Source: Candidatus Collinsella stercoripullorum
GTDB lineage: Bacteria; Actinomycetota; Coriobacteriia; Coriobacteriales; Coriobacteriaceae
DNA: 64,000 nucleotides
Assembly (NCBI GenBank): GCA_019117005.1
Contig: DXAO01000007.1
Location: 1 to 64,000, forward strand
Direction: 5' to 3'
Positions within the stretch are counted from its first letter, which is position 1; each line of letters starts with the position of its first letter. Positions 1-64,000 of the stretch are shown in pieces. The notes beneath the pieces are model-generated. The model was not told the origin of the DNA and searched no databases. It worked only from the letters and a program-made list of their open reading frames with translations. The translations under genes and the position numbers were made by a program.

Positions 1-404
1 AGGAGGCGGTGGCGCGCGAGCTCGCCTGGCGCGGGGCGGCAGATGCCGACGTCCTCGTCTACCTGGGCGAGCACGGGCTCGCCACGCATGCCGACCGTCG
101 CCTCGACCTTCTCGACGCCCGCTCGCGCGCCCGCCTGTCGGGTGCGCTCGCCCTCGCCGCGGCGCCCGCCGTCGCCGTGGTCGACCTCGGCGACCCGTTC
201 GTGCAGGGGCTCAGCGCCCGGGATGCGGAGCTGACCGTGTCCGCATGGCGCCGGGTCGCGCGGGCGCGCGGCTGCGCGGTGATCGCGTGCACGCCCGAGC
301 CCGCGGCTGCGCGCGCCGCGGATGCGGCCGTGGCCCTCGACATCCCCTCCGCCGAGGCGCTCGCCGCGCCCCGCCCGTCCCGACCCGAGGAGGCCCGCTC
401 ATGA
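1..404 (+). CDS. Degenerate ABC-transporter ATPase-like protein, C-terminal part (5' end outside window)
   Basis: The reading frame is open at the left edge, so only the last 134 or so codons are visible. The sequence resembles the second half of an ABC ATPase. LSGALALAAAPAVAVVDLGD sits where the signature helix and Walker B normally lie, but the signature reads LSGA rather than LSGGQ and there is no clear D-E pair, so it may not hydrolyse ATP. Its TGA overlaps the ATG of the next gene (ATGA), which indicates translational coupling with the YhgE/Pip membrane protein. That pairing supports a role as its cytoplasmic partner. The family call is tentative because the Walker A half is outside the window. 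Confidence 0.4.
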   Translation, partial: EAVARELAWRGAADADVLVYLGEHGLATHADRRLDLLDARSRARLSGALALAAAPAVAVVDLGDPFVQGLSARDAELTVSAWRRVARARGCAVIACTPEPAAARAADAAVALDIPSAEALAAPRPSRPEEARS

Positions 405-2923
405 GCACCCGCCGCATCCCCGACGCGCTGCGCGCGCTTCTGGCCCCCGTCGCGCGCGGCGGGAGGTCGCGTGCGCGCACCCTCGCGGTCGTCCTCGCGC
501 CCGCGGTCATCGTCCTGGTCCTCGCCGGCGCCCTCGCCCCGGCGCTCTCCGGCTCCACCGGGCGCATCCCGGTCGCCGTCGTGAACCTCGACGACGGGAC
601 GCGCGGCGACGACCTCGTCGACTCGCTGCTCGAATCCGGCGAGCTCGCATGGACCGTCGCGGACGAGTCCGAGGCCGAGCGGGGCCTGGCGGACGGCACC
701 TACGAGCTCGTTTTGAAGATCCCCGAGGACTACTCCGCCTGCGTGGCGAGCCTCGACGGCGCCGACCCGGTGAGGGCCGCCGTGGAGATCGTCTCGGACG
801 GCGGGGTGAACGCGCTGGCCACCGAGGCCGGGTCGGAGGCCCTCAAGCAGGTCCAGGCGCGCCTGCGCGCCGACCTGGGCGAGGAGTACCTGCTGTCGGT
901 CCTCGGCGACATGCGCGGCACCGGGTCGCGGCTCACCCTCACCGCCGACGGCACGGCCATGCTCGATGCGGGGTACGACGCGCTCGCCCAGGGGGCGGAC
1001 GCCGTCTCCGCGGGGCTGGGGCAGACGGCGACCGGGACCGCGGCGCTCGCCTCGGGCATCGACGGCATCGCCTCCGGCGTGGGCGGCCTGGGGACCGGGG
1101 CCGCGGCGCTCGCCGAGGGGCTCTCCGCCGTGAGCGGGCAGGCCGTGGGCCCGCTCGCCACGGGGGCGGACGCGCTCGCGGCGGGCCTCGACGGCGCGTC
1201 CACCGCCCTCGACGGCATGGGCACGGCGGTGAGCGCCGCGGGGTCCGCGATCGGGGAGTTCTCGGACGCCCTGGCCGCCAGCGGGTCCGACCTCGCGGAC
1301 GCGGGGCGCATCGCGCTCGAGGCGGCGCCCCATGCCGCCTCGCTCGCCGACGCGCTCCAGCGCGCGGACACCGCCGCCGGGGAGATGTCCTCCGCCGCCT
1401 CGGGGCTCGTGGGGGCCGTGGACGGCGCCCGGGATGCGGCCGCGTCCGCGAGCGCCCGCGCGACCTCGCTCGCCGGAGAGCTCGACAACGCGGATGACGG
1501 GGACCCCGGCATCCGGCAGGAGCTCGAGCGCCTCGATGCGGACGCCGACGCCCTCGACGAGCGCCTGAGGGAGCTCGCGGGCGGGGAGGGCCCCGTCGAC
1601 GCCGCCGAGCTCGCCGCCGTCGTGGAGGAGCTCGACGGCCTCTCCGCGCGGCGCGACGCCCTCGTCGAGCGGATGGGGGACGCCTCCGGGCAGGCGGCGT
1701 CGCTCGCGGCCATGGCCGGGGACGCGGCCGACGCCCTCGCCGGCACCGAGGCATCCCGTTCCGACCTCGCCGCGGCCCGGGACGCCTACGACGTCGCCCG
1801 CTCGGACGCGGCGGACGAGGCGGGGCAGGTGTGCGATATCGCCCGGCGCCTCGCCGAGCCGGTCGCCTCGGCCGCGGCGCGCGCCCTGGCGGTGCAGCAG
1901 GGCCTCGATGGGCTCGGCGGCCAGGTGGAGGCCCTGGGGTCGGGCGTCTCGGCGCTCGCCGGCCAGCTCTCCGCCGACGGCGCCGTCGGATCGGGCGCCG
2001 CGGGGCTGGCGACGGGGGTCCGCGCGCTCTCGGACGTCCTCGCCCCGTTCTCGACCGGTATGGAGCAGATAGCGACGGGCGGCGTCGCGCTCGCCGACGC
2101 GCTTTCCGCCGTCGGGCAGGGCGCCGGCGCGCTGGGCGAGGGGCTGTCGGCCATGGCGCAGGCCACCGGCGCGCTGGGCGACGGCGCGCTCCAGCTGAAG
2201 GACGGCTCGGCGCGCATCGTGGACACCGTGTCGTCGGCGGGCGAGAGCCTGTCCTCGGCATCCTCCGAGTACGCCGACCGCGCCGCCGCGGCGTCCTCGG
2301 CGGTCTCGTTCAGGAGCACCCGGATGCACGAGGCGTCCTCGGGCCTCGCCGCCGCGGCCCCCGCCCTCGCCGCCGGGGCCCTGTGGGTCGGCGCGCTGCT
2401 CGCCTCGCTGGCGCTCGTCCCCGCCGACGCGCGCGCCGCCATCGCGGGCAGGGGCGCGGAGGCCCTGGCCGCCCGCCTCGCGGCCCTGGTCGCCGCCTGC
2501 GCGGCGCAGGCCGTCCTCATCGGGGCGGCCCTCGCGCTCGCCGGCTCGGCCCCGGCCGACCCCGCGGCCTTCTGGGGCCTGCTCGCCGCCGGCGCGCTCG
2601 CCTGCGCCTCGATCGCGCAGCTCGTCCGCCTCGCCGCGCGCCGATACGCGGTCGCCGCCTCGGCGGCGCTGCTCGCGCTCCAGCTCGTCTGCGCGGGCCC
2701 CGTCATCCCGGCGTCGATGTCCGGCGGCGCGCTCGCCGCGCTCGGCGGCATCCTTCCGGCGCCCGTGCTCGCCGACGGCCTGCGCCGGGCGCTCGCGGGC
2801 TCCCCGGTGCCCGCGGGGGCGCTCGCCGCGCCGCTCGTCTGGGCCCTCGTCGCCTTCATCGGCTCCCTGCTGGTCCAGCGCGCACGGCTCCGCATCCGCC
2901 CGGAGCGCCTGGCCGCCCGGTAG
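401..2923 (+). CDS. YhgE/Pip family membrane protein (ABC-2-like)
   Basis: This 840-residue protein starts at ATG 401, overlapping the previous stop codon. One N-terminal membrane segment lies at about residues 28-48. It is followed by an extracytoplasmic domain with the family hallmarks PVAVVNLDDG and LVLKIPEDYS. Residues about 185-640 are Ala/Gly-rich helical repeats of the form L..G...L..G with no membrane segments. The last 200 residues hold about five or six hydrophobic segments typical of ABC-2 permeases. Known members were named for phage infection of lactococci, and others accompany secretion loci, but the general function is unresolved. The tight coupling to a degenerate ATPase-like gene suggests the two act as one envelope complex. 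Confidence 0.75.
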   Translation: MSTRRIPDALRALLAPVARGGRSRARTLAVVLAPAVIVLVLAGALAPALSGSTGRIPVAVVNLDDGTRGDDLVDSLLESGELAWTVADESEAERGLADGTYELVLKIPEDYSACVASLDGADPVRAAVEIVSDGGVNALATEAGSEALKQVQARLRADLGEEYLLSVLGDMRGTGSRLTLTADGTAMLDAGYDALAQGADAVSAGLGQTATGTAALASGIDGIASGVGGLGTGAAALAEGLSAVSGQAVGPLATGADALAAGLDGASTALDGMGTAVSAAGSAIGEFSDALAASGSDLADAGRIALEAAPHAASLADALQRADTAAGEMSSAASGLVGAVDGARDAAASASARATSLAGELDNADDGDPGIRQELERLDADADALDERLRELAGGEGPVDAAELAAVVEELDGLSARRDALVERMGDASGQAASLAAMAGDAADALAGTEASRSDLAAARDAYDVARSDAADEAGQVCDIARRLAEPVASAAARALAVQQGLDGLGGQVEALGSGVSALAGQLSADGAVGSGAAGLATGVRALSDVLAPFSTGMEQIATGGVALADALSAVGQGAGALGEGLSAMAQATGALGDGALQLKDGSARIVDTVSSAGESLSSASSEYADRAAAASSAVSFRSTRMHEASSGLAAAAPALAAGALWVGALLASLALVPADARAAIAGRGAEALAARLAALVAACAAQAVLIGAALALAGSAPADPAAFWGLLAAGALACASIAQLVRLAARRYAVAASAALLALQLVCAGPVIPASMSGGALAALGGILPAPVLADGLRRALAGSPVPAGALAAPLVWALVAFIGSLLVQRARLRIRPERLAAR

Positions 2924-3113
2924 GCGCCCCGCGGTCCGCGTCCCCCGCGACGGCCCCGTCGCGCGGGCGCCCCGCCGCCGGCGCGCCGTGCGGCGCCCGG
3001 CATCTCACGGGGTGCGGGGACCCGGGTTCCCGCGCGCCGCGTGCGCGCGGGCCGACCCGTCCGTGGTGATTCTCGGGTGGGCGGGTTCCCGGCCTCCCGC
3101 GTCGCGTCGAGTG

Positions 3114-3119
3114 TACAAT
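3114..3119 (+). promoter_or_regulatory. Candidate -10 box for metK
   Basis: TACAAT lies 63 bases before the metK ATG in the 258-base gap after the YhgE gene. No convincing -35 box is visible at 16-18 bases upstream. I looked for an SAM riboswitch in the leader and did not recognise one. Confidence 0.35.
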
Positions 3120-3181
3120 CTTCCCTTACAGCCCCGGTGGAATGGCAACGGTCGCCGGGCATCGTCATCGAAAGGGGCATC

Positions 3182-4462
3182 ATGCCAGACCAGCTTCGTT
3201 CCACCCAGGGACCCCGCAGCTACGTGTTCACCTCCGAGTCCGTGACGGAGGGCCATCCGGATAAGGTCGCCGACCAGATCTCCGACGCGGTCCTCGACGC
3301 CATCCTCGCCAAGGAGGCCAAGCTCGAGGCCCAGGGGTACGTCGACCACAAGGGCGTCCCGGCGTGCCTGGACAACGTCCGCTGCGCGTGCGAGACCCTC
3401 GTCACCACCGGTTCGGTCATCGTCACCGGCGAGATCCGCACCCAGGCCTACGTCGACGTCCAGAAGATCGCGCGCCGCGTGATCGAGCGCATCGGGTACA
3501 CGCGCGCCAAGTTCGGATTCGATTCCGAGACCTGCGGCGTCATCAACATGATCCATGAGCAGAGCCCCGACATCGCCGCCGGCGTGGACGAGAGCTTCGA
3601 CGCCCAGCACGGCGCCTCCGACCCGCTCGACCTGATCGGCGCGGGGGACCAGGGCATGATGTTCGGCTACGCCTCGAGGGAGACCTCGACGCTCATGCCC
3701 ATGCCGCATTACCTGGCGAGCCGCCTCGCGGAGCGCCTGGCCGCCGTCCGCCACGACGGGACCCTGCCGTATCTCCGCCCGGACGGCAAGACGCAGGTGA
3801 CCGTCCGCTACGAGGACGACCGCCCCGTCGCCGTCGAGACCGTCGTCATCTCCACCCAGCACGCCCCCGAGGTCGAGTCCATGGACCGCATCCGCGAGGA
3901 CCTCGTGGCGCAGGTCATCGCCCCGGTGATGGACGCCGAGGGGATCGCCTGGCGCGATGCCGTGATCTACGTGAACCCCACCGGCCGCTTCGTCGTGGGC
4001 GGCCCCATGGGCGACACCGGCCTCACGGGGCGCAAGATCATCGTCGACACCTACGGCGGCATGGGGCGCCACGGCGGCGGCGCCTTCTCCGGCAAGGACT
4101 GCACCAAGGTCGACCGCTCCGCGGCCTACGCCGCGCGCTGGGTCGCCAAGAACGTGGTGGCGGCCGGGCTCGCCGACCGCTGCGAGGTCCAGTTCGCCTA
4201 CGCCATCGGCGTCGCGCACCCGCTGTCGCTCATGGTGGACACCTTCGGCACCGGCCGCGTGCCCGAGGCGGATATCGAGCGCGCCGTCTCCGAGGTCTTC
4301 GACCTGCGTCCGGGCGCCATCATCCGCGACCTCGACCTGCGCCGCCCCATCTACGAGAAGACGGCCTCCTACGGCCACTTCGGCCGCGAGGACCCCGATT
4401 TCTCCTGGGAGCGCTGCGACCGCGTGGACGAGCTGCGCGCAGCCTGCGGCATCTCCGAGTAG
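3182..4462 (+). CDS. metK: S-adenosylmethionine synthetase
   Basis: MetK makes S-adenosylmethionine from methionine and ATP in the cytoplasm. The 426-residue product carries the N-terminal signature [20 protein letters not shown], where His and Asp bind ATP and metal, the central GAGDQG motif, and the C-terminal GGGAFSGKD loop that binds phosphate. Length is slightly above the usual 380-400 because of a short N-terminal extension and internal inserts. ATG 3182 is chosen because GAAAGGGG lies just upstream and because the protein begins close to the conserved domain. priA follows nine bases after the stop and is probably cotranscribed. Confidence 0.97.
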
Positions 4463-4471
4463 GCGCGGCGC

Positions 4472-6904
4472 ATGGCCTGCCAGCCGTCCCTGTTCCCGTC
4501 CGGTGCGGGCGCGCCGGACGCGCGCCCGGCAGCCGATGGGGCCCCGAGGTCCCGCGAGCGCTGGGCCGGCTTCGTCTCGGTCGTGGTCGACATCCCGGCG
4601 CGGGCGCTTTCCGAGCCCTTCGCCTACGCGGTCCCCGAGCGGCTGGCCGACGACGTCGACGTCGCCTGCGCGGTGCTCGTCCCGTTCGGGCGCCGCGCGG
4701 CCGTGGGCTACGTCGTCGCCCGTGCGGACGACCTTTCGGGCCTCCCCGGCGCCGAGGGGCTGGACCCCGCGCGCGTCCGCCCCGTCTCCGCGCTGCTCTC
4801 CGCGCGCGCCTTCTCCGCCGGCGCCCCCGCGCTCGCATCGTGGATCAGCCGCGAGTACGTGGCGCCGCTCGCCGAGTGCCTGCGCCTGTTCCTCCCCCCG
4901 GGGGGCTCTCCGAGGCTGCGCCGCGCCGCGGACGGCTCCTGGGAGCTCGAGCCCCCGGCGGTGGGGGAGGCCCGCGAGCGCGTGGTCTCCCTCACGCCCG
5001 AGGGCCTCGACTACGAGCCACCCGCCAACGCGACGCGCCAGCGCATGCTCATGGAGGCGCTCTCCTGCGGCCCGGTGACCACCCGCGAGCTGAACCTGCT
5101 CTACACGGACCTGTCCGCGGCCATCCGCACCCTGCGCGACCGCGGGGTGGTCCGCGTGGACGAGCGCCGCGCCTGGCGCGCGCCGGACGGGGGGACCACC
5201 CTCTCGTCCGCGCGCGCCTGCGCCCCGGTCGAGCTCACCGCCGGGCAGCGCGCGGCCCTCGACGCCATCGAGGCGGCGCGCGAGGCCGGTTCGGGCGACG
5301 TCGTCCTCATCGACGGCGTGACGGGCTCGGGCAAGACCGAGGTCTACCTCGCCGCCATCGAGCGGGTCCTCGCCGCGGGGCGCTCCGCGTGCGTGCTCGT
5401 GCCGGAGATCTCGCTCACCGCGCAGACCGTGGGCCGCTTCCGCTCGCGGTTCGGGGACACGGTGGCGGTCTTCCACTCGCGCCTGTCGGCCGGCGAGCGC
5501 CGCGACCAATGGGACATGGTGTTCGAGGGCGCGGCCCGCGTCGTGGTGGGCGCCCGCTCGGCGCTGTTCTGCCCGTTCCCGGACCTGGGGATCGTCATCA
5601 TCGACGAGGAGCACGAGTCGTCCTACAAGCAGGGCTCGAGCCCGCGCTACCATGCGCGCGAGGTCGCGGCGCGGCTCGCCCGCGACTGCGGGTGCCCGCT
5701 CGTGCTCGGTTCGGCCACCCCTTCCGCCGAGGCGCTCGCCCGGTGCCGTGCCGGCTCCCATCGGGGCCAGCGGTGGCTCCGCGTCGAGATGCCGGAGCGC
5801 GCGGGCGCCGGGCGGCTCCCCGAGGTCGTCGTCGCCGACCTGCGCCGCGAGTTCTCGAGCGGGGCGCGCTCCATGTTCTCGCGGCCGCTGCGCGAGGCGC
5901 TCGCCGAGGTGGTCGAGCGCCGCGAGAAGGCGGTGCTGCTGCACAACCGCCGCGGGTTCGCCCCCTTCCTCATGTGCCGCGAGTGCGGCTGCGTCCCCAC
6001 CTGCGAGCACTGCTCCACCGCGCTCACCTACCACGAGCGCACCCATACGCTCGAGTGCCACACCTGCGGGGCGGTGACGCGCGTGCGCCCCTATCCCGCC
6101 CCCGGCAGCGCCTGCCCGGCGTGCGGCAGCCGCTACCTGGCCAAGATGGGCGTCGGCACCCAGCAGGTCGAGGACGCGCTCGCCGCCGTGCTCCCCGCCG
6201 ACGTCCCCGTCATCCGCATGGACGCGGACTCCACGCGCGGGAAGGACGCGCACAAGCGCCTGCTCGAGGAGTTCGACGCGGCGGACTGCGCCGTGCTCCT
6301 CGGCACCCAGATGATCGCGAAGGGGCTCGATTTCCCCGAGGTGACGCTCGTCGGCGTCGTGATGGCGGACTACGCGCTCAAGATGCCCGACTTCCGCGCC
6401 TCCGAGCGCGCCTTCGACCTGCTCGAGCAGGTCGCGGGCCGCGCCGGCCGCGGCGAGCGCCCCGGGCGCGTCATCATCCAGACCTACCTGCCCGACGACC
6501 CCGTCATACGGGCGGTCGCCGCGCACGACCGCTCGATCTACGCCGAGGCGGACGCCGCCCAGCGCCGCGAGGCGCTCTACCCGCCCTACGTGCGCCTGAC
6601 GAACGTCATCGTGCGCGGGAAGGACGCCCGGTCCGCGCGCGGCTACATCGACCGCCTCGCCGCCGAGGTGCGCGCCCGCATCGCCGCGCTCGCGCCGGCG
6701 GCGGGCGGGCTCGACCGCCCCGTCGTCCTGGGTCCGGTGAGCTGCGTGATCGAGCGGGCGAAGGACCGCTACCGCTTCCATTTCCTCGTCAAGGCGCCGC
6801 TCGAGGCGGATGTCTCGCCCCTCGTGGCCGACGCCCTCGCGCAGACGCCCCCGCCCGCGGGCGTGGGCGTCGCCGTGGACGTGGACGCCTACGACCTCAT
6901 GTGA
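4472..6904 (+). CDS. priA: Primosomal replication restart helicase PriA
   Basis: PriA is a 3'-to-5' superfamily 2 helicase that reloads the replisome at stalled forks. The 810-residue protein has an N-terminal DNA-binding region (about 30-230), Walker A GVTGSGKTEVYL, the DEEH Walker B box, and the ATPase lobe. Between the helicase lobes lies the zinc cluster made of CRECGC, CEHC, CHTCG and CPACG, which provides all eight expected cysteines. GTQMIAKGLDFP and the QVAGRAGRGERPG stretch are the late helicase motifs. All residues needed for activity appear present. It follows metK by nine bases and converges on the downstream acyltransferase gene. Confidence 0.97.
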   Translation: MACQPSLFPSGAGAPDARPAADGAPRSRERWAGFVSVVVDIPARALSEPFAYAVPERLADDVDVACAVLVPFGRRAAVGYVVARADDLSGLPGAEGLDPARVRPVSALLSARAFSAGAPALASWISREYVAPLAECLRLFLPPGGSPRLRRAADGSWELEPPAVGEARERVVSLTPEGLDYEPPANATRQRMLMEALSCGPVTTRELNLLYTDLSAAIRTLRDRGVVRVDERRAWRAPDGGTTLSSARACAPVELTAGQRAALDAIEAAREAGSGDVVLIDGVTGSGKTEVYLAAIERVLAAGRSACVLVPEISLTAQTVGRFRSRFGDTVAVFHSRLSAGERRDQWDMVFEGAARVVVGARSALFCPFPDLGIVIIDEEHESSYKQGSSPRYHAREVAARLARDCGCPLVLGSATPSAEALARCRAGSHRGQRWLRVEMPERAGAGRLPEVVVADLRREFSSGARSMFSRPLREALAEVVERREKAVLLHNRRGFAPFLMCRECGCVPTCEHCSTALTYHERTHTLECHTCGAVTRVRPYPAPGSACPACGSRYLAKMGVGTQQVEDALAAVLPADVPVIRMDADSTRGKDAHKRLLEEFDAADCAVLLGTQMIAKGLDFPEVTLVGVVMADYALKMPDFRASERAFDLLEQVAGRAGRGERPGRVIIQTYLPDDPVIRAVAAHDRSIYAEADAAQRREALYPPYVRLTNVIVRGKDARSARGYIDRLAAEVRARIAALAPAAGGLDRPVVLGPVSCVIERAKDRYRFHFLVKAPLEADVSPLVADALAQTPPPAGVGVAVDVDAYDLM

Positions 6905-6940
6905 GCCGCCTGCGCACCGTTGCCGGCGGCGCGAGCCGTC

Positions 6941-8005
6941 CTACTCCCAGCCCATGGTCCCTTGGAGGACCATGGTGACGATGAGGAGCAGGGCGAGCGC
7001 GGTCCCGAGCGCCTCCCGCGATGCGCTTCCCGGGCCCTCGGGGATGCGCGCCAGCGCGCACACGCGGTCGACGAGGCGGTCCCATAGGCGGGCGAACGGG
7101 ACGCTCCCCAGGATCGCGCAGGTGGCGAGGGTGGCCACCAGGCTCGCCGCGCCCACGGGGGAGAGCAGGGCCGCCGGCGCGGGGAGGACCTTGACGAAGG
7201 CCAGCGTGGCGAATCGGTGGAAGAGGTAGATGGGCAGCGACCGCGCGCCCCATCCGGTGACGGCGGGCAGCCTGCGGTCGGGGAGCGCGAGCACGAGGCC
7301 GACCGAGGCGACCAGGGCGATGGCGAGGACCGCCATGCGGCGCGCCAGGCCGGCCGCGAGGCCGTCGCGGTAGGCGTACATCATCACATCGCGCTCTCCC
7401 ACGCCGAACAGGGCGACCGCCGCGACCGCGGCGGCGATCCCCACGGCGAGCATCGCCGCCCCGACGCGCCGCCGCCCCTCGATCGAGCCTTCGTCCACGC
7501 CGCGGCTCCTCAGACGGTATCCGAGTAGGAAGAACGGGTAGAACGCTATCGTGCGCATGAGGGAGAGGTCGTTGCCGATCTCGGGTGCGAAGCCGGATGC
7601 GAGGGCCGCCGCCGTGCACAGCGGCAGTGCGAGCCTGAAGCTCGCGACGAACGGAAGGGTGAGCCGCCAGCAGATGAGCGACAGGAGGTACCAGAAGGAG
7701 TAGTACGGGTCGAGCAGCGACGGAGCCGCCCCGGTCGCCGCGACCACGAGGCAGGTCATGAGCCCGTTGGCCAGGACGTACATGGCGAGCAGGCGCGCCG
7801 CCCCGCGCGCGTTGCGGGCGAGGTCCACACCGCTCAGGTACCCGGATATGAGGACGAAAGCCGGCATATGGAACACGTAGAGCGCGAGCACGAGGGTCGA
7901 CACCCCCGCGTCCTCGCGGTACTGCCATAGGAAGTGGCCCAGGACGACCAGGATGATGAGAGCGCCTTTCGCGTTGTCGAGGCGCAGCGAGCGACTAGAC
8001 TGCAT
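6941..8005 (-). CDS. Membrane acyltransferase, acyltransferase 3 / COG3594-like
   Basis: This 354-residue polytopic membrane protein opens with RLDNAKGALIILVVLGHFL, the hallmark of the acyltransferase 3 group related to NolL and fucose 4-O-acetylase. The catalytic-type His lies in the first membrane helix. About ten hydrophobic segments follow through to the C-terminus. Such enzymes move acetyl or other acyl groups onto envelope sugars, and the acceptor here cannot be told from the sequence. The gene is monocistronic, convergent with priA (36-base gap) and divergent from def. ATG 8005 (complement) starts directly before the conserved motif. Confidence 0.8.
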   Translation of the reverse strand: MQSSRSLRLDNAKGALIILVVLGHFLWQYREDAGVSTLVLALYVFHMPAFVLISGYLSGVDLARNARGAARLLAMYVLANGLMTCLVVAATGAAPSLLDPYYSFWYLLSLICWRLTLPFVASFRLALPLCTAAALASGFAPEIGNDLSLMRTIAFYPFFLLGYRLRSRGVDEGSIEGRRRVGAAMLAVGIAAAVAAVALFGVGERDVMMYAYRDGLAAGLARRMAVLAIALVASVGLVLALPDRRLPAVTGWGARSLPIYLFHRFATLAFVKVLPAPAALLSPVGAASLVATLATCAILGSVPFARLWDRLVDRVCALARIPEGPGSASREALGTALALLLIVTMVLQGTMGWE

Positions 8006-8080
8006 GGATCCCCCCCCAAAGACATCCCCCGTTGAATGTGTGCAGCGGCCTCAGGAGGCCGAAGCGCACGCGCGCACCTC

Positions 8081-8086
8081 TATAAT
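8081..8086 (+). promoter_or_regulatory. Candidate -10 box for def-fmt-rsmB
   Basis: A perfect TATAAT lies 65 bases before the def start in the 145-base divergent gap. The -35 position has no good match, as expected if activity depends mainly on the -10. Confidence 0.5.
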
Positions 8087-8150
8087 TATGCAAAACGAGT
8101 ACACCCGGCCGCCGGCGATCGGCGCGCCCGGCCTCATGAAAGGACCGGAT

Positions 8151-8687
8151 ATGGAGATGAACGGCATCGTCCTGTCGCCCGACCCGCGCCTGCGGCAGGA
8201 GTGCGCCGAGATCGAGGAGATCACGCCCGCCCTCGAGCGCCTCGTGGAGCGTATGAAGGGGCAGATGTTCGAGAACAACGGCTGCGGCCTGGCCGCCCCG
8301 CAGGTGGGCGAGCTCATCCAGCTCGTGATCATCGACACCGAGTACACCGGCGAGGCGGACTACGACCCCTTCGTGCTCATCAACCCGCGCATCGTCGAGC
8401 AGTCCGACTCCACCTTCACCTTCAACGAGGGGTGCCTGTCCATCCCCGGCATCAACGTGGAGATCGAGCGCGCCGACCATGTCGCGGTGGAGGCCTACGA
8501 CCTGAACGGGGACCTCATGCGCTACGAGGCGGACGGCGACCTGCTGTGCGTCTGCCTGCAGCACGAGATCGACCACCTGCACGGCATCACGATGTTCGAG
8601 CGCCTGTCGCCGATGAAGCGCATCGCGGCCATGCGGGACTACCAGCAGGCGCGCGCCCGCGGCGCCAAGCCGGGCGACACCGAGTAG
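8151..8687 (+). CDS. def: Peptide deformylase
   Basis: This metalloenzyme removes the formyl group from the N-terminal methionine of new proteins. The 178-residue product has all three signatures: GCGLAAPQVG, EGCLSIP (metal-binding Cys) and HEIDH (two metal-binding His and the catalytic Glu). ATG 8151 is preferred because AAAGGA lies eight bases upstream; in-frame ATGs at 8136 and 8157 are alternatives. It is followed after 68 bases by fmt, which encodes the enzyme that adds the same formyl group to initiator tRNA. This is a common operon pairing. Confidence 0.97.
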   Translation: MEMNGIVLSPDPRLRQECAEIEEITPALERLVERMKGQMFENNGCGLAAPQVGELIQLVIIDTEYTGEADYDPFVLINPRIVEQSDSTFTFNEGCLSIPGINVEIERADHVAVEAYDLNGDLMRYEADGDLLCVCLQHEIDHLHGITMFERLSPMKRIAAMRDYQQARARGAKPGDTE

Positions 8688-8755
8688 GCGCCGCCCTCGC
8701 ACTACGGATTCCATCGGGCGGGCGGTGCCGACCCCGCCCGGAAAGGGGGCGCGGT

Positions 8756-9685
8756 ATGCGCGTCGTGTTCATGGGGACGCCGGATTTCGCCGTCCCGACC
8801 CTGAAGAAGCTGGCCGCCTCCTTCGAGGTGGCCCTCGTCCTCACGCGCCCGGATGCGGTGCGCGGGCGCGGCAGGCGCCTCGAGCCCTCGCCGGTCAAGG
8901 CGGCCGCGCTCGAGCTCGGCCTCCCGGTCATGGAGGCGAAGCGCATGACGCCCGAGGTGCTCGACGCCCTGCGCGCGGCGGGGGCCGACGTGTTCTGCGT
9001 GGCGGCCTACGGGTGCATCCTGCCCGACGAGGTGCTCACCATGGTCCCCGCCGGCTGCGTGAACGTGCACGCCTCGCTGCTGCCCCGCTGGCGCGGCGCG
9101 GCCCCCATCCAGCGCTGCATCCTCGCGGGGGACGCCACGGCGGGCGTCTCCATCATGCGCATCGGCCACGGGGTCGACACCGGGGCCTACTGCGCCCAGG
9201 CGAGCTGCCCCGTCCCCGGGAAGACCGCCGACGAGCTCACGGCCGACCTCGCCCGCCTCGGGGCCGACCTGCTCGCGGAGACGCTGCCCTCCATCGTGGA
9301 CGGCACCGCCGTGTGGACCGAGCAGGACGAGGCACTCGTGACCCACGCCGCCAAGATCGAGAAATCCGAGCTGTGGCTCGACCCCCGGACCACGGCGGGG
9401 GAGAACGTCCGCCGCGCCCTGGCCTCCTCCGATGCCGCGCCCGCCCGCTGCCGCGTCGCGGGCCGCGCGGTCCGCGTGCTGCGCGCGGTCCCCGTGCCGG
9501 CGGGCGAGGCGGCCGTCCCCGCGCCGGGCGCCTTCGCGGTCCGCGGCCGCCGCGTGCTGCTGGGCTGCGCCGACGGCGCGTTCGAGCCGACCGAGGTCAA
9601 GCCGGACGGCAAGCGCGCCATGGAGGCGTCCGCCTGGGCGGCGGGCCTCCAGGCCAAGGAGGGCTGCTGGGAGCGCCTCTCGTGA
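8756..9685 (+). CDS. fmt: Methionyl-tRNA formyltransferase
   Basis: The enzyme transfers a formyl group from 10-formyl-tetrahydrofolate to Met-tRNA(fMet). The 309-residue product starts MRVVFMGTPDFAV, a typical formyltransferase beta strand. It carries the active-site block NVHASLLPRWRGAAPIQR followed by GHGVDTG, and has a C-terminal OB-like tRNA-binding domain from about 205. GGAAAGGGGG precedes the ATG. The TGA overlaps the GTG of rsmB, so the two are translationally coupled. Confidence 0.97.
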   Translation: MRVVFMGTPDFAVPTLKKLAASFEVALVLTRPDAVRGRGRRLEPSPVKAAALELGLPVMEAKRMTPEVLDALRAAGADVFCVAAYGCILPDEVLTMVPAGCVNVHASLLPRWRGAAPIQRCILAGDATAGVSIMRIGHGVDTGAYCAQASCPVPGKTADELTADLARLGADLLAETLPSIVDGTAVWTEQDEALVTHAAKIEKSELWLDPRTTAGENVRRALASSDAAPARCRVAGRAVRVLRAVPVPAGEAAVPAPGAFAVRGRRVLLGCADGAFEPTEVKPDGKRAMEASAWAAGLQAKEGCWERLS

Positions 9686-11076
9686 GCGCCCCCGCCCCCG
9701 CCCGCGTCGCGGCGCACCGCGCCCTCCTCGAGGCGGCGCGCCGCGGCGGCTACGTGCGCGACCTGCTCACCGCCTCCGAGTCCCCGCATGCGCTCGATGC
9801 GCGCGACCGCGGGCTCGCCATGCGGCTGGCCCTCGGCGTCACGGCGACCTCCGGGTGCCTCGACGAGGCGCTCGACGCCTTCCTCGCGAAGCCGAACAAG
9901 GTGTCGCCCCGCGTGCGCTGCGCCCTGCGCATCGCGGCGTTCGAGCTGCTCTACGGCGGCACCGCCCCCGAGGTCGCGGTGAGCCAGGGCGTCGAGCTCG
10001 TGCGCGCGTCCGCCCGGGGCGCAGCCGGGCTCGCCAACGCCGTGCTCCGCCGGGTGTCGGAGGCGCGCGACGCGTACCTCTCCGCCGAGGACGTCGCCCC
10101 TGCCGGGCGCGCCGCGGTCGCCGAAGCGCGCCGCGCCGGGCTGCCGGTCTGGCTCGCGGCCGAGATCCGCTCTTCCTGCGGGGACGCCGCGCGCCCCCTG
10201 TTCGGCTCCCAGCTCGGCGTCGCGCCGCTCGCGGTGCACGTGAACCCGCGCGCCGAGGGGTCCGTCGACGCCGCGTCGGTCGGTGGGAGCCCGTCGGCGC
10301 TGCCCGGGTGCATCCAGGGTGCCGACGGCCCCCGGCTCGTGGCGAGCGGCCTGTTCGAGCGCGGCGACGCGGCCGCGTCCGACCTCCGCGCCCAGCTCGT
10401 CGCCACGGCCGCCACGCGGCCCGGTACCTGCCTGGAGATCGGGGCGGGGAGGGGGACCAAGACCTACGTCATGGCGGCTCAGGGGCGCCGGGCCGGGTAC
10501 GCGCGCGAGCACACGGCGCTCGACCTGCACGAGCGCAAGTGCGCGCTCAACCGGGGGCGCCTGGAGGCCGCCGGCCTCATCGACGGGGTGCGCCTCGTCA
10601 CCGGGGACGCGCGCGACCTCGATGGCGCGCTCGCGGGGGCGGATGCGCCGCCGCGGCTGTTCGACACCGTGCTGGTCGACGCCCCCTGCTCCGGAACGGG
10701 CACGATGCGCCGCCATCCCGAGATCCCCTGGCGCCTCGACCACGCGGATGCGCGCACCGGTCTGCCCGGCCTCCAGCTCGCCATGCTCGAGCAGGCCGCC
10801 GCGCACGTGGCGCCGGGCGGCGAGCTGTTCTACGCCACCTGCTCGGTGCTTTCCGCGGAGAACCGCGCGGTGGTCGAGGCCTTCCTGTCCGGCGAACGGG
10901 GCGCCGGCTTCTCTCCCGTCCCGGTGTCGAGGTCCGGCATCTTCTCCCTCCCGGCGTTCGCCCCCGCCGCCGAGCTGCTGCGCGCCTGCGAGGACGGGGA
11001 CGGGATGTTCCAGAGCGTGCCGGCCCCGGGGTGCTACGACGGCCATTTCTGCGCGCGCCTGCGCCGGAGCGCCTAG
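9682..11076 (+). CDS. rsmB: 16S rRNA (cytosine-967-C5)-methyltransferase RsmB
   Basis: This 464-residue protein has an N-terminal NusB-like RNA-binding domain (about 1-150) and a C-terminal Rossmann methyltransferase. The SAM site reads CLEIGAGRGTKT. The two catalytic cysteines lie in DAPCSGTG and in ATCSVL, as expected for m5C RNA methyltransferases of the Fmu/Sun group. The GTG start at 9682 overlaps the fmt stop. The def-fmt-rsmB order is a widespread bacterial operon. A long hairpin follows the stop. Confidence 0.93.
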   Translation: MSAPAPARVAAHRALLEAARRGGYVRDLLTASESPHALDARDRGLAMRLALGVTATSGCLDEALDAFLAKPNKVSPRVRCALRIAAFELLYGGTAPEVAVSQGVELVRASARGAAGLANAVLRRVSEARDAYLSAEDVAPAGRAAVAEARRAGLPVWLAAEIRSSCGDAARPLFGSQLGVAPLAVHVNPRAEGSVDAASVGGSPSALPGCIQGADGPRLVASGLFERGDAAASDLRAQLVATAATRPGTCLEIGAGRGTKTYVMAAQGRRAGYAREHTALDLHERKCALNRGRLEAAGLIDGVRLVTGDARDLDGALAGADAPPRLFDTVLVDAPCSGTGTMRRHPEIPWRLDHADARTGLPGLQLAMLEQAAAHVAPGGELFYATCSVLSAENRAVVEAFLSGERGAGFSPVPVSRSGIFSLPAFAPAAELLRACEDGDGMFQSVPAPGCYDGHFCARLRRSA

Positions 11077-11159
11077 GTCCCGTTCCGCCGTCCGGTCCGC
11101 GACAAGGTGCCCGACGGGAGGCGCCCGCGCCTCCCGGCGCCGCGCCGGCCCGGTCCATG

Positions 11160-11204
11160 CGAAGGCCGCCGCGCCGAGGGGGTCCCTCGGCGCGGCGGCC
11201 TTCG
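11160..11204. terminator. Bidirectional hairpin between rsmB and the FmdB gene
   Basis: A perfect 21-bp inverted repeat with a three-base loop (left arm 11160-11180, right arm 11184-11204) lies between two convergent genes. The arms end in GAAGG and CCTTC. There is no T run on either side, so if it terminates transcription it works through stem stability alone. Confidence 0.7.
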
Positions 11205-11227
11205 AGCGCTCTGTCGATCGCCGGTCG

Positions 11228-11488
11228 CTAGTCGTTCTTGTGCGGGCAGTTCTCGCAGCTGTGGCCGGCGGGCTCGGACGACCCGGAGGTCGCCGCGGTG
11301 CTCGAGGAGCCCTCGCGCTGGTCGGTGTTGTAGAACCCGGAGCCCTTGAACTCGATGCCGCTCGGCGAGAAGACCTTCTCGGCGTCGCCGCCGCAAGCCG
11401 GGCAGCTCACCGCAGGACGCTCGGTCATGCCGTGCTCGACCTCGAAGACGGTGCCGCACGAGGTGCAGCGGTAGTCGTAACGTGCCAT
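11228..11488 (-). CDS. FmdB-family zinc ribbon protein
   Basis: This 86-residue protein begins MARYDYRCTSCGTVFE and continues with CPACG, the four cysteines of a single zinc ribbon typical of the FmdB family. The conserved FSPSGIEFKGSGFYNTD block follows. The tail is Ser/Ala-rich and ends CENCPHKND, adding a CxxCxH that the usual family core lacks. ATG 11488 (complement) is chosen because AAGGAGA lies seven bases upstream; longer starts would break into unrelated sequence. FmdB was named as a possible formamidase regulator, but most members have no proven function. Confidence 0.85.
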   Translation of the reverse strand: MARYDYRCTSCGTVFEVEHGMTERPAVSCPACGGDAEKVFSPSGIEFKGSGFYNTDQREGSSSTAATSGSSEPAGHSCENCPHKND

Positions 11489-11664
11489 CTCAGCTCTCCT
11501 TGTCCCCGGCCGCGCGCACGCGGCCCCATCGTTCGTCATACGCTCGATACTCTACCCGAATCCGCATCGGGTCCCGCGGCCGCCGGCGCATCGACGGCGA
11601 ATCTGCATGAGACCGCCGCCGCACCGGATCGGCGCGGCGGCGGGAGGGGCCGCGGGCCGGCGGG

Positions 11665-14600
11665 TCAGAGGCGGCCGGTCTCCTCCACAAGGGACCGGAT
11701 GCGCGCGACGGCCGCGGCGACGTCGGCCTCATCGGCCTGCCACGACCAGTTGCCCTCGGTGGTCCCCGGGACGTTCATGCGGGCGTCGTCCCCGAGCATC
11801 AGCACGTCCTGCAACGGCATCATGACGAGGTCCGCGGACGATTCGAGCGCGGAGCGCATGATGGAGGCCGCGAGCCCCTCCCGCTCCTCGGCGGTCGCGT
11901 CGGCGCCCCAGCGCGCCCCCGTCCACCCCAGGAGCGTCGAGGTGTCGTGCGTCGAGGTGTAGACCACCTTGTCGGCCGCCGGCTTCACGCCGCCGCGCAC
12001 GTCGTAGTCCTCGAACTCGAGCACGTCCATGCCGGGGAAGCCGCAGGAGGCGGTCAGCGCGCGCACGGCCGGCGTGAGGTAGCCCAGGTCCTCCGCGATG
12101 AACGGCAGGGGTCCGAACTCCTCGTGGGCGCGGCGGAACAGGTCGATGCCCGGTCCGGGGAGCCAGCGGCCGGCGCTTCCCTCCTTGCCCGCGGGGATGC
12201 TGAAGTAGGACTGGAACCCCAGGAAGTGGTCGAGGCGCACGCGGTCGTACAGCGCGAGCGAGCGGCGCAGGCGCTCGATCCACCAGGTGTAGCCGTCCTC
12301 GCGCATGCGGTCCCAGCGGTAGGTGGGGTTGCCCCAGACCTGCCCGGTGGCGGAGAAGCGGTCGGGCGGGGTGCCCGCGATCTCGGTGGGCCTGCCCGTC
12401 GCGGACAGGGAGAACATCGCGGGCTCGCTCCAGGCGTCCGCGGAGTCGTCGGAGACGTACATGGGGATGTCGCCGACGATCTCGATGCCGCGCGCATTCG
12501 CGTAGGCGCGCAGCTCCGCCCATTCGGCGTCGAAGCGGTACTGCGCGAAGGCGTGGAAGCGGCCGCGGTCGATGAAGCGGGCGTCGTCTAGGATGCGGAC
12601 GTCGTAGCGGCTGTAGGCGCGCGGCCAGCGGTGGCGGCTCGCCCCGCGCGAGGCGTCGCGCACGGCCATGAAGGCGCAGTAGGGGTCGAGCCAGACCTCG
12701 TTGCGCTCCTGGAAGGCGATGAAGTCCGCGGAGTTCTGGCCGCCGTCGGACTTGAACCGCTCGTAGGCCGCCTCGAGCTCGCGGGGCGTCTCCTCGAGCA
12801 GGTCGGTGCTGCCGGCGAACGCGGAGGGCCCCGCGTAGGGCGAGCCGAACGAATCGGTGGGGTTCACGGGCAGCACCTGCCAGTAGCGCGCGCCCATCTC
12901 CGCGAGGTGGTCGACGAAGGCGCGCGCCGGCGCGCCGAGGGTGCCCGGCCGGCCGTCCTCGTTGGGCACGGAGGTGATGTGGCACACCACGCCCCAGCCG
13001 CGCTCGAGCGGCTTCTGGAGGCGCTCCGCCTCATGGAAGTAGGCGACGGCGCTGCCGAGCGGCCACAGGGAGAGCTCCGCGGTCCCGTCCTCCCCGCGCA
13101 CGAGGTCGGCGCCGCCGATGACGTCGACGCCGCGCTCGCCGCGGAAGGGGATCCTCACCGTGCGGAGCTCGGTCGTGCTGCGGTTGACGACGACCGTCGC
13201 GCTCTCGCCCTCCCCGCCGTCGCGGGTGTAGGAGAGGACGTCGTCGTCGAGCGCCTCGGCCTCGAGCGGGGCGGAGGTCAGCAGCGGGAGGGCGCGGCGC
13301 AGGGCCGAGGCGTTGCGCACCATGGTGAAGAAGTCGCGGTCCTCGTGGCCCCAGGGGAAGGTCGCGCGGTTGCCGGGGTCGGTGAGCCCCTGCACGCCCG
13401 CCTCGTCGCCGTAGTAGATGGACGGCACGCCCTTGAAGGTCATCTGCATGAGGACGGCGAGCCAGAAGCGGCCCTTCGCCAGCCCGAGCTGCTCGTCGGT
13501 GAGGCGCCAGGTGCCGCGCTCCCGCTCGGGGAGGGCGTCGATGTCGGGAAGGCCGCCGAGCACCGAGATGATGCGGGGGCGGTCGTGGCTCCCCAGCAGG
13601 TTGAGCGCGCAGTCGAGCGCCTCGGGCGGGTAGTTCTCGACGAGGCTCTCGATGGCCTCGGCCGCGTCGCGCGCGGTGTAGCCGGACCCCTCGCCCGTGA
13701 GCAGCCCGATCACGAGGTCGCGGAAGGGGTAGTTCATGGCCGAGTCGAGCTCGTCGCCCAGCAGGTAGCGGCGGAGCCTGCCGTAGGAGATCTTGTTGGA
13801 CGCGTCCTCCCAGACCTCGCCGAGCACGAGCGCATCGGGCTTCTCCCGCGTCGCGGCCTCCTTGATGCCGGCGAGGAACTCGTCGGAGAGCTCGTCGGCG
13901 ACATCGAGGCGCCAGCCGCTCGCCCCGGCGCGCAGCCAATGGCGGATGACCCCGTCTGGTCCCAGGATGAGCCGGCTGATGGCCTCGGAGCCCTGGTTGA
14001 CGGCGGGCATGTTGCCCACGCCCCACCAGCAGTCGTAGGTCCCGTCGTCGTTGATGCGGAAGGCGTCGCGCCACAGGGAGTCCTCGTCGCCCGACCAGGC
14101 GCCCGGCTCGGGGTAGTTGCCGAACGCGTTGAAGTAGACCGAATCCGAGCCGGTGTGGTTGAACACGCCGTCCAGGATGATGGAGATGCCGAGCGCGCGG
14201 GCGTGCCAGCACAGGCTCCGGAAGTCCTCCTCGGTGCCGAGGAGCTGGTCGATGCGCATGTAGTCCGCCGTATCGTAGCGGTGGTTGCTCGCCGCCTCGA
14301 AGATGGGGTTGAGGTAGATCGCCGTGACGCCCATCTCGGAGAGGTAGGGGAGGTGCTCCTCGATGCCGCGCAGGGAGCCCCCGTAGAAGTCCCAGCTGCG
14401 GATGGCGCCCGTCTCGTCGCGGTCGTAGACCGGGGGCGTGTCCCAGTCCTCGACGATGTGCTGCTCGCAGCCCCTCCGCGGATGGGCGAGGCGCCCCAGG
14501 GCGCGGGTCCGCCAGTCGTCGTCGCGGGCGAAGCGGTCGGGGAAGATCTGGTACACGATGCCCCGTTCGTACCATGTCGGCCGCTGGGCGCGGTGTCGGT

Positions 14601-14961
14601 AGACGGTGATCTGGAAGGAGGGGACGTCGGCGCGGTCGTAGTAGGTGACCCCCTCGCCGCCCACATGGCCCTCGGGGGCGCCCACGCGGCTCTCGAAGCC
14701 GTCGGTGGTGCGGACGATGAAGCTGTACCACACGATGTTCGGATCGCTCCAGCTCACGGTGACGCGGTAGCCGCCCGAGCCGTCGGCCGCCATGGGGTAG
14801 AGCTGCTCGCCGACCCCGTCGATCCAGGTGCGCAGGGTGCATTCGATGCCCGCCGCGTCCTCCTTGACGACCTCGAGGGTCAAGGTGACCTCGGTGCCGG
14901 CGGTCACGGCCCCGAAGGGGGTCCGGTATCGGGCCAGGCGGCTGTTGTGTCGAAGCTTCAT
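11665..14961 (-). CDS. GH13 alpha-amylase/neopullulanase-like enzyme fused to GH77 4-alpha-glucanotransferase
   Basis: The 1098-residue protein joins two glycogen-active enzymes. Residues 1-about 130 form a beta-sandwich, followed by a GH13 barrel with DGVFNH, the nucleophile Asp353 in GWRLDVADE, the acid/base Glu382 in LGEVWED, and Asp460 in GSHDRPR. A beta domain ends near 640. From about 650 a MalQ domain begins, with WQVLPVNP, SPYAGPSAFAGS, DHFLGF, IAEDLG and RMNVPGT. Both halves look catalytically complete, suggesting hydrolysis of alpha-glucans coupled to reshuffling of the released maltodextrins. ATG 14961 (complement) is preferred over a TTG at 15030 because AAGGATT precedes it. It is the last gene of the glycogen island, and a terminator separates it from glgA. 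Confidence 0.88.
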   Translation of the reverse strand: MKLRHNSRLARYRTPFGAVTAGTEVTLTLEVVKEDAAGIECTLRTWIDGVGEQLYPMAADGSGGYRVTVSWSDPNIVWYSFIVRTTDGFESRVGAPEGHVGGEGVTYYDRADVPSFQITVYRHRAQRPTWYERGIVYQIFPDRFARDDDWRTRALGRLAHPRRGCEQHIVEDWDTPPVYDRDETGAIRSWDFYGGSLRGIEEHLPYLSEMGVTAIYLNPIFEAASNHRYDTADYMRIDQLLGTEEDFRSLCWHARALGISIILDGVFNHTGSDSVYFNAFGNYPEPGAWSGDEDSLWRDAFRINDDGTYDCWWGVGNMPAVNQGSEAISRLILGPDGVIRHWLRAGASGWRLDVADELSDEFLAGIKEAATREKPDALVLGEVWEDASNKISYGRLRRYLLGDELDSAMNYPFRDLVIGLLTGEGSGYTARDAAEAIESLVENYPPEALDCALNLLGSHDRPRIISVLGGLPDIDALPERERGTWRLTDEQLGLAKGRFWLAVLMQMTFKGVPSIYYGDEAGVQGLTDPGNRATFPWGHEDRDFFTMVRNASALRRALPLLTSAPLEAEALDDDVLSYTRDGGEGESATVVVNRSTTELRTVRIPFRGERGVDVIGGADLVRGEDGTAELSLWPLGSAVAYFHEAERLQKPLERGWGVVCHITSVPNEDGRPGTLGAPARAFVDHLAEMGARYWQVLPVNPTDSFGSPYAGPSAFAGSTDLLEETPRELEAAYERFKSDGGQNSADFIAFQERNEVWLDPYCAFMAVRDASRGASRHRWPRAYSRYDVRILDDARFIDRGRFHAFAQYRFDAEWAELRAYANARGIEIVGDIPMYVSDDSADAWSEPAMFSLSATGRPTEIAGTPPDRFSATGQVWGNPTYRWDRMREDGYTWWIERLRRSLALYDRVRLDHFLGFQSYFSIPAGKEGSAGRWLPGPGIDLFRRAHEEFGPLPFIAEDLGYLTPAVRALTASCGFPGMDVLEFEDYDVRGGVKPAADKVVYTSTHDTSTLLGWTGARWGADATAEEREGLAASIMRSALESSADLVMMPLQDVLMLGDDARMNVPGTTEGNWSWQADEADVAAAVARIRSLVEETGRL

Positions 14962-15084
14962 AACGGAATCCTTGCTTGCGTACCGCGCGGCTGCGCGATA
15001 GGGGGTCGGTTCATTCGGCGGGAACGCCAAACGTACAGTTTAACGTAGTTGCGCCGCTTCTTGGGCGTTACGCGCGCGCAAAAG

Positions 15085-15120
15085 GGACGGGGAGCCGTGC
15101 GCGAGCTCGGCTCCCCGTCC
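15085..15120 (-). terminator. Intrinsic terminator of the glycogen operon, after glgA
   Basis: A 13-bp perfect stem (GGACGGGGAGCCG pairing with CGGCTCCCCGTCC) has a ten-base loop. On the minus strand it is followed by CTTTTG. It lies 26 bases past the glgA stop, so the downstream amylase fusion probably has its own promoter or depends on readthrough. Confidence 0.7.
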
Positions 15121-15145
15121 GGAGGGCGAATCTTGCTCGGCCGTC

Positions 15146-17503
<2,358 letters not shown>

Positions 17504-17542
17504 GGGAATCTTCTCCTGTTTAAGCTCACGGTCTTGCGAAAT

Positions 17543-17569
17543 CGCCGCCCGGCGGACAGCCGGACGGCG
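17543..17569 (-). terminator. Hairpin between glgD and glgA
   Basis: A ten-pair stem with one G-U pair (on the minus strand) and a seven-base loop lies 70 bases past the glgD stop and 40 bases before glgA. It has no T run. It could be a weak terminator or an RNA-processing signal that sets glgA levels relative to glgD. Confidence 0.3.
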
Positions 17570-17574
17570 ATTCC

Positions 17575-17580
17575 ATGATA
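17575..17580 (-). promoter_or_regulatory. Candidate -10 box for glgA
   Basis: On the minus strand the sequence reads TATCAT, 72 bases before the glgA ATG in the 136-base glgD-glgA gap, the widest gap between glycogen biosynthesis genes here. No clear -35 box is seen. Confidence 0.25.
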
Positions 17581-17639
17581 CCCCTGTTCGGCCTCCGTGG
17601 GGCGAGGGGGTCGGTTTTGTAACCGGACGGACGCGCCCG

Positions 17640-18749
17640 TTACTCGGTGATGGGGGCCTTCCCCACCACGAGGATGTCGCTCGGGGTGCCGCGCAGCTCG
17701 GTGTTGGCGGGCACCACGTTGTTCTTGTCGATGATGGCGTTCTCGACGCGGGCTCCGCTGCGGATGATGCAGCCCTGCATGACGATGCTGTTGATCACGC
17801 TGGCGCCGCTCTCGACGACGACCCCGCGCGAGAGGATGGAGTTGCGCACCGTGCCCATGATCTCGCAGCCCGCGGAGATGCGGGAGTTGCAGGCGAGCGA
17901 GCCGGAGGCGTACTTGGCCGGCGCGGCGTCGTGGGCCTTCGTGAGGATCGGACGGTCCTTCATGAACAGCTGGTTGCAGACGCGCGGGTCGAGCATCTCC
18001 ATGCTGCGGCGGTAGTAGGTGCCCTCGTTGAACATGCCGACGGCCAGGCCCTTGAACTCGTAGCTGCACACGTCGATGCGGGCGAAGTCGGAGGCGATGG
18101 CCTCGAAGATGTCGAGGTAGTCCGCGGTGGCGTAGCGGTCGATGATCTCGAGCAGCAGCTCGCGGCCGATGATGAAGCAGTCGAGGAACTTGTTGTCGCC
18201 GTAGCGGCAGCCCTCCTTGACGCTCTGCACGCGGCCCGCGTCGCCGATCACGAGCGAGCTGCAGTCCTCGTGGTCGCGCTCGGTCTTGACGTAGACCATG
18301 GTGATGCCGGCGCCGCTGGTCTCATGGGCGTCGATGATGGCGTTCAGGTCCATGTTGAAGATGATGTTGGAACCCATGAGCACGACGTAGGGCTGGGTGG
18401 CGCGCTGGAACAGCGTCTTGTTGGAGATGATGTCGCGCAGCAGGAAGCGCATGCCGGTCTTGGTAGAGCCGTAGGGGTTGCCCGGCAGGGGGAACAGGCC
18501 GCCGCGCTTGCGGTCGAGGCCCCAGTCCTTGCCATGGCCCACGTGGTCGATGATGGAGCGGTAGTTGCCCGGCATCACGAGGCCGACGGTCCTGATGCCC
18601 GCGTTGGCCATGTTGGACAGCGGGAAGTCGATCAGGCGGTAGCGCCCCATGAACGGCACGGACGCGAGCGGGCGGCTGGCGAGCAGCTTGCCCTGCTCGA
18701 TCGCGGTGTAGTTGGCTGTGATGTAACCGATGGCCTTGTTGTTGATCAT
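17640..18749 (-). CDS. glgD: Glucose-1-phosphate adenylyltransferase-like subunit GlgD
   Basis: This 369-residue protein resembles ADP-glucose pyrophosphorylase but lacks the canonical nucleotide-binding start. GlgC has [13 protein letters not shown] there, whereas this protein has YTAIEQGKLLASRP. A left-handed beta-helix of hexapeptides follows from about 255 to the end. In Bacillus and relatives, GlgD is a non-catalytic or weakly catalytic partner that activates GlgC in a heterotetramer, and the same role is inferred here. It starts four bases after the glgC stop, so the two are produced together. GlgD is typical of Firmicutes and uncommon in other actinobacteria. Confidence 0.92.
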   Translation of the reverse strand: MINNKAIGYITANYTAIEQGKLLASRPLASVPFMGRYRLIDFPLSNMANAGIRTVGLVMPGNYRSIIDHVGHGKDWGLDRKRGGLFPLPGNPYGSTKTGMRFLLRDIISNKTLFQRATQPYVVLMGSNIIFNMDLNAIIDAHETSGAGITMVYVKTERDHEDCSSLVIGDAGRVQSVKEGCRYGDNKFLDCFIIGRELLLEIIDRYATADYLDIFEAIASDFARIDVCSYEFKGLAVGMFNEGTYYRRSMEMLDPRVCNQLFMKDRPILTKAHDAAPAKYASGSLACNSRISAGCEIMGTVRNSILSRGVVVESGASVINSIVMQGCIIRSGARVENAIIDKNNVVPANTELRGTPSDILVVGKAPITE

Positions 18750-18753
18750 CGGA

Positions 18754-19899
18754 TCATTCCCCCTTCCCGATGACGACGTCGTTTCCGACGACGGCGGTGT
18801 CCCTCTGCGTGTCGACGCTGCCGAGCTTGACGCCCTCCTCGACGACGGCGTTCTCGCCCAGGATCGCACGGACCACATGGGCGCCGCTCTTCACGACCGA
18901 GCCGGGGAGCAGGACGGAGTCCTCGACGACGGCGCGCTCCTCGATGACGCAGTCGGTGGACAGGATGGAGTGCTTGGCGGTGCCGAAGACCTCGCAGCCG
19001 TTGGAGACCAGGCAGTCGTCGACGCGGCCGTCCGGGCCGATGTAGTGCGGCGGGCGGGTGGTGTCGTTGCTCATGATCGGAGCGGTCTTCTCGTAGATGT
19101 CGAACTCGGGGTTCGCGCCCAGAAGGCCCATGCTCGTCTCGTGGTAGCTCGCGATCGTGCCGACGTCCTTCCAGTACCCGTGGAACTCGTGGACGAACAG
19201 GCGCTTGCCGGCAGCCAGCGCGTTGGGGATGATGTCCCCGCCGAAGTCATGGCTGGAGCGCTGGTCGAGCGCGTCCTCCTCGAGGGCGTTGATGAGGAAG
19301 TCCGCGGTGAAGATGTAGATGCCCATGGAGGCCAGGTTGGAGTCGGGCTTCTCGGGCTTCTCGGTGAACTTGACGATGCGTCCCTCGTCGTCGGTGGTGA
19401 GGATGCCGAAGCGGCTCGCGTCCTCCCAGGGCACCGGCATGACGGCCACGGTCAGGTCCGCGCCGTTCTCGATGTGGCTGTCGAGCATCTTGCGGTAGTC
19501 CATGCGGTAGAGGGCGTCGCCGGACAGGATCAGGACGTACTCGGGGTCGTTCGCCTTGATGTAGTCCAGGTTCTGGGTGACGGCGTCGGCGGTGCCGGCG
19601 TACCAGGCCCCGCCGTCCTGGGTGGCGTACGGGGGCAGGATGGAGACGCCGCCGCCGCGCTCATCGAGGTCCCACGCCGATCCGCTGCCGAGGTAGGCAT
19701 GCAGGCGGTAGGGGCGGTACTGGGTCAGCACGCCCACCGTGTCGATGCCCGAGTTGGCGCAGTTCGAAAGCGTGAAGTCGATGATGCGGTACTTGCCGCC
19801 GAAGCTGACCGCGGGTTTGGCGATCTTGGATGTGAGGGCCCCCAATCTGCTGCCTTGTCCTCCTGCGAGGAGCATAGCGATGCATTCTTTTCTGCTCAT
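18754..19899 (-). CDS. glgC: Glucose-1-phosphate adenylyltransferase, catalytic subunit
   Basis: GlgC makes ADP-glucose from glucose-1-phosphate and ATP, the committed step of glycogen synthesis. The 381-residue product has [15 protein letters not shown] (nucleotide binding), [15 protein letters not shown] (substrate and regulator contacts), [13 protein letters not shown] (metal-binding Asp) and a C-terminal beta-helix. ATG 19899 (complement) is chosen over an ATG fifteen bases upstream because AAGGAGAA lies between them, eight bases before 19899. It is followed directly by glgD, consistent with a GlgC-GlgD heterotetramer. Confidence 0.96.
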
Positions 19900-19952
19900 C
19901 GAATTCTCCTTCATTGCCTAAACGTCTCGGATACTGCCTTGCCGGTATGCGA

Positions 19953-19985
19953 GCGGTCCGCCGCCCGTGGCGGACGACGGACCGC
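19953..19985 (-). other. Hairpin between glgP and glgC
   Basis: An imperfect inverted repeat with eight perfect outer pairs (GCGGTCCG and CGGACCGC) and two internal mismatches lies 13 bases past the glgP stop. Position suggests an attenuator or RNA-stability element separating glgP from glgCD within the operon. Confidence 0.4.
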
Positions 19986-19998
19986 GAGCGGCCGCCCC

Positions 19999-22428
19999 TT
20001 ACGCGTGCCAGATCTCGTCGCGGTACTCGCGGATGGTGCGGTCGGACGAGAAGTGGCCGGAGTTGGCGATGTTCATGAGCGCCATGCGCTGCCAGGTGCG
20101 CGTGTCGTCGTAGACCTGCGTGAGCTCCTCCCACGCCTGCACGTAGCTGGCGAAGTCGGCGAGCACGAAGTCGTAGTCGTTGTTGTTCATGAGCTCGGCC
20201 TGGATGGACTCGAAGTTGCCCGACAGGCGGCCGAAGGTGCCGTCGGTGAGCTCCTCGATGCACCGGCCGATGCCCTCGCGGTCGGCGTTGACGAGGTCCC
20301 AGGCGAAGTAGTTGCCATGCCGCAGGGCCTCGACCTCGTCGACCTTCATGCCGAAGATCTTCTCGTTCTCGAGCCCGGCGAGCTCGGCGATCTCGATGTT
20401 GGCGCCGTCGAGGGTGCCGAGCGTGATGGCACCGTTCATCATGAGCTTCATGTTCGAGGTGCCCGACGCCTCCTTGCCGGCCGTGGAGATCTGCTCGGAG
20501 ATGTCGGTGGCCGGGTAGATGAGCTGCGCGTTGGAGACCGCGAAGTTGGGGATGAAGGCGACCTTGATGACGTCGTTGACGCGCTCGTCGGAGTTCACCA
20601 CGTCGGCCACCGAGTTGATGAGGCGGATGACCTCCTTGGCGAAGGTGTAGGCGCTCGCCGCCTTGCCCGAGAAGATGAACGAGGTCTTGTGCGGGCGGTA
20701 GCCGGGGTCGGCGATCATGCGGTTGTAGATGTGCATGACCTTGAAGATGTTCAGCAGCTGGCGCTTGTAGGCGTGGAAGCGCTTGACCTGGACGTCGAAG
20801 ATGGAGTCGACGTCGAGCTCGATGCCGCAGGTCCGCTTCACGTACGCGGCGAGGCGCGCCTTGTTCTCGCGCTTGCTTTCCGCGAGCGCGTCCAGGAACT
20901 CGCCGTCATCGGCCCAGGCCTCCAGGCGCTTGAGCTCGGAGGCGTCGACCAGCCAGCCGTCGCCGATCTTGCCGGTGATGAGGCGGGAGAGCGACGGGTT
21001 GGCGTTGCCCAGGAAGCGGCGCGGGGAGATGCCGTTGGTCTTGTTGTTGAACTTCCCGGGCGCGAGCTCGTAGAAGTCGTGCAGGGTCTCGCGCTTCAGG
21101 ATGTCGGTGTGCAGCTGCGCCACGCCGTTGACCGAGTGGCTGCAGATGACCGAGAGGTTGGCCATGCGCACCTGGCCGTCCCAGAGGATGGCGGTGTTGC
21201 GCAGCTTGTCCTGCCAAGCGTCGATGTCGCGCGGGAAGGACTCCATGTAGCGGCGGTTGATCTCGTCGATGATCATGTAGACGCGCGGCAGCAGGCGGCG
21301 GAAGGTGTCGATCGGCCACTTCTCGAGCGCCTCGGGCAGCACGGTGTGGTTGGTGTAGGAGACCGTGCGGGTGACGATGTCCCAGGCGGTGTCCCAGTCG
21401 AGCCCCTCCTGGTCCATGAGCAGGCGCATGAGCTCCGCGCCGCACATGGCGGGATGGGTGTCGTTGGTGTGGATGGCGACGAGGTCGGGGAAGCGCTCCC
21501 AGGAGGAGGTGCCGTAGTCGTTCTTGAAGGTGCGCAGGATGGAGGCGACGCCCGCGGCGACGAACAGGTACTCCTGCTTGAGGCGCAGGATGCGGCCGTG
21601 CTCGCCCGCGTCGTTGGGGTACAGGATCTCCGAGATCGCCTCGGCGTCGGTGCGGAACTTGTTGGCCTTGGCGTAGTCGCCCGCGTTGAAAGCGTCCAGG
21701 TCGAAATCGGCGCCCGCCGGCTCGGCGCTCCACAGGCGCAGGCGGTTCACGGTCTTGCCGCCGTAGCCGATGATGGGCACGTCGTAGGGGACCGCCTCGA
21801 TGAGGTCGCCGCCGACCACGTCGAAGTGGAAGGTGCCGTCGGGGTCCTCGTGGCGCACGACGTCGCCCCCGAAGCGCACGAGCACGCGGCTCTCGGGGTG
21901 GCGGGTCTCCCACGGATAGCCCTTGGCGAGCCAGTTGTCCGTCACCTCGACCTGGCGGCCGTCGCGGATCTCCTGCTTGAACAGGCCGTAGCGGTAGCGC
22001 ATGCCGTTGCCGAAGCCCAGGATGCCCTCGGCGGCCATGGAGTCGAGGAAGCAGGCGGCGAGGCGCCCCAGGCCGCCGTTGCCCAGACCCGGGTCCCCCT
22101 CCTCGGCGAGGAGGTCGTCGAGGTCGATGCCCATCTCGGACAGGCCCTGCTCGACGACGTCGCGGACGCCGTAGTTCAGCAGGTAGTTGTCGAGCAGCGG
22201 ACCCATGAGGAACTCGAGCGAGAAGTAGTAGACCTTCTTCTTGTCGCTCTTGCCGTTCTCGGAGTCCGACTCGGCGAACTGGCGGTTGGCACGGGACGCG
22301 ATGAGCTTGGCCAGCGCGCGGTAGCGCTCGCCGTTCTTGGCGACGTCGATGTCCTTGCCGACCTCGGCCATGAGCATCGTGCGGTAGTCGCGCTTAAACT
22401 CCTCGGAGGTCTCGAAGATCTTATGCAT
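19999..22428 (-). CDS. glgP: Glycogen phosphorylase
   Basis: GlgP releases glucose-1-phosphate from glycogen ends using phosphate and pyridoxal phosphate. The 809-residue protein has the usual length. It contains DPGLGNGGLGRLAACFLDS near residue 110, the HTNDTHPAM region, and the cofactor site EASGTSNMKLMMNG, with the Lys that forms the Schiff base, followed by GTLDGANIEI. ATG 22428 (complement) has GGGAGA upstream. Placed second in the operon, after glgB, it lets one transcript encode both synthesis and breakdown of glycogen. Confidence 0.96.
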   Translation of the reverse strand: MHKIFETSEEFKRDYRTMLMAEVGKDIDVAKNGERYRALAKLIASRANRQFAESDSENGKSDKKKVYYFSLEFLMGPLLDNYLLNYGVRDVVEQGLSEMGIDLDDLLAEEGDPGLGNGGLGRLAACFLDSMAAEGILGFGNGMRYRYGLFKQEIRDGRQVEVTDNWLAKGYPWETRHPESRVLVRFGGDVVRHEDPDGTFHFDVVGGDLIEAVPYDVPIIGYGGKTVNRLRLWSAEPAGADFDLDAFNAGDYAKANKFRTDAEAISEILYPNDAGEHGRILRLKQEYLFVAAGVASILRTFKNDYGTSSWERFPDLVAIHTNDTHPAMCGAELMRLLMDQEGLDWDTAWDIVTRTVSYTNHTVLPEALEKWPIDTFRRLLPRVYMIIDEINRRYMESFPRDIDAWQDKLRNTAILWDGQVRMANLSVICSHSVNGVAQLHTDILKRETLHDFYELAPGKFNNKTNGISPRRFLGNANPSLSRLITGKIGDGWLVDASELKRLEAWADDGEFLDALAESKRENKARLAAYVKRTCGIELDVDSIFDVQVKRFHAYKRQLLNIFKVMHIYNRMIADPGYRPHKTSFIFSGKAASAYTFAKEVIRLINSVADVVNSDERVNDVIKVAFIPNFAVSNAQLIYPATDISEQISTAGKEASGTSNMKLMMNGAITLGTLDGANIEIAELAGLENEKIFGMKVDEVEALRHGNYFAWDLVNADREGIGRCIEELTDGTFGRLSGNFESIQAELMNNNDYDFVLADFASYVQAWEELTQVYDDTRTWQRMALMNIANSGHFSSDRTIREYRDEIWHA

Positions 22429-22468
22429 GCGGGTGTCTCCCTTGCGGTCGGTTCGCCGTCCCGGGCGC

Positions 22469-24853
22469 TTAGGCCTCGGGATCGGCCTTTCTGGCGGCGG
22501 CCGCTCCGTGCGCGGCCTTCGCGGTCTTCCTCGCGGCTGCCTTGGCGGGAGCCGTGCGGGTGGATGAGGTGGGGGCACCGTCCGCCTTCGCGGCGGACGT
22601 GCGCTTGGTCGTGCTCTTGGCGGGCGCCTTCTTGGCGGCGCCGGTCGTCTTCGCGGATCCGGAGGCCTTTTTCGCGGCCGGCTTCCCGGCCTTGGTCGCG
22701 GCGGCCTTCGTGGTCTTGGACGCGGTCGCCTTCGCCTTAGCGGCGGTCTTCTTGGCGCCCGTCGCCTTCGTGCCGGCAGAGGCCTTGCGGGCGGTCGTCT
22801 TGCGCGCGGTGGTCTTCTTGGGCTTGGGCGGCTTGTAGGAGCTCGGGCCGCGGCGCTTGAGCACGATGCCCGCGAGCGGCGGGACGGTGAGCTCGATGGA
22901 GTCCTCGAACCCGTGCTCGGGCTCGGGATGGCTCGAGAGCGTGCCGGCGTTGCCCTTGCCCGAGCCGCCGAAGTCCGTGGTATCGGAGTTGAAGATCTCG
23001 ACGTAGTCGCCCTCGCGCGGGACGCCGATGCGGTAGGTCTCGTAGTACGCCGGGTCGAAGTTGATCAGGATGACGAGGTCGTCATCGGGGTCGTCGCCGT
23101 GGCGCACGAAGGAGACGATGGACTGCTCGGCGTTGTCGGGGTCGATCCACTCGAAGCCCTTCTCGACGTACCCGAGCTGGTAGAGGGCCGGCTGTTCGGT
23201 GTACAGGTGGTTCAGGGCGCGGATGAAGCGCTGGTGACCCGCATGGGTCTCGTACTGGTCGGTGAGGAACCACTGGATGGACTCGTAGTAGCGCCACTCG
23301 ATGAACTGGGCGATCTCGTTGCCCATGAAGTTGAGCTTCGCGCCGGGATGCGTCATCTGGTAGAACGCCAGGGTGCGCAGGCCGGCGAACTGGCGCCACC
23401 AGTCGCCGGGCATGCGCCCGATGAGCGAGCACTTGCCGTGCACGACCTCGTCGTGCGAGAGCGGCAGGATGAAGTTCTCGGAGAACGCGTACATGATCGA
23501 GAACGTGAGCAGGTTGTGGTTGCCCGGGCGCCAGGGGAAATCGGTCTGCATGTAGTGGAGGGTGTCGTTCATCCAGCCCATGTCCCACTTGTAGTTGAAG
23601 CCCAGGCCCCCGTCCTCGGGCGGGTAGGTGACGAGCGGCCACGCGGTGGACTCCTCGGCCATCATCATGACGTCGGGGAAGGCGAGCTCGACGGTGGTGT
23701 TCACCTGGCGGATGAAGTCGATGGCGTCGAGGTCGCCCTCGTCGCCGTACTTGTTGAACTTCTTCTGGGACGGGTCGTCGACGCCGAAGTTGAGGTAGAG
23801 CATGCTCGACACGCCGTCCATGCGGATGCCGTCGGCATGGAACAGCTCGATCCAGAACAGCACGTTGGAGACGAGGAAGCTGCGGACCTCGCCGCGGCCG
23901 AAGTCGAACTTGTGCGTGCCCCAGTTGGGATGGATCTCGCGCTCGTAGAGCATGTGCCCGTTGAAGGTGGCGAGCCCCTGGGCGTCGGCGCAGAAGCCGC
24001 CGGGGACCCAGTCCAAGATCACGCCGATGCCCGCGGCGTGGGCGGCGTCGATGAGGTGCATGAGCTGCTTGGGCTCCCCGTAGCGGGCGGTGGCGGCGAA
24101 GTAGCCGGTGCCCTGGTAGCCCCAGGAGCCGTCGAAGGGGTGCTCCTGGACGGGGAGAATCTCGATGTGCGTGTAGCCCATGTCGCGGACGTAGTCGATG
24201 AGCTCGACCGCGAGGTCGTTGTAGCTGTAGTACTCTCCGATCTGGGCGGGGAAGGGGTCCATGGGGCCGGGATAGGTTCCGTCCGCGCGCGGCTCGCCCT
24301 GCGGCTGGTCGCCGTGCCTGCGCCAGCTCCCCAGATGGACCTCGTAGATGTTGAGCGGGCTCTTCATGTGGTCGGTCGCGCGGCGGCGCTCCATCCACGC
24401 GGCGTCGCCCCACTCGTAGCCGGTGATGTCCATGAGGCGCGACGCGGTGCCGGGGACCTTCTCGCTCCAGAACCCGTAGGGGTCGGCCTTGTAGAGCAGG
24501 GTCCCGTCATCGGTCTCGATGACGTACTTGTAGAGGTCGCCCTGGGAGAGGCCGGGGACGAAGCCCTGCCACAGCCCGCCGGTGGCAAGCTCGGTGAGCG
24601 GGTCGGCGGTGACGTCCCATCCGTTGAAGTCGCCGATCACGTGGACGCTTCTGACCTCGGGCGCCCAGACGCAGAAGCGCCAGCCGTCCACGCCGTTCTG
24701 CGTGTCGGGGTGCGCGCCCATCTTCTCCCAGCTCCGGTTCCAACGGCCCTGGGCGAACAGATGGATGTCGTCGTCCGTGATGATGAGGCAGGGGTCGTCC
24801 TTCTGGCGGGCGGCCGACGCCGTGGTGTCGGTCTCAGCGTGCGTGCGGTCCAA
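22469..24853 (-). CDS. glgB: 1,4-alpha-glucan branching enzyme with histone H1-like C-terminal tail
   Basis: GlgB cuts alpha-1,4 chains and reattaches them as alpha-1,6 branches. Residues 1-about 667 form a typical enzyme: CBM48 domain (GWRFCVWAPEV, VIGDFNGWD), GH13 barrel with nucleophile Asp346 in DGIRMDGV, acid/base Glu400 in AEESTAWP, and LSHDEVVHGK. Conserved region I reads DWVPGGF (281-287), where other branching enzymes have DWVPGHF or DWVPAHF, so the usual His is Gly286. Residues about 668-794 are a Lys/Ala/Thr-rich tail opening KPKKTTARKTTARK. The start is TTG 24853 (complement), as no ATG or GTG lies upstream in frame. It is the first gene of the operon. Confidence 0.94.
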   Translation of the reverse strand: MDRTHAETDTTASAARQKDDPCLIITDDDIHLFAQGRWNRSWEKMGAHPDTQNGVDGWRFCVWAPEVRSVHVIGDFNGWDVTADPLTELATGGLWQGFVPGLSQGDLYKYVIETDDGTLLYKADPYGFWSEKVPGTASRLMDITGYEWGDAAWMERRRATDHMKSPLNIYEVHLGSWRRHGDQPQGEPRADGTYPGPMDPFPAQIGEYYSYNDLAVELIDYVRDMGYTHIEILPVQEHPFDGSWGYQGTGYFAATARYGEPKQLMHLIDAAHAAGIGVILDWVPGGFCADAQGLATFNGHMLYEREIHPNWGTHKFDFGRGEVRSFLVSNVLFWIELFHADGIRMDGVSSMLYLNFGVDDPSQKKFNKYGDEGDLDAIDFIRQVNTTVELAFPDVMMMAEESTAWPLVTYPPEDGGLGFNYKWDMGWMNDTLHYMQTDFPWRPGNHNLLTFSIMYAFSENFILPLSHDEVVHGKCSLIGRMPGDWWRQFAGLRTLAFYQMTHPGAKLNFMGNEIAQFIEWRYYESIQWFLTDQYETHAGHQRFIRALNHLYTEQPALYQLGYVEKGFEWIDPDNAEQSIVSFVRHGDDPDDDLVILINFDPAYYETYRIGVPREGDYVEIFNSDTTDFGGSGKGNAGTLSSHPEPEHGFEDSIELTVPPLAGIVLKRRGPSSYKPPKPKKTTARKTTARKASAGTKATGAKKTAAKAKATASKTTKAAATKAGKPAAKKASGSAKTTGAAKKAPAKSTTKRTSAAKADGAPTSSTRTAPAKAAARKTAKAAHGAAAARKADPEA
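22472..22852 (-). repeat. Low-complexity coding repeat: GlgB tail
   Basis: This stretch encodes residues 668-794 of GlgB. It is almost entirely Lys, Arg, Ala, Thr, Ser and Gly, without the acidic Pro/Glu section seen in GlgA. The opening decapeptide PKKTTARKTT is identical to the start of the GlgA basic region. Confidence 0.8.
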
Positions 24854-24992
24854 CTTGTCCGTCCAATCGACATGGGCGACCGGTCGTCGCCCGAATCGGA
24901 TACGACATCGCCGCGTATGCGCCCCGCATCCGGCGCGGGGTCACCGCCGCCGGGGGTGGGTTCGCAAAAACAGCGACGCCCATAATTTACCA

Positions 24993-25006
24993 CTTGAGCG
25001 GTCAAG
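24993..25006. promoter_or_regulatory. Palindromic operator candidate upstream of glgB
   Basis: CTTGA-GCGG-TCAAG has five-base arms and a four-base spacer. It lies about 140 bases before the glgB start beside the only AT-rich patch in the region, a plausible position for a repressor or activator site. The binding protein is unknown. Confidence 0.3.
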
Positions 25007-25219
25007 CAGGGGAGGCGGAGGCGGAGTGCGGTCGCTTTTGTCCGTTGAGCGCCCGCGGGGCGCCCGCGCGGGCACGGGACCCGGTGCGCGATGACGGCGT
25101 CGTCCCAGCTTGAAGGCAGTCCCGGGCGATGGCTAGCACAGCGGGCGGGTTGCGGGGCGTCGATTCGGCGTACGGCATGTGCGGGGGGCGCCCGCGGGAC
25201 AGGGGGCCTGCCGTTCCTC

Positions 25220-25225
25220 TATAGT
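25220..25225 (+). promoter_or_regulatory. Candidate -10 box for the HAD-thiN pair
   Basis: TATAGT lies 51 bases before the ATG of the HAD gene. No clear -35 match is visible at normal spacing. Confidence 0.35.
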
Positions 25226-25275
25226 GGTCGGTGCCGACGGTTTCGGCTCGCCACTCGTGAAAGGAAGGACACGGT

Positions 25276-25986
25276 ATGTCGGACACCCAGCGCACGGCGC
25301 CGCGCGCGTTCATCTTCGACTGCGACGGCACGCTGATCGACTCCATGGGCATGTGGCTCACCATCTACCCCGAGCTCGTCGCCCGCTACGGCATCTCCAT
25401 GACGCCCGAGGACTTCGCCGCGACCGAGAGCCTCGCGCTGCCCGACGAGATCGCCTACTACCATGAGAAGCTCGGCATCGGCGAGAGCGCCGAGGCGCTC
25501 ATCGCGGAGCTGCGCGGGATGCTGACGGACCGGTACGCGCACACGATCCCGCTTCGCGAGGGGGTCGCGGGGTTCCTGGAGCAGGCGCGCGCCGCGGGCA
25601 TCCCCATGGCGATCGCGACCTCGACCGACGAGGACCTGGTGCGCAGCGCTCTCGTGCGGCTGGGCATCGACGGGTTCTTCCCCGTGCTCGTGACCACCGC
25701 CGAGGCCGGTGCGTCCAAGGAGCACCCCGACGTGTACGACCTCGCCCTCGAGCGGCTCTGCGCCGCGACGGGGTCCGAGGTGCCCGCTCACCGGGACGTC
25801 TGGGTGTTCGAGGACGCGATGTTCGGGCTCGCCAGCTCGGGCTCGGCGGGCTACCGGCGCGTCGGCGTGTACGATCCGCACGGGCGCGCCGACCGCGAGG
25901 TGGTGCGCTCCCGCTGCGAGATCTTCGTCGACGAGTTCAGCGAGCTCCCGCTCGAGCGCATCCTGTCGTTCACGGAGGGGGAGTAG
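25276..25986 (+). CDS. HAD-superfamily phosphatase (beta-phosphoglucomutase-like)
   Basis: This 236-residue HAD subfamily I hydrolase has all four motifs: FDCDGTLID (nucleophile and acid Asp), ATST, a Lys in SKEHPDVYD, and FEDAMFG. A helical cap lies between residues about 20 and 95, as in beta-phosphoglucomutases and phosphoglycolate phosphatases. The substrate cannot be assigned. Its neighbour, two bases downstream, is thiamine pyrophosphokinase, so removal of phosphate from a thiamine or sugar phosphate is possible but unproven. AAAGGAAGG precedes the ATG. Confidence 0.85.
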   Translation: MSDTQRTAPRAFIFDCDGTLIDSMGMWLTIYPELVARYGISMTPEDFAATESLALPDEIAYYHEKLGIGESAEALIAELRGMLTDRYAHTIPLREGVAGFLEQARAAGIPMAIATSTDEDLVRSALVRLGIDGFFPVLVTTAEAGASKEHPDVYDLALERLCAATGSEVPAHRDVWVFEDAMFGLASSGSAGYRRVGVYDPHGRADREVVRSRCEIFVDEFSELPLERILSFTEGE

Positions 25987-25988
25987 CC

Positions 25989-26684
25989 GTGCCGTCCCCG
26001 TGCGCGGGGGAGCCGCGCGTGCGCCGCGTCGCGGTGGTGGGCGGGTCCCCGGAGCCGTCGGGCGCATCCGCCGTCCGCCGCGCCGTGCGGGACGCCGACG
26101 CGGTCGTCGCGGTCGACCGCGGCCTCGATGCGGCCCGTGCGGCGGGGGTGCCGGTCGACCTGTTCTGCGGGGACGCGGACTCGGTGAGCGCCGAGGGCGC
26201 CGCGGCGGTGAGGGCCGCGGAGCGCGCCCGCGACGCGGGGGAGCGCGCGGCGTTCGACGTGGAGCGCTACGACCCCCATAAGGACTTCACCGACCTCTCC
26301 CTCGTCCTGCGCGCGGTGCGCGAGCGCTGGGGCGACCCGGCCCTCGTCTGCACCTGCCTTTCGGGCGGCAACCCCGACCACCTGCTCGGCGTGCTCGGCC
26401 GCCTGGCCGGCTGGGAGGGCGGCGTCGAGCTCGCCGAGGACGGGTTCGACGGCCGCATCCTGCACGGCGGGTCCTCCTGGCGCCCCGAGGCCCCCGTGGG
26501 CTCCCGGTTCTCCTTCATCCCGCTGTCCGGCGAGGCCGTCGTGAGCGAGCGCGGCTTCAGGTGGGAGCTCGACCGCCGGCGCGTGGAGCTCCTCTCCGAC
26601 CTCGGCATCTCGAACGTGATCGAGGAGGCGTCGCCGACGATCGCCTGCCACGAGGGCACGATCGCCTGCTGGGCGTTCCGGTAG
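25989..26684 (+). CDS. thiN: Thiamine pyrophosphokinase
   Basis: The enzyme makes thiamine diphosphate from thiamine and ATP. The 231-residue product has VDRGLDAARAAGVPVDLFCG followed by DADSV, then HKDFTDLSLVL (catalytic Asp and thiamine contacts), and CLSGGNPDH, where the family normally has GGRxDH; the Arg is replaced here. A C-terminal beta domain follows. It starts at GTG 25989, two bases after the HAD stop, so coupling is likely. No thiamine riboswitch is visible upstream of the pair. Confidence 0.85.
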   Translation: MPSPCAGEPRVRRVAVVGGSPEPSGASAVRRAVRDADAVVAVDRGLDAARAAGVPVDLFCGDADSVSAEGAAAVRAAERARDAGERAAFDVERYDPHKDFTDLSLVLRAVRERWGDPALVCTCLSGGNPDHLLGVLGRLAGWEGGVELAEDGFDGRILHGGSSWRPEAPVGSRFSFIPLSGEAVVSERGFRWELDRRRVELLSDLGISNVIEEASPTIACHEGTIACWAFR

Positions 26685-26704
26685 GCCTCCCTGCGGTCCC
26701 GCTC

Positions 26705-26733
26705 TCCCGTCCCCTGCGGCGCTCAAAAGCCCG
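26705..26733. repeat. Palindromic repeat, copy A (remnant)
   Basis: TCCCGTCCCCTGCGG is followed directly by CGCTCAAAAGCCCG. These are pieces of the left arm, core and right arm of the element seen complete at 26738-26811, joined by an internal deletion. Confidence 0.55.
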
Positions 26734-26737
26734 TCGT

Positions 26738-26811
26738 CCCCTCCCTCCCGTCCCCTGCGGGCTGATCGCGCCTTCGGCGCTCAGAAGCCCGCAGGGGACG
26801 GGAGGGAGGGG
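26738..26811. repeat. Palindromic repeat, copy B (complete)
   Basis: Perfect 26-bp arms (26738-26763 and 26786-26811) flank a 22-base core that itself folds as GCGCC-TTC-GGCGC. It lies 53 bases downstream of thiN and may also terminate that transcript. Confidence 0.8.
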
Positions 26812-26936
26812 CCCATGCGCTGTGCCCGCCCCCTGACGACAAGGCCCCCGCCGTCCTGCGGATGCGCGGGCGGCGGGGGCGTGCATGTCGGTATTCGTGA
26901 TGCGGCGTCGCGTGCGACGGTCGGTCGGGGCCTTGA

Positions 26937-27101
26937 TCAGCAGACGGCCTCGATCTCGACCTTGGCGCCCATGGGGAGGGCGCCGACCTGGAAGCAGGAG
27001 CGCGCGGGGTAGGGGGCGCTGAAGAACTCGGCGTAGACCTCGTTCACGGCGGCGAAATCTGCGATGTCGGCCAGCAGGACCGTCGTCTTGGAGACGTCGG
27101 A
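26937..27101 (-). pseudogene. ridA fragment (C-terminal 54 codons)
   Basis: Read on the minus strand, this gives a clean RidA C-terminus. It contains [28 protein letters not shown] and [12 protein letters not shown], ending in TGA at 26937-26939. RidA (2-iminobutanoate/2-iminopropanoate deaminase) is normally about 125 residues; the first 70 or so are missing. Immediately upstream, the frame runs into a stop (TAG) that belongs to the opposite-strand marR remnant. So the gene is truncated at the 5' end by a deletion and has no start codon. Confidence 0.85.
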
Positions 27102-27517
27102 CTACCAGTTCGTCATGGGGTATACCAGCTACATCCTGTCCGAGCACGATTACGGCCAGGGCATCCCGCTGACGATGATCGAGGTGCACACGCTCACCTA
27201 CATCGAGGACCACCCCGATGTGACCATCACCGAGCTCTCCCAGATCTGGCACAAGACCAAAAGCGCGCTGTCCCAGGTCATCACCCATCTCGAGCGCGAG
27301 GGGCTGCTCACCAAGAGCCGCAAGGAGGGCAACGCCCGCGAGATGCGCCCATAAGCGCTATGACACCGAGGACATCGCCCGCACCACCGCCGAGCTGCGG
27401 CGGGAGTGCACCGAGGCCGAGGTGGACGCCTTCTACAAGGTGCTCTCGGTCTACAACCGCGTCATGGAGGACGATTTCCAGGCCCGTCCGCCCCGGCGCG
27501 GCCGCCGCACGAGGTAG
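27100..27517 (+). pseudogene. MarR-family regulator, frameshifted and 5'-truncated
   Basis: From 27100 the frame reads [20 protein letters not shown] and continues with a winged-helix domain (VTITELSQIWHKTKSALSQV, ITHLEREGLLTKSRKEGN). It stops at REMRP. The family then resumes in another frame from 27350 as HKRYDTEDIARTTAELRREC, ending at TAG 27515-27517. A small deletion removed the wing-to-helix linker and shifted the frame. The original start codon and first few residues are also lost at the ridA junction. The surviving open frame from ATG 27064 uses antisense ridA sequence for its first dozen codons and is unlikely to be functional. Confidence 0.85.
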
Positions 27518-27525
27518 GTACCCGC

Positions 27526-27572
27526 CCCCTCCCTCCCGTCCCCTGCGGGCTTCTGAGCGCCGCAGGCGCGAT
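27526..27572. repeat. Palindromic repeat, copy C (half element)
   Basis: The left 26-base arm is identical to copy B (27526-27551), followed by 21 bases of core with GCCGCAGGC in place of GCCGAAGGC. The right arm is absent, replaced by unrelated sequence starting TGTTTGCTG. Confidence 0.7.
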
Positions 27573-27605
27573 TGTTTGCTGAGTGTTCCGGTGGACCTTG
27601 CCTGG

Positions 27606-27679
27606 CCCCTCCCTTCTGTCCCCTGCGGGCTTCTGAGCGCCGAAGGCGCGATCAGCCCGCAGAGGACAGAAGGGAGGGG
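27606..27679. repeat. Palindromic repeat, copy D (complete)
   Basis: It has 26-base arms (27606-27631 and 27654-27679, one mismatch) around the same 22-base core as copy B but inverted. Two arm positions differ from copy B, and both changes are matched on the opposite arm (CTTCTG with CAGAAG instead of CTCCCG with CGGGAG), so pairing is preserved. Confidence 0.8.
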
Positions 27680-27710
27680 GCTGTGTATCCCCGCCGTCCT
27701 GCGAACAAGC

Positions 27711-27743
27711 GAAGGCCGACCCGCGCGAGGCGGGCCGGCCTTC
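27711..27743. terminator. Hairpin with GAAGGCC/GGCCTTC ends
   Basis: A 14-pair imperfect stem (GAAGGCCGACCCGC with GCGGGCCGGCCTTC, one mismatch) has a short loop. Its ends match the rsmB hairpin at 11160-11204, suggesting a common terminator style. It lies about 130 bases past the 3' end of the APH-like gene on the opposite strand. Confidence 0.45.
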
Positions 27744-27802
27744 ATGCTCAATGCATCAGAGCCTATCCGGTGGGGGCGCTCAGAAGGGGCGTGAAATCCT
27801 GA

Positions 27803-27838
27803 GCGGTCCTCTGAGGGCCGCAGGCGCGATCGGACCGC
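27803..27838. repeat. Palindromic repeat, copy E (same core, different arms)
   Basis: A 22-base core closely related to copies B-D (27810-27831) is flanked by perfect seven-base arms of unrelated sequence (GCGGTCC and GGACCGC). It lies 34 bases past the 3' end of the kinase gene and could serve as its terminator. Confidence 0.65.
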
Positions 27839-27871
27839 GTGGGATGCCCCGCCCCTCGCTGGGACGGTCTC

Positions 27872-28636
27872 CTACTGGTAGTCGAACACGTCGATGCAGC
27901 TCATCAGGAACTCGTCGTTGGCCCCGCCACGCTTGCGCGCAAGCTCGGAGGCGGCGACGATCGACATGTAGCTGCGGACGATCTGGATGGGCTCGTCGGC
28001 GCGGTTGCAGTAGAGCTCCAGGTAGGCGTCGGCCTGCTGCTTGTCCTCGAGCGCGAACAGCAGGTAGGTCATGGCGGCGTCGGCCGCAGGGGCGCCCTGG
28101 GTGGCGTGCGCCCAGTCGCAGACGTAGAGCTTGCCGTCATCGCCGACGATGACGTTGGAGGGGTTGAAGTCGCCGTGGCAGACGTTGGTCTCGATCTTCA
28201 TGCCGTCGAGGCGCTGGAGCAGGTCGTAGCGCGTGGAGGCATTCAGCTGATCGAGCTGGTTGATCATGCGGGCGTACTTGTCGCGCTGGCGGTTGAGCAG
28301 CGGCGAGCGGAAGGAGTGGATCTCGATCTGCAGGTCCACGAACTGCTCGAGGTACTCGTAGAAGCGCGCGGGCTCGGCAGCCATCTTCTCGGCGAGCGTG
28401 ACACCGGGGACCTTGGTGGTGACGAGCGCCCAACCGCCCTCGTCGACCTGGGCGACCTCGAGGGCCTTGGGCGAGCGGATGCCGCACTCGTTGATGCGGG
28501 CGAGGTTCAGGGCCTCGTTGAAGACGTCGGAGACGGGCTTCGTCTCGTTGAAGACCTTGACGATCTTGTCGCCGAGGTCGTAGACGACCTTGTTGCCGCG
28601 GCGGGCGACCTCTACCTTGGTGTCCGGAAGAATCAT
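27872..28636 (-). CDS. Aminoglycoside-phosphotransferase-fold kinase, substrate unknown
   Basis: This 254-residue protein has the APH/choline-kinase fold. The Brenner motif reads VCHGDFNPSNVIV (catalytic Asp in HGD), and the metal-binding Asp lies in YVCDWAHATQG. The N-lobe is short (RGNKVVYDLGDKIVKVF). It is smaller than antibiotic kinases and has no sign of mobile context, so a metabolic substrate such as a sugar, choline or homoserine analogue is more likely than resistance. GGAAGG precedes ATG 28636 (complement). It lies downstream of adhE on the same strand, behind a strong hairpin, and probably has its own promoter (TACAGT near 28690). Confidence 0.75.
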   Translation of the reverse strand: MILPDTKVEVARRGNKVVYDLGDKIVKVFNETKPVSDVFNEALNLARINECGIRSPKALEVAQVDEGGWALVTTKVPGVTLAEKMAAEPARFYEYLEQFVDLQIEIHSFRSPLLNRQRDKYARMINQLDQLNASTRYDLLQRLDGMKIETNVCHGDFNPSNVIVGDDGKLYVCDWAHATQGAPAADAAMTYLLFALEDKQQADAYLELYCNRADEPIQIVRSYMSIVAASELARKRGGANDEFLMSCIDVFDYQ

Positions 28637-28697
28637 GGCGTTACCTTCCTTTCTGGGTGCGGCGCGAGGAGATCGCGTCGACACCACTGTAGTGGCT

Positions 28698-28741
28698 CCG
28701 GGGCGCGCCGCGCGCTCGGCGCGGTGAGCGGCGCGCCCCGG
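28698..28741 (-). terminator. Hairpin after adhE
   Basis: A perfect 14-bp GC stem (CCGGGGCGCGCCGC and GCGGCGCGCCCCGG) with a 16-base loop starts 30 bases past the adhE stop. There is no T run. It separates adhE from the kinase gene. Confidence 0.55.
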
Positions 28742-28770
28742 GCAGCAAACGAGGGGAGCGAAAGCGGGCG

Positions 28771-31416
28771 TTACGCCTCGTAGCTCTGCGGCTCGCGGCC
28801 GTAGTACGCGTCGAGGTAGAGCTCGCGGATCTCGCTCATCAGCGGGTAGCGCGGGTTGGCGCCGGTGCACTGGTCGTTGAAGGCCTGCTCGGTCATATCG
28901 TCGAGGGTCTCCAGGAAATACTTCTCGTCGACGCCGTACTCGGCGATGGTCTTCTTGATGCCGATGGTCTCCATGAGGTCCTCGAGCTTCTGGATGAAGT
29001 TCTCGAACACCTCGCGGTCGTCGGCGCCGGTGCAGCCGCAGTAGCGGCCGAGGTCGGCGTAGTCCTTGAGCGCGTGCGGGTACTGGTACTGGGAGAAGGT
29101 GCCCATCTTGACGGGCTTCTCCGCGGCGTTGTAGCGCATGACGCGGGTGAGGATGACGGCGTTGGCCAGACCGTGGGGCAGGTGATGGAAGGCGCCGAGC
29201 TTGTGGGCCATGGAGTGGTTGACGCCCAGGAACGCGTTGGCGAAGGCCATGCCGGCCAGGCAGGAGGCGTTGTGCATCTCCTCGCGGGCGTGCGGGTCGT
29301 CGGCGCCCTTCTCGTAGGCCGCCGGCAGGTTCTCGAACACGAGCTTGGCGGCGCGCATGGACAGGCCGCGCGTGTAGTCGGAGCTCATGATCGAGACGTA
29401 GGACTCGATGGCGTGGGTCATGACGTCGATACCGGAGGCGCAGGTGAGGCCCTTCGGGGCGGTCATGGCGTTGTCGACGTCGACGATGGCCATGTTCGGC
29501 ATGAGGGCGTAGTCGGTGATCGGCCACTTGATGCCGGTCTCGGCGTCGGTGATGATGGCGAACGGCGTCACCTCGGAGCCGGTGCCCGAGGAGGTCGGGA
29601 CGGCGACGAAGTAGGCCTTCTCACCGAGCTTGGGGAAGGTGAAGACGCGCTTGCGGATATCCATGAAGTCCATGGCGGCGTCCTCGAAGTTGACCTCGGG
29701 GTGCTCGTACATGAGCCACATGATCTTGCCGGCGTCCATCGCGGAGCCGCCGCCGACGGCGATGATGACGTCGGGCTCGAACAGGCGCATGCGCTCGGCG
29801 CCCTTCTGGGCGTCCTGCAGGCGCGGGTCGGGGCAGATGTCGTAGAACGCATCGTGCGCGACGCCCATCTCATCGAGCTTGGCCTCGATGGCGCGGCAGT
29901 TGCCGTTCTTGTAGAGGAAGGAGTCGGTCACGATGAAGGCGCGCTTCTTGCCCATGACGCGGCCGAGCTCGTCGAGGGCGACGGGCGTGCAGCCCTTCTT
30001 GAAGTAGATCTTCTCGGGAGCCCTGAACCAGAGCATGTTCTCGCGGCGCTCGGCCACGGTCTTGATGTTGAGCAAGTGCTTCACCCCAACGTTCTCGGAG
30101 ACGGAGTTGCCACCCCAGGAGCCGCAGCCCAGCGTGAGGGACGGCTTCATGCCGAAGTTGTACAGGTCGCCGATGCCGCCCTGGGAGGACGGGGTGTTGA
30201 TCACGATGCGGCACGCCTTCATGGTGTCCTCGAACAGCGCGATCTTCTCCTTCTCGGCGGGGTGCACGTAGAGGGACGCGGTGTGGCCCGGGCCGCCGGC
30301 GAGCACGAGGTGCTCGGCCTTGTCGACGGCCTCCTGGAACGTCTTGGCGTGGTACATGGCCAGGACGGGGGAGAGCTTCTCGTGGCTGAACTCCTCGGTC
30401 GCGGGGTCGGTGGAGGTGACCTCGGCGATCAGGATCTTGGTCTTGGGCGGCACGGAGATGCCGGCGAGCTCGGCGATCTTGGCGGCGGGCATGCCGGGGA
30501 TGCGGTGGTCGAGCGCGCCGTTCTTGAACATGGTATCGCGCAGGGCCTCGAGCTCCTTGCCCTTCTTGACGAAGTAGCAGCCGCGGCGCTCGAACTCGGC
30601 CTTCACCTGGTCGTACACGGAGTCCAGCGCGGTGACGGACTGCTCGGACGCGCAGATCATGCCGTTGTCGAAGGTCTTGGAGTGGATGATGGAGTTGACC
30701 GCGTTCAGGATGTCGGCGGTCTCGTCGATGACGACGGGGGTGTTGCCGGCGCCGACGCCCAGGGCGGGCTTGCCCGAGGAGTAGGCGGACTTGACCATGC
30801 CGGGGCCTCCGGTGGCCAGGATGATGTCCACGTCGCTCATGAGGCGGCTGGTGAGCTCGAGGGTCGGCTTGTCGACCCAGCCGATGATGCCCTCGGGGGC
30901 GCCGGCCTTGACGGCGGCGTCGAGCACGACCTTGGCGGCGGCGATGGTGCACTGGGCCGCGGCGGGGTGCGGGGAGATGATGATGGCGTTGCGGGTCTTC
31001 AGGCAGATGAGGCACTTGAAGATCGCGGTGGACGTGGGGTTGGTGGTGGGGATGACCGCGCCGACCACGCCGATGGGCTCGGCGACCTTGGTGATGCCGT
31101 AGGCCTCGTCGCGCTCGATCACGCCGCAGGTCTTGGTGTTCTTGTAGGCGTTGTAGATGTACTCGGCTGCGTAGTGGTTCTTGATGACCTTGTCCTCCAG
31201 CACGCCGCGCTTGGTCTCCTCGACCGCCATCTTGGCGAGCGGGATGCGCTGCTTGTTGGCTGCCATGGCCGCCTCATAGAAGATCTTGTCCACCTGCTCC
31301 TGGGTGAAGGTGGCGAAGACCTTCTGGGCCTCTCGCATGCTCGCGAGCTTTGCCTCGAAGGCCTCGATCGAGTCTACGATTGCGGGGGCGGCTTCGACCG
31401 TTGGCTTTTTTGCCAT
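28771..31416 (-). CDS. adhE: Bifunctional acetaldehyde-CoA/alcohol dehydrogenase
   Basis: AdhE reduces acetyl-CoA to acetaldehyde and then ethanol, consuming two NADH, and is a key redox sink in fermenters. The 881-residue protein has the normal length. Residues 1-about 440 form the acylating aldehyde dehydrogenase with catalytic Cys255 in NGMICASEQ. Residues about 450-881 form the iron alcohol dehydrogenase with [10 protein letters not shown] (NAD) and the metal His residues in [17 protein letters not shown]. AdhE assembles into filaments called spirosomes. GAAAAGGAG precedes the ATG. The long upstream region with two identical operator-like sites suggests regulated expression. Confidence 0.97.
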
Positions 31417-31515
31417 GCTGAGCTCCTTTTCATCGGTGCCTGCCTATGGTGCCCATTGTATGGACACCCCACGCGCGCGGGGCGCTTGTAGGATAGTTTG
31501 CCGCAAACGGTACTA

Positions 31516-31531
31516 ATGAAACGCTTCAATA
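31516..31531. promoter_or_regulatory. LacI/CcpA-type operator candidate, adhE-proximal copy
   Basis: ATGAAACGCTTCAATA contains TGAA-ACGC-TTCA, an imperfect palindrome centred on CG as in LacI-family operators. It is identical over 16 bases to the copy at 31661-31676. It lies 100 bases upstream of the adhE ATG. Confidence 0.55.
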
Positions 31532-31660
31532 GCAGAAAATTGACGAAATCATGACAGACCTGTGAAGACAAACGTGCAGGAACAAAGTGGGTAGGTTTTT
31601 GAAATCGGCACGTAAGAGGGTTGGAGAGCATGAACCAATCAATTGCTGCGCTCTCGAAAT

Positions 31661-31676
31661 ATGAAACGCTTCAATA
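31661..31676. promoter_or_regulatory. LacI/CcpA-type operator candidate, distal copy
   Basis: An exact 16-base copy of the site at 31516-31531, offset by 145 bases. The spacing would allow one tetrameric regulator to bridge both sites. Confidence 0.55.
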
Positions 31677-31908
31677 TTGAGCGGCTTGCATTTTTGCCAT
31701 GTTCTGTGAACGCATCGGTGCAAGCGGCATGACCGGAAGGACGGCCCCCGTCATCGCTGTGCCGCCTGCCCGCGTTTCGCGCGGGATTCACGGGCGGCGA
31801 TCCGCTGATATCATGTATACGGGGCGTGCCCATCGGGGATCGGACCGGCCGCCGCCCCGACTTCTCGGGGCGCATGTGTGGATTTCGCATAGCTTCGACG
31901 TTCTGTGA

Positions 31909-31914
31909 TATAGT
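31909..31914 (+). promoter_or_regulatory. Extended -10 promoter of rpmB
   Basis: TGATATAGT provides TG, one spacer base and TATAGT, 56 bases before the rpmB ATG. No -35 match is needed for an extended -10 promoter. Confidence 0.5.
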
Positions 31915-31969
31915 GCAATGCTGTTTGTTCACGCGGCTTCGAGTTCCGCCGCCCAAGGAGGGTTACGAC

Positions 31970-32158
31970 ATGTCTAAAGTTTGCGAAATCTGCGGTAAGC
32001 ACCCCGTGGCAGGGCGTTCCATCAGCCACTCCCACCGCGTCGCCATCCGCAAGTTCCGTCCCAACATCCAGCGCGTCTACGTCGTCGTCGACGGTCACCG
32101 TCGCAAGATGAACGTGTGCACCAACTGCCTCAAGTCCGGCAAGGTGGCCCGCTCCTAA
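31970..32158 (+). CDS. rpmB: Ribosomal protein bL28, zinc-binding form
   Basis: This 62-residue large-subunit protein begins MSKVCEICGKHPVAG and contains SHSHRVAIRKFRPNIQRV. CEIC near the N-terminus and CTNC near the C-terminus form a complete four-cysteine zinc site, so this is the C+ paralogue rather than the zinc-independent form. AAGGAGG precedes the ATG at ideal spacing. It is monocistronic, with a strong promoter and a textbook terminator. Confidence 0.97.
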   Translation: MSKVCEICGKHPVAGRSISHSHRVAIRKFRPNIQRVYVVVDGHRRKMNVCTNCLKSGKVARS

Positions 32159-32213
32159 TTTTCCTTGCGGCAAACAACGCGTGAACCGGGTCAACGGTAC
32201 ACAACGAACGCTC

Positions 32214-32233
32214 AGGCGCCCTCCGGGGCGCCT
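32214..32233 (+). terminator. Intrinsic terminator of rpmB
   Basis: An eight-base-pair stem AGGCGCCC/GGGCGCCT with a four-base loop is followed by TTTCTTTT. It is the clearest Rho-independent terminator in the window. Confidence 0.9.
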
Positions 32234-32484
32234 TTTCTTTTCCGCCCCGAGCGAGCCGCCCGTCCCCAAGACGCGTGCCCGGGGCCACGGCGAGCCGATG
32301 CGCCCACTAAATAATAAGGTGCCTAAGTTGTTGTCTTCTTATGGAGGAGGGTCGCTTCGGCCGTCCGGACCTCCGCTCGTCCGATCGCATGGGAATAATG
32401 GTTCGCGCCGCGCGCCCGGGCATCCGCTCCGGGTGCGCGGCGCGCATCTGAAGGCATCCGGAAGAAGGGGGAGGGTAACCGGGC
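32234..32484 (+). other. Leader region of the ABC exporter genes
   Basis: This stretch between the rpmB terminator and the exporter start has no gene. An AT-rich patch at about 32306-32345 (ACTAAATAATAAGGTGCC onward) is the probable promoter or operator. I could not assign -10 and -35 boxes with confidence. Confidence 0.35.
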
Positions 32485-34788
32485 GTGAAGATCTTCAGTT
32501 TCCTGAAACACCACAAGGTCAGCTTTCTGATCGCGCTGGTTCTCCTGTTCGCACAGGCGAACTTCGAGCTCATGCTCCCGCAGATCATGAGCGACATCGT
32601 CGACGTGGGCATCAGCCAGGGCGGCATCGACAGCGCGGTCCCCGACACGATCCGTGCGGACGACCTGTCCGACATCGAGCTGTTCCTCGATACCGCGGAG
32701 ACCGACCGCGTCGAGGCGAGCTTCAGCGAGCCCGACACGAGGGGCGTCCGCACCTTCACGGGGGACGCCTCGGCGCGCGCCGAGCTCGAGGACCCCATGG
32801 GCGAGGCGGAGATGCTCACATACCAGTTCGACCAGGGGGTCTCGCTCGACCGGTTCATCGATGCATCCGGCGCCTCGTCGGCTTCGGGCGCATCGGGGGA
32901 GGCCCGGACGGCCGCCCGCGAGCGGATAGAGGCCGCGATGGGGGACACCGTCGAGACCTCCGACATCCGGTGGCTCGTCGAGGCCGGTCTGATCGGCCGT
33001 GACGACCTCGTCGCCTCGCGCGAGGCGCTGGTCGACTCGCTGGGGGATAACGCGGACACCGTCGTCCGGTCGCGCGCCATCGCCTACGTCGAGCGCGCCT
33101 ACGAGGACGCGGGGGTCGACCTCACCGCCGTACAGAGCGGCTACCTGTGGAGCCAGGGGCTGTCGATGCTCGGGCTCGCGCTCGCATCCGCCCTGTGCGC
33201 GATCCTGGCCGCGCTGAACGCGAGCCGCACCTCCGCGGCGATCGGTCGCGACCTGCGCCATCAGCTCTACGAGCGGGTCCTGGACTACTCGCCGGCCGAG
33301 ATGAACCGCTTCTCGAGCGCCTCGCTCATCACGCGCGCGACCAACGACATCCAGCAGATCCAGATGATCTGCGTCATGTGCCTGCGCATCGTGCTGTTCG
33401 CGCCGTGCATGGGCATCGGCGCGGTCGTGCGCGTGCTCGCCACGCCGACCGGCATGGAATGGATCCTCGTGGTCGCCATCGCGGCCATCGCGATCGCCAT
33501 CGGCGTGCTCATGGGCGTCACCATGCCCAAGTTCCGCATCATGCAGAAGCTCGTCGACCGCAACAACCTGCTCGCGCGCGAGATCATCACCGGCATCATG
33601 CCCATCCGCGCGTTCGGCCGCCAGGAGCACGAGGAGCTCCGCTACGACGAGGCGAACCGCGAGCTGACCTCGACCTACATCTTCACCAACCGCTGCATGG
33701 CCCTGCTCATGCCCATCATGCTCATCGTGATGAACGGCACCACGGTCGCCATCGTGTGGTTCGGCGCCCAGGGCGTCGACACCGGCGGGCTGCAGGTGGG
33801 CACCCTCATGGCCTACATCAACTACGTCATGCAGGTCATCATGTCCTTCATGATCCTCACCATGATCTCGGTCATGCTGCCGCGCGCGGGCGTCGCCGCC
33901 GAGCGCGTGCAGGAGGTGCTCGACACGCGGACCTCCATCTCCGACCCCGAGCCCGAGCGGCGCGTGACGCGCGAGCGCGGGGAGGGGTGGCGCGGCGCCG
34001 TCTCGTTCAACGACGTCACCTTCTCCTACCCGGATGCCGACTGCCCGACGCTCGAGCACATCAGCTTCACCGCCGAGCCCGGGCGCACCACGGCCATCAT
34101 CGGCTCCACCGGCTGCGGCAAGTCGACCCTCGTCCAGCTCATCCCGCGCCTGTACGACGTCACGCAGGGCTCCGTCACCCTCGACGGCGTCGACATCCGC
34201 GACATCGACCTCGCCGAGCTGCGCCGCGCCATCGGCTACGTCCCGCAGAAGCGCATGCTGTTCTCGGGGACCATCGAGAGCAACATCAAGTACGGGGACG
34301 AGTCGATGAGCGACGCCGACATGGAGCGCGCCGCGGGCATCGCCCAGGCCGCTGAGTTCATCGAGGCGAAGCCCGAGGGCTACGCGAGCCGCATCTCCCA
34401 AGGCGGGTCGAACGTCTCCGGCGGCCAGAACCAGCGCCTGTCCATCGCCCGCGCGCTGGCGATCCGCCCGAAGGTCCTCGTGTTCGACGACTCGTTCTCG
34501 GCGCTCGACTACAAGACCGACGCCGACCTGCGCGCCCGGATCGCGCGCGAGTGCTCCGACGCCGCGGTGGTCATCGTGGCGCAGCGCATCGCCACCATCA
34601 TGCACGCCGACGAGATCCTGGTCCTCGACGACGGGCGCATCGTCGGGCGCGGCACCCATGCCGAGCTGCTCCGCAGCTGCCCCGAGTACCTGGAGATCGC
34701 CAAGAGCCAGCTGTCCGCATCCGAGCTGGGGCTCGACGGGGAGGAAGCCCCCGCACCCGGCTCCCTTCAGGAAGGAGGTGAGCGCTGA
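32485..34788 (+). CDS. Heterodimeric ABC exporter, subunit with degenerate catalytic site
   Basis: This 767-residue half-transporter has a membrane domain and an ATPase domain. After the first membrane helix (about 10-30) comes an insert of about 175 residues before the second (about 222). The insert is rich in Asp, Glu, Arg and Ser and is presumably outside the membrane. The ATPase has GSTGCGKSTLV, VSGGQNQRL and VFDDSFSALD. Asp stands where the catalytic Glu should follow Walker B, and the H-loop region reads IVAQRIATI with Gln in place of His. It is therefore the non-catalytic partner. GTG 32485 has GGAGGG upstream. It overlaps the next gene at TGATG. The substrate (drug, lipid or peptide) is unknown. 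Confidence 0.88.
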   Translation: MKIFSFLKHHKVSFLIALVLLFAQANFELMLPQIMSDIVDVGISQGGIDSAVPDTIRADDLSDIELFLDTAETDRVEASFSEPDTRGVRTFTGDASARAELEDPMGEAEMLTYQFDQGVSLDRFIDASGASSASGASGEARTAARERIEAAMGDTVETSDIRWLVEAGLIGRDDLVASREALVDSLGDNADTVVRSRAIAYVERAYEDAGVDLTAVQSGYLWSQGLSMLGLALASALCAILAALNASRTSAAIGRDLRHQLYERVLDYSPAEMNRFSSASLITRATNDIQQIQMICVMCLRIVLFAPCMGIGAVVRVLATPTGMEWILVVAIAAIAIAIGVLMGVTMPKFRIMQKLVDRNNLLAREIITGIMPIRAFGRQEHEELRYDEANRELTSTYIFTNRCMALLMPIMLIVMNGTTVAIVWFGAQGVDTGGLQVGTLMAYINYVMQVIMSFMILTMISVMLPRAGVAAERVQEVLDTRTSISDPEPERRVTRERGEGWRGAVSFNDVTFSYPDADCPTLEHISFTAEPGRTTAIIGSTGCGKSTLVQLIPRLYDVTQGSVTLDGVDIRDIDLAELRRAIGYVPQKRMLFSGTIESNIKYGDESMSDADMERAAGIAQAAEFIEAKPEGYASRISQGGSNVSGGQNQRLSIARALAIRPKVLVFDDSFSALDYKTDADLRARIARECSDAAVVIVAQRIATIMHADEILVLDDGRIVGRGTHAELLRSCPEYLEIAKSQLSASELGLDGEEAPAPGSLQEGGER

Positions 34789-36605
34789 TGCCAGGTCCCG
34801 CGCACCGCGGCCCCGCCTCTGAGCGCGCCCGCGACTTCTCGGGCACGCTCAAGCAGCTGGTCGCCTACCTCGCCCATGAGCGCATCGCGCTCGTCATCGC
34901 GCTCGTCTGCGCCATCGCCTCGGTCGTCTTCAACGTCGTGGGCCCGCGCATCCTGGGCCAGGCGACCACCAAGCTGTTCGAGGGCATCACCGCCAAGGTC
35001 ATGGGCACCGGCTCGATCGACTTCGCCGGGATCGGGTACATCCTGGCCGGCCTGCTGTGCCTCTACCTCACCTCCGCGGCCTTCAACTTCTGCCAGGGCT
35101 GGCTCATGACCGGGGTCACGCAGCGCGTGTGCTACCGCATGCGCCGCGAGATCGTGGAGAAGATCGACCGCATGCCGCTCGCCTACTTCGAGCGCAACGC
35201 GGTCGGCGACGTGCTGTCGCGCATCACCAACGACGTCGACACCGTCGGCCAGTCGCTCAACCAGTGCGTCACCCAGCTCATCACCTCCATCACGCAGATC
35301 ATCGGCGTGACGGTCATGATGCTGTCGGTCTCCGTCGCGCTCGCCGGCCTCACCTTCCTCACGATCCCGGTCTCGCTCGTGCTCATCGTGCTCGTCGTGC
35401 GCACCTCCCAGCGCTACTTCCGCCAGCAGCAGGTGCTGCTCGGCCGGGTCGACGGCACCATCGAGGAGAGCTTCTCCGGGCAGAACGTCATCAAGGTGTT
35501 CAACCGCGAGCAGCGCGCCGTGGCCGATTTCGACGCCGACAACGACCTGCTCTACCAGGCCGGCTGGCGCTCGCAGTTCCTCTCGGGCCTCATGCAGCCG
35601 ATCATGAACTTCGTGGCGAACCTCGCCTATGTCGCTGTGGTGTCCTTCGGCGCGTTCCTCGCCGTCGCGGGCTCCATCTCCGTGGGCGACATCCAGGCGT
35701 TCATGCAGTACGTGCGCAACTTCACCCAGCCCATCACCCAGCTCACGCAGGTGTCCAACATGCTGCAGATGCTGTCCGCCGCCGCCGAGCGCGTCTTCGA
35801 GTTCCTCGCCGAGCCCGAGGAGACGCCCGACGCCGTGACGCCCGAGCTCCCTGCCCGCGGCCGCGGCGCGGTCGAGTTCGACCGCGTCCGGTTCGGGTAC
35901 GTGCCCAACAAGACCGTGATCCACGACTTCAGCTGCCGGGTCGAGCCCGGCCAGACGGTCGCCATCGTCGGCCCCACGGGCGCCGGCAAGACGACCCTCA
36001 TGAAGCTGCTCATGCGCTTCTACGACGTCAACGCGGGCTCGGTGCGCGTCGACGGCGTCGACGTGCGCGACTACGCCCGCGACGACCTGCGCGCCGGCTT
36101 CGCCATGGTGCTACAGGACACGTGGCTGTTCCAGGGCTCGATCATGGAGAACATCCGGTACGGGCGCGCCGACGCCACGGGCGACGAGGTCCGCGCCGCC
36201 GCCCGCGCCGCGCTCGCCGACCACTTCATCCGCACGCTGCCCGGCGGGTACGACTTCGAGCTGAACGAGGACGCCTCCAACGTGAGCCAGGGGCAGCGGC
36301 AGCTGCTCACCATCGCGCGCGCCTTCATCGCCGACCGCCCGATCCTCATCCTGGACGAGGCGACCTCGAACGTGGACACGCGCACCGAGGAGCGCATCCA
36401 GCGCGCCATGGACGCCCTCATGCAGGGCCGTACGAGCTTCGTCATCGCGCACCGCCTCTCCACGATCCGCAACGCGGACAAGATCCTGGTGCTGCGCGAC
36501 GGCGACATCGTCGAGTCGGGCACCCACGAGGAGCTGCTCGCGCAGGACGGCTTCTACGCCGAGCTCTACAACTCCCAGTTCGCCGACACGGGCGAGCAGG
36601 ACTGA
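34788..36605 (+). CDS. Heterodimeric ABC exporter, catalytically competent subunit
   Basis: This 605-residue half-transporter begins with a short cytoplasmic region and six membrane helices (about 25-320). The ATPase domain follows, with GPTGAGKTTLM, NVSQGQRQLL, LILDEATSNVD (catalytic Glu present) and FVIAHRLST (H-loop His present). Its motifs are complete where the upstream partner is degenerate, as expected for an asymmetric exporter pair such as the BmrCD or TM287/288 type. The start overlaps the upstream stop (TGATG) and is preceded by GGAAGGAGG within the upstream gene. Confidence 0.9.
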   Translation: MPGPAHRGPASERARDFSGTLKQLVAYLAHERIALVIALVCAIASVVFNVVGPRILGQATTKLFEGITAKVMGTGSIDFAGIGYILAGLLCLYLTSAAFNFCQGWLMTGVTQRVCYRMRREIVEKIDRMPLAYFERNAVGDVLSRITNDVDTVGQSLNQCVTQLITSITQIIGVTVMMLSVSVALAGLTFLTIPVSLVLIVLVVRTSQRYFRQQQVLLGRVDGTIEESFSGQNVIKVFNREQRAVADFDADNDLLYQAGWRSQFLSGLMQPIMNFVANLAYVAVVSFGAFLAVAGSISVGDIQAFMQYVRNFTQPITQLTQVSNMLQMLSAAAERVFEFLAEPEETPDAVTPELPARGRGAVEFDRVRFGYVPNKTVIHDFSCRVEPGQTVAIVGPTGAGKTTLMKLLMRFYDVNAGSVRVDGVDVRDYARDDLRAGFAMVLQDTWLFQGSIMENIRYGRADATGDEVRAAARAALADHFIRTLPGGYDFELNEDASNVSQGQRQLLTIARAFIADRPILILDEATSNVDTRTEERIQRAMDALMQGRTSFVIAHRLSTIRNADKILVLRDGDIVESGTHEELLAQDGFYAELYNSQFADTGEQD

Positions 36606-36658
36606 TCCCGGGCGGCCCCTTCCGGGGCGAGCCGTCCTAGGGCGGGGCCGCGCGCCGT

Positions 36659-36695
36659 GCGGGCGCCGGGCGGGACGTTCCCGCGCGGCGCCCGC
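36659..36695 (+). terminator. Hairpin after the ABC exporter
   Basis: A stem of 16 pairs with one mismatch (GCGGGCGCCG outer, GCGGGA/TTCCCGC inner) closes a three-base loop. It lies 53 bases past the exporter stop and lacks a T run. Confidence 0.5.
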
Positions 36696-36715
36696 TCGCG
36701 TCGGGATCCCCAAGT

Positions 36716-36746
36716 TTGTTTCAAATCATGAGTGAACGGGTATGAT
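36716..36746 (+). promoter_or_regulatory. Candidate promoter of the amino acid ABC importer operon
   Basis: An AT-rich patch holds TTGTTT at 36716-36721 and TATGAT at 36741-36746; the 19-base spacing is long. A second possible -10 (TAGAAT) lies at 36754-36759. Confidence 0.35.
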
Positions 36747-36827
36747 TTTGCCTTAGAATATCGTTCAACGCGTTTGTCCAGCATATGCTTTAGTGCGATG
36801 CTGCGCGCATAGACGAAAGGATGCACC

Positions 36828-37829
36828 ATGTCCAACAACACCCCGCGCCCCGAGCTCCTGCTCGACCGCCGTCACGCGCTGCTCGGCCTGGGCGCCGCAG
36901 GCGCCGTCGCGGCCTTCGGCCTCTCCGGCTGCAGCGACGAGCCCGCCCCCGCGCCCGAGGGCTCCGGCGACGCAGGCTCCTCCTCCGACGACGCGCAGGA
37001 GGCGCAGATCGACGCCGCCGCCTACGACGAGCTCGTGGCCTCAGCGCCCGTCGCCGACGACGCCGTCGTCGAGGCGAGCGCCTGGGCGTCCAAGATCCGC
37101 GACGCCGGCAGCATGCGCGTCGGCGGCGTCCAGACCTCCCTGCTGTTCTGCCTCATGAACGAGAAGGACAACAAGGTCCGCGGCTTCGACGCCGGCCTCT
37201 TCCAGATGCTCGCCCGCTACATCCTGGGAGACGAGAACGCCTACGAGCTCACCCAGGTGACCTCCGACACGCGTGAGAGCGTCCTCACCAACGACCAGGT
37301 CGACGCCGTGTTCGCCACCTACTCCATCACCGACGAGCGCAAGGAGATCATCTCCTTCGCCGGCCCGTACTACACCACCCAGCAGTCCATCCTGGTGATG
37401 GCCGACAACTCCGACATCAACGGGGTCGACGATCTCGCGGGCAAAAACGTCGCCGCCCAGTCCGGCTCCACCGGCCCGTCGGTCCTCGAGGAGTACGCCC
37501 CCGAGGCGACCATCCAGGAGTTCTCCACCGATGAGGAGGCGCGCACCGCGCTCAAGCAGGGCCGCGTCGACGCCTATGTGATCGACACCGCCATGCAGAT
37601 GGGCTCCATGACCCGCGAGCCCGGCGTGTACCGCCTGGCGGGCGAGGAGTTCGGCCCGGTCGACGCCTACGGCATCGGCCTGCCGCTCGACTCCGACGGC
37701 GTCGAGTTCGTGAACACCTGGCTGGCCTCCATCGAGGAGGACGGCACCTGGTCCGAGCTGTGGAAGGTCTGCATCGGCGACCGCGCCGAGGTTGAGACGG
37801 CCCCCGAGCCGCCGGCGATCGGCGCGTAG
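36828..37829 (+). CDS. Polar amino acid ABC transporter, substrate-binding lipoprotein
   Basis: This 333-residue extracytoplasmic solute-binding protein of family 3 starts with DRRHALLGLGAAGAVAAFGL followed by SGC. It thus has both a twin-arginine-like pair and a lipobox with Cys36. A linker rich in Asp, Ser and Ala leads to the binding domain (KIRDAGSMRVGG, RGFDAGLFQMLARY, DAVFATYSITDERKEIISFA), typical of glutamate/glutamine/aspartate binders. The AGKNVAAQSGSTG hinge is standard. It heads an operon with two permeases and an ATPase. GAAAGGA precedes the ATG. Confidence 0.9.
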   Translation: MSNNTPRPELLLDRRHALLGLGAAGAVAAFGLSGCSDEPAPAPEGSGDAGSSSDDAQEAQIDAAAYDELVASAPVADDAVVEASAWASKIRDAGSMRVGGVQTSLLFCLMNEKDNKVRGFDAGLFQMLARYILGDENAYELTQVTSDTRESVLTNDQVDAVFATYSITDERKEIISFAGPYYTTQQSILVMADNSDINGVDDLAGKNVAAQSGSTGPSVLEEYAPEATIQEFSTDEEARTALKQGRVDAYVIDTAMQMGSMTREPGVYRLAGEEFGPVDAYGIGLPLDSDGVEFVNTWLASIEEDGTWSELWKVCIGDRAEVETAPEPPAIGA

Positions 37830-37931
37830 GCGCCCGTCTCCATCCCGTCGCCGCCGGCGGCGGGGGATAGGTCAGGTTGCCGTGGGGCCGGCGCCGTCGC
37901 GCGCGGGCCCCGCGGCCGTTAAGGAGGCTGC

Positions 37932-38591
37932 ATGGGAATCTCCGAGCTCCTCTCAACCTACGGGGGTGACTACCTCTCGGCCCTCGTCACCACCTGGTGG
38001 ATGACGGCCGTCTCGTTCGCCTTCGTGATGGTGCTGTCCGTCGCCATCACGGTGATGCGCGTGTCGCCCCTGAAGCCCCTGCGGCTCGCGGGCGACTTCT
38101 ACGTCCAGGTGTTCCGCAACATCCCGGGCGTGGCGCTGCTCGTCATCGTGGTGTACGCCCTGCCCAACCTGCGCGTCGTGCTCGACTACACCACCTGCGT
38201 GATCGTGACGACGGTGCTCATGGCCTCGGCGTTCGGCTCCGAGAACTTCATGAGCGGCATCAACACGATCGGCGTGGGGCAGATCGAGGCGGCCCGCTCG
38301 CTCGGGCTCACCTTCACGCAGATCATCTCGAAGATCGTCATCCCCCAGGCGCTCCGCTCGGCGGTCCTGCCCATGACGAACCTCCTGATCGCCGTGATGC
38401 TCACCACCGCCTTGGGCTCCCAGGTCCCCATGAACCCCGAGGAGCTCACGGGCATCGTGTCCTATATCAACACCCGTTCCACCGGCGGCGTGCTCGCGTT
38501 CCTCATCGCGGCGCTCGGCTACGTGGGGACGGCGGCGGTCATCAGCCTGGTCGGCAACCGCCTGGACAAGAAGGTGAGGATCTTGAGATGA
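37932..38591 (+). CDS. Amino acid ABC transporter permease, first subunit
   Basis: This 219-residue membrane protein has about five helices. The ATPase-docking loop reads EAARSLGLTFTQIISKIVIP, the EAA motif of His/Glu/Gln-TRAP type importers. AAGGAGG precedes the ATG. The stop overlaps the ATG of the second permease (ATGA), so the two subunits are made in equal amounts and form the membrane channel. Confidence 0.92.
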   Translation: MGISELLSTYGGDYLSALVTTWWMTAVSFAFVMVLSVAITVMRVSPLKPLRLAGDFYVQVFRNIPGVALLVIVVYALPNLRVVLDYTTCVIVTTVLMASAFGSENFMSGINTIGVGQIEAARSLGLTFTQIISKIVIPQALRSAVLPMTNLLIAVMLTTALGSQVPMNPEELTGIVSYINTRSTGGVLAFLIAALGYVGTAAVISLVGNRLDKKVRILR

Positions 38592-39418
38592 GCGCGCCCG
38601 CACGTCCCACCAGCATCCGCGATGCGCTCTACGAGGCCCCCGGCCCCCGCACCCGCCGCCTGATGGTGGCGGGGACGGTGGTCACGGGCATCCTCGTGAT
38701 CATCGGCATCGGCCTCGTGATCCGGCAGTTCTACGTGACCGGCCAGCTCGCCCCGCGCTACTGGACCTTCCTCGCGCAGCCCACCACCTGGCGCTACCTG
38801 CTCCAGGGGTTCCGCGGCACGGTGAGCGTCGCGCTGACCGCGGGCGTCCTGTCCCTGCTGCTCGGCCTCGTCCTGATGCTCGGCCGCACGAGCGGCATCC
38901 GCCCGCTCTCGGCGCTCTGCCGCGTCGTCACCGACTTCTTCCGCGGCGTGCCGAGCCTGCTGCTCATCTATTTCTTCTTCCTCGCGGTCCCGCAGTACGG
39001 CATAAGGCTGTCCTCCTTCTGGATGATCACGCTCCCGGTGACGCTGGCAGCCTCCGGCGTGCTCGCCGAGGTCCTCCGCGCCGGCGTGAACGCCGTCCCG
39101 CGCGGCCAGGTCGAGGCCGCCCTGTCCCTCGGCATGCGGCGCGGGCGCATCATGTTCAAGATCGTGCTGCCCCAGGCCGTCCGCTTCGTGATCCCCTCGC
39201 TGATCTCGCAGCTCGTGGTCGTCGTGAAGGACACCACGGTCGCCTACGTGGTGAGCTACCCCGACCTCATGCAGAACGCGCGCGTCCTCATCACCAACTA
39301 CGACGCGCTCGTCTCCATGTACTTCACCGTCGCCATCGTCTACATCCTGCTCAACTACGCCATCAACAAGCTGTCCGGCTTCGTCGCCGAGCGCATGGGC
39401 GTCAAGATCATCCGCTAG
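38588..39418 (+). CDS. Amino acid ABC transporter permease, second subunit
   Basis: This 276-residue membrane protein has a cytoplasmic N-terminus of about 25 residues, then a membrane segment at about 27-48. The permease core contains FRGVPSLLLIYFFFLAVP and the EAA loop VEAALSLGMRRGRIMFKIVL. ATG 38588 overlaps the first permease stop. The longer open frame further upstream is only the antisense-free shadow of the first permease and is not used. It pairs with the first permease and the downstream ATPase. Confidence 0.92.
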   Translation: MSAPARPTSIRDALYEAPGPRTRRLMVAGTVVTGILVIIGIGLVIRQFYVTGQLAPRYWTFLAQPTTWRYLLQGFRGTVSVALTAGVLSLLLGLVLMLGRTSGIRPLSALCRVVTDFFRGVPSLLLIYFFFLAVPQYGIRLSSFWMITLPVTLAASGVLAEVLRAGVNAVPRGQVEAALSLGMRRGRIMFKIVLPQAVRFVIPSLISQLVVVVKDTTVAYVVSYPDLMQNARVLITNYDALVSMYFTVAIVYILLNYAINKLSGFVAERMGVKIIR

Positions 39419-39445
39419 CCATCGCGCCTGCGAGAGGGGAGAACC

Positions 39446-40204
39446 ATGACATCCGACCGTACCGGCGATGTGCCCGTCATCGAGCTGCGCCACGTCGACA
39501 AGCACTTCGGGGACCTGCACGTCCTGCGCGACATCAACCTCGCGGTGGCGCGCGGCGAGGTGCTCGTGGTCATCGGCCCGTCCGGCTCCGGCAAGTCGAC
39601 GCTGTGCCGGACCATCAACCGCCTCGAGACCATCGACTCGGGCGAGGTGCTCATCGAGGGCAAGCCCCTGCCGCTCGAGGGGCGCGAGCTCGCGGCGATG
39701 CGCGCCGAGCTCGGCATGGTGTTCCAGAGCTTCAACCTGTTCGCCCACAAGACCATCCTCGAGAACGTGACGCTCGGACCCGTCGACGTCCTGGGGATGG
39801 ACAAGGCCGAGGCCCGCGCCCGCGCCATGGAGCTGCTCGAGCGCGTGGGCGTGGCGGAGCAGGCCGACAAGGTGCCCGCCCAGCTGTCCGGCGGGCAGCA
39901 GCAGCGCGTGGCCATCGCCCGGTCGCTCGCGATGCACCCCAAGGCGATGCTGTTCGACGAGCCGACGAGCGCGCTCGACCCCGAGATGATCAACGAGGTG
40001 CTCGATGTCATGGTCGAGCTCGCGCGCGGCGGCATGACCATGGTCGTCGTCACGCACGAGATGAGCTTCGCGCGCCGCGTCGCCGACCGCGTGGTGTTCA
40101 TGGCCGACGGCCAGATCGTCGAGGAGGGGGCGCCCGACGCCTTCTTCGACCATCCGCGGACCCAGCGCGCCCGCGACTTCCTGGACTCGATCCGGGGGCA
40201 CTGA
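39446..40204 (+). CDS. Amino acid ABC transporter ATP-binding protein (GlnQ-like)
   Basis: This 252-residue ATPase powers the importer. Motifs in order are [10 protein letters not shown], the Q-loop in [43 protein letters not shown] and [10 protein letters not shown], all intact. [13 protein letters not shown] is typical of the glutamine/glutamate/polar amino acid group. GAGGGGAGAA precedes the ATG. Two hairpins follow within 80 bases. Confidence 0.94.
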
Positions 40205-40244
40205 CCCCCTGCGGGGCGCGAGCGCCCCGTCCCGTTCAACCCGT

Positions 40245-40280
40245 CGCGCGCCCGCGCCCGCATCCGGGCGCGGGCGCGCG
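40245..40280 (+). terminator. Perfect 16-bp hairpin between importer ATPase and C26 gene
   Basis: Left arm 40245-40260 and right arm 40265-40280 pair perfectly around CATC. A smaller hairpin (40212-40229) precedes it. The 32-base distance to the next start suggests partial termination, lowering expression of the hydrolase relative to the transporter. Confidence 0.5.
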
Positions 40281-40312
40281 GATACCCATGAGAGAAGCAA
40301 GGTGGATGCCCC

Positions 40313-41110
40313 ATGGCGCAAGAACCCGAATACGTACCCGCTGCCGCCTCTGAGCGGCCCGTGATCCTCGTCGCCCCGCGCCTGGAGGACTGCCAGCCCT
40401 GCCTCAAGATGCCCGAGAAGCTCGCGCCCGAGGAGACCGCCGCGACCGTGTTCCTCGATGCGATCCTCGCTGCGGGCGGCCTGCCGCTCATGGCCCCGCT
40501 GACCGAGGACGAGGGGCTCATCGCGCGCATGGTCGAGATGGCCGACGGCATCGCCCTGCCCGGCGGCCAGGACGTGAGCCCCGCGCTGTGGGGAGACGAC
40601 TCCCCCTACGACGAGGCCCTGCTGTGCCCTGAGCGCGACGCGTTCGAGGCCCGCCTCATCAAGGCGGCGCTCGCGGCCCACCGGCCCATCTTCGCCACCT
40701 GCCGCGGCGCCCAGATCCTGAACGTCGCGCTCGGCGGGAGCCTGTGCATGGACGTGCCGTCCTTCGAGCCGGTCGACGGGATGGCGCTGTGGCGCCACCG
40801 CCCCATCCTGTCCGACCCCGCCCATCCCGTGGAGGTGAGGGCGGGCTCGCTGCTCGAGCGCGCGCTCGGCGGGTTCACGCAGGTCCAGGCGAACTCCAGC
40901 CACCACTGCTGCGTCGACCGGCTGGGGGAGGGGGTCGAGCTCGTGGCCCGCGCCACCGACGGGGTCCCCGAGGGCATCGAGGTGCCCTCCGAGCGGTTCT
41001 GCCTGGGCGTCCAGTGGCATCCGGAGTACACCTGGCGCACGCTGCCCACCGACTTCAACCTCTGGCGCTCCTTCGTGGACGCCGCGGCGGAGGTCCGCGC
41101 CGCGCGCTGA
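40313..41110 (+). CDS. Class I glutamine amidotransferase-like hydrolase (peptidase C26, PuuD-like)
   Basis: This 265-residue protein belongs to the gamma-glutamyl hydrolase family C26. The nucleophile Cys is in IFATCRGAQILNVALGG and the catalytic His-Glu are in GVQWHPEYTW. GIALPGGQDVSP forms the oxyanion side. PuuD members cleave gamma-glutamyl-GABA; others process gamma-glutamyl peptides. Location behind a polar amino acid importer suggests that imported gamma-glutamyl compounds are hydrolysed to free glutamate, but the exact substrate is inferred. The start at ATG 40313 is loosely supported by AAGGTGG upstream. Confidence 0.85.
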   Translation: MAQEPEYVPAAASERPVILVAPRLEDCQPCLKMPEKLAPEETAATVFLDAILAAGGLPLMAPLTEDEGLIARMVEMADGIALPGGQDVSPALWGDDSPYDEALLCPERDAFEARLIKAALAAHRPIFATCRGAQILNVALGGSLCMDVPSFEPVDGMALWRHRPILSDPAHPVEVRAGSLLERALGGFTQVQANSSHHCCVDRLGEGVELVARATDGVPEGIEVPSERFCLGVQWHPEYTWRTLPTDFNLWRSFVDAAAEVRAAR

Positions 41111-41254
41111 GCCCTGTCGCGCGGGGGCGGAGCCCGTGGGGAGGGTCCGCCCGGCGCGGGGTTCTGGGCGGCACCCTGCCGCCGGGCTCAGGGCGTCCCC
41201 CCCCTCGCGCGCCGGGCTCAGCGCGCCGTGTTTCGGGCTCGGGGCCGCGGCGGT

Positions 41255-41884
41255 CTAGCGCAGGCCCATGCCCCATGCGCCCAGGAACGCCTCGACGGCG
41301 TCCTTGAGCGCGGCGGCGTCCCCGTCGAACCGGTGCGCGCGCATCCCCGCGACCTCGGCGCCGCGGCAGTTGTCCGCGTTGTCGTCCACGAACAGGCAGC
41401 GGGCCGGGTCGAGGCCGTAGCGTCCGCAGAGCAGCAGGTAGATCGCCGGGTCCGGCTTCATGACCCGCTCGAACCCGGAGACCACCCGGCCGTCCATGAG
41501 CGGGTAGGCGGGGCAGCCGGCGAGCTGCAGGTCGATGCGGGTCGAGGCGTTCGAGAGCAGGTAGGCGCCCGCGCCGGCGCGTTTGAGGCGGGCGACGAGG
41601 TCGCAGACGGGGATGATGGGCTCCGATCGCTCCGGCCAGTGCTCGAGGCACGCGTGCAGCGCCGCATGCAGCCGAAGGGGCAGGTGCGCCTCCGCGACGC
41701 GCCGCATGGTGTCGTGGCCGATCGCGCCCGCGTCGAGCAGGGCCCATTCCGGCCTGCCGAACAGCGCGGCATGGAGCAGGCGCGCGTCGTCGTCGGAGTC
41801 GGTGAAGCACCGGGCGAAATACGGCCCGTCGAAGGTCATGAGCACGTTGCCCATGTCGAACACCACGTTCGGGCGGCCGTCCAT
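41255..41884 (-). CDS. HAD-superfamily hydrolase (YihX-like)
   Basis: This 209-residue HAD hydrolase has NVVFDMGNVLMTFD, where the second Asp of DxD is replaced by Asn (DMGN), a pattern common in the YihX-type glucose-1-phosphatase and epoxide-hydrolase-like branch. LLSNAS, KPDPAIYLLL and FVDDNADNCRGA are motifs II-IV. Its substrate is unknown. ATG 41884 (complement) is chosen because GGAGGGAGAG precedes it. It lies 38 bases downstream of the thioesterase gene and is likely in the same operon. Confidence 0.83.
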   Translation of the reverse strand: MDGRPNVVFDMGNVLMTFDGPYFARCFTDSDDDARLLHAALFGRPEWALLDAGAIGHDTMRRVAEAHLPLRLHAALHACLEHWPERSEPIIPVCDLVARLKRAGAGAYLLSNASTRIDLQLAGCPAYPLMDGRVVSGFERVMKPDPAIYLLLCGRYGLDPARCLFVDDNADNCRGAEVAGMRAHRFDGDAAALKDAVEAFLGAWGMGLR

Positions 41885-41922
41885 ACCTCTCCCTCCATCC
41901 GCCCGCCATGCGGCGGGTCCTC

Positions 41923-42669
41923 CTACAGGGTCAGCTCCACCACGGCGAAGGGCGAGCCCGCGGCATCTTCCAGGGACGCGGCGATGACGCCGCCGTCGCG
42001 GGCGACGCGCGGGTGCACGGTGTCCCCGAGGACCGCGGCGCGGTGGTAATCCACGCGCGCGCGGCGCGGGGCGACCTCGTAGGGCAGGGCCTCCAGCGCG
42101 ATCTGGATGTAGCGGCAGTTGTTGACGTGCTCGTTGGTGTCGATGAGCCCGCGCCGCACGGGGACGGGGTCGCAGGGCTCGAGCCCATCGGGCAGCTTCA
42201 CGCGACGGGGCTCCTCGGGCATCTCCAGGGGATCGTGCACCCCGTATGGTTCGACGTGCTCGGGTCCCGGCCGCGTCGGCCTCCCGGTCTCGAGGTCGAT
42301 GAACGCCCATGACGAGTCGGCGCGGGCGATCATGGTGCCCGACTCGTCGCGCAGGTAGAAGTTGCGCTTCGCGGTGAACCCGCGGAACCGGGCGGCGCGC
42401 GTACCCACCGTGATCGATTCGCACAGCGAGGGGTAGCGGTCTATGACGATGTGCCAGTGGGTGAGGACCCAGGCGCGCTGCTCATGCCGGAGCCAGGCCA
42501 TGCCCACCCCGAGCGCCTCCGACTGGAAGGTGCTGCAGTCCTGGAACGCGTCGACGAGCGCGGGCAGGGTCATGAGGCCCCGGTGCCCGCATTCGCTGTA
42601 GCGCACGTAGGTCGGGTATTCGAAGACCGTGAGGTCCCCGGAAAGGTCGATGGGCGGATTCGTCGCCAT
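41923..42669 (-). CDS. Acyl-ACP thioesterase (FatA/FatB-like)
   Basis: This 248-residue double hot-dog protein opens with FEYPTYVRYSECGHRG and has LGVGMAWLRHEQRAWVLTHW, the bacterial acyl-ACP thioesterase core. The second hot-dog holds RRGLIDTNEHVNNCRYIQIA, with the Asp/Asn/His residues that correspond to the plant enzyme active site. It releases free fatty acids from acyl carrier protein, possibly to tune lipid chain length or recycle acyl chains. GAGGAG precedes ATG 42669 (complement). A possible -10 (TAGACT, minus strand) lies at 42708-42713. Confidence 0.88.
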   Translation of the reverse strand: MATNPPIDLSGDLTVFEYPTYVRYSECGHRGLMTLPALVDAFQDCSTFQSEALGVGMAWLRHEQRAWVLTHWHIVIDRYPSLCESITVGTRAARFRGFTAKRNFYLRDESGTMIARADSSWAFIDLETGRPTRPGPEHVEPYGVHDPLEMPEEPRRVKLPDGLEPCDPVPVRRGLIDTNEHVNNCRYIQIALEALPYEVAPRRARVDYHRAAVLGDTVHPRVARDGGVIAASLEDAAGSPFAVVELTL

Positions 42670-42878
42670 GGCGGCTCCTCGGGTGCTTCCGTTCGTTTCC
42701 GCATCACAGTCTAGCACCGGCCGCCTTCTCGGGGCGGGCGGCTGATTCTCTGAGGCCCCACGGCGGGTCGCGATGCCGTGGATCCGGTTGCCGGGAGGGG
42801 GTGTCTAACGGCGCGAGGCGGCTGCCGTGGGAGGCGCTCGGCAACGAGAGGTGAAGGGCTGCCGAGCGGGGAGGGCGG

Positions 42879-43364
42879 TCAGAGGTCGATGACGCGCACC
42901 CGCCTGCCGCGTCCTTGCAGCAGGCGGATGAGGTCCCGCGTGCCCACGAGCACGGTCGCCGTGTTGTCGCAGGGATGGACGGCGACCCGCCCCCGTTCCA
43001 CGAGCGCTCGGTCGAACACGACCTCCACGTCGCGCGCCCCGTCGTGGAGCGCCCCCAGCGGGGTGACCGATCCGGGGGAGAGGGCGAGCCTGTCCGCGAG
43101 GTCCGCAGGCGAGGCGAACGAGAGCCTGCGGGAGCCGATGCGCCCCTGCAGCTCCTTGAGTGGCATCCGCTTGTCGTCGGGCATGGTCACGAGATAGTAG
43201 CGGCGCTTCCGGTCGTCGCGCACGAACAGGTTCTTGGCGCCGAAGGCGGCGAACGGGATCCCCGCCCCGTGCGCCTGCTCGACGGTGGACACCGCCTCGT
43301 GCTCGGCGAGCTCGTAGCGTACGCCCGCCGCATCGAGCGCCGCCAGCGCCTCCCGTCTGTCCAT
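42879..43364 (-). CDS. Aminoacyl-tRNA deacylase, PrdX/ProXp-ala family
   Basis: This 161-residue YbaK-fold protein has FGAKNLFVRDDRKRRYYLVT, IGSRRLSFASPADL, PGSVTPLGALHD and VHPCDNTATV, matching the free-standing editing proteins PrdX/ProXp-ala that remove alanine from tRNA-Pro. Lys in GAKNLF is the family's conserved residue. ATG 43364 (complement) has GGAAGGAGGG upstream; longer frames lack a ribosome site. It is divergent from the S10 peptidase gene, sharing a 242-base region. Confidence 0.85.
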   Translation of the reverse strand: MDRREALAALDAAGVRYELAEHEAVSTVEQAHGAGIPFAAFGAKNLFVRDDRKRRYYLVTMPDDKRMPLKELQGRIGSRRLSFASPADLADRLALSPGSVTPLGALHDGARDVEVVFDRALVERGRVAVHPCDNTATVLVGTRDLIRLLQGRGRRVRVIDL

Positions 43365-43606
43365 CCCCGTCCCTCCTTCCGTCCCCGCACGCGGCTTCGG
43401 GCGCCCGTGCGGATGCTTGCGTCGCGCCTCGTCCCGCATTCTCGCTTGTAGCCCGAGTTTGTGGCCTCGGGCGCATCGCACGGGGTCCCTCGTCATGATG
43501 CGGCGCCGCGCGCGGGGCGGGCAGTGCTATCGTCATGACACGAGGGTACCATCCCGGCGCCGCGGCGCCGGGATCCGGGCGGAGACGGGACAGAAGGAGG
43601 CACGCG

Positions 43607-45151
43607 ATGGCGGACGAAGAGGTCGGACGGCGGCAGGGCGAGGGCGACGGGGGCTCCCCTCGGCAGTTCTACATCGCGGGGGCGAGCCGGTTCCCGCCCG
43701 TCCCGCAGAGCGCCTCCGCGGACCTCGTCTGGGAGTCCGGAGGGGAGCGCATCGCCTACCGGGCGACTGCCGGGCACATCGACGTGCGCTCCGACGGCGG
43801 GTCCCTCATGGGCAGGATGTTCCATCTCTCCTATGTCGCCGCGGGGGCGGGCGATGCGCTCGCGCGGCCCGTCACCTTCTGCTACAACGGCGGGCCGGGC
43901 AGCGCGTCGGTCCCCATCAACGTCGGCGGCATCGGCCCGCGCCGCGTCGCCACCGCCGGCATCTCCCATCTGGCGCAGCCGGCGGTCATGGAGGACAACC
44001 CGGCGACCCTGCTGCGCGCGAGCGACCTGGTCTTCCTCGATGCCTTGGGAACCGGGTACTCGGAGCTCGCGGAGGGCTTCGATCCCACGCAGGCCTGGGG
44101 CGTCGAGGGCGACGCCGACTCCTTCGCGCGCGCCATCGAGGCGTGGCTCACCGAGAACGGGCGGTGGGGGAGCCCCGTCTACCTGTTCGGCGAGTCCTAC
44201 GGCACCGTTCGCAACGCCGTGCTCATGCGCCTGCTCGCCGAGCGCTTCATCCCGGTGACCGGCGCGGTGATGATGTCCTCGGTGTTCGACTGGGTCACGA
44301 AGATGCCCGGATCCGACCTCTCCTACCTGGGCCTGCTCCCCACCTACGCGGCGACGGCGCGATACTTCGGCCGCGCGGGGCGGGGAAGCGACGAGGAGGC
44401 GTGGTTCGACGACGCCATGGCCTTCGCGGAGCGCGCCTACGCCCCGGCCCTGCTCGCGGGCGACCGCCTGCCCGCCGCCGAGCGCGCCTCCATGGCGCGC
44501 CGTCTGTCCGAGCTCATCGGCCTTTCCCCGGAGCTCATCGAGCGGTGCCGCCTCCGTGTCGACCTCGATACGTTCAGGCGCTCCCTGCTCGCCGACGAGG
44601 GCCGCGTCCTCGGGCGCTTCGACACCCGCTTCACCTCGTACGCCCCGCTGGCGCTGCAGGGCACCGAGGTCCCCTTCGCCGGCTCCGATGCGTCCTCCGA
44701 CGCGGTCGAGCCGGCGTGGAACGCGGCGTTCCGCCGCCATCTCGCCGAGATCGGTTACCGGGGAGCCCCGCGCTACCCGCTCAGCAGCTTCGCGACGATC
44801 GGGGTCGGCTGGGACCGCTCGCACATCGTCCCCGGCGCCGGCGGCATGCGGGCCGACGCCCCCAACGTCGCCTACGACCTCGCGGAGGCCCTCAGGCGCA
44901 ACCCGACCGCGCGCGTGGCGGTCCTGGGAGGTCGCTACGACGCCGCGACCCCGTTCTGGAACGCCGTGCACGACGTCTCGCGCCTGTTCCTGCCCGACGC
45001 GCTCAGGGAGCGGGTGACCTTCAGGCTCTACAGCTGCGGGCACATGGCGTATGTCGACGAGCCCACGCTGGGGCTGCTCGGGCGCGACCTCGCCGCGTTC
45101 TACGGCCGCGCAGAGGCCGCCGGGCGCCCCGCTGCGACGGCGCGGGGGTGA
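43607..45151 (+). CDS. Serine carboxypeptidase, family S10, without signal peptide
   Basis: This 514-residue alpha/beta hydrolase has the S10 catalytic triad: Ser197 in FGESYG, Asp445 in GGRYDAATPFW and His479 in CGHMAYVD. It also has the oxyanion block FCYNGGPGSASV. S10 enzymes remove C-terminal residues from peptides at acidic pH and are usually secreted or vacuolar in eukaryotes. Here the N-terminus (MADEEVGRRQGEGDGG) is hydrophilic and no membrane segment is seen, implying a cytoplasmic enzyme. AGAAGGAGG precedes ATG 43607. Confidence 0.9.
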   Translation: MADEEVGRRQGEGDGGSPRQFYIAGASRFPPVPQSASADLVWESGGERIAYRATAGHIDVRSDGGSLMGRMFHLSYVAAGAGDALARPVTFCYNGGPGSASVPINVGGIGPRRVATAGISHLAQPAVMEDNPATLLRASDLVFLDALGTGYSELAEGFDPTQAWGVEGDADSFARAIEAWLTENGRWGSPVYLFGESYGTVRNAVLMRLLAERFIPVTGAVMMSSVFDWVTKMPGSDLSYLGLLPTYAATARYFGRAGRGSDEEAWFDDAMAFAERAYAPALLAGDRLPAAERASMARRLSELIGLSPELIERCRLRVDLDTFRRSLLADEGRVLGRFDTRFTSYAPLALQGTEVPFAGSDASSDAVEPAWNAAFRRHLAEIGYRGAPRYPLSSFATIGVGWDRSHIVPGAGGMRADAPNVAYDLAEALRRNPTARVAVLGGRYDAATPFWNAVHDVSRLFLPDALRERVTFRLYSCGHMAYVDEPTLGLLGRDLAAFYGRAEAAGRPAATARG

Positions 45152-45275
45152 CACGGGCCGCCCTCCCTGTCGCGATGACACGGGGGCGGCCCCATCCGCC
45201 GCCGCGGCGGGCGGTGCGGAAAGCGGGTAATCGGTGATTGTGCGCGGGGCGCCCCCGGAGGCGTTCGCCAACGGC

Positions 45276-45281
45276 TACAAT
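45276..45281 (+). promoter_or_regulatory. Candidate -10 box for prfC
   Basis: TACAAT lies 46 bases before the prfC ATG in the 175-base gap after the peptidase gene. The -35 region is GC-rich and shows no match. Confidence 0.4.
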
Positions 45282-45326
45282 ACCGAGGTTTGCACACCTG
45301 ATACCGCCGCCATCGAGGGGGAGCCC

Positions 45327-46934
45327 ATGCCCAGCATCGCCGACCAGATCGCGTCCCGACGGACGTTCGCCATCATCTCGCACCCGGACGCCGGCAAGAC
45401 GACCCTCACCGAGAAGCTGCTGCTCTACACCGGCCAGCTCCAGTCGGCGGGCTCGGTCAAGGGCAAGAGCAGCTCCAAGCACGCCGTCTCCGACTGGATG
45501 GACATCGAGAAGCAGCGCGGCATCTCCGTCACCTCCTCGGTGCTCCAGTTCACCTACGGCGGCTGCTGCGTCAACATCCTCGACACCCCCGGCCACCAGG
45601 ACTTCTCGGAGGACACCTACCGCACCCTCATGGCCGCCGACGCCGCGGTCATGGTCATCGACGGCGCCAAGGGCGTCGAGGCCCAGACCGTGAAGCTGTT
45701 CCGCGTCTGCGCCCTGCGCGGTATCCCCATCTTCACCTTCGTGAACAAGCTCGACCGCGAGATCCGCGACCCCTTCGAGCTCATGGAGGAGATCGAGAAC
45801 GTGCTCGGGATCGGGACCTGCCCCATGAACTGGCCCATCGGCAGCGGCAGGAACTTCCGCGGCGTCTTCGACCGCGCGAGCCGGCATGTGATCGCCTTCG
45901 AGGGCGACGGGCGCGCGAACGCGTCCAAGAAGGTCGACGAGATCGAGGCCGCGCTCGGCGACCCCGCGCTCGACGAGCTGATCGGCACCGAGAACCACCG
46001 CTCGCTCATGGACGACATCGAGCTGCTCGACGGCGCGGCCGACGAGTTCGACCTCGACGCGGTGCGCGCCGGCAAGCTCTCGCCGGTGTTCTTCGGCTCC
46101 GCGCTCACCAACTTCGGCGTCGAGCCGTTCCTCAAGGACTTCCTGCGCTACGCCCCCGCGCCGGGCCCGCACACCGATGCGGACTCGGGGGAGGAGGTCG
46201 ACCCGCTCACCGACGGCTTCAGCGGGTTCGTCTTCAAGATCCAGGCGAACATGGACCGCAACCACCGCGACCGCATCGCCTTCGTGCGCATCTGCTCCGG
46301 CAGGTTCGAGCGCGGCATGGACGCCTGGCACGTCCAAGGGGGCAGGAAGATCAAGCTCGCGACGGGCACCGCCATGATGGCCGACGACCGCGCGACCGTC
46401 GACGAGGCGTACGCGGGCGATATCGTGGGCCTGTTCGATCCCGGCATCTTCTCCATCGGCGACACCGTCTGCGCGGGGCGCCGGGTGCGCTACGCCGGCA
46501 TCCCCACCTTCGCGCCCGAGCACTTCGCGCGCGTCAGCCAGGTGGACACCATGAAGCGCAAGCAGTTCGTGAAGGGCATGGAGGAGCTCGCCCAGGAGGG
46601 CGCGATCCAGATCTTCCGCGAGCTCGGCGCCGGCATGGAGAGCGTCATCGTCGGCGTGGTGGGCACCCTGCAGTTCGACGTCCTGGAGCAGCGCCTGAAG
46701 TCGGAGTACCGCGTCGAGGTGCGCCGCCAGCCGCTGGGCTACACCGACATCCGCTGGATCGCGGACGCCGAGTCGGTGGACGTGGCCGCCCTCGACCTCA
46801 CCCGCGACACCCTGCGCGTCGAGGACATGCGGGGCGGGAAGCTCCTGCTGTTCACGAGCCCCTGGAACGTCGACTGGGCGCTCGAGCACAACGCGGGGCT
46901 GACCCTGTCCGAGTTCGGCAACGTGAGCTTCTAG
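45327..46934 (+). CDS. prfC: Peptide chain release factor 3
   Basis: RF3 is a GTPase that recycles RF1 and RF2 from the ribosome after termination. The 535-residue product has the G1 loop SHPDAGKTTLTEKLLL, switch II DTPGHQDFSEDTYR and the G4 motif NKLD. RGISVTSSVLQF and the following order distinguish it from EF-G. Domains II and III follow (DRIAFVRICSGRFERGM, MEELAQEGAIQIFR). ATG 45327 begins at the conserved N-terminus. It converges on the SixA-like gene, with a perfect hairpin between them. Confidence 0.96.
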   Translation: MPSIADQIASRRTFAIISHPDAGKTTLTEKLLLYTGQLQSAGSVKGKSSSKHAVSDWMDIEKQRGISVTSSVLQFTYGGCCVNILDTPGHQDFSEDTYRTLMAADAAVMVIDGAKGVEAQTVKLFRVCALRGIPIFTFVNKLDREIRDPFELMEEIENVLGIGTCPMNWPIGSGRNFRGVFDRASRHVIAFEGDGRANASKKVDEIEAALGDPALDELIGTENHRSLMDDIELLDGAADEFDLDAVRAGKLSPVFFGSALTNFGVEPFLKDFLRYAPAPGPHTDADSGEEVDPLTDGFSGFVFKIQANMDRNHRDRIAFVRICSGRFERGMDAWHVQGGRKIKLATGTAMMADDRATVDEAYAGDIVGLFDPGIFSIGDTVCAGRRVRYAGIPTFAPEHFARVSQVDTMKRKQFVKGMEELAQEGAIQIFRELGAGMESVIVGVVGTLQFDVLEQRLKSEYRVEVRRQPLGYTDIRWIADAESVDVAALDLTRDTLRVEDMRGGKLLLFTSPWNVDWALEHNAGLTLSEFGNVSF

Positions 46935-47006
46935 GGCCGCGGTTCCCCGAGGGCCGCGGGGGGGGCGGGCGTCGCCGCAGGCTCCTCGGAGCGAGCGGCG
47001 GCATGA

Positions 47007-47052
47007 CGCGGCCCCGCCCGGTCCGCGCCGCCGCGCACCGGGCGGGGCCGCG
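47007..47052. terminator. Bidirectional hairpin between prfC and the SixA-like gene
   Basis: A perfect 16-bp inverted repeat (47007-47022 with 47037-47052) has a 14-base loop and lies midway between convergent genes. No T run is present on either strand. Confidence 0.65.
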
Positions 47053-47069
47053 CCCATGGGGCGTCCCGG

Positions 47070-47558
47070 CTAGTCCTCCACCTCGGGGCCCTGGACGAAC
47101 CATTCGAGCGTGCCGGAGCGGCCGTCCGCGTCCAGGCCGACGGTCGCCATGCCGCCCGGCTTGAGCGCGAGCTTCACGCCGGTCAGGCGCTCGACCATGC
47201 GCTCCATGAACGGGATGTGGCCCACCGCGATGAGGCAGTCCGCGTCCGTCTGGGCGAGCTGGTCGGCGAAGGCGGCCTCGTCCTGCTCCCATAGGCTGTC
47301 GACCGGGACCGTCGTGAGCCAGCCGCCGAGCGCGCGGTCGACCTCCTCGGCGGTCTGCATCGCGCGGACCGCGGGGCTCGACCACAGCGTCGCGTGGGAC
47401 GAGCTGTGCGCGTCCAGAAGGTAGAACGAGCGCATGAAGCCGTCGACCGAGGAGAGCGCCGCCCGCCCCGGCCCGGTGAGCCCGCGGTCGAAGTCCGACT
47501 GGCCGGGGCCGATCGGCTCCGCCTTCCCGTGCCTGATGAGGATGAGCTTCTTGATCAT
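47070..47558 (-). CDS. Histidine phosphatase, SixA-like
   Basis: This 162-residue protein has LILIRHGKAEP (catalytic His in RHG), an Arg in LWSSPAVRAMQTAE and the second His in AVGHIPFMERMV. Its short length without an inserted cap domain matches SixA phosphohistidine phosphatases. SixA dephosphorylates phosphotransfer domains in E. coli, with the PTS protein NPr as a more recent substrate; the target here is unknown. ATG 47558 (complement) starts just before the conserved core. Confidence 0.85.
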   Translation of the reverse strand: MIKKLILIRHGKAEPIGPGQSDFDRGLTGPGRAALSSVDGFMRSFYLLDAHSSSHATLWSSPAVRAMQTAEEVDRALGGWLTTVPVDSLWEQDEAAFADQLAQTDADCLIAVGHIPFMERMVERLTGVKLALKPGGMATVGLDADGRSGTLEWFVQGPEVED

Positions 47559-47708
47559 GCGCGCCGCCTCTCGTCTCGGTGCCTCCGCTCCCTCGATTCT
47601 ATCCAAACCCGGCGCCGCGCGCCCCCGCGAATCCCGTGCCGCCCGCGGACGGCGGCCGACCGTACATGTGGAACATCAGATATCCGCATCGGGGGTCGGG
47701 TAACGTTG

Positions 47709-47714
47709 TAAAAT
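47709..47714 (+). promoter_or_regulatory. Candidate -10 box for the Asp23-fakA genes
   Basis: TAAAAT lies 56 bases before the GTG start of the Asp23 gene in a small AT-rich patch; the -35 box is not evident. Confidence 0.35.
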
Positions 47715-47769
47715 ACGGAAATGACTGCTCCCACGGTGGGTGCCCCGTGCATCCGGGAAGGAGATAACC

Positions 47770-48123
47770 GTGACCGATACCATCCCCGGCAGCCTGAGCG
47801 TCTCCAACGACGTCATCGCCGATATCGCCGGCTACGCCGCGCTGTCCTGCTACGGTGTGGTGGGCATGGCCGAGCAGCAGCAGGGGGTCGAGTCCGTCCG
47901 CCTGCTCGCCGGCCAGCGCCTGCGCAAGGGCGTCCTCGTGTCCTCGACCGAGGAGGGCCTCTCCATCGACCTCCACATCGTGATCGAGAGCGGCGTCAAC
48001 ATGAAGTCCGTCTGCGAGAACCTGGCCAGCTCGGTGTCGTTCACCCTGGCCGAGATCGCCCAGATCGACCCCGCGGCCCTGAAGATCGCCATCCACATCG
48101 ACGCGCTGAAGTCGCGCGGCTAG
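47770..48123 (+). CDS. Asp23/Gls24 family protein
   Basis: This 117-residue Asp23-domain protein has ISNDVIADIAGYAALSCYGV-like sequence at its start (SVSNDVIADIAG, CYGVVGM) and IDLHIVIESGVNMKSV in the middle. Members are envelope-stress proteins; the short type next to a DAK2-domain gene (YloU in Bacillus) is conserved but poorly understood. GTG 47770 is chosen because AAGGAGA lies eight bases upstream. The DAK2 gene follows after 31 bases, as in Firmicutes. Confidence 0.88.
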   Translation: MTDTIPGSLSVSNDVIADIAGYAALSCYGVVGMAEQQQGVESVRLLAGQRLRKGVLVSSTEEGLSIDLHIVIESGVNMKSVCENLASSVSFTLAEIAQIDPAALKIAIHIDALKSRG

Positions 48124-48154
48124 GCATCCATCGATACAACGGAGATACACCAAC

Positions 48155-49819
48155 ATGATCGCGAAAACCATCCGCACGTGCTTCCCGGTCGCGGCGAAGG
48201 CGGTCGCCGACAAGGCGGAGGACATCAACAAGCTGAACGTCTTCCCGGTCCCCGACGGCGACACGGGCACCAACATGTCCCTGACGCTGGGCTCGGTGGT
48301 CAAGGAGCTCTCCGCGCTCCCCGCCGACGCCGACATGGAGGCCGTCGCCGGCGCCATCACCCACGGCTCGCTCATGGGCGCGCGCGGCAACTCCGGCGTC
48401 ATCACCTCGCAGATCCTGCGCGGGGTGGCCGAGGGGCTCGTCGGCGCGGGCAGCCCGACGTCGAGCGCCGACATCGCGCAGGCCCTGCGCCGCGCGGTGA
48501 AGGTCGCCTTCCAGGCGGTGCGCAAGCCTGTCGAGGGCACGATCCTCACCGTGCTGCGCGACATCTCGACCAAGGCGGACGAGTGCGAGAAGAAGCGCCT
48601 CACGGTGGAGGAGACGCTCGACGCGATCGTGGTGGAGGCGTACCAGTCGGTCGCCCGCACCCCCGACCTGCTCCCCGTCCTGAAGGAGAACGGCGTCGTC
48701 GACTCCGGCGCCTTCGGCTTCGCCATCTTCCTCGAGAACTTCGTCGCGGCGGCCCTGGGCCGCACCGCCCAGGTCGAGGACTTCGCCACCACCTTCGACG
48801 CCGGCTCGGCGCGCGACTCGGCCCTGGACCGCGTGAAGATCGAGGCGAACGACGACTGGGAGGGCTCGGAGTACCGCTACTGCAACGAGTTCCTGTTCCG
48901 CGCGGAGCGCCCCTTCGACGAGGAGGAGTGCCTGGAGTTCCTGGCGTCCATGGGCGACTGCGAGCTCCTCGTCGGCGCCTACCCCGACTACAAGGTCCAC
49001 GTGCACTCCAACACGCCCAACCTGGTGCTCGAGCACATGCTGCGCTTCGGCCAGGTCTACGAGGTCTTCATCCACAACATGGATATGGAGTCCCACGAGC
49101 GCACCGCCAAGATCCATGCCGACGAGCAGGCCGCCGCTCCCTCCGAGCCCGCCAAGCCCATCGGCTTCGTCGCCGTCGCGGCCGGTTCGGGCCAGGCGGA
49201 GATCCTCACCTCCATGGGCGTCGACGTCATCGTGTCCGGCGGCCAGACCATGAACCCGAGCACCGCCGACCTGCTCGACGCCGTCGACCGCGTGAACGCG
49301 GAGGCCGTCATCATCCTGCCGGACAACGGCAACATCCGCATGGCCGCCGAGGCCGCCGCGAGCGCCTGCGCCGACAAGCGCGTGTTCGTGGTCCCCACCA
49401 AGACCGTGCCGCAGGCCTTCTCCGCCCTGTTCGCCGTCATGCCCGACGCCCCGGTCGAGGAGGTCGTCGAGGCCATGGCCGAGGCCGCGTCCGAGGTGCG
49501 CGACGGCGAGGTCACGACCGCCGTGCGCGACTCCCAGGCGGCCGACGGCTCGCCCATCCGCTCCGGCGACGTCATGGGCATCGTCTCGGGCTCCATAGAC
49601 GTGGTCGGCTCCGACGTCAAGGACGTCACGCTCGAGTGCGTGCGCCGCATGCAGGCCGAGGAGGAGGGCGACACGCTCACCATCCTCGCCGGCTCGGACC
49701 TGTCCGACGAGGCGTTCGAGGAGATCGTCGCCGCCATCGAGGAGGACCAGCCCGACCTCGAGATCGACCCGCATCGCGGGGAGCAGCCCCTCTATCCGGT
49801 CATCTTCTCCATCGAGTAG
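48155..49819 (+). CDS. DAK2-domain protein, fatty acid kinase FakA-like (YloV)
   Basis: The 554-residue protein begins with a DAK2 nucleotide-binding domain (KLNVFPVPDGDTGTNM, SLMGARGNSGVITSQIL). It has a middle domain and a C-terminal EDD-like domain with GLAGSEG-type loops. FakA phosphorylates fatty acids held by FakB proteins, feeding exogenous fatty acids to phospholipid synthesis through PlsX/PlsY. No FakB gene is present in the window, but plsX lies 5 kb downstream on the same strand. The start ATG 48155 is preceded by ACGGAGATA. Confidence 0.88.
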   Translation: MIAKTIRTCFPVAAKAVADKAEDINKLNVFPVPDGDTGTNMSLTLGSVVKELSALPADADMEAVAGAITHGSLMGARGNSGVITSQILRGVAEGLVGAGSPTSSADIAQALRRAVKVAFQAVRKPVEGTILTVLRDISTKADECEKKRLTVEETLDAIVVEAYQSVARTPDLLPVLKENGVVDSGAFGFAIFLENFVAAALGRTAQVEDFATTFDAGSARDSALDRVKIEANDDWEGSEYRYCNEFLFRAERPFDEEECLEFLASMGDCELLVGAYPDYKVHVHSNTPNLVLEHMLRFGQVYEVFIHNMDMESHERTAKIHADEQAAAPSEPAKPIGFVAVAAGSGQAEILTSMGVDVIVSGGQTMNPSTADLLDAVDRVNAEAVIILPDNGNIRMAAEAAASACADKRVFVVPTKTVPQAFSALFAVMPDAPVEEVVEAMAEAASEVRDGEVTTAVRDSQAADGSPIRSGDVMGIVSGSIDVVGSDVKDVTLECVRRMQAEEEGDTLTILAGSDLSDEAFEEIVAAIEEDQPDLEIDPHRGEQPLYPVIFSIE

Positions 49820-49827
49820 GTTCCCGT

Positions 49828-52005
49828 ATGGCGCACCGCATCGCCGCACCCCGCGTGTCGGCGCGTCTGTCCCGCGCAGCCGTCCTCAGCCAGGACGCCG
49901 CGCGCCTGAAATACGTGTCGGGTGCGCGCGAGGAGGCCCTGCACCGGCTCGGCATCGAGACGGTGGGGGACCTCCTTCTCCATATCCCGCGCAGCTACCT
50001 CGACTTCTCGCACGCCTCGAGCATCGAGGCGGCGCGCATCGGGGAGGTCGCCACGGTGGTCGCGACCGTCGACCGCGTGAGCGAGAAGCACCCCCGCCCG
50101 CGCCTCTCCGTGACCGAGGTCTACCTCGTCGACGAGACGGGCGTCATGCAGGCCGCCTTCTTCAAGCAGCCCTGGATCGCCCGGGACCTCCATCCCGGCG
50201 ACCGCATCGCCGTCATGGGCAAGGTCGAGTTCGCCTACGGGTTCAAGCAGATGAGCGGCCCCCAGTACGAGCGGCTCGACGCGGGCGCGTCCACCGGGAC
50301 CATCCTGCCGGTCCATCCGGTGACCGAGGGCGTCAGCCGCGCCTGGATGCGCAGGATCGTCTCGGGGGCCCTCGAGGCCGCCTCGACCTTCCCCGACCCG
50401 GTCCCGGCGCGCCTGCGCGCCGAGCGCGGGCTCATGAGCCTGTCGCGGGCGCTGCGCGCGATCCACTTCCCCTCGTCGATGGGGGAGCGCGACCTTGCGC
50501 GCCGCCGCCTCTCCTACGACGAGGTGCTGCTGCTCCAGCTCGCCCTCCGCCTGCGCGACGACGCGACCCTCTCGGGCGTCGAGCCGATCGGCCACACCCC
50601 GGGGGCCCGGGTCGAGCGGCTCGGCGGGGCGCTGCCGTTCGGGCTCACCGACGAGCAGCGGACGGCGGTCGATGAGATCCTGGCCGACATGTCCGATCCC
50701 GGGCGCGTCATGAACCGCCTGCTTCTGGGCGATGTCGGGACCGGCAAGACCGCCGTGGCCCTCTTCGCGCTCGCCGCCGCGGCCGACTCGGGGCGCCAGG
50801 CGTGCGTCATGGCCCCGACCGGCGTGCTCGCGGGCCAGTACGCGACCTCCTGCATGCCCCTGCTCGAGCGCGCGCAGGTGAGCTCGGCCCTGCTCACGGG
50901 GGCGACCCCCGCCCCGGAGCGCGCGGACATCCTCGCGCGCCTCGCGGCGGGCGAGCTGGACGTGCTCTTCGGCACGCATACGGTCCTCTCGGACGACGTC
51001 GTGTTCCGCAGCCTCTCGCTGGCCGTCATCGACGAGCAGCATCGCTTCGGCGTCGGCCAGCGCAGCGCCCTGAGGGCCAAGGGGCCCGGTGCCGACCTGC
51101 TCGTCATGAGCGCGACCCCCATCCCGCGCACGCTCGCGCTGTCGGTGTACGGGGACCTGGACACGAGCATCATCAGGCACCGACCCCACCCGGGCGCGGG
51201 GGTCGAGACGCGCGTCCTCGACGACGCGAGCCGCGACATCGCCTACGGCGCGATCCGGGAGGCGCTCGAGGCCGGGCAGCAGGCCTATGTCATCTGCCCC
51301 CTCGTCGCGGAGCGCGACGAGGCCGACGAGCTCGAGGACGTCCCGGGCATCGAGCGCGACGAGGAGGGCCGCGCCGTCCAGCGCGCCCCGCTCCATGCGG
51401 CCGAGACCGAGGCCGAGCGCCTGCGCCGCGTGTTCGCGGGCTACGAGGTCGGCCTGCTCCATGGGCGCATGCCGGCACGGGAGAAGGAGGAGGCCATCGA
51501 GCGGTTCCGCGACGGCGCCGTGCAGGTGCTCGTCTCCACCACGGTGGTCGAGGTCGGGGTCGACGTGCCCAACGCCACGGTCATGCTCATCGAGAACGGC
51601 GAGCGCTTCGGCCTGGCGACCCTGCACCAGCTGCGGGGGCGCGTGGGCCGCGGCGAGCTCGCGGGCCGCTGTTTCGTGGTGGCGGAGGGGGCGCGCGGAC
51701 GGCGCGGTTCGCCCGCGCTGGACCGTCTGCGCGCGCTGGAGCGGACCGCGGACGGCTTCGAGCTGGCGAGGATGGACCTGAGGCTGCGCCACGAGGGCGA
51801 GATCCTGGGGTACCGCCAGCACGGGGGCGTCACGCTGCGCTTCGTCGACCTCGATGCGGACGCCGACCTCATCGAGGCCGCGCATGCCGACGCCGTCGAG
51901 CTTCTGCGCTACGCGCGCACCCTTTCGAGTACGGCCACCGCACCGCTGCGGTGCGCCGTCGCGGACCGGTACGGAGATGTGTTCAAGGAGGTCAGCGGAG
52001 GATGA
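49828..52005 (+). CDS. recG: ATP-dependent DNA helicase RecG
   Basis: RecG reverses stalled forks and processes branched DNA. The 725-residue protein has an N-terminal wedge domain with an OB fold (about 1-190), then the helicase core: FGLTDEQRTAVDEI, GDVGTGKTAVA, DEQHRFGVGQR, MSATPIPRTLA, VEVGVDVPNATVM and QLRGRVGRG. The C-terminal TRG motif region is present. A short acidic insert (about 490-520) lies between the two helicase lobes. ATG 49828 lies eight bases after the fakA stop. Its TGA overlaps the rsmD ATG (ATGA). Confidence 0.96.
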   Translation: MAHRIAAPRVSARLSRAAVLSQDAARLKYVSGAREEALHRLGIETVGDLLLHIPRSYLDFSHASSIEAARIGEVATVVATVDRVSEKHPRPRLSVTEVYLVDETGVMQAAFFKQPWIARDLHPGDRIAVMGKVEFAYGFKQMSGPQYERLDAGASTGTILPVHPVTEGVSRAWMRRIVSGALEAASTFPDPVPARLRAERGLMSLSRALRAIHFPSSMGERDLARRRLSYDEVLLLQLALRLRDDATLSGVEPIGHTPGARVERLGGALPFGLTDEQRTAVDEILADMSDPGRVMNRLLLGDVGTGKTAVALFALAAAADSGRQACVMAPTGVLAGQYATSCMPLLERAQVSSALLTGATPAPERADILARLAAGELDVLFGTHTVLSDDVVFRSLSLAVIDEQHRFGVGQRSALRAKGPGADLLVMSATPIPRTLALSVYGDLDTSIIRHRPHPGAGVETRVLDDASRDIAYGAIREALEAGQQAYVICPLVAERDEADELEDVPGIERDEEGRAVQRAPLHAAETEAERLRRVFAGYEVGLLHGRMPAREKEEAIERFRDGAVQVLVSTTVVEVGVDVPNATVMLIENGERFGLATLHQLRGRVGRGELAGRCFVVAEGARGRRGSPALDRLRALERTADGFELARMDLRLRHEGEILGYRQHGGVTLRFVDLDADADLIEAAHADAVELLRYARTLSSTATAPLRCAVADRYGDVFKEVSGG

Positions 52006-52574
52006 GGATCGTCGCGGGGGAGTGGCGCGGAAGAAGGATCGAGGAGCCGCGGGGGCGCGAGGTGACGAGGCCGACCACCGACCGCGTCCGCGAGGCGTGC
52101 GCCTCCATGGTCGAGGCGGCGCTCCCGACGGGGATCGAGGGCGCGCGCGTGCTCGACGCATTCGCGGGGTCCGGCGCCCTGGGGCTGGAGATGCTCTCGC
52201 GCGGCGCCGCCTTCGCCGCGTTCTTCGACATCGACCGCCAGGCGGCGGCGCTGGTGGGCCGCAACCTCGCCGGGGTGCGGTGCGCGCGCGAGCGCTACCG
52301 GGTCACCTGCGGGGACGTGCTCGCCTACGCGGAGCGCGGGAGGATCGCCGGCGGCCCCTTCGACCTCGTGGCCATCGACGCCCCCTACGCCCTGGGCGCC
52401 GAGCCCGCCGAGCGGCTGCTTCGCGCCCTGCGCTCCGCCGGCGCGATCCTCCCCGGCGCGCTCGCCCTCGTGGAGCACGCCGCCGGCGACGCCGGGGCGC
52501 GCCCCGACGGCTTCGAGGTCCTCCGCGAGAAGCGCTACGGCATCACCGCGGTGGACCTGCTGCGCCTGACCTGA
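52002..52574 (+). CDS. rsmD: 16S rRNA (guanine-966-N2)-methyltransferase RsmD
   Basis: The 190-residue Rossmann methyltransferase has MRIVAGEWRGRRI, RPTTDRVREA and the SAM motif LDAFAGSGALGLEMLSRGA. The catalytic (D/N)PPY motif reads DAPY (in LVAIDAPYAL), so the first Pro is replaced by Ala. The rest of the family signature is intact, so function is likely retained. It overlaps recG by four bases and precedes coaD, a common actinobacterial and Firmicutes pairing. Confidence 0.9.
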   Translation: MRIVAGEWRGRRIEEPRGREVTRPTTDRVREACASMVEAALPTGIEGARVLDAFAGSGALGLEMLSRGAAFAAFFDIDRQAAALVGRNLAGVRCARERYRVTCGDVLAYAERGRIAGGPFDLVAIDAPYALGAEPAERLLRALRSAGAILPGALALVEHAAGDAGARPDGFEVLREKRYGITAVDLLRLT

Positions 52575-52673
52575 GCGCTCCGGCCCCGCCATGGTACGGC
52601 GACCCTTGCCCCGCCCGCCGCGCTGCGCCACAATGATGCGGTCGCAACGGGGCTGCAAAAGGAGGATCCGACC

Positions 52674-53171
52674 ATGATCTGCACCATCGAGCACGCGCTC
52701 GTGCCCGGCACCTTCGACCCGATCACCTACGGGCACATCGACGTGGTGCGCAGGGCGCGCCGCCTGTTCCCGCGCGTGACGGTCGCCGTCGCCGAGTCCA
52801 TCGGCAAGAACGGCTCCGGTCCGGTGTTCAGCCTCGATGAGCGCGTGGCGCTCGCCCGGGAGGCGCTTGCGGGAACCCCGGGCGTGGAGGTCGAGCCGTT
52901 CTGCGGCCTGCTCGTCGACTTCGCGCACCAGCTGGGGGCGGGCGCGGTCGTGAAGGGCCTGCGCGCGATGACGGACTTCGAGTACGAGCTCCAGCAGGCC
53001 GACCTCAACTACCGCCTGGACTCCGAGCTCGAATCCATCTTCGTCATGAGCGCGCCCCAGTACGGCTACATATCCTCCTCGGTGGTCCGCCAGATCTCCT
53101 CGTTCGGCGGGGACGTCTCGGCCCTCGTCCCTCCCAATGTGGTTGAGGCCCTGCGCGCCCGCTTCTCATAA
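52674..53171 (+). CDS. coaD: Phosphopantetheine adenylyltransferase
   Basis: CoaD adds AMP to 4'-phosphopantetheine in coenzyme A synthesis. The 165-residue product has ALVPGTFDPITYGHIDVV (the TxGH nucleotidyltransferase motif), GLLVDFA, VVKGLRAMTDFEYELQQA and YISSSVVRQISSFGGD. All catalytic residues appear present. AAAAGGAGG precedes the ATG. It is separated from rsmD by 99 bases. Confidence 0.97.
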   Translation: MICTIEHALVPGTFDPITYGHIDVVRRARRLFPRVTVAVAESIGKNGSGPVFSLDERVALAREALAGTPGVEVEPFCGLLVDFAHQLGAGAVVKGLRAMTDFEYELQQADLNYRLDSELESIFVMSAPQYGYISSSVVRQISSFGGDVSALVPPNVVEALRARFS

Positions 53172-53183
53172 GATGCACACGGC

Positions 53184-53205
53184 CGCGCCCGCGAAATCGG
53201 GCGCG
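53184..53205 (+). terminator. Small hairpin after coaD
   Basis: An eight-base-pair stem CGCGCCCG/CGGGCGCG with a six-base loop starts 12 bases past the coaD stop. The following sequence GATACT (53217-53222) with TG three bases upstream may be an extended -10 for the next gene. Confidence 0.4.
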
Positions 53206-53258
53206 CTCGGGCCTGTGATACTATTAGCTCTTGAACACAGCCGACGGAAGGAGACTTG

Positions 53259-53753
53259 ATGGCTGGCGACAACTTTCCCGGCGAGAGGATCGAAAGCCTT
53301 GTCGATGAGCTGTGGGCTATCATCGAGGAAGCCAAGCCTCCCTTCGGCAAATCCCAGTTCAAGATGATCGAGACCGAGGCGGTCCTGAACATCCTCGATG
53401 AGATCCGCATGAGCTATCCCGAGGAGTGGCAGAAGTCCCGCCGCATCCTGAAGGAGCGCGACGAGCTGCTCGCGAGCGCCTCGGCCCAGGCCGACTCGAT
53501 CATCGCCGACGCCCAGCAGCAGGCCCTCACCATCGCCGGCGAGCAGGAGATCGTCCGCCTCGCCCAGAGCCAGGCCGACGAGATCCGCGAGCGCGCCCAG
53601 CAGTACGAGCGCGAGACCCGCTACGCCGCCGAGGATTACGCGGAGCAGGTCTTCACGCACCTCGAGGAGAACCTCAAATCGCTGACCTCCACCGTCGCCC
53701 GCTGCCGCCAGCAGCTCAACGAGGGCGCCAACGGCCAGGGCGGTTCGTGGTGA
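53259..53753 (+). CDS. Coiled-coil protein, SepIVA-like (DivIVA-related)
   Basis: This 164-residue protein has an N-terminal helical region (LVDELWAIIEEAKPPFGKSQ), then VLNILDEIRMSYPEEWQKSR and a coiled coil with regularly spaced Ala, Gln and Asp (ADSIIADAQQQALTIAGEQE). It ends in a helix FTHLEENLKSLTSTVARCRQ. The pattern and position, directly upstream of DUF177 and near rnc and smc, match mycobacterial SepIVA (Rv2927c), an essential septation factor, although this version is shorter. A role in cell division or envelope growth is inferred. ATG 53259 has GGAAGGAGA upstream. Confidence 0.7.
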   Translation: MAGDNFPGERIESLVDELWAIIEEAKPPFGKSQFKMIETEAVLNILDEIRMSYPEEWQKSRRILKERDELLASASAQADSIIADAQQQALTIAGEQEIVRLAQSQADEIRERAQQYERETRYAAEDYAEQVFTHLEENLKSLTSTVARCRQQLNEGANGQGGSW

Positions 53754-54307
53754 TGGACGCGCTCGACCCCATCGTCGTCGAGCTCGGGGAGCGGCTCGAG
53801 AACCCGGGCGACTCGCTGCCCGTCTCCGGACGGATAGAGATCGGCTCGTACAGCACCGGGGAGAAGGAGCTCGCCCTGCCCGACGGCGTCTCCTACGACG
53901 TGGTCCTCACCCATGCCGGCGACGGCATCCTCGCCACGGGGATCGTCCGCGCGCATGCGCAGGCGTCCTGCGACCGCTGCCTGGAGCCCGCGGACGTGGA
54001 CATCGCCGGCGAGATCGAGGAGTACTTCCTGTTCCAGGAGCCCGAGGACGCGGATGCCTACGAGGACGGCTTCGAGCTTGTGGGACCCGACCGCACGGTC
54101 GACCTCTCCGGCCCCATCTGGGACGCCATGGTGATGGACACCCCGTTCGTGATCCTGTGCCGCCCGGATTGCGCGGGGCTGTGCCCCACCTGCGGCGCGA
54201 ACCTCAACGAGGGCCCCTGCGGCTGCGCCGAGCGCGCGGAGCGGGAGCGCCTGGAGGGCGACGACAACCCCTTCGCGGTCCTGCGCGGGCTCGATCTGGG
54301 CGAGTAG
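53753..54307 (+). CDS. DUF177 (YceD) family protein
   Basis: The 184-residue protein has the YceD pattern: ASCDRCLEPADVDIAGEIEE in the centre and CRPDCAGLCPTCGANLN near the C-terminus, where the cysteines probably bind zinc. YceD proteins occur next to rpmF in most bacteria and have been linked to 23S rRNA processing in E. coli and plants. The start overlaps the upstream stop (TGATG); a GTG one codon earlier is also possible. rpmF follows after 153 bases with its own leader. Confidence 0.9.
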   Translation: MDALDPIVVELGERLENPGDSLPVSGRIEIGSYSTGEKELALPDGVSYDVVLTHAGDGILATGIVRAHAQASCDRCLEPADVDIAGEIEEYFLFQEPEDADAYEDGFELVGPDRTVDLSGPIWDAMVMDTPFVILCRPDCAGLCPTCGANLNEGPCGCAERAERERLEGDDNPFAVLRGLDLGE

Positions 54308-54399
54308 GGCGGAAGCGCCCCGCCCCGGGAGGGTCCGTGCGTGCATAACCTATGGTCGCGGCATGTGGAGAAGAAAAACATCTGTACAGGCCGGGATTC

Positions 54400-54410
54400 T
54401 ATGATAGTAT
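54400..54410 (+). promoter_or_regulatory. Candidate promoter of rpmF
   Basis: TATGAT (54400-54405) overlaps an extended -10 TGATAGTAT (54402-54410), 51-61 bases before the rpmF ATG, in an AT-richer stretch of the leader. No clear -35. Confidence 0.4.
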
Positions 54411-54460
54411 CGCTACTTGCGCGTAATCGTGCCAGGACATAGCAATAAAGGAAGGTCATC

Positions 54461-54640
54461 ATGCCAGTACCTAAGCAAAAGAAGGGCCGCGGAGCCACCC
54501 ACACCCGTCGTTCCGCCAACATGAAGATTGACGCCCCCTCCCGCTCCGTCTGCCCTCGCTGCGGCGCCGTCAAGCTTCCCCATCACGTCTGCCCCAACTG
54601 CGGCTATTATAAGGACCGTGAGGTCATCGTCACCGAGTAG
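54461..54640 (+). CDS. rpmF: Ribosomal protein bL32, zinc-binding form
   Basis: This 59-residue large-subunit protein reads MPVPKQKKGRGATHTRRSAN and then CPRCG and CPNCGYYKDREVI. The four cysteines make the zinc-containing C+ form. TAAAGGAAGG precedes the ATG. It is the standard partner of DUF177 and lies directly upstream of plsX, linking ribosome production with phospholipid synthesis as in many bacteria. Confidence 0.97.
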   Translation: MPVPKQKKGRGATHTRRSANMKIDAPSRSVCPRCGAVKLPHHVCPNCGYYKDREVIVTE

Positions 54641-54751
54641 CTCGGTGCCGTGACACCCGGTCGCGCAGTCGCCTCGGGCGGCGTGAGCGAATTGGAACCG
54701 TATGGCCGGCTCACCCGAGTCGGCCATTTGCGTATAGGAGGGGATCGTCCC

Positions 54752-55774
54752 ATGAACAAGGTCTGCATCGCGGTCGACGTGATGGGCGGCGACGAGGAGC
54801 CGCAGGTCGTCCTCGACGGGATCGACGCCGCACTCGCCGCCGACGGGGACCTCGAGGTCCTCGCGGTCGGCCCCGCCGACCTCGTCGAGCCCTTCGCCGA
54901 GCGGCGCGAGCGCGTCCGCGCGCTCGTCGCGCCCGACGTCATCACCATGGAGGACGACCCGCTCGAGGCCGTCATGCGCAAGCGCAAGTCCTCCATCGTG
55001 CTCGCCTGCCGCGCGGTCAAGAAGGGGGAGGCGTCCGGCTTCTTCTCCGCCGGGGCCACCGGCGCCATGACCGCCGCCGCGACCGCCTACGTGACCCCCT
55101 TCAAGTACCTGAACGCCGAGGGCGAGAAGCGCCCCATCCGCCCCTGCATCGTGAGCGCCATGCCCAACCGCCGCGGCGGCCACACGGTCTTCTGCGACCT
55201 GGGGGCCAACCCCGACGTCGAGCCCGAGGACATGGTCCGCTTCGCCCAGATGGGCGCCACCTACGCGCACGTCGTCTGCGGTATCGACGCGCCGCGCGTG
55301 GGCCTGCTGTCCAACGGGTCGGAGGACACCAAGGGGTCGCATTTCACCAAGGCGTGCTTCCCGCTCATGCGCGAGCAGGTCCCCGGTTTCGCGGGCAACT
55401 GCGAGGGCGGCGACCTCACCTCCGGCGACTTCGACGTCGTGGTGTGCGACGGCTTCGCGGGCAACGTGGCGCTCAAGGCCACGGAGGGGGCCGCGAAGCT
55501 CATCCTGCACGAGCTCAAGGACACGCTGCTGTCCTCCGCCAAGGGCAAGCTCGCCGCCCTGCTCGTCAAAGACGACCTCAAGGCCATCCAGGCCAAGCTC
55601 TCCGGTGACTCCTACGGCGGCGCGGTGCTCCTCGGCCTGCGCGGCGTGGTGCTCATCGGCCACGGCGCGACGAGCGTCGACGCCGTGAAGAACGGGACGC
55701 TCGCCGCCGCCCGCGCCGTGCGCGACGGGCTCGTGGACAAGCTCGCCGACTCCATGGAGGGCATCGTCCGCTGA
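54752..55774 (+). CDS. plsX: Phosphate acyltransferase PlsX
   Basis: PlsX converts acyl-ACP to acyl-phosphate, the donor for PlsY in phospholipid synthesis. The 340-residue product starts VCIAVDVMGGDEEPQ and has GEASGFFSAGATGAMTAAAT, VFCDLGANPDVEPEDMVRFA, GLLSNGSEDTKGS and DGFAGNVALKATEG. AGGAGG precedes ATG 54752. It follows rpmF by 111 bases and is followed by acpP, whose product is the acyl donor. Confidence 0.97.
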   Translation: MNKVCIAVDVMGGDEEPQVVLDGIDAALAADGDLEVLAVGPADLVEPFAERRERVRALVAPDVITMEDDPLEAVMRKRKSSIVLACRAVKKGEASGFFSAGATGAMTAAATAYVTPFKYLNAEGEKRPIRPCIVSAMPNRRGGHTVFCDLGANPDVEPEDMVRFAQMGATYAHVVCGIDAPRVGLLSNGSEDTKGSHFTKACFPLMREQVPGFAGNCEGGDLTSGDFDVVVCDGFAGNVALKATEGAAKLILHELKDTLLSSAKGKLAALLVKDDLKAIQAKLSGDSYGGAVLLGLRGVVLIGHGATSVDAVKNGTLAAARAVRDGLVDKLADSMEGIVR

Positions 55775-55846
55775 TCCCGCGGCGCGGCGCGCCCGCACGG
55801 CGCGCGGGGTGTCCGCTCGCGCGTGGCGCGCATGCGCGCAAGCGGG

Positions 55847-55852
55847 TAGAAT
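55847..55852 (+). promoter_or_regulatory. Candidate -10 box for acpP
   Basis: TAGAAT lies 58 bases before the acpP ATG in the 135-base gap after plsX; extra expression of the abundant carrier protein from its own promoter is plausible. Confidence 0.4.
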
Positions 55853-55909
55853 CCCATCTGGGCCACGATACGGCCGGCGACCGCCGGCCACCGCGAAAGG
55901 AGCAAGCTC

Positions 55910-56152
55910 ATGGAGCGCGCAGAGATCCTCGCCAAGATCGCAGACATCGCCGCCGACGTCCTCGGCGTCGACATGGACGGCATCACCGAGGCGACCACCT
56001 TCGACGACCTCGAGGCCGATTCGCTCGACCGGCTCCAGCTCGTCACCGCCATGGAGGACGAGTTCGACATCGAGTTCGCCGAGGAGAGCCTCGCGTCGAT
56101 CGCATCGGTGTCCGACGCCATCGACGCGGTCGAGAAGGCGCTGGAGGGTTAG
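55910..56152 (+). CDS. acpP: Acyl carrier protein
   Basis: This 80-residue acidic protein carries growing fatty acids on a phosphopantetheine arm. The attachment Ser is in EADSLDRLQLV, the canonical DSLD motif, followed by the acidic recognition helix MEDEFDIEFAEE. AAAGGAGC precedes the ATG. rnc begins three bases after the stop, the usual acpP-rnc-smc order. Confidence 0.97.
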   Translation: MERAEILAKIADIAADVLGVDMDGITEATTFDDLEADSLDRLQLVTAMEDEFDIEFAEESLASIASVSDAIDAVEKALEG

Positions 56153-56155
56153 CGC

Positions 56156-56881
56156 GTGTCCCTGTCCGATAAGCTCGCGCGCGCCGAGCAGATCTGCGGT
56201 CACGAGTTCTCCGACCGCGTCCTGCTCCGGTCCGCGCTCACCCATCCCTCGGCCGTCGAGGGGGAGCCCGTCGACGCCTCCTACGAGCGGCTCGAGTTCC
56301 TGGGCGACTCCATCCTGGGCGCCGTGGTCGCCGACTCCCTGTACCGCAGCTACCCGACGTTCGACGAGGGCAAGCTCACGCGGCTCAAGGTCTCGCTCGT
56401 CAGCGGCATGACCCTGTCCGACGTCGGCCGGGAGCTGGGCATCGACGCCTGCATCGTCTTCGGCTCGTCCGAGATGGGCACCGGCGCCCGCGGCATGCAC
56501 TCCGCGCTGGAGAACGTCTACGAGGCCCTCGTGGGCGCGCTCTACCTCGACGGCGGATGGGACGCCGCCGCCGCGTTCATCGCGCGCACCCTGAAGCCGC
56601 ACCTCGCCACCGAGCGCGCCGAGCACCCCACCAACCCCAAGTCGTTTCTGCAGGAGTGCGTGCAGCGCGACCGCATGGAGGCCCCCGCCTACAAGCTCGT
56701 GGACAGCTCGGGCCCCGCGCACGAGCCCACCTTCACGGCCGTCGCCATCGTCGACGGGGTGCGCCGCGGGCGCGGTACGGGCTCGTCCAAGAAGGAGGCG
56801 GAGGCCGCGGCGGCGCTCGACGCGCTGGAGCGCATGGGGTACACGCACAACGGCGTCATCCTCAAGCGCAAGCTGGGTTAG
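56156..56881 (+). CDS. rnc: Ribonuclease III
   Basis: RNase III cuts double-stranded RNA in rRNA processing. The 241-residue product has LLRSALTHPSAV, the catalytic signature ERLEFLGDSILGAVV, the second acidic site ENVYEALVGALYLDGG, and a C-terminal dsRNA-binding domain (NPKSFLQECVQ to EAEAAAALDALERM). All acidic catalytic residues are present. It starts at GTG 56156, three bases after acpP, with GGAGGG in the acpP 3' end as ribosome site. smc begins 11 bases after its stop. Confidence 0.96.
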   Translation: MSLSDKLARAEQICGHEFSDRVLLRSALTHPSAVEGEPVDASYERLEFLGDSILGAVVADSLYRSYPTFDEGKLTRLKVSLVSGMTLSDVGRELGIDACIVFGSSEMGTGARGMHSALENVYEALVGALYLDGGWDAAAAFIARTLKPHLATERAEHPTNPKSFLQECVQRDRMEAPAYKLVDSSGPAHEPTFTAVAIVDGVRRGRGTGSSKKEAEAAAALDALERMGYTHNGVILKRKLG

Positions 56882-56892
56882 CGAGGCATCCG

Positions 56893-59800
56893 GTGTATCT
56901 CAAGTCGCTCACCCTGAAGGGGTTCAAATCCTTCGCCGACCGCGCTCAGATGTCCTTCGAGCCCGGGCTCACCGTCATCGTGGGGCCCAACGGCTCGGGT
57001 AAATCGAATATCTCCGACGCCATCCTGTGGGTCCTGGGGGAGCAGAGCGCCAAGCAGCTGCGCGGCCAGGCCATGGAGGACGTCATCTTCTCCGGTTCCT
57101 CCGCCCGCCAGCCGGTCGGCGTCGCCGAGGTCACGCTCGTGCTCGACAACTCGGACCATGTCCTGCCCGTGGACTTCGAGGAGGTCGCCGTCACCCGGCG
57201 CATGTACCGATCGGGGGAGAGCGAGTACCTGATCAACTCGAGCCCCTGCCGCCTCATGGACATCCAGGACATCCTGCACGACTCCGGCCTCGGCAAGGAC
57301 ACGCACTCCATCATCTCCCAGGGCAAGCTCGACTCGATCCTCCAGAGCCGGCCCGAGGAGCGCCGCAGCCTCATCGAGGAAGCCGCCGGCATCTCCAAGC
57401 ACAAGCGCCGCCGGGAGCGCGCGGCCCGCAAGATCGCCTCCATGGACGAGCACCTGACGCGCGCTCGCGACATCAACCGCGAGATCAGGCGGCAGCTGAA
57501 GCCCCTCGAGCGCCAGGTCGACCGCGCGCGCAAGCACCGCGAGCTCACCGCGCGCGCCCGCGAGCTCACCCAGATCCTCGCCGTCGACGAGCTGCGCGGC
57601 CTCCAGGCCGCCTGGACCGACCTGGAGGGCCGGGCCAAGGAGGGCGACGCCGCCCTCGAGCTCGCCCGCTACCGGCTCGGCGAGAAGCGGCGCGAGCTCG
57701 AGAAGCTGCAGGTGATGCTCGAGGAGAAGGGGCTGTTCGTCGGCGACCTGGGCGAGCAGCGCCGCCATATGCAGGACGTCGTCGGCCGCATCGGCAGCGA
57801 CATGCGCCTGCTCGAGGAGAAGGGGCGCAACATGGTCGCGCGCCTCTCCGAGATGCGCGGCACCCTCTCGGGCTCCGAGCATCAGCGCCGCCGCGCCGCC
57901 GCCGAGCTCGAGGACGTCAACCGCCAGCTCGACGAGGTGCGCGCCGCCGCCGAGGTCGCCCGCGCCGACGTGGCCGCCCTCGGCCCCGCGGCCGATGAGC
58001 TGCACGCGCGCCGCGTGGAGCTCGACGACACCATCTCCGAGCTCACGCGCGAGCGCCGGGAGGCCCAGCGCCGCGCCGACGACGCCGCGCTCGAGTACGT
58101 CAAGGCCAAGGAGGCCGTATCCAACGCCGAGGTCGAGGACTCGATGTACGCCTCGCGCCTCGAGCAGATCGAGGACCAGGCGGCCGAGGTGCGCGCGTCC
58201 CTCGAGAGCCGCCGCGGCCGCGCCGAGGAGCTCGAGGCCGAGCTCGCCGACGCGCGCGACCGCCGCGAGGAGGCCCGCGAGTCGATCGCCGCGGCGCAGT
58301 CCGCCCTCGACGACCGGCGCGCGCGGGAATCCGACGCCCGCCGCCGCCATTCGGAGGCCACCTCCGAGCTCGCCGGCCTGCGCAGGCTCGACGAGCGCAT
58401 GGCTGGCGCCTCCGAGCTCGTGTCGTCGGTCGCCCGCGGCCTCGCCGACGCGGTGCTCGCGCGCGCGGGCGACCTCATCGAGGCCCCGCGCGAGCTCGAG
58501 GGCCTCGTTGAGGGCCTGCTCTCGTCCGATATCGACGCCCTCGTCCTCGAGGGCCGCGACGACGTCGCCCGTGCCGGGCGCGCGGCCCTCGGCGAGCGCG
58601 GGGCCGGCGGCGAGGTGGCCCTCGTGCCCCGGGACGCCCCGCTCGCCGACCAGCCCGGGGACCTCCCCGGGTACCGGCTGGTCGAGCGCCTGCGCGTCCG
58701 CGAGGGGTACGGCGCCGCGGTCGCGGCGCTGCTCGGCTGCTACCGCGTGGTCGACACGCTCGAGGAGGCCCTCGACGCCCCGGCGGTCCCCGGGACGGTC
58801 TACGTCACGCCCGAGGGCGCCCGCGTCGCCGCCGGGTCGGTCCGCGTCGGCGCCGCCGGCGACGCCGCGGCGGGCGCGCTGGAGCGCAAGCGCCAGATCC
58901 GCGAGCTCGAGGAGGCCGAGCCCGAGCTCGCCGCCGTGCTCGCGCACGCCTCCGAGCTCGTCACCGAGGCCACCGCGGCGCTCGCGCAGGCGCGTTCCGC
59001 GGACGGGGACGTCGCGGGCGAGATCGCGCGCCTCGAGGGCGAGCGGCGCTCCCTGCTGGCGGAGATCGGCCGACTCGAGCAGGGGCTCTCGCAGTCCCTC
59101 GCGGAGCAGGCGCAGATCGAGCGCCGGCGCGCCCAGGCTGCCGCGGCCGTCGAGGAGGTGCGGCCGCGCCTCGAGCAGCTGGCCGCCGAGCGCGACGGGG
59201 CGCGGGTCCGCGCCGAGGAGCTGTCCCGCCGCATCGAGGACGCGTCCGACGACATCGAGCGCCTCCGGAGGGAGGACTCCGAGGCCTCCGGCAAGCTCGC
59301 CGACGCCAAGGTCCGCGCCGCCCAGGCGGCGGAGCGCCAGCGCAGCCTCGAGGCGCGCGCCCCCGAGCTCGCCCGGCGGCTCGAGGGGATCGACCGCCGC
59401 ATCCGCGCGACGCGGCAGGCCTCCCGCTCGCTCGAGGTCCTGCGCCTGCGCGTCGACCCGCTCCACGACCGCTACCTCGCCCTCTCCGAGCGCGCCATGG
59501 ACTGGGCCGCGCGCCTGCGCGACCAGGCCTCGATCGAGGAGGCGGACTCCGCGTCGCTCAAGAAGACCATCGCGGCCGCCCGCGCCGAGGTCGACGCCGC
59601 CAAGGCCGAGGTCGACGCCGCCACGGCCGCCCTCTCCGACCTGAAGGTCGAGCGCGGCCGCCTGGAGGTCCAAGTCGAGAACGCGATCGGCGCCATCACG
59701 GCGGACGGGACCACGGTGCTCGAGGAGGCGCTCGCCCTTCCCGCCCCCGACGACCGCGCCGCGGCGGAGCGCGAGCTCGCCGACCTCGCGCGGCAGATCA

Positions 59801-60426
59801 ACAACCTGGGGCCCGTCAACCAGGTCGCCTTCGAGGAGTACGAGCGGCTGCGCACGCGCGCCGACTACATCGCCGCGCAGCTCTCCGACCTCGAGGCGGC
59901 CCGCTCGGCGCTCACCAAGATCACCGCCGCCATCGACCGCAAGATGCGCCGGCAGTTCCTCGCCACCTTCGAGAAGGTGGACGCGAACTTCCGCGAGGTC
60001 TTCGGCATGCTCTTCCCCGGCGGCCAGGCGCACCTGGAGATGACCGATCCCGAGCACCCCTCGGAGACCGGCATCGAGGTCGTGGCGCAGCCGCGCGGCA
60101 AGCGCATCGCCAAGATGACCCTCATGAGCGGCGGCGAGAAGAGCCTGACGGCGCTCGCGCTGCTGTTCGCGGTCTACCGCACGCGCACCGTCCCGTTCTA
60201 CGTGCTCGACGAGGTCGAGGCGGCCCTCGATGACTCCAACCTCGGCAAGCTCATCGGCGCCATCGACTACCTGCGCCGAACCACCCAGCTGATCGTCATC
60301 TCCCACCAGCGCCGCACCATGGAGGACGCCGACGTCCTCTACGGGGTCTCCATGCAGGCCGACGGCGTCTCCCGCGTCGTGAGCCAGCGGCTCGATCGCG
60401 CAACAGGAAAGGTCGTGAACAACTAA
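56893..60426 (+). CDS. smc: Chromosome segregation protein SMC
   Basis: SMC dimers organise and separate chromosomes with ScpA and ScpB, neither of which is in this window. The 1177-residue protein has the N-terminal head (VYLKSLTLKGFKSFA, Walker A GPNGSGKSN), a long coiled coil, a hinge at about 509-660, a returning coil, and the C-terminal head with LMSGGEKSLTALALLFA and Walker B VLDEVEAALDD. GTG 56893 is the natural start because the conserved domain begins there; upstream codons belong to rnc in another frame. The stop overlaps ftsY (TAATG). Confidence 0.97.
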   Translation: MYLKSLTLKGFKSFADRAQMSFEPGLTVIVGPNGSGKSNISDAILWVLGEQSAKQLRGQAMEDVIFSGSSARQPVGVAEVTLVLDNSDHVLPVDFEEVAVTRRMYRSGESEYLINSSPCRLMDIQDILHDSGLGKDTHSIISQGKLDSILQSRPEERRSLIEEAAGISKHKRRRERAARKIASMDEHLTRARDINREIRRQLKPLERQVDRARKHRELTARARELTQILAVDELRGLQAAWTDLEGRAKEGDAALELARYRLGEKRRELEKLQVMLEEKGLFVGDLGEQRRHMQDVVGRIGSDMRLLEEKGRNMVARLSEMRGTLSGSEHQRRRAAAELEDVNRQLDEVRAAAEVARADVAALGPAADELHARRVELDDTISELTRERREAQRRADDAALEYVKAKEAVSNAEVEDSMYASRLEQIEDQAAEVRASLESRRGRAEELEAELADARDRREEARESIAAAQSALDDRRARESDARRRHSEATSELAGLRRLDERMAGASELVSSVARGLADAVLARAGDLIEAPRELEGLVEGLLSSDIDALVLEGRDDVARAGRAALGERGAGGEVALVPRDAPLADQPGDLPGYRLVERLRVREGYGAAVAALLGCYRVVDTLEEALDAPAVPGTVYVTPEGARVAAGSVRVGAAGDAAAGALERKRQIRELEEAEPELAAVLAHASELVTEATAALAQARSADGDVAGEIARLEGERRSLLAEIGRLEQGLSQSLAEQAQIERRRAQAAAAVEEVRPRLEQLAAERDGARVRAEELSRRIEDASDDIERLRREDSEASGKLADAKVRAAQAAERQRSLEARAPELARRLEGIDRRIRATRQASRSLEVLRLRVDPLHDRYLALSERAMDWAARLRDQASIEEADSASLKKTIAAARAEVDAAKAEVDAATAALSDLKVERGRLEVQVENAIGAITADGTTVLEEALALPAPDDRAAAERELADLARQINNLGPVNQVAFEEYERLRTRADYIAAQLSDLEAARSALTKITAAIDRKMRRQFLATFEKVDANFREVFGMLFPGGQAHLEMTDPEHPSETGIEVVAQPRGKRIAKMTLMSGGEKSLTALALLFAVYRTRTVPFYVLDEVEAALDDSNLGKLIGAIDYLRRTTQLIVISHQRRTMEDADVLYGVSMQADGVSRVVSQRLDRATGKVVNN

Positions 60427-61343
60427 TGGGTCTATTCGACAGTCTCTCCCGCGGTCTCAAGCGCAGCCGCGAGGCCCTGAACGAGATCTTCTACTTCGGC
60501 GGCGAGGTCGACGAGAGCTTCTGGGAGGATCTCGAGGACACCCTCGTCATGGGCGACATGGGCGCCGATATCGCGATGTCGGTCAGCGACGACCTGCGCG
60601 ACCTCGCGGCGAAGAACAACCTCAAGACCGCGCGGCAGCTCCGCGAGGCGCTCGCCGAGCGGCTCGAGGAGACCTTCACCGCCCCGTCGGCCGACCCCTT
60701 TTCGGAAACCCCCTCCGTCGTCCTGTTCGTGGGGATCAACGGCGCGGGCAAGACGACCACGGTCGGCAAGATCGCCAGCGCCGCCGCGCGCGAGGGGAAG
60801 CGCTGCGTTATCGGCAGCGCCGACACCTTCCGCGCCGCCGCCATCGAGCAGCTCGACGTCTGGGGCGAGCGCGCCGGGGTGCCCGTGGTCAAGCGCGAGC
60901 GCGGCGCGGACCCCGCGAGCGTGTGCTACGACGTGCTCGACGTCGCCGACCGCGAGGGAACCGACCTCGTCCTCATCGACACCGCGGGGCGCCTGCACAC
61001 CTCCGCCGACCTCATGCGCGAGCTCGCCAAGGTCGTGAACGTGACCCGCAAGCGCGCGTCGAAGTGCGCGGGCGGCCCCATGCCTGTCCACGTGGTCCTC
61101 GTCATCGACGCCGCCACGGGCCAGAACGGGCTCAACCAGGCCATCGAGTTCAACGAGGCGCTGGGGCTCGACGGCGTCATCATGACCAAGCTCGACGGCA
61201 CCGCGAAGGGCGGCATCGCCATGGCGGTCGCCTCGCGCCTCAAGCTTCCGATCCTGCGCATCGGCGTGGGCGAGCAGGTCGAGGACCTGCAGCGGTTCGA
61301 CGCCCGCGCCTTCTGCCGGGCGCTCGTCGGCTGCGACGACTGA
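60426..61343 (+). CDS. ftsY: Signal recognition particle receptor FtsY
   Basis: FtsY receives ribosome-SRP complexes at the membrane. The 305-residue protein consists of the NG domain only: helical N domain (1-90), then GINGAGKTTTVGKIA, DTFRAAAIEQL, DTAGRLHTSADLM, TKLDGTAKGG and GVGEQVEDLQ. The acidic A domain of E. coli FtsY is absent. The first 20 residues (MGLFDSLSRGLKRSREALNE) look amphipathic and may serve as the membrane anchor. It overlaps smc by one base and precedes ffh, its GTPase partner. Confidence 0.97.
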   Translation: MGLFDSLSRGLKRSREALNEIFYFGGEVDESFWEDLEDTLVMGDMGADIAMSVSDDLRDLAAKNNLKTARQLREALAERLEETFTAPSADPFSETPSVVLFVGINGAGKTTTVGKIASAAAREGKRCVIGSADTFRAAAIEQLDVWGERAGVPVVKRERGADPASVCYDVLDVADREGTDLVLIDTAGRLHTSADLMRELAKVVNVTRKRASKCAGGPMPVHVVLVIDAATGQNGLNQAIEFNEALGLDGVIMTKLDGTAKGGIAMAVASRLKLPILRIGVGEQVEDLQRFDARAFCRALVGCDD

Positions 61344-61364
61344 CGGGGCGCCCCGTGGCCCCGT

Positions 61365-61405
61365 CCCCGGAGGCCCGTGCGGCCGCCCCGCAGGCCTGTC
61401 CGGGG
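61365..61405 (+). other. Structured leader between ftsY and ffh
   Basis: CCCCGGA (61365-61371) pairs with TCCGGGG (61399-61405). Inside, TGCGG pairs with CCGCA as a terminal hairpin. It lies in the 128-base gap and may attenuate or terminate transcription before ffh. Confidence 0.35.
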
Positions 61406-61471
61406 CCGCGGCCGCACCGGCCGCAACGACGCGCGCGGATGCGCCGATAGATACCGAAAGGGGAGACTCCC

Positions 61472-62950
61472 GTGTTCAACTCGCTTTCCGACCGCCTGAA
61501 CGACACCTTCGACCGCCTGCGCGGCAAGGGCAAGCTCACCGAGGCCGACATCACGAGCGCCATGCGCGACATCCGCATGGCCCTGCTCGAGGCCGACGTC
61601 AACTTCAAGGTCGTCAAGGACTTCGTGGCAAGCACCAAGGAGCGCTGCCTGACCTCCGAGGTCATGGACTCGCTCACCCCGGCGCAGAACGTCGTGAAGA
61701 TCGTGCTCGACGAGCTCACCGAGCTGCTCGGCTCGACCGAGAGCAAGCTCGTGTTCTCGAGCCGCATCCCCAACGTGATCATGCTCGTGGGCCTGCAGGG
61801 TTCGGGTAAGACCACGGCCGCGGTTAAGCTCGCCTACCTGCTGAAGAAGCAGGGGAGGAGCCCGCTGCTCGCCGCCTGCGACGTGTACCGCCCCGCCGCC
61901 GCCGACCAGCTCGCCACGCTCGGCGGCGAGATCGGCGTGCCGGTGTTCCGCGGCGACGGCGCCCACCCCGTCGAGATCGCCCAGGGGGCCGTCCGCGAGG
62001 CCGTCGACCGCCTGCGCGACGTGGTGATCGTCGACACCGCCGGCCGCCTGCAGATCGACGAGCAGATGATGCAGGAGGCCGTCGACATCAAGCGCGCGGT
62101 CAAGCCCGACCAGGTCCTCATGGTGGTCGACGCCATGACCGGCCAGGATATCGTCAACGTGGTCTCGACCTTCGCCGAGCGCACCGACTTCGACGGCGTC
62201 ATCATCTCCAAGCTCGACGGCGACGCCCGCGGCGGCGGGGCGCTGTCCGTGCGCGCCGTGACCGGCAAGCCGATCAAGTTCGTCTCGGTGGGCGAGAAGC
62301 CCGACTCGCTCGAGCCCTTCCACCCCGACCGCATGGCCAAGCGCATCCTCGGCATGGGCGACGTGGTGGGCATCATCGAGAAGGCCCAGGAGATGGCCGA
62401 CGCCGAGCAGGCGGAGGCGGCCGAGCGCATGCTGCGCGAGGGCTTCACGATGAACGACATGCTCGAGCAGATGCGCGCCGTCAAGAAGATGGGCGGCATG
62501 AAGTCGATCCTCGGCATGCTCCCCGGCGGGCAGAAGATGCTCAACCAGATGGGCGGCAACCTGGACGAGTCGATCTTCGCCAAGAACGAGGCGATGATCA
62601 TGTCGATGACGGCGGAGGAGCGGGTGAAGCCCTCCATCATCAACGGCCAGCGCCGCGCCCGCATCGCCCGCGGGTCCGGTACCACGCCCGCGGACGTCAA
62701 CCAGCTCATGAAGCAGTGGGGCGAGATGAACAAGATGATGGGCCGCATGCGCGCCATGGCCGAGCAGGCGGGCGGCGGCAAGAAGGGCAAGAAGGGCAAG
62801 CGCGGCAAGAAGATGCGCATGCCCGGCATCCCCGGCATGGGATCCATGGGCGCCAACCCCTTCGGCGGGGCGAACCCCTTCGGCGGCTCCGGCGGCGGCT
62901 CCGAGATGGACATGCTCCGCGAGATGGAGCGCCAGATGCGTCGCAAGTAG
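61472..62950 (+). CDS. ffh: Signal recognition particle protein Ffh
   Basis: Ffh binds 4.5S RNA and signal sequences of nascent proteins. The 492-residue product has the N domain, GTPase motifs GLQGSGKTTAAVKLA, DVYRPAAADQL, DTAGRLQIDEQ and SKLDGDARGG, and the M domain with methionine-rich helices (LEQMRAVKKMGGMKSILGML) and the RNA-binding SIINGQRRARIARGSG. The C-terminus adds a basic KKGKKGKRGKKMRM stretch and a Gly/Met/Phe-rich tail. GTG 61472 has AAAGGGGAGA upstream. The SRP RNA gene is not in this window. Confidence 0.97.
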   Translation: MFNSLSDRLNDTFDRLRGKGKLTEADITSAMRDIRMALLEADVNFKVVKDFVASTKERCLTSEVMDSLTPAQNVVKIVLDELTELLGSTESKLVFSSRIPNVIMLVGLQGSGKTTAAVKLAYLLKKQGRSPLLAACDVYRPAAADQLATLGGEIGVPVFRGDGAHPVEIAQGAVREAVDRLRDVVIVDTAGRLQIDEQMMQEAVDIKRAVKPDQVLMVVDAMTGQDIVNVVSTFAERTDFDGVIISKLDGDARGGGALSVRAVTGKPIKFVSVGEKPDSLEPFHPDRMAKRILGMGDVVGIIEKAQEMADAEQAEAAERMLREGFTMNDMLEQMRAVKKMGGMKSILGMLPGGQKMLNQMGGNLDESIFAKNEAMIMSMTAEERVKPSIINGQRRARIARGSGTTPADVNQLMKQWGEMNKMMGRMRAMAEQAGGGKKGKKGKRGKKMRMPGIPGMGSMGANPFGGANPFGGSGGGSEMDMLREMERQMRRK

Positions 62951-63087
62951 CCCTTGTCGCGAGGGGCGGCTCAGCCCGCGGGCCCTCGCCCGCGGCCGTC
63001 CGGTCGCTGATTTATGGTGGAATCCGCGGCCCCCGTCCGGCCTGCCGTACAATGGTGTGCCGTGGACCGTTTCGAGAGGGAGCGCGC

Positions 63088-63936
63088 ATGAGCAAAGCCG
63101 ACGAGCTGTTCGTCTCCATGTGCCAGGGCATCCTGGACCATGGCACCACCACGGAAGGCGAGCGCGTCCGCCCGCACTGGGAGGACGGCACCCCCGCCTA
63201 CACCATCAAGTCGTTCGGGGTCACCAACCGGTACGACCTGCGCGAGGAGTTCCCCGCGCTCACCCTGCGCCGCACGGCGCTCAAGTCCTCGATGGACGAG
63301 ATCCTGTGGATCTACCAGCGCAAGTCCAACAACATCCACGACCTCAACTCACATATCTGGGACGAGTGGGCCGACGAGACGGGCTCGATCGGGAAGGCGT
63401 ACGGCTACCAGATCGCCCAGAAGTCGCATTACCCCGAGGGCGATTTCGACCAAATGGACCGCGTCCTGTACGACCTCGCCCACACGCCGTATTCCCGGCG
63501 CATCATGACGAACATGTACACCTTCGCGGACCTCTCCGAGATGAACCTGTACCCGTGCGCCTACAGCGTCACCTACAACGTGACGCGCGAGCCGGGTTGC
63601 GACAAGCCGGTCCTGAACATGGTGCTCATGCAGCGCAGCCAGGACATCCTCGCCGCCAACAACTGGAACGTGTGCCAGTACGCGATCCTGCTCATGATGG
63701 TGGCGCAGGTCTCGGGCATGGTCGCCGGCGAGCTGCTCCACGTGATCGTCGACGCGCACATCTACGACCGTCACGTGGACATCGTCCGCGAGCTCATCTC
63801 CCGGCCCCAGTACCCGGCCCCGCGCGTGCGCCTGAACCCCGAGGTGACCGATTTCTACGCCTTCACCACCGACGACCTCATCGTCGAGGGCTACGAGCAC
63901 GGACCCCAGATCAGGAACATCCCCATCGCCGTCTAG
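63088..63936 (+). CDS. thyA: Thymidylate synthase ThyA, variant type
   Basis: ThyA methylates dUMP to dTMP using methylene-tetrahydrofolate. The 282-residue product has the catalytic Cys157 in LYPCAYS, the phosphate-binding SRRI and QRS motifs, and DAHIYDRH near the end. It differs from the E. coli type: the His after the catalytic Cys is Ala, and the folate loop reads ANNWNVCQYA rather than GLPFNIASYA. The C-terminus ends IPIAV as usual. GAGAGGGAG precedes ATG 63088. A start codon with ribosome site follows at the window edge, most often dihydrofolate reductase in this context. Confidence 0.92.
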   Translation: MSKADELFVSMCQGILDHGTTTEGERVRPHWEDGTPAYTIKSFGVTNRYDLREEFPALTLRRTALKSSMDEILWIYQRKSNNIHDLNSHIWDEWADETGSIGKAYGYQIAQKSHYPEGDFDQMDRVLYDLAHTPYSRRIMTNMYTFADLSEMNLYPCAYSVTYNVTREPGCDKPVLNMVLMQRSQDILAANNWNVCQYAILLMMVAQVSGMVAGELLHVIVDAHIYDRHVDIVRELISRPQYPAPRVRLNPEVTDFYAFTTDDLIVEGYEHGPQIRNIPIAV

Positions 63937-63997
63937 CGCGCCTCCGGCGCCTCGCCGGCCGGCGACCCGTATCCGCAAACCACCGAAGGAGCATCCC

Positions 63998-64000
63998 ATG
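63998..64000 (+). CDS. Start codon of next gene (truncated by window end)
   Basis: An ATG with GAAGGA eight bases upstream ends the window, 61 bases past thyA. Dihydrofolate reductase (folA) is the expected neighbour of thyA, but no coding sequence is visible to confirm it. Confidence 0.35.

Follow-up and report, generated by a model that had tools for sequence, protein, structure and literature searches.

Paired operators upstream of adhE point to a LacI-family protein predicted to control glycolysis, ethanol fermentation and its own gene in Coriobacteriaceae

Two identical 16-mers lie upstream of adhE in a 64,000-nucleotide stretch of DNA from Candidatus Collinsella stercoripullorum (hereafter the window). 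Judging from sequence comparison, they are probably operators of one autoregulated LacI-family protein, which is predicted to regulate lower glycolysis and ethanol fermentation in Coriobacteriaceae. The sites are conserved at three promoters, and the candidate regulator is present together with them. Collinsella and its relatives are common gut fermenters. Among the matches listed in a search of the open-access literature, no regulator of central carbon genes in Collinsella or Coriobacteria was described. With a candidate protein, a 16-bp operator and a set of core targets (gapA, adhE and the regulator gene itself), carbon control in this family can be tested directly. If the prediction is true, one more lineage has a LacI-family regulator in charge of glycolysis, with a likely activating role, and the operator pair gains interest with a regulator and gapA attached to it.

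A pair of operators upstream of adhE

The gene presumed to be under control, adhE (28771..31416, minus strand), encodes a bifunctional acetaldehyde-CoA/alcohol dehydrogenase (NCBIfam PRK13805, 1343.8 bits versus a cut-off of 951), and its nearest named relative, from Collinsella tanakaei An368, is 94% identical. Upstream of it, ATGAAACGCTTCAATA occurs exactly at 31516-31531 and 31661-31676, with a start-to-start distance of 145 bp, just as a first-pass annotation of this DNA had reported. At up to three mismatches, the two copies are the sole matches in the window, compared with a mean of 0.02 matches in 100 shuffles and two matches in none of the 100. No further copy with up to two mismatches is present in the whole 2.22 Mb genome. 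The surrounding region is AT-richer, again as annotated: AT content is 44.6% over 31417-31970 and 55% between the sites, versus 29.5% for the window.

On the strand of adhE, each of the two sites consists of ATTGAAGCGTTTCAT plus one base. The proximal operator (ATTGAAGCGTTTCATT, 31515..31530, minus strand), which is the first of the two annotated sites, is centred at about -75, counted from the transcription start inferred for adhE, and is near-invariant in seven aligned genomes whose surrounding DNA can hardly be aligned. The distal operator, the second annotated site (ATTGAAGCGTTTCATA, 31660..31675, minus strand), is centred about -220 and lies 145 bp from the proximal one. The sites had been described as a CG-centred palindrome; the CG centre is present, but the symmetry is imperfect, with one A/C mismatch adjoining the central CG of TGAAACGCTTCA.

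The inferred -10 box of adhE, TACAAT (31455..31460, minus strand), is aligned with TATAGAAT in six relatives, and no consensus -35 was found at 17 or 18 bp from it. A ribosome-binding site, AAAAGGAG, was named by eye at 31423..31430 (minus strand). A second conserved near-palindromic element, TACCGTTTGCGGCAAAC (ACCGTTTGCGG here and ACCGTTTACGG in relatives), occupies 31496..31512 on the minus strand, a few bases from the proximal operator. This element is exact in the six other genomes of the clade and is possibly the site of another factor.

On the other side of the intergenic region, a divergent rpmB-like ORF of 62 aa (31970..32158, plus strand) was identified by eye as ribosomal protein L28, with no NCBIfam model matching at 1e-20. 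Among 29 loci, rpmB points the same way as adhE in 18 and away from it in 7, and none was called in 4. Since the operators stay upstream of adhE whatever the orientation of rpmB, including the 18 loci where both genes run in the same direction, rpmB is probably not a target. An RNA leader was also rejected, the single Rfam match being sub-threshold (17.1 bits versus a gathering score of 50), as was a terminator-like hairpin on the distal site, which is near chance (2 found versus 1.2 expected).

The adhE operators are conserved in the genus amid divergent DNA

Sites were scored out of 12 against TTGAA-N-CG-N-TTCAA, with a threshold of at least 10 within 300 bp upstream of the gene. An adhE match is present in 42 of the 43 genomes of the genus. 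All 39 genomes with at least 360 bp of upstream sequence have a site before adhE, and the addition of G016 brings the count to 40/40 testable genomes; left out are G033 (55 bp of upstream sequence), G036 (partial gene) and G032 (no adhE match). In G016 (L285), adhE is seemingly frame-broken, and its two operators are present, 145 bp apart.

The pairing of the sites, too, is conserved: two or more are found in 40/40 testable genomes, counting sites of at least 9/12 with a CG centre for the 39 and adding G016. Within the seven-genome clade to which the window belongs, both operators stand out amid DNA that is otherwise hardly alignable. A spacing of 144-148 bp is kept in 11 genomes, where the DNA between the sites is near random (median pairwise identity 0.482 versus 0.458 for shuffled sequence), with one close pair at 0.76 identity. 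The overall range is 18 to 158 bp: the C. aerofaciens-like group has the shortest spacing, 18 bp, two genomes have 118 bp, and in other clades values of 155 and 158 bp occur in one genome each and of 51 and 64-65 bp in a clade with 2-3 sites.

Two exact copies in one intergenic region might in principle be a chance repeat or a non-regulatory duplication of a short stretch. We give this explanation next to no probability, as two matches never arose in the shuffles mentioned above, and it is refuted by conservation: the sites are kept in every testable genome, yet the DNA between them is near random in the 11 genomes of like spacing.

One counterexample was found, the MAG locus L035, where an adhE that is 92% identical has upstream DNA without a site. 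Upstream of adhE in other Coriobacteriia, picked by their record titles, 0/11 regions reach 10/12; in other bacteria, 3/66 do.

The operator has the form of a LacI-family site

The 16-bp operator consensus is ATTGAARCGYTTCAAT, an even palindrome with a central CG, as in LacI-family operators. When the windows were chosen without regard to the centre, CG was found at the centre in 150/164 target windows versus 20/462 in control loci. About 1-3% of shuffled target upstream regions reach 10/12, as do 6/135 unrelated upstream regions, among which are one adhE under a mis-called start and one G037 reductase that is a suspected target. The 135-region set was used instead of an earlier control set (267 regions, 39 scoring at least 10) that was contaminated by mis-called target starts and motif-selected loci. 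The LacI-type assignment made in the first-pass annotation is thus borne out by the form of the operator and its CG centre, and a candidate LacI-family regulator was found, as described below.

A different regulator deserves consideration at this promoter. The adhE gene is a classic target of Rex, whose operator is TTGTGAA-N4-TTCACAA and which does not need a CG centre. Redox control by Rex would suit an NAD-linked enzyme, and the GAA....TTC core is common to the Rex consensus and our sites. This explanation is nevertheless very improbable: the CG centre prevails among the target windows, the flank of the site lacks the TTGTG of a Rex operator, and the same sites mark a lacI gene in 41/43 genomes. 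The text of PMC4052901 available to us describes LacI-family motifs as mostly even palindromes with a CG centre.

Sites at gapA, at a lacI gene and at a few further genes

At up to one mismatch, TTGAANCGNTTCAA occurs at five places in the genome that contains the window: two at adhE, two at gapA-pgk (33 bp apart) and one at a lacI gene. The genome-wide search for sites near metabolic genes was therefore positive, with adhE, gapA and lacI as the only hits; tal/tkt, ldh and pfl were not among the targets at this threshold. A large catabolite regulon in this genome is thus not supported at this threshold, as these five sites fall at three promoters only. At two mismatches, there are 37 matches versus 46 for a reversed-pattern control, and weak sites were left uncounted because they do not exceed this control.

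The identity of gapA is supported by TIGR01534 (415.9 bits versus a cut-off of 367). Sites of at least 10/12 precede gapA in 41/42 genomes, and in G019 no site is found within the 191 bp of sequence upstream of the gene. Together with eno and pyk, seen in one genome each, the gapA sites sustain the earlier suggestion of a link to carbon metabolism. The adhE gene itself may be controlled by carbon source.

Among the pattern matches listed are eno (G025), pyk (G017) and a lactaldehyde reductase gene adjoining lacI (G037), in one genome each, and ndk, encoding nucleoside diphosphate kinase, in G004, G010, G028, G029 and G034; these sites were found via the pattern itself and are not a fair sample. 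One representative of each of these genes passes its NCBIfam cut-off. At the ndk loci (L263, L260, L006, L031 and L011), paired sites have a spacing of 131 bp in G029 and of 18 bp in both G004 and G034. In G012 (C35, L273), a rhamnulokinase-like gene that scores just under the model cut-off and shares its contig with lacI has a pair of TTGAANCGNTTCAA-like sites upstream, spaced by 33 bp; these may belong to another regulator. A further sequence, ATGAACCGCTTCAT, is recurrent in many genomes among the matches listed, and at L173 it adjoins a gene that by eye is formate dehydrogenase-like.

A candidate regulator that carries its own site

The gene of the candidate regulator (L217/L221), a LacI-family protein, lies outside the window at G000:C21:28654-29724 and has a site of its own upstream. 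A search for LacI-family proteins with PF00356 at 1e-5 gave 1 to 12 matches per genome, and seven in the genome of the window. At this threshold, G017 and G022 have a single match each, which in both is the orthologue of the C21 protein. Because it is the sole family member in these two genomes, and both retain the sites, we propose the C21 protein as the regulator.

At 1e-50, a C21 orthologue is found in 41/43 genomes of the genus, the other two having a diverged copy (G023) and an incomplete copy (G042). In the order, orthologues at 1e-60 are present in 59/247 sampled genomes, all from one family (by inference Coriobacteriaceae) and from genera g1, g2, g3, g4 and g6; none was found at this threshold in the four listed g5 genomes or in the remaining genomes of the 247-genome sample. 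The threshold of 1e-60 misses G023 and G042, and diverged copies elsewhere are therefore possible.

Sites of at least 10/12 precede this lacI gene in 41/43 genomes of the genus, that is, in 41/41 with a clear orthologue, at a distance of 24-98 bp from the gene start. Elsewhere in the family, the corresponding count is 17/18, the exception being G171, whose lacI has no site. The best score before the lacI copy of G023 and G042 is 7, and nothing reaches 9 before the glucokinase-like gene that precedes it. In both genomes (L339 and L342), lacI is located directly behind this ROK-family gene, a possible link to glucose metabolism; the G023 gene scores 240.6 bits, under the model cut-off of 260.

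A recognition helix of the form V[SA]LG[TS]VSN is present in 60/60 orthologues read, although most of this pattern served to pick the reading frame; no locus failed. None of the other six LacI-family proteins of the genome has the LG..N recognition pattern. No NCBIfam equivalog model was passed by the C21 protein. In 56/60 orthologues, a variable linker leads to a conserved peptide (NLGxYL or DISGYL) at the extreme C-terminus.

It could also be that another LacI-family protein of the genome binds the sites, or that several do with overlapping specificity, with the C21 protein as one binder among others. The presence of seven family members in one genome would allow this, and in bifidobacteria operators common to AraQ and MalR1 are described in the accessible part of PMC6882875. 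We consider this alternative quite improbable, given that G017 and G022 keep the sites with the C21 orthologue alone, that the sites mark this very lacI gene throughout most of the genus and that the LG..N pattern is confined to it among the seven.

Operator positions moderately favour activation of gapA and adhE

Transcription start sites were inferred from -10 boxes picked clade by clade. At gapA, the centre of the nearest operator falls between -75 and -78 in 41/41 genomes, counted from the inferred start, three of these entries being weaker 9/12 sites admitted by position. For adhE, among operators upstream of -40, the nearest one falls in most cases within -65 to -69 or -75 to -78 and in two genomes at -87, in steps close to one helical turn; two rows of this comparison are distorted, by a non-CG window in G029 (-59) and by a 9/12 second site in G034. 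No consensus -35 was seen at the gapA and adhE promoters. At lacI, the site lies by eye on or beside the -10/-35 region.

We then propose a model for the action of the C21 protein. It would bind the operators at adhE and gapA-pgk, and some relatives would have further targets in eno, pyk, ndk and the lactaldehyde reductase gene. It would activate gapA and adhE when bound at about -65, -76 or -87 relative to the start, at promoters with weak -35 boxes, and repress its own promoter from its site on or beside the -10/-35 region, both signs being read from operator position only. The effector, we would guess, is a sugar phosphate or another glycolytic intermediate. For AraQ, a LacI-family protein of Bifidobacterium, sites upstream of the -35 box are read as activating and sites on the promoter as repressing in the portion of PMC6882875 available to us. 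Since AraQ is thus read as an activator from like positions, activation of gapA and adhE combined with self-repression is moderately favoured over pure repression.

The opposite sign has arguments of its own. LacI-family proteins are mostly repressors, and GalR represses through upstream operators. The regulator could accordingly be a plain repressor of gapA, adhE and itself, whose upstream binding blocks activation or represses via upstream operators, possibly by looping. In five genomes an extra adhE operator is centred at -25, a repressing position; at least two adhE sites are kept in all testable genomes, and 11 of these hold the 144-148 bp spacing across a mostly unalignable spacer. We regard plain repression as possible but somewhat doubtful, because the weak -35 boxes have the proximal operators upstream of them, at about -65 to -87 and, at gapA, at a nearly fixed distance, and because sites so placed are read as activating for the bifidobacterial analogue (PMC6882875, in the part available). 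The variable adhE spacing also speaks against it, and so does the weak helical-phase test (p ~0.08 at 10.5 bp).

These last points bear on looping as well, which the first-pass annotation had suggested for the pair. The pairing of the sites stands, but looping is unproven, because the inferred promoter lies downstream of both adhE sites, the C. aerofaciens-like group has a spacing of only 18 bp and the phase test is weak. In kind, the first reading was largely right.

Returning to activation, it is tempting to speculate that the protein acts from fixed upstream positions to switch on glycolysis and ethanol fermentation, and that its C-terminal peptide is what couples the paired operators or contacts RNA polymerase or a partner. 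This more elaborate version is unlikely; to our knowledge, a C-terminal peptide contact of this kind has no precedent among LacI-family proteins.

Comparison with known carbon regulators

CcpA had been named along with LacI in the first-pass annotation. The candidate belongs to the same family as CcpA of Firmicutes and is likewise linked to carbon control, but it differs in the small number of targets found and scores 96.3 bits on the NCBIfam ccpA equivalog model versus a cut-off of 442.35, which rules out CcpA identity.

The closest functional analogues, as far as the accessible parts of the sources go, are AraQ and MalR1 of Bifidobacterium, LacI-family proteins like the C21 protein and regulators of central carbon metabolism. 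AraQ binds gap, eno, pyk and its own gene in gel shifts, according to the available portions of PMC6882875 and PMC4746261. Its operator is given as TGTGAGCGCTCACA in the part of PMC4746261 at hand, and differs from ATTGAARCGYTTCAAT at the outer positions. AraQ is located by arabinose genes in 6/10 genomes (same source and extent), whereas no arabinose genes were recognised beside the C21 lacI in the 12 loci examined. Set beside the AraQ regulon of gap, eno, pyk, fermentation genes and AraQ itself, the one predicted here comprises gapA and the regulator itself widely and adhE, with eno and pyk in one genome each, and the two are likened by function, not by protein orthology.

LacI-family regulators of glycolytic genes are described from several other lineages. 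The words 'Coriobacteri' and 'Collinsella' are absent from the main text of PMC4052901 in the form available to us. That text presents GapR, PckR and GluR of Alphaproteobacteria and FruR/Cra as regulators of this type that are non-orthologous between lineages and in some cases autoregulated. They share the family and the glycolytic role with the C21 protein, and differ from it in lineage and motif.
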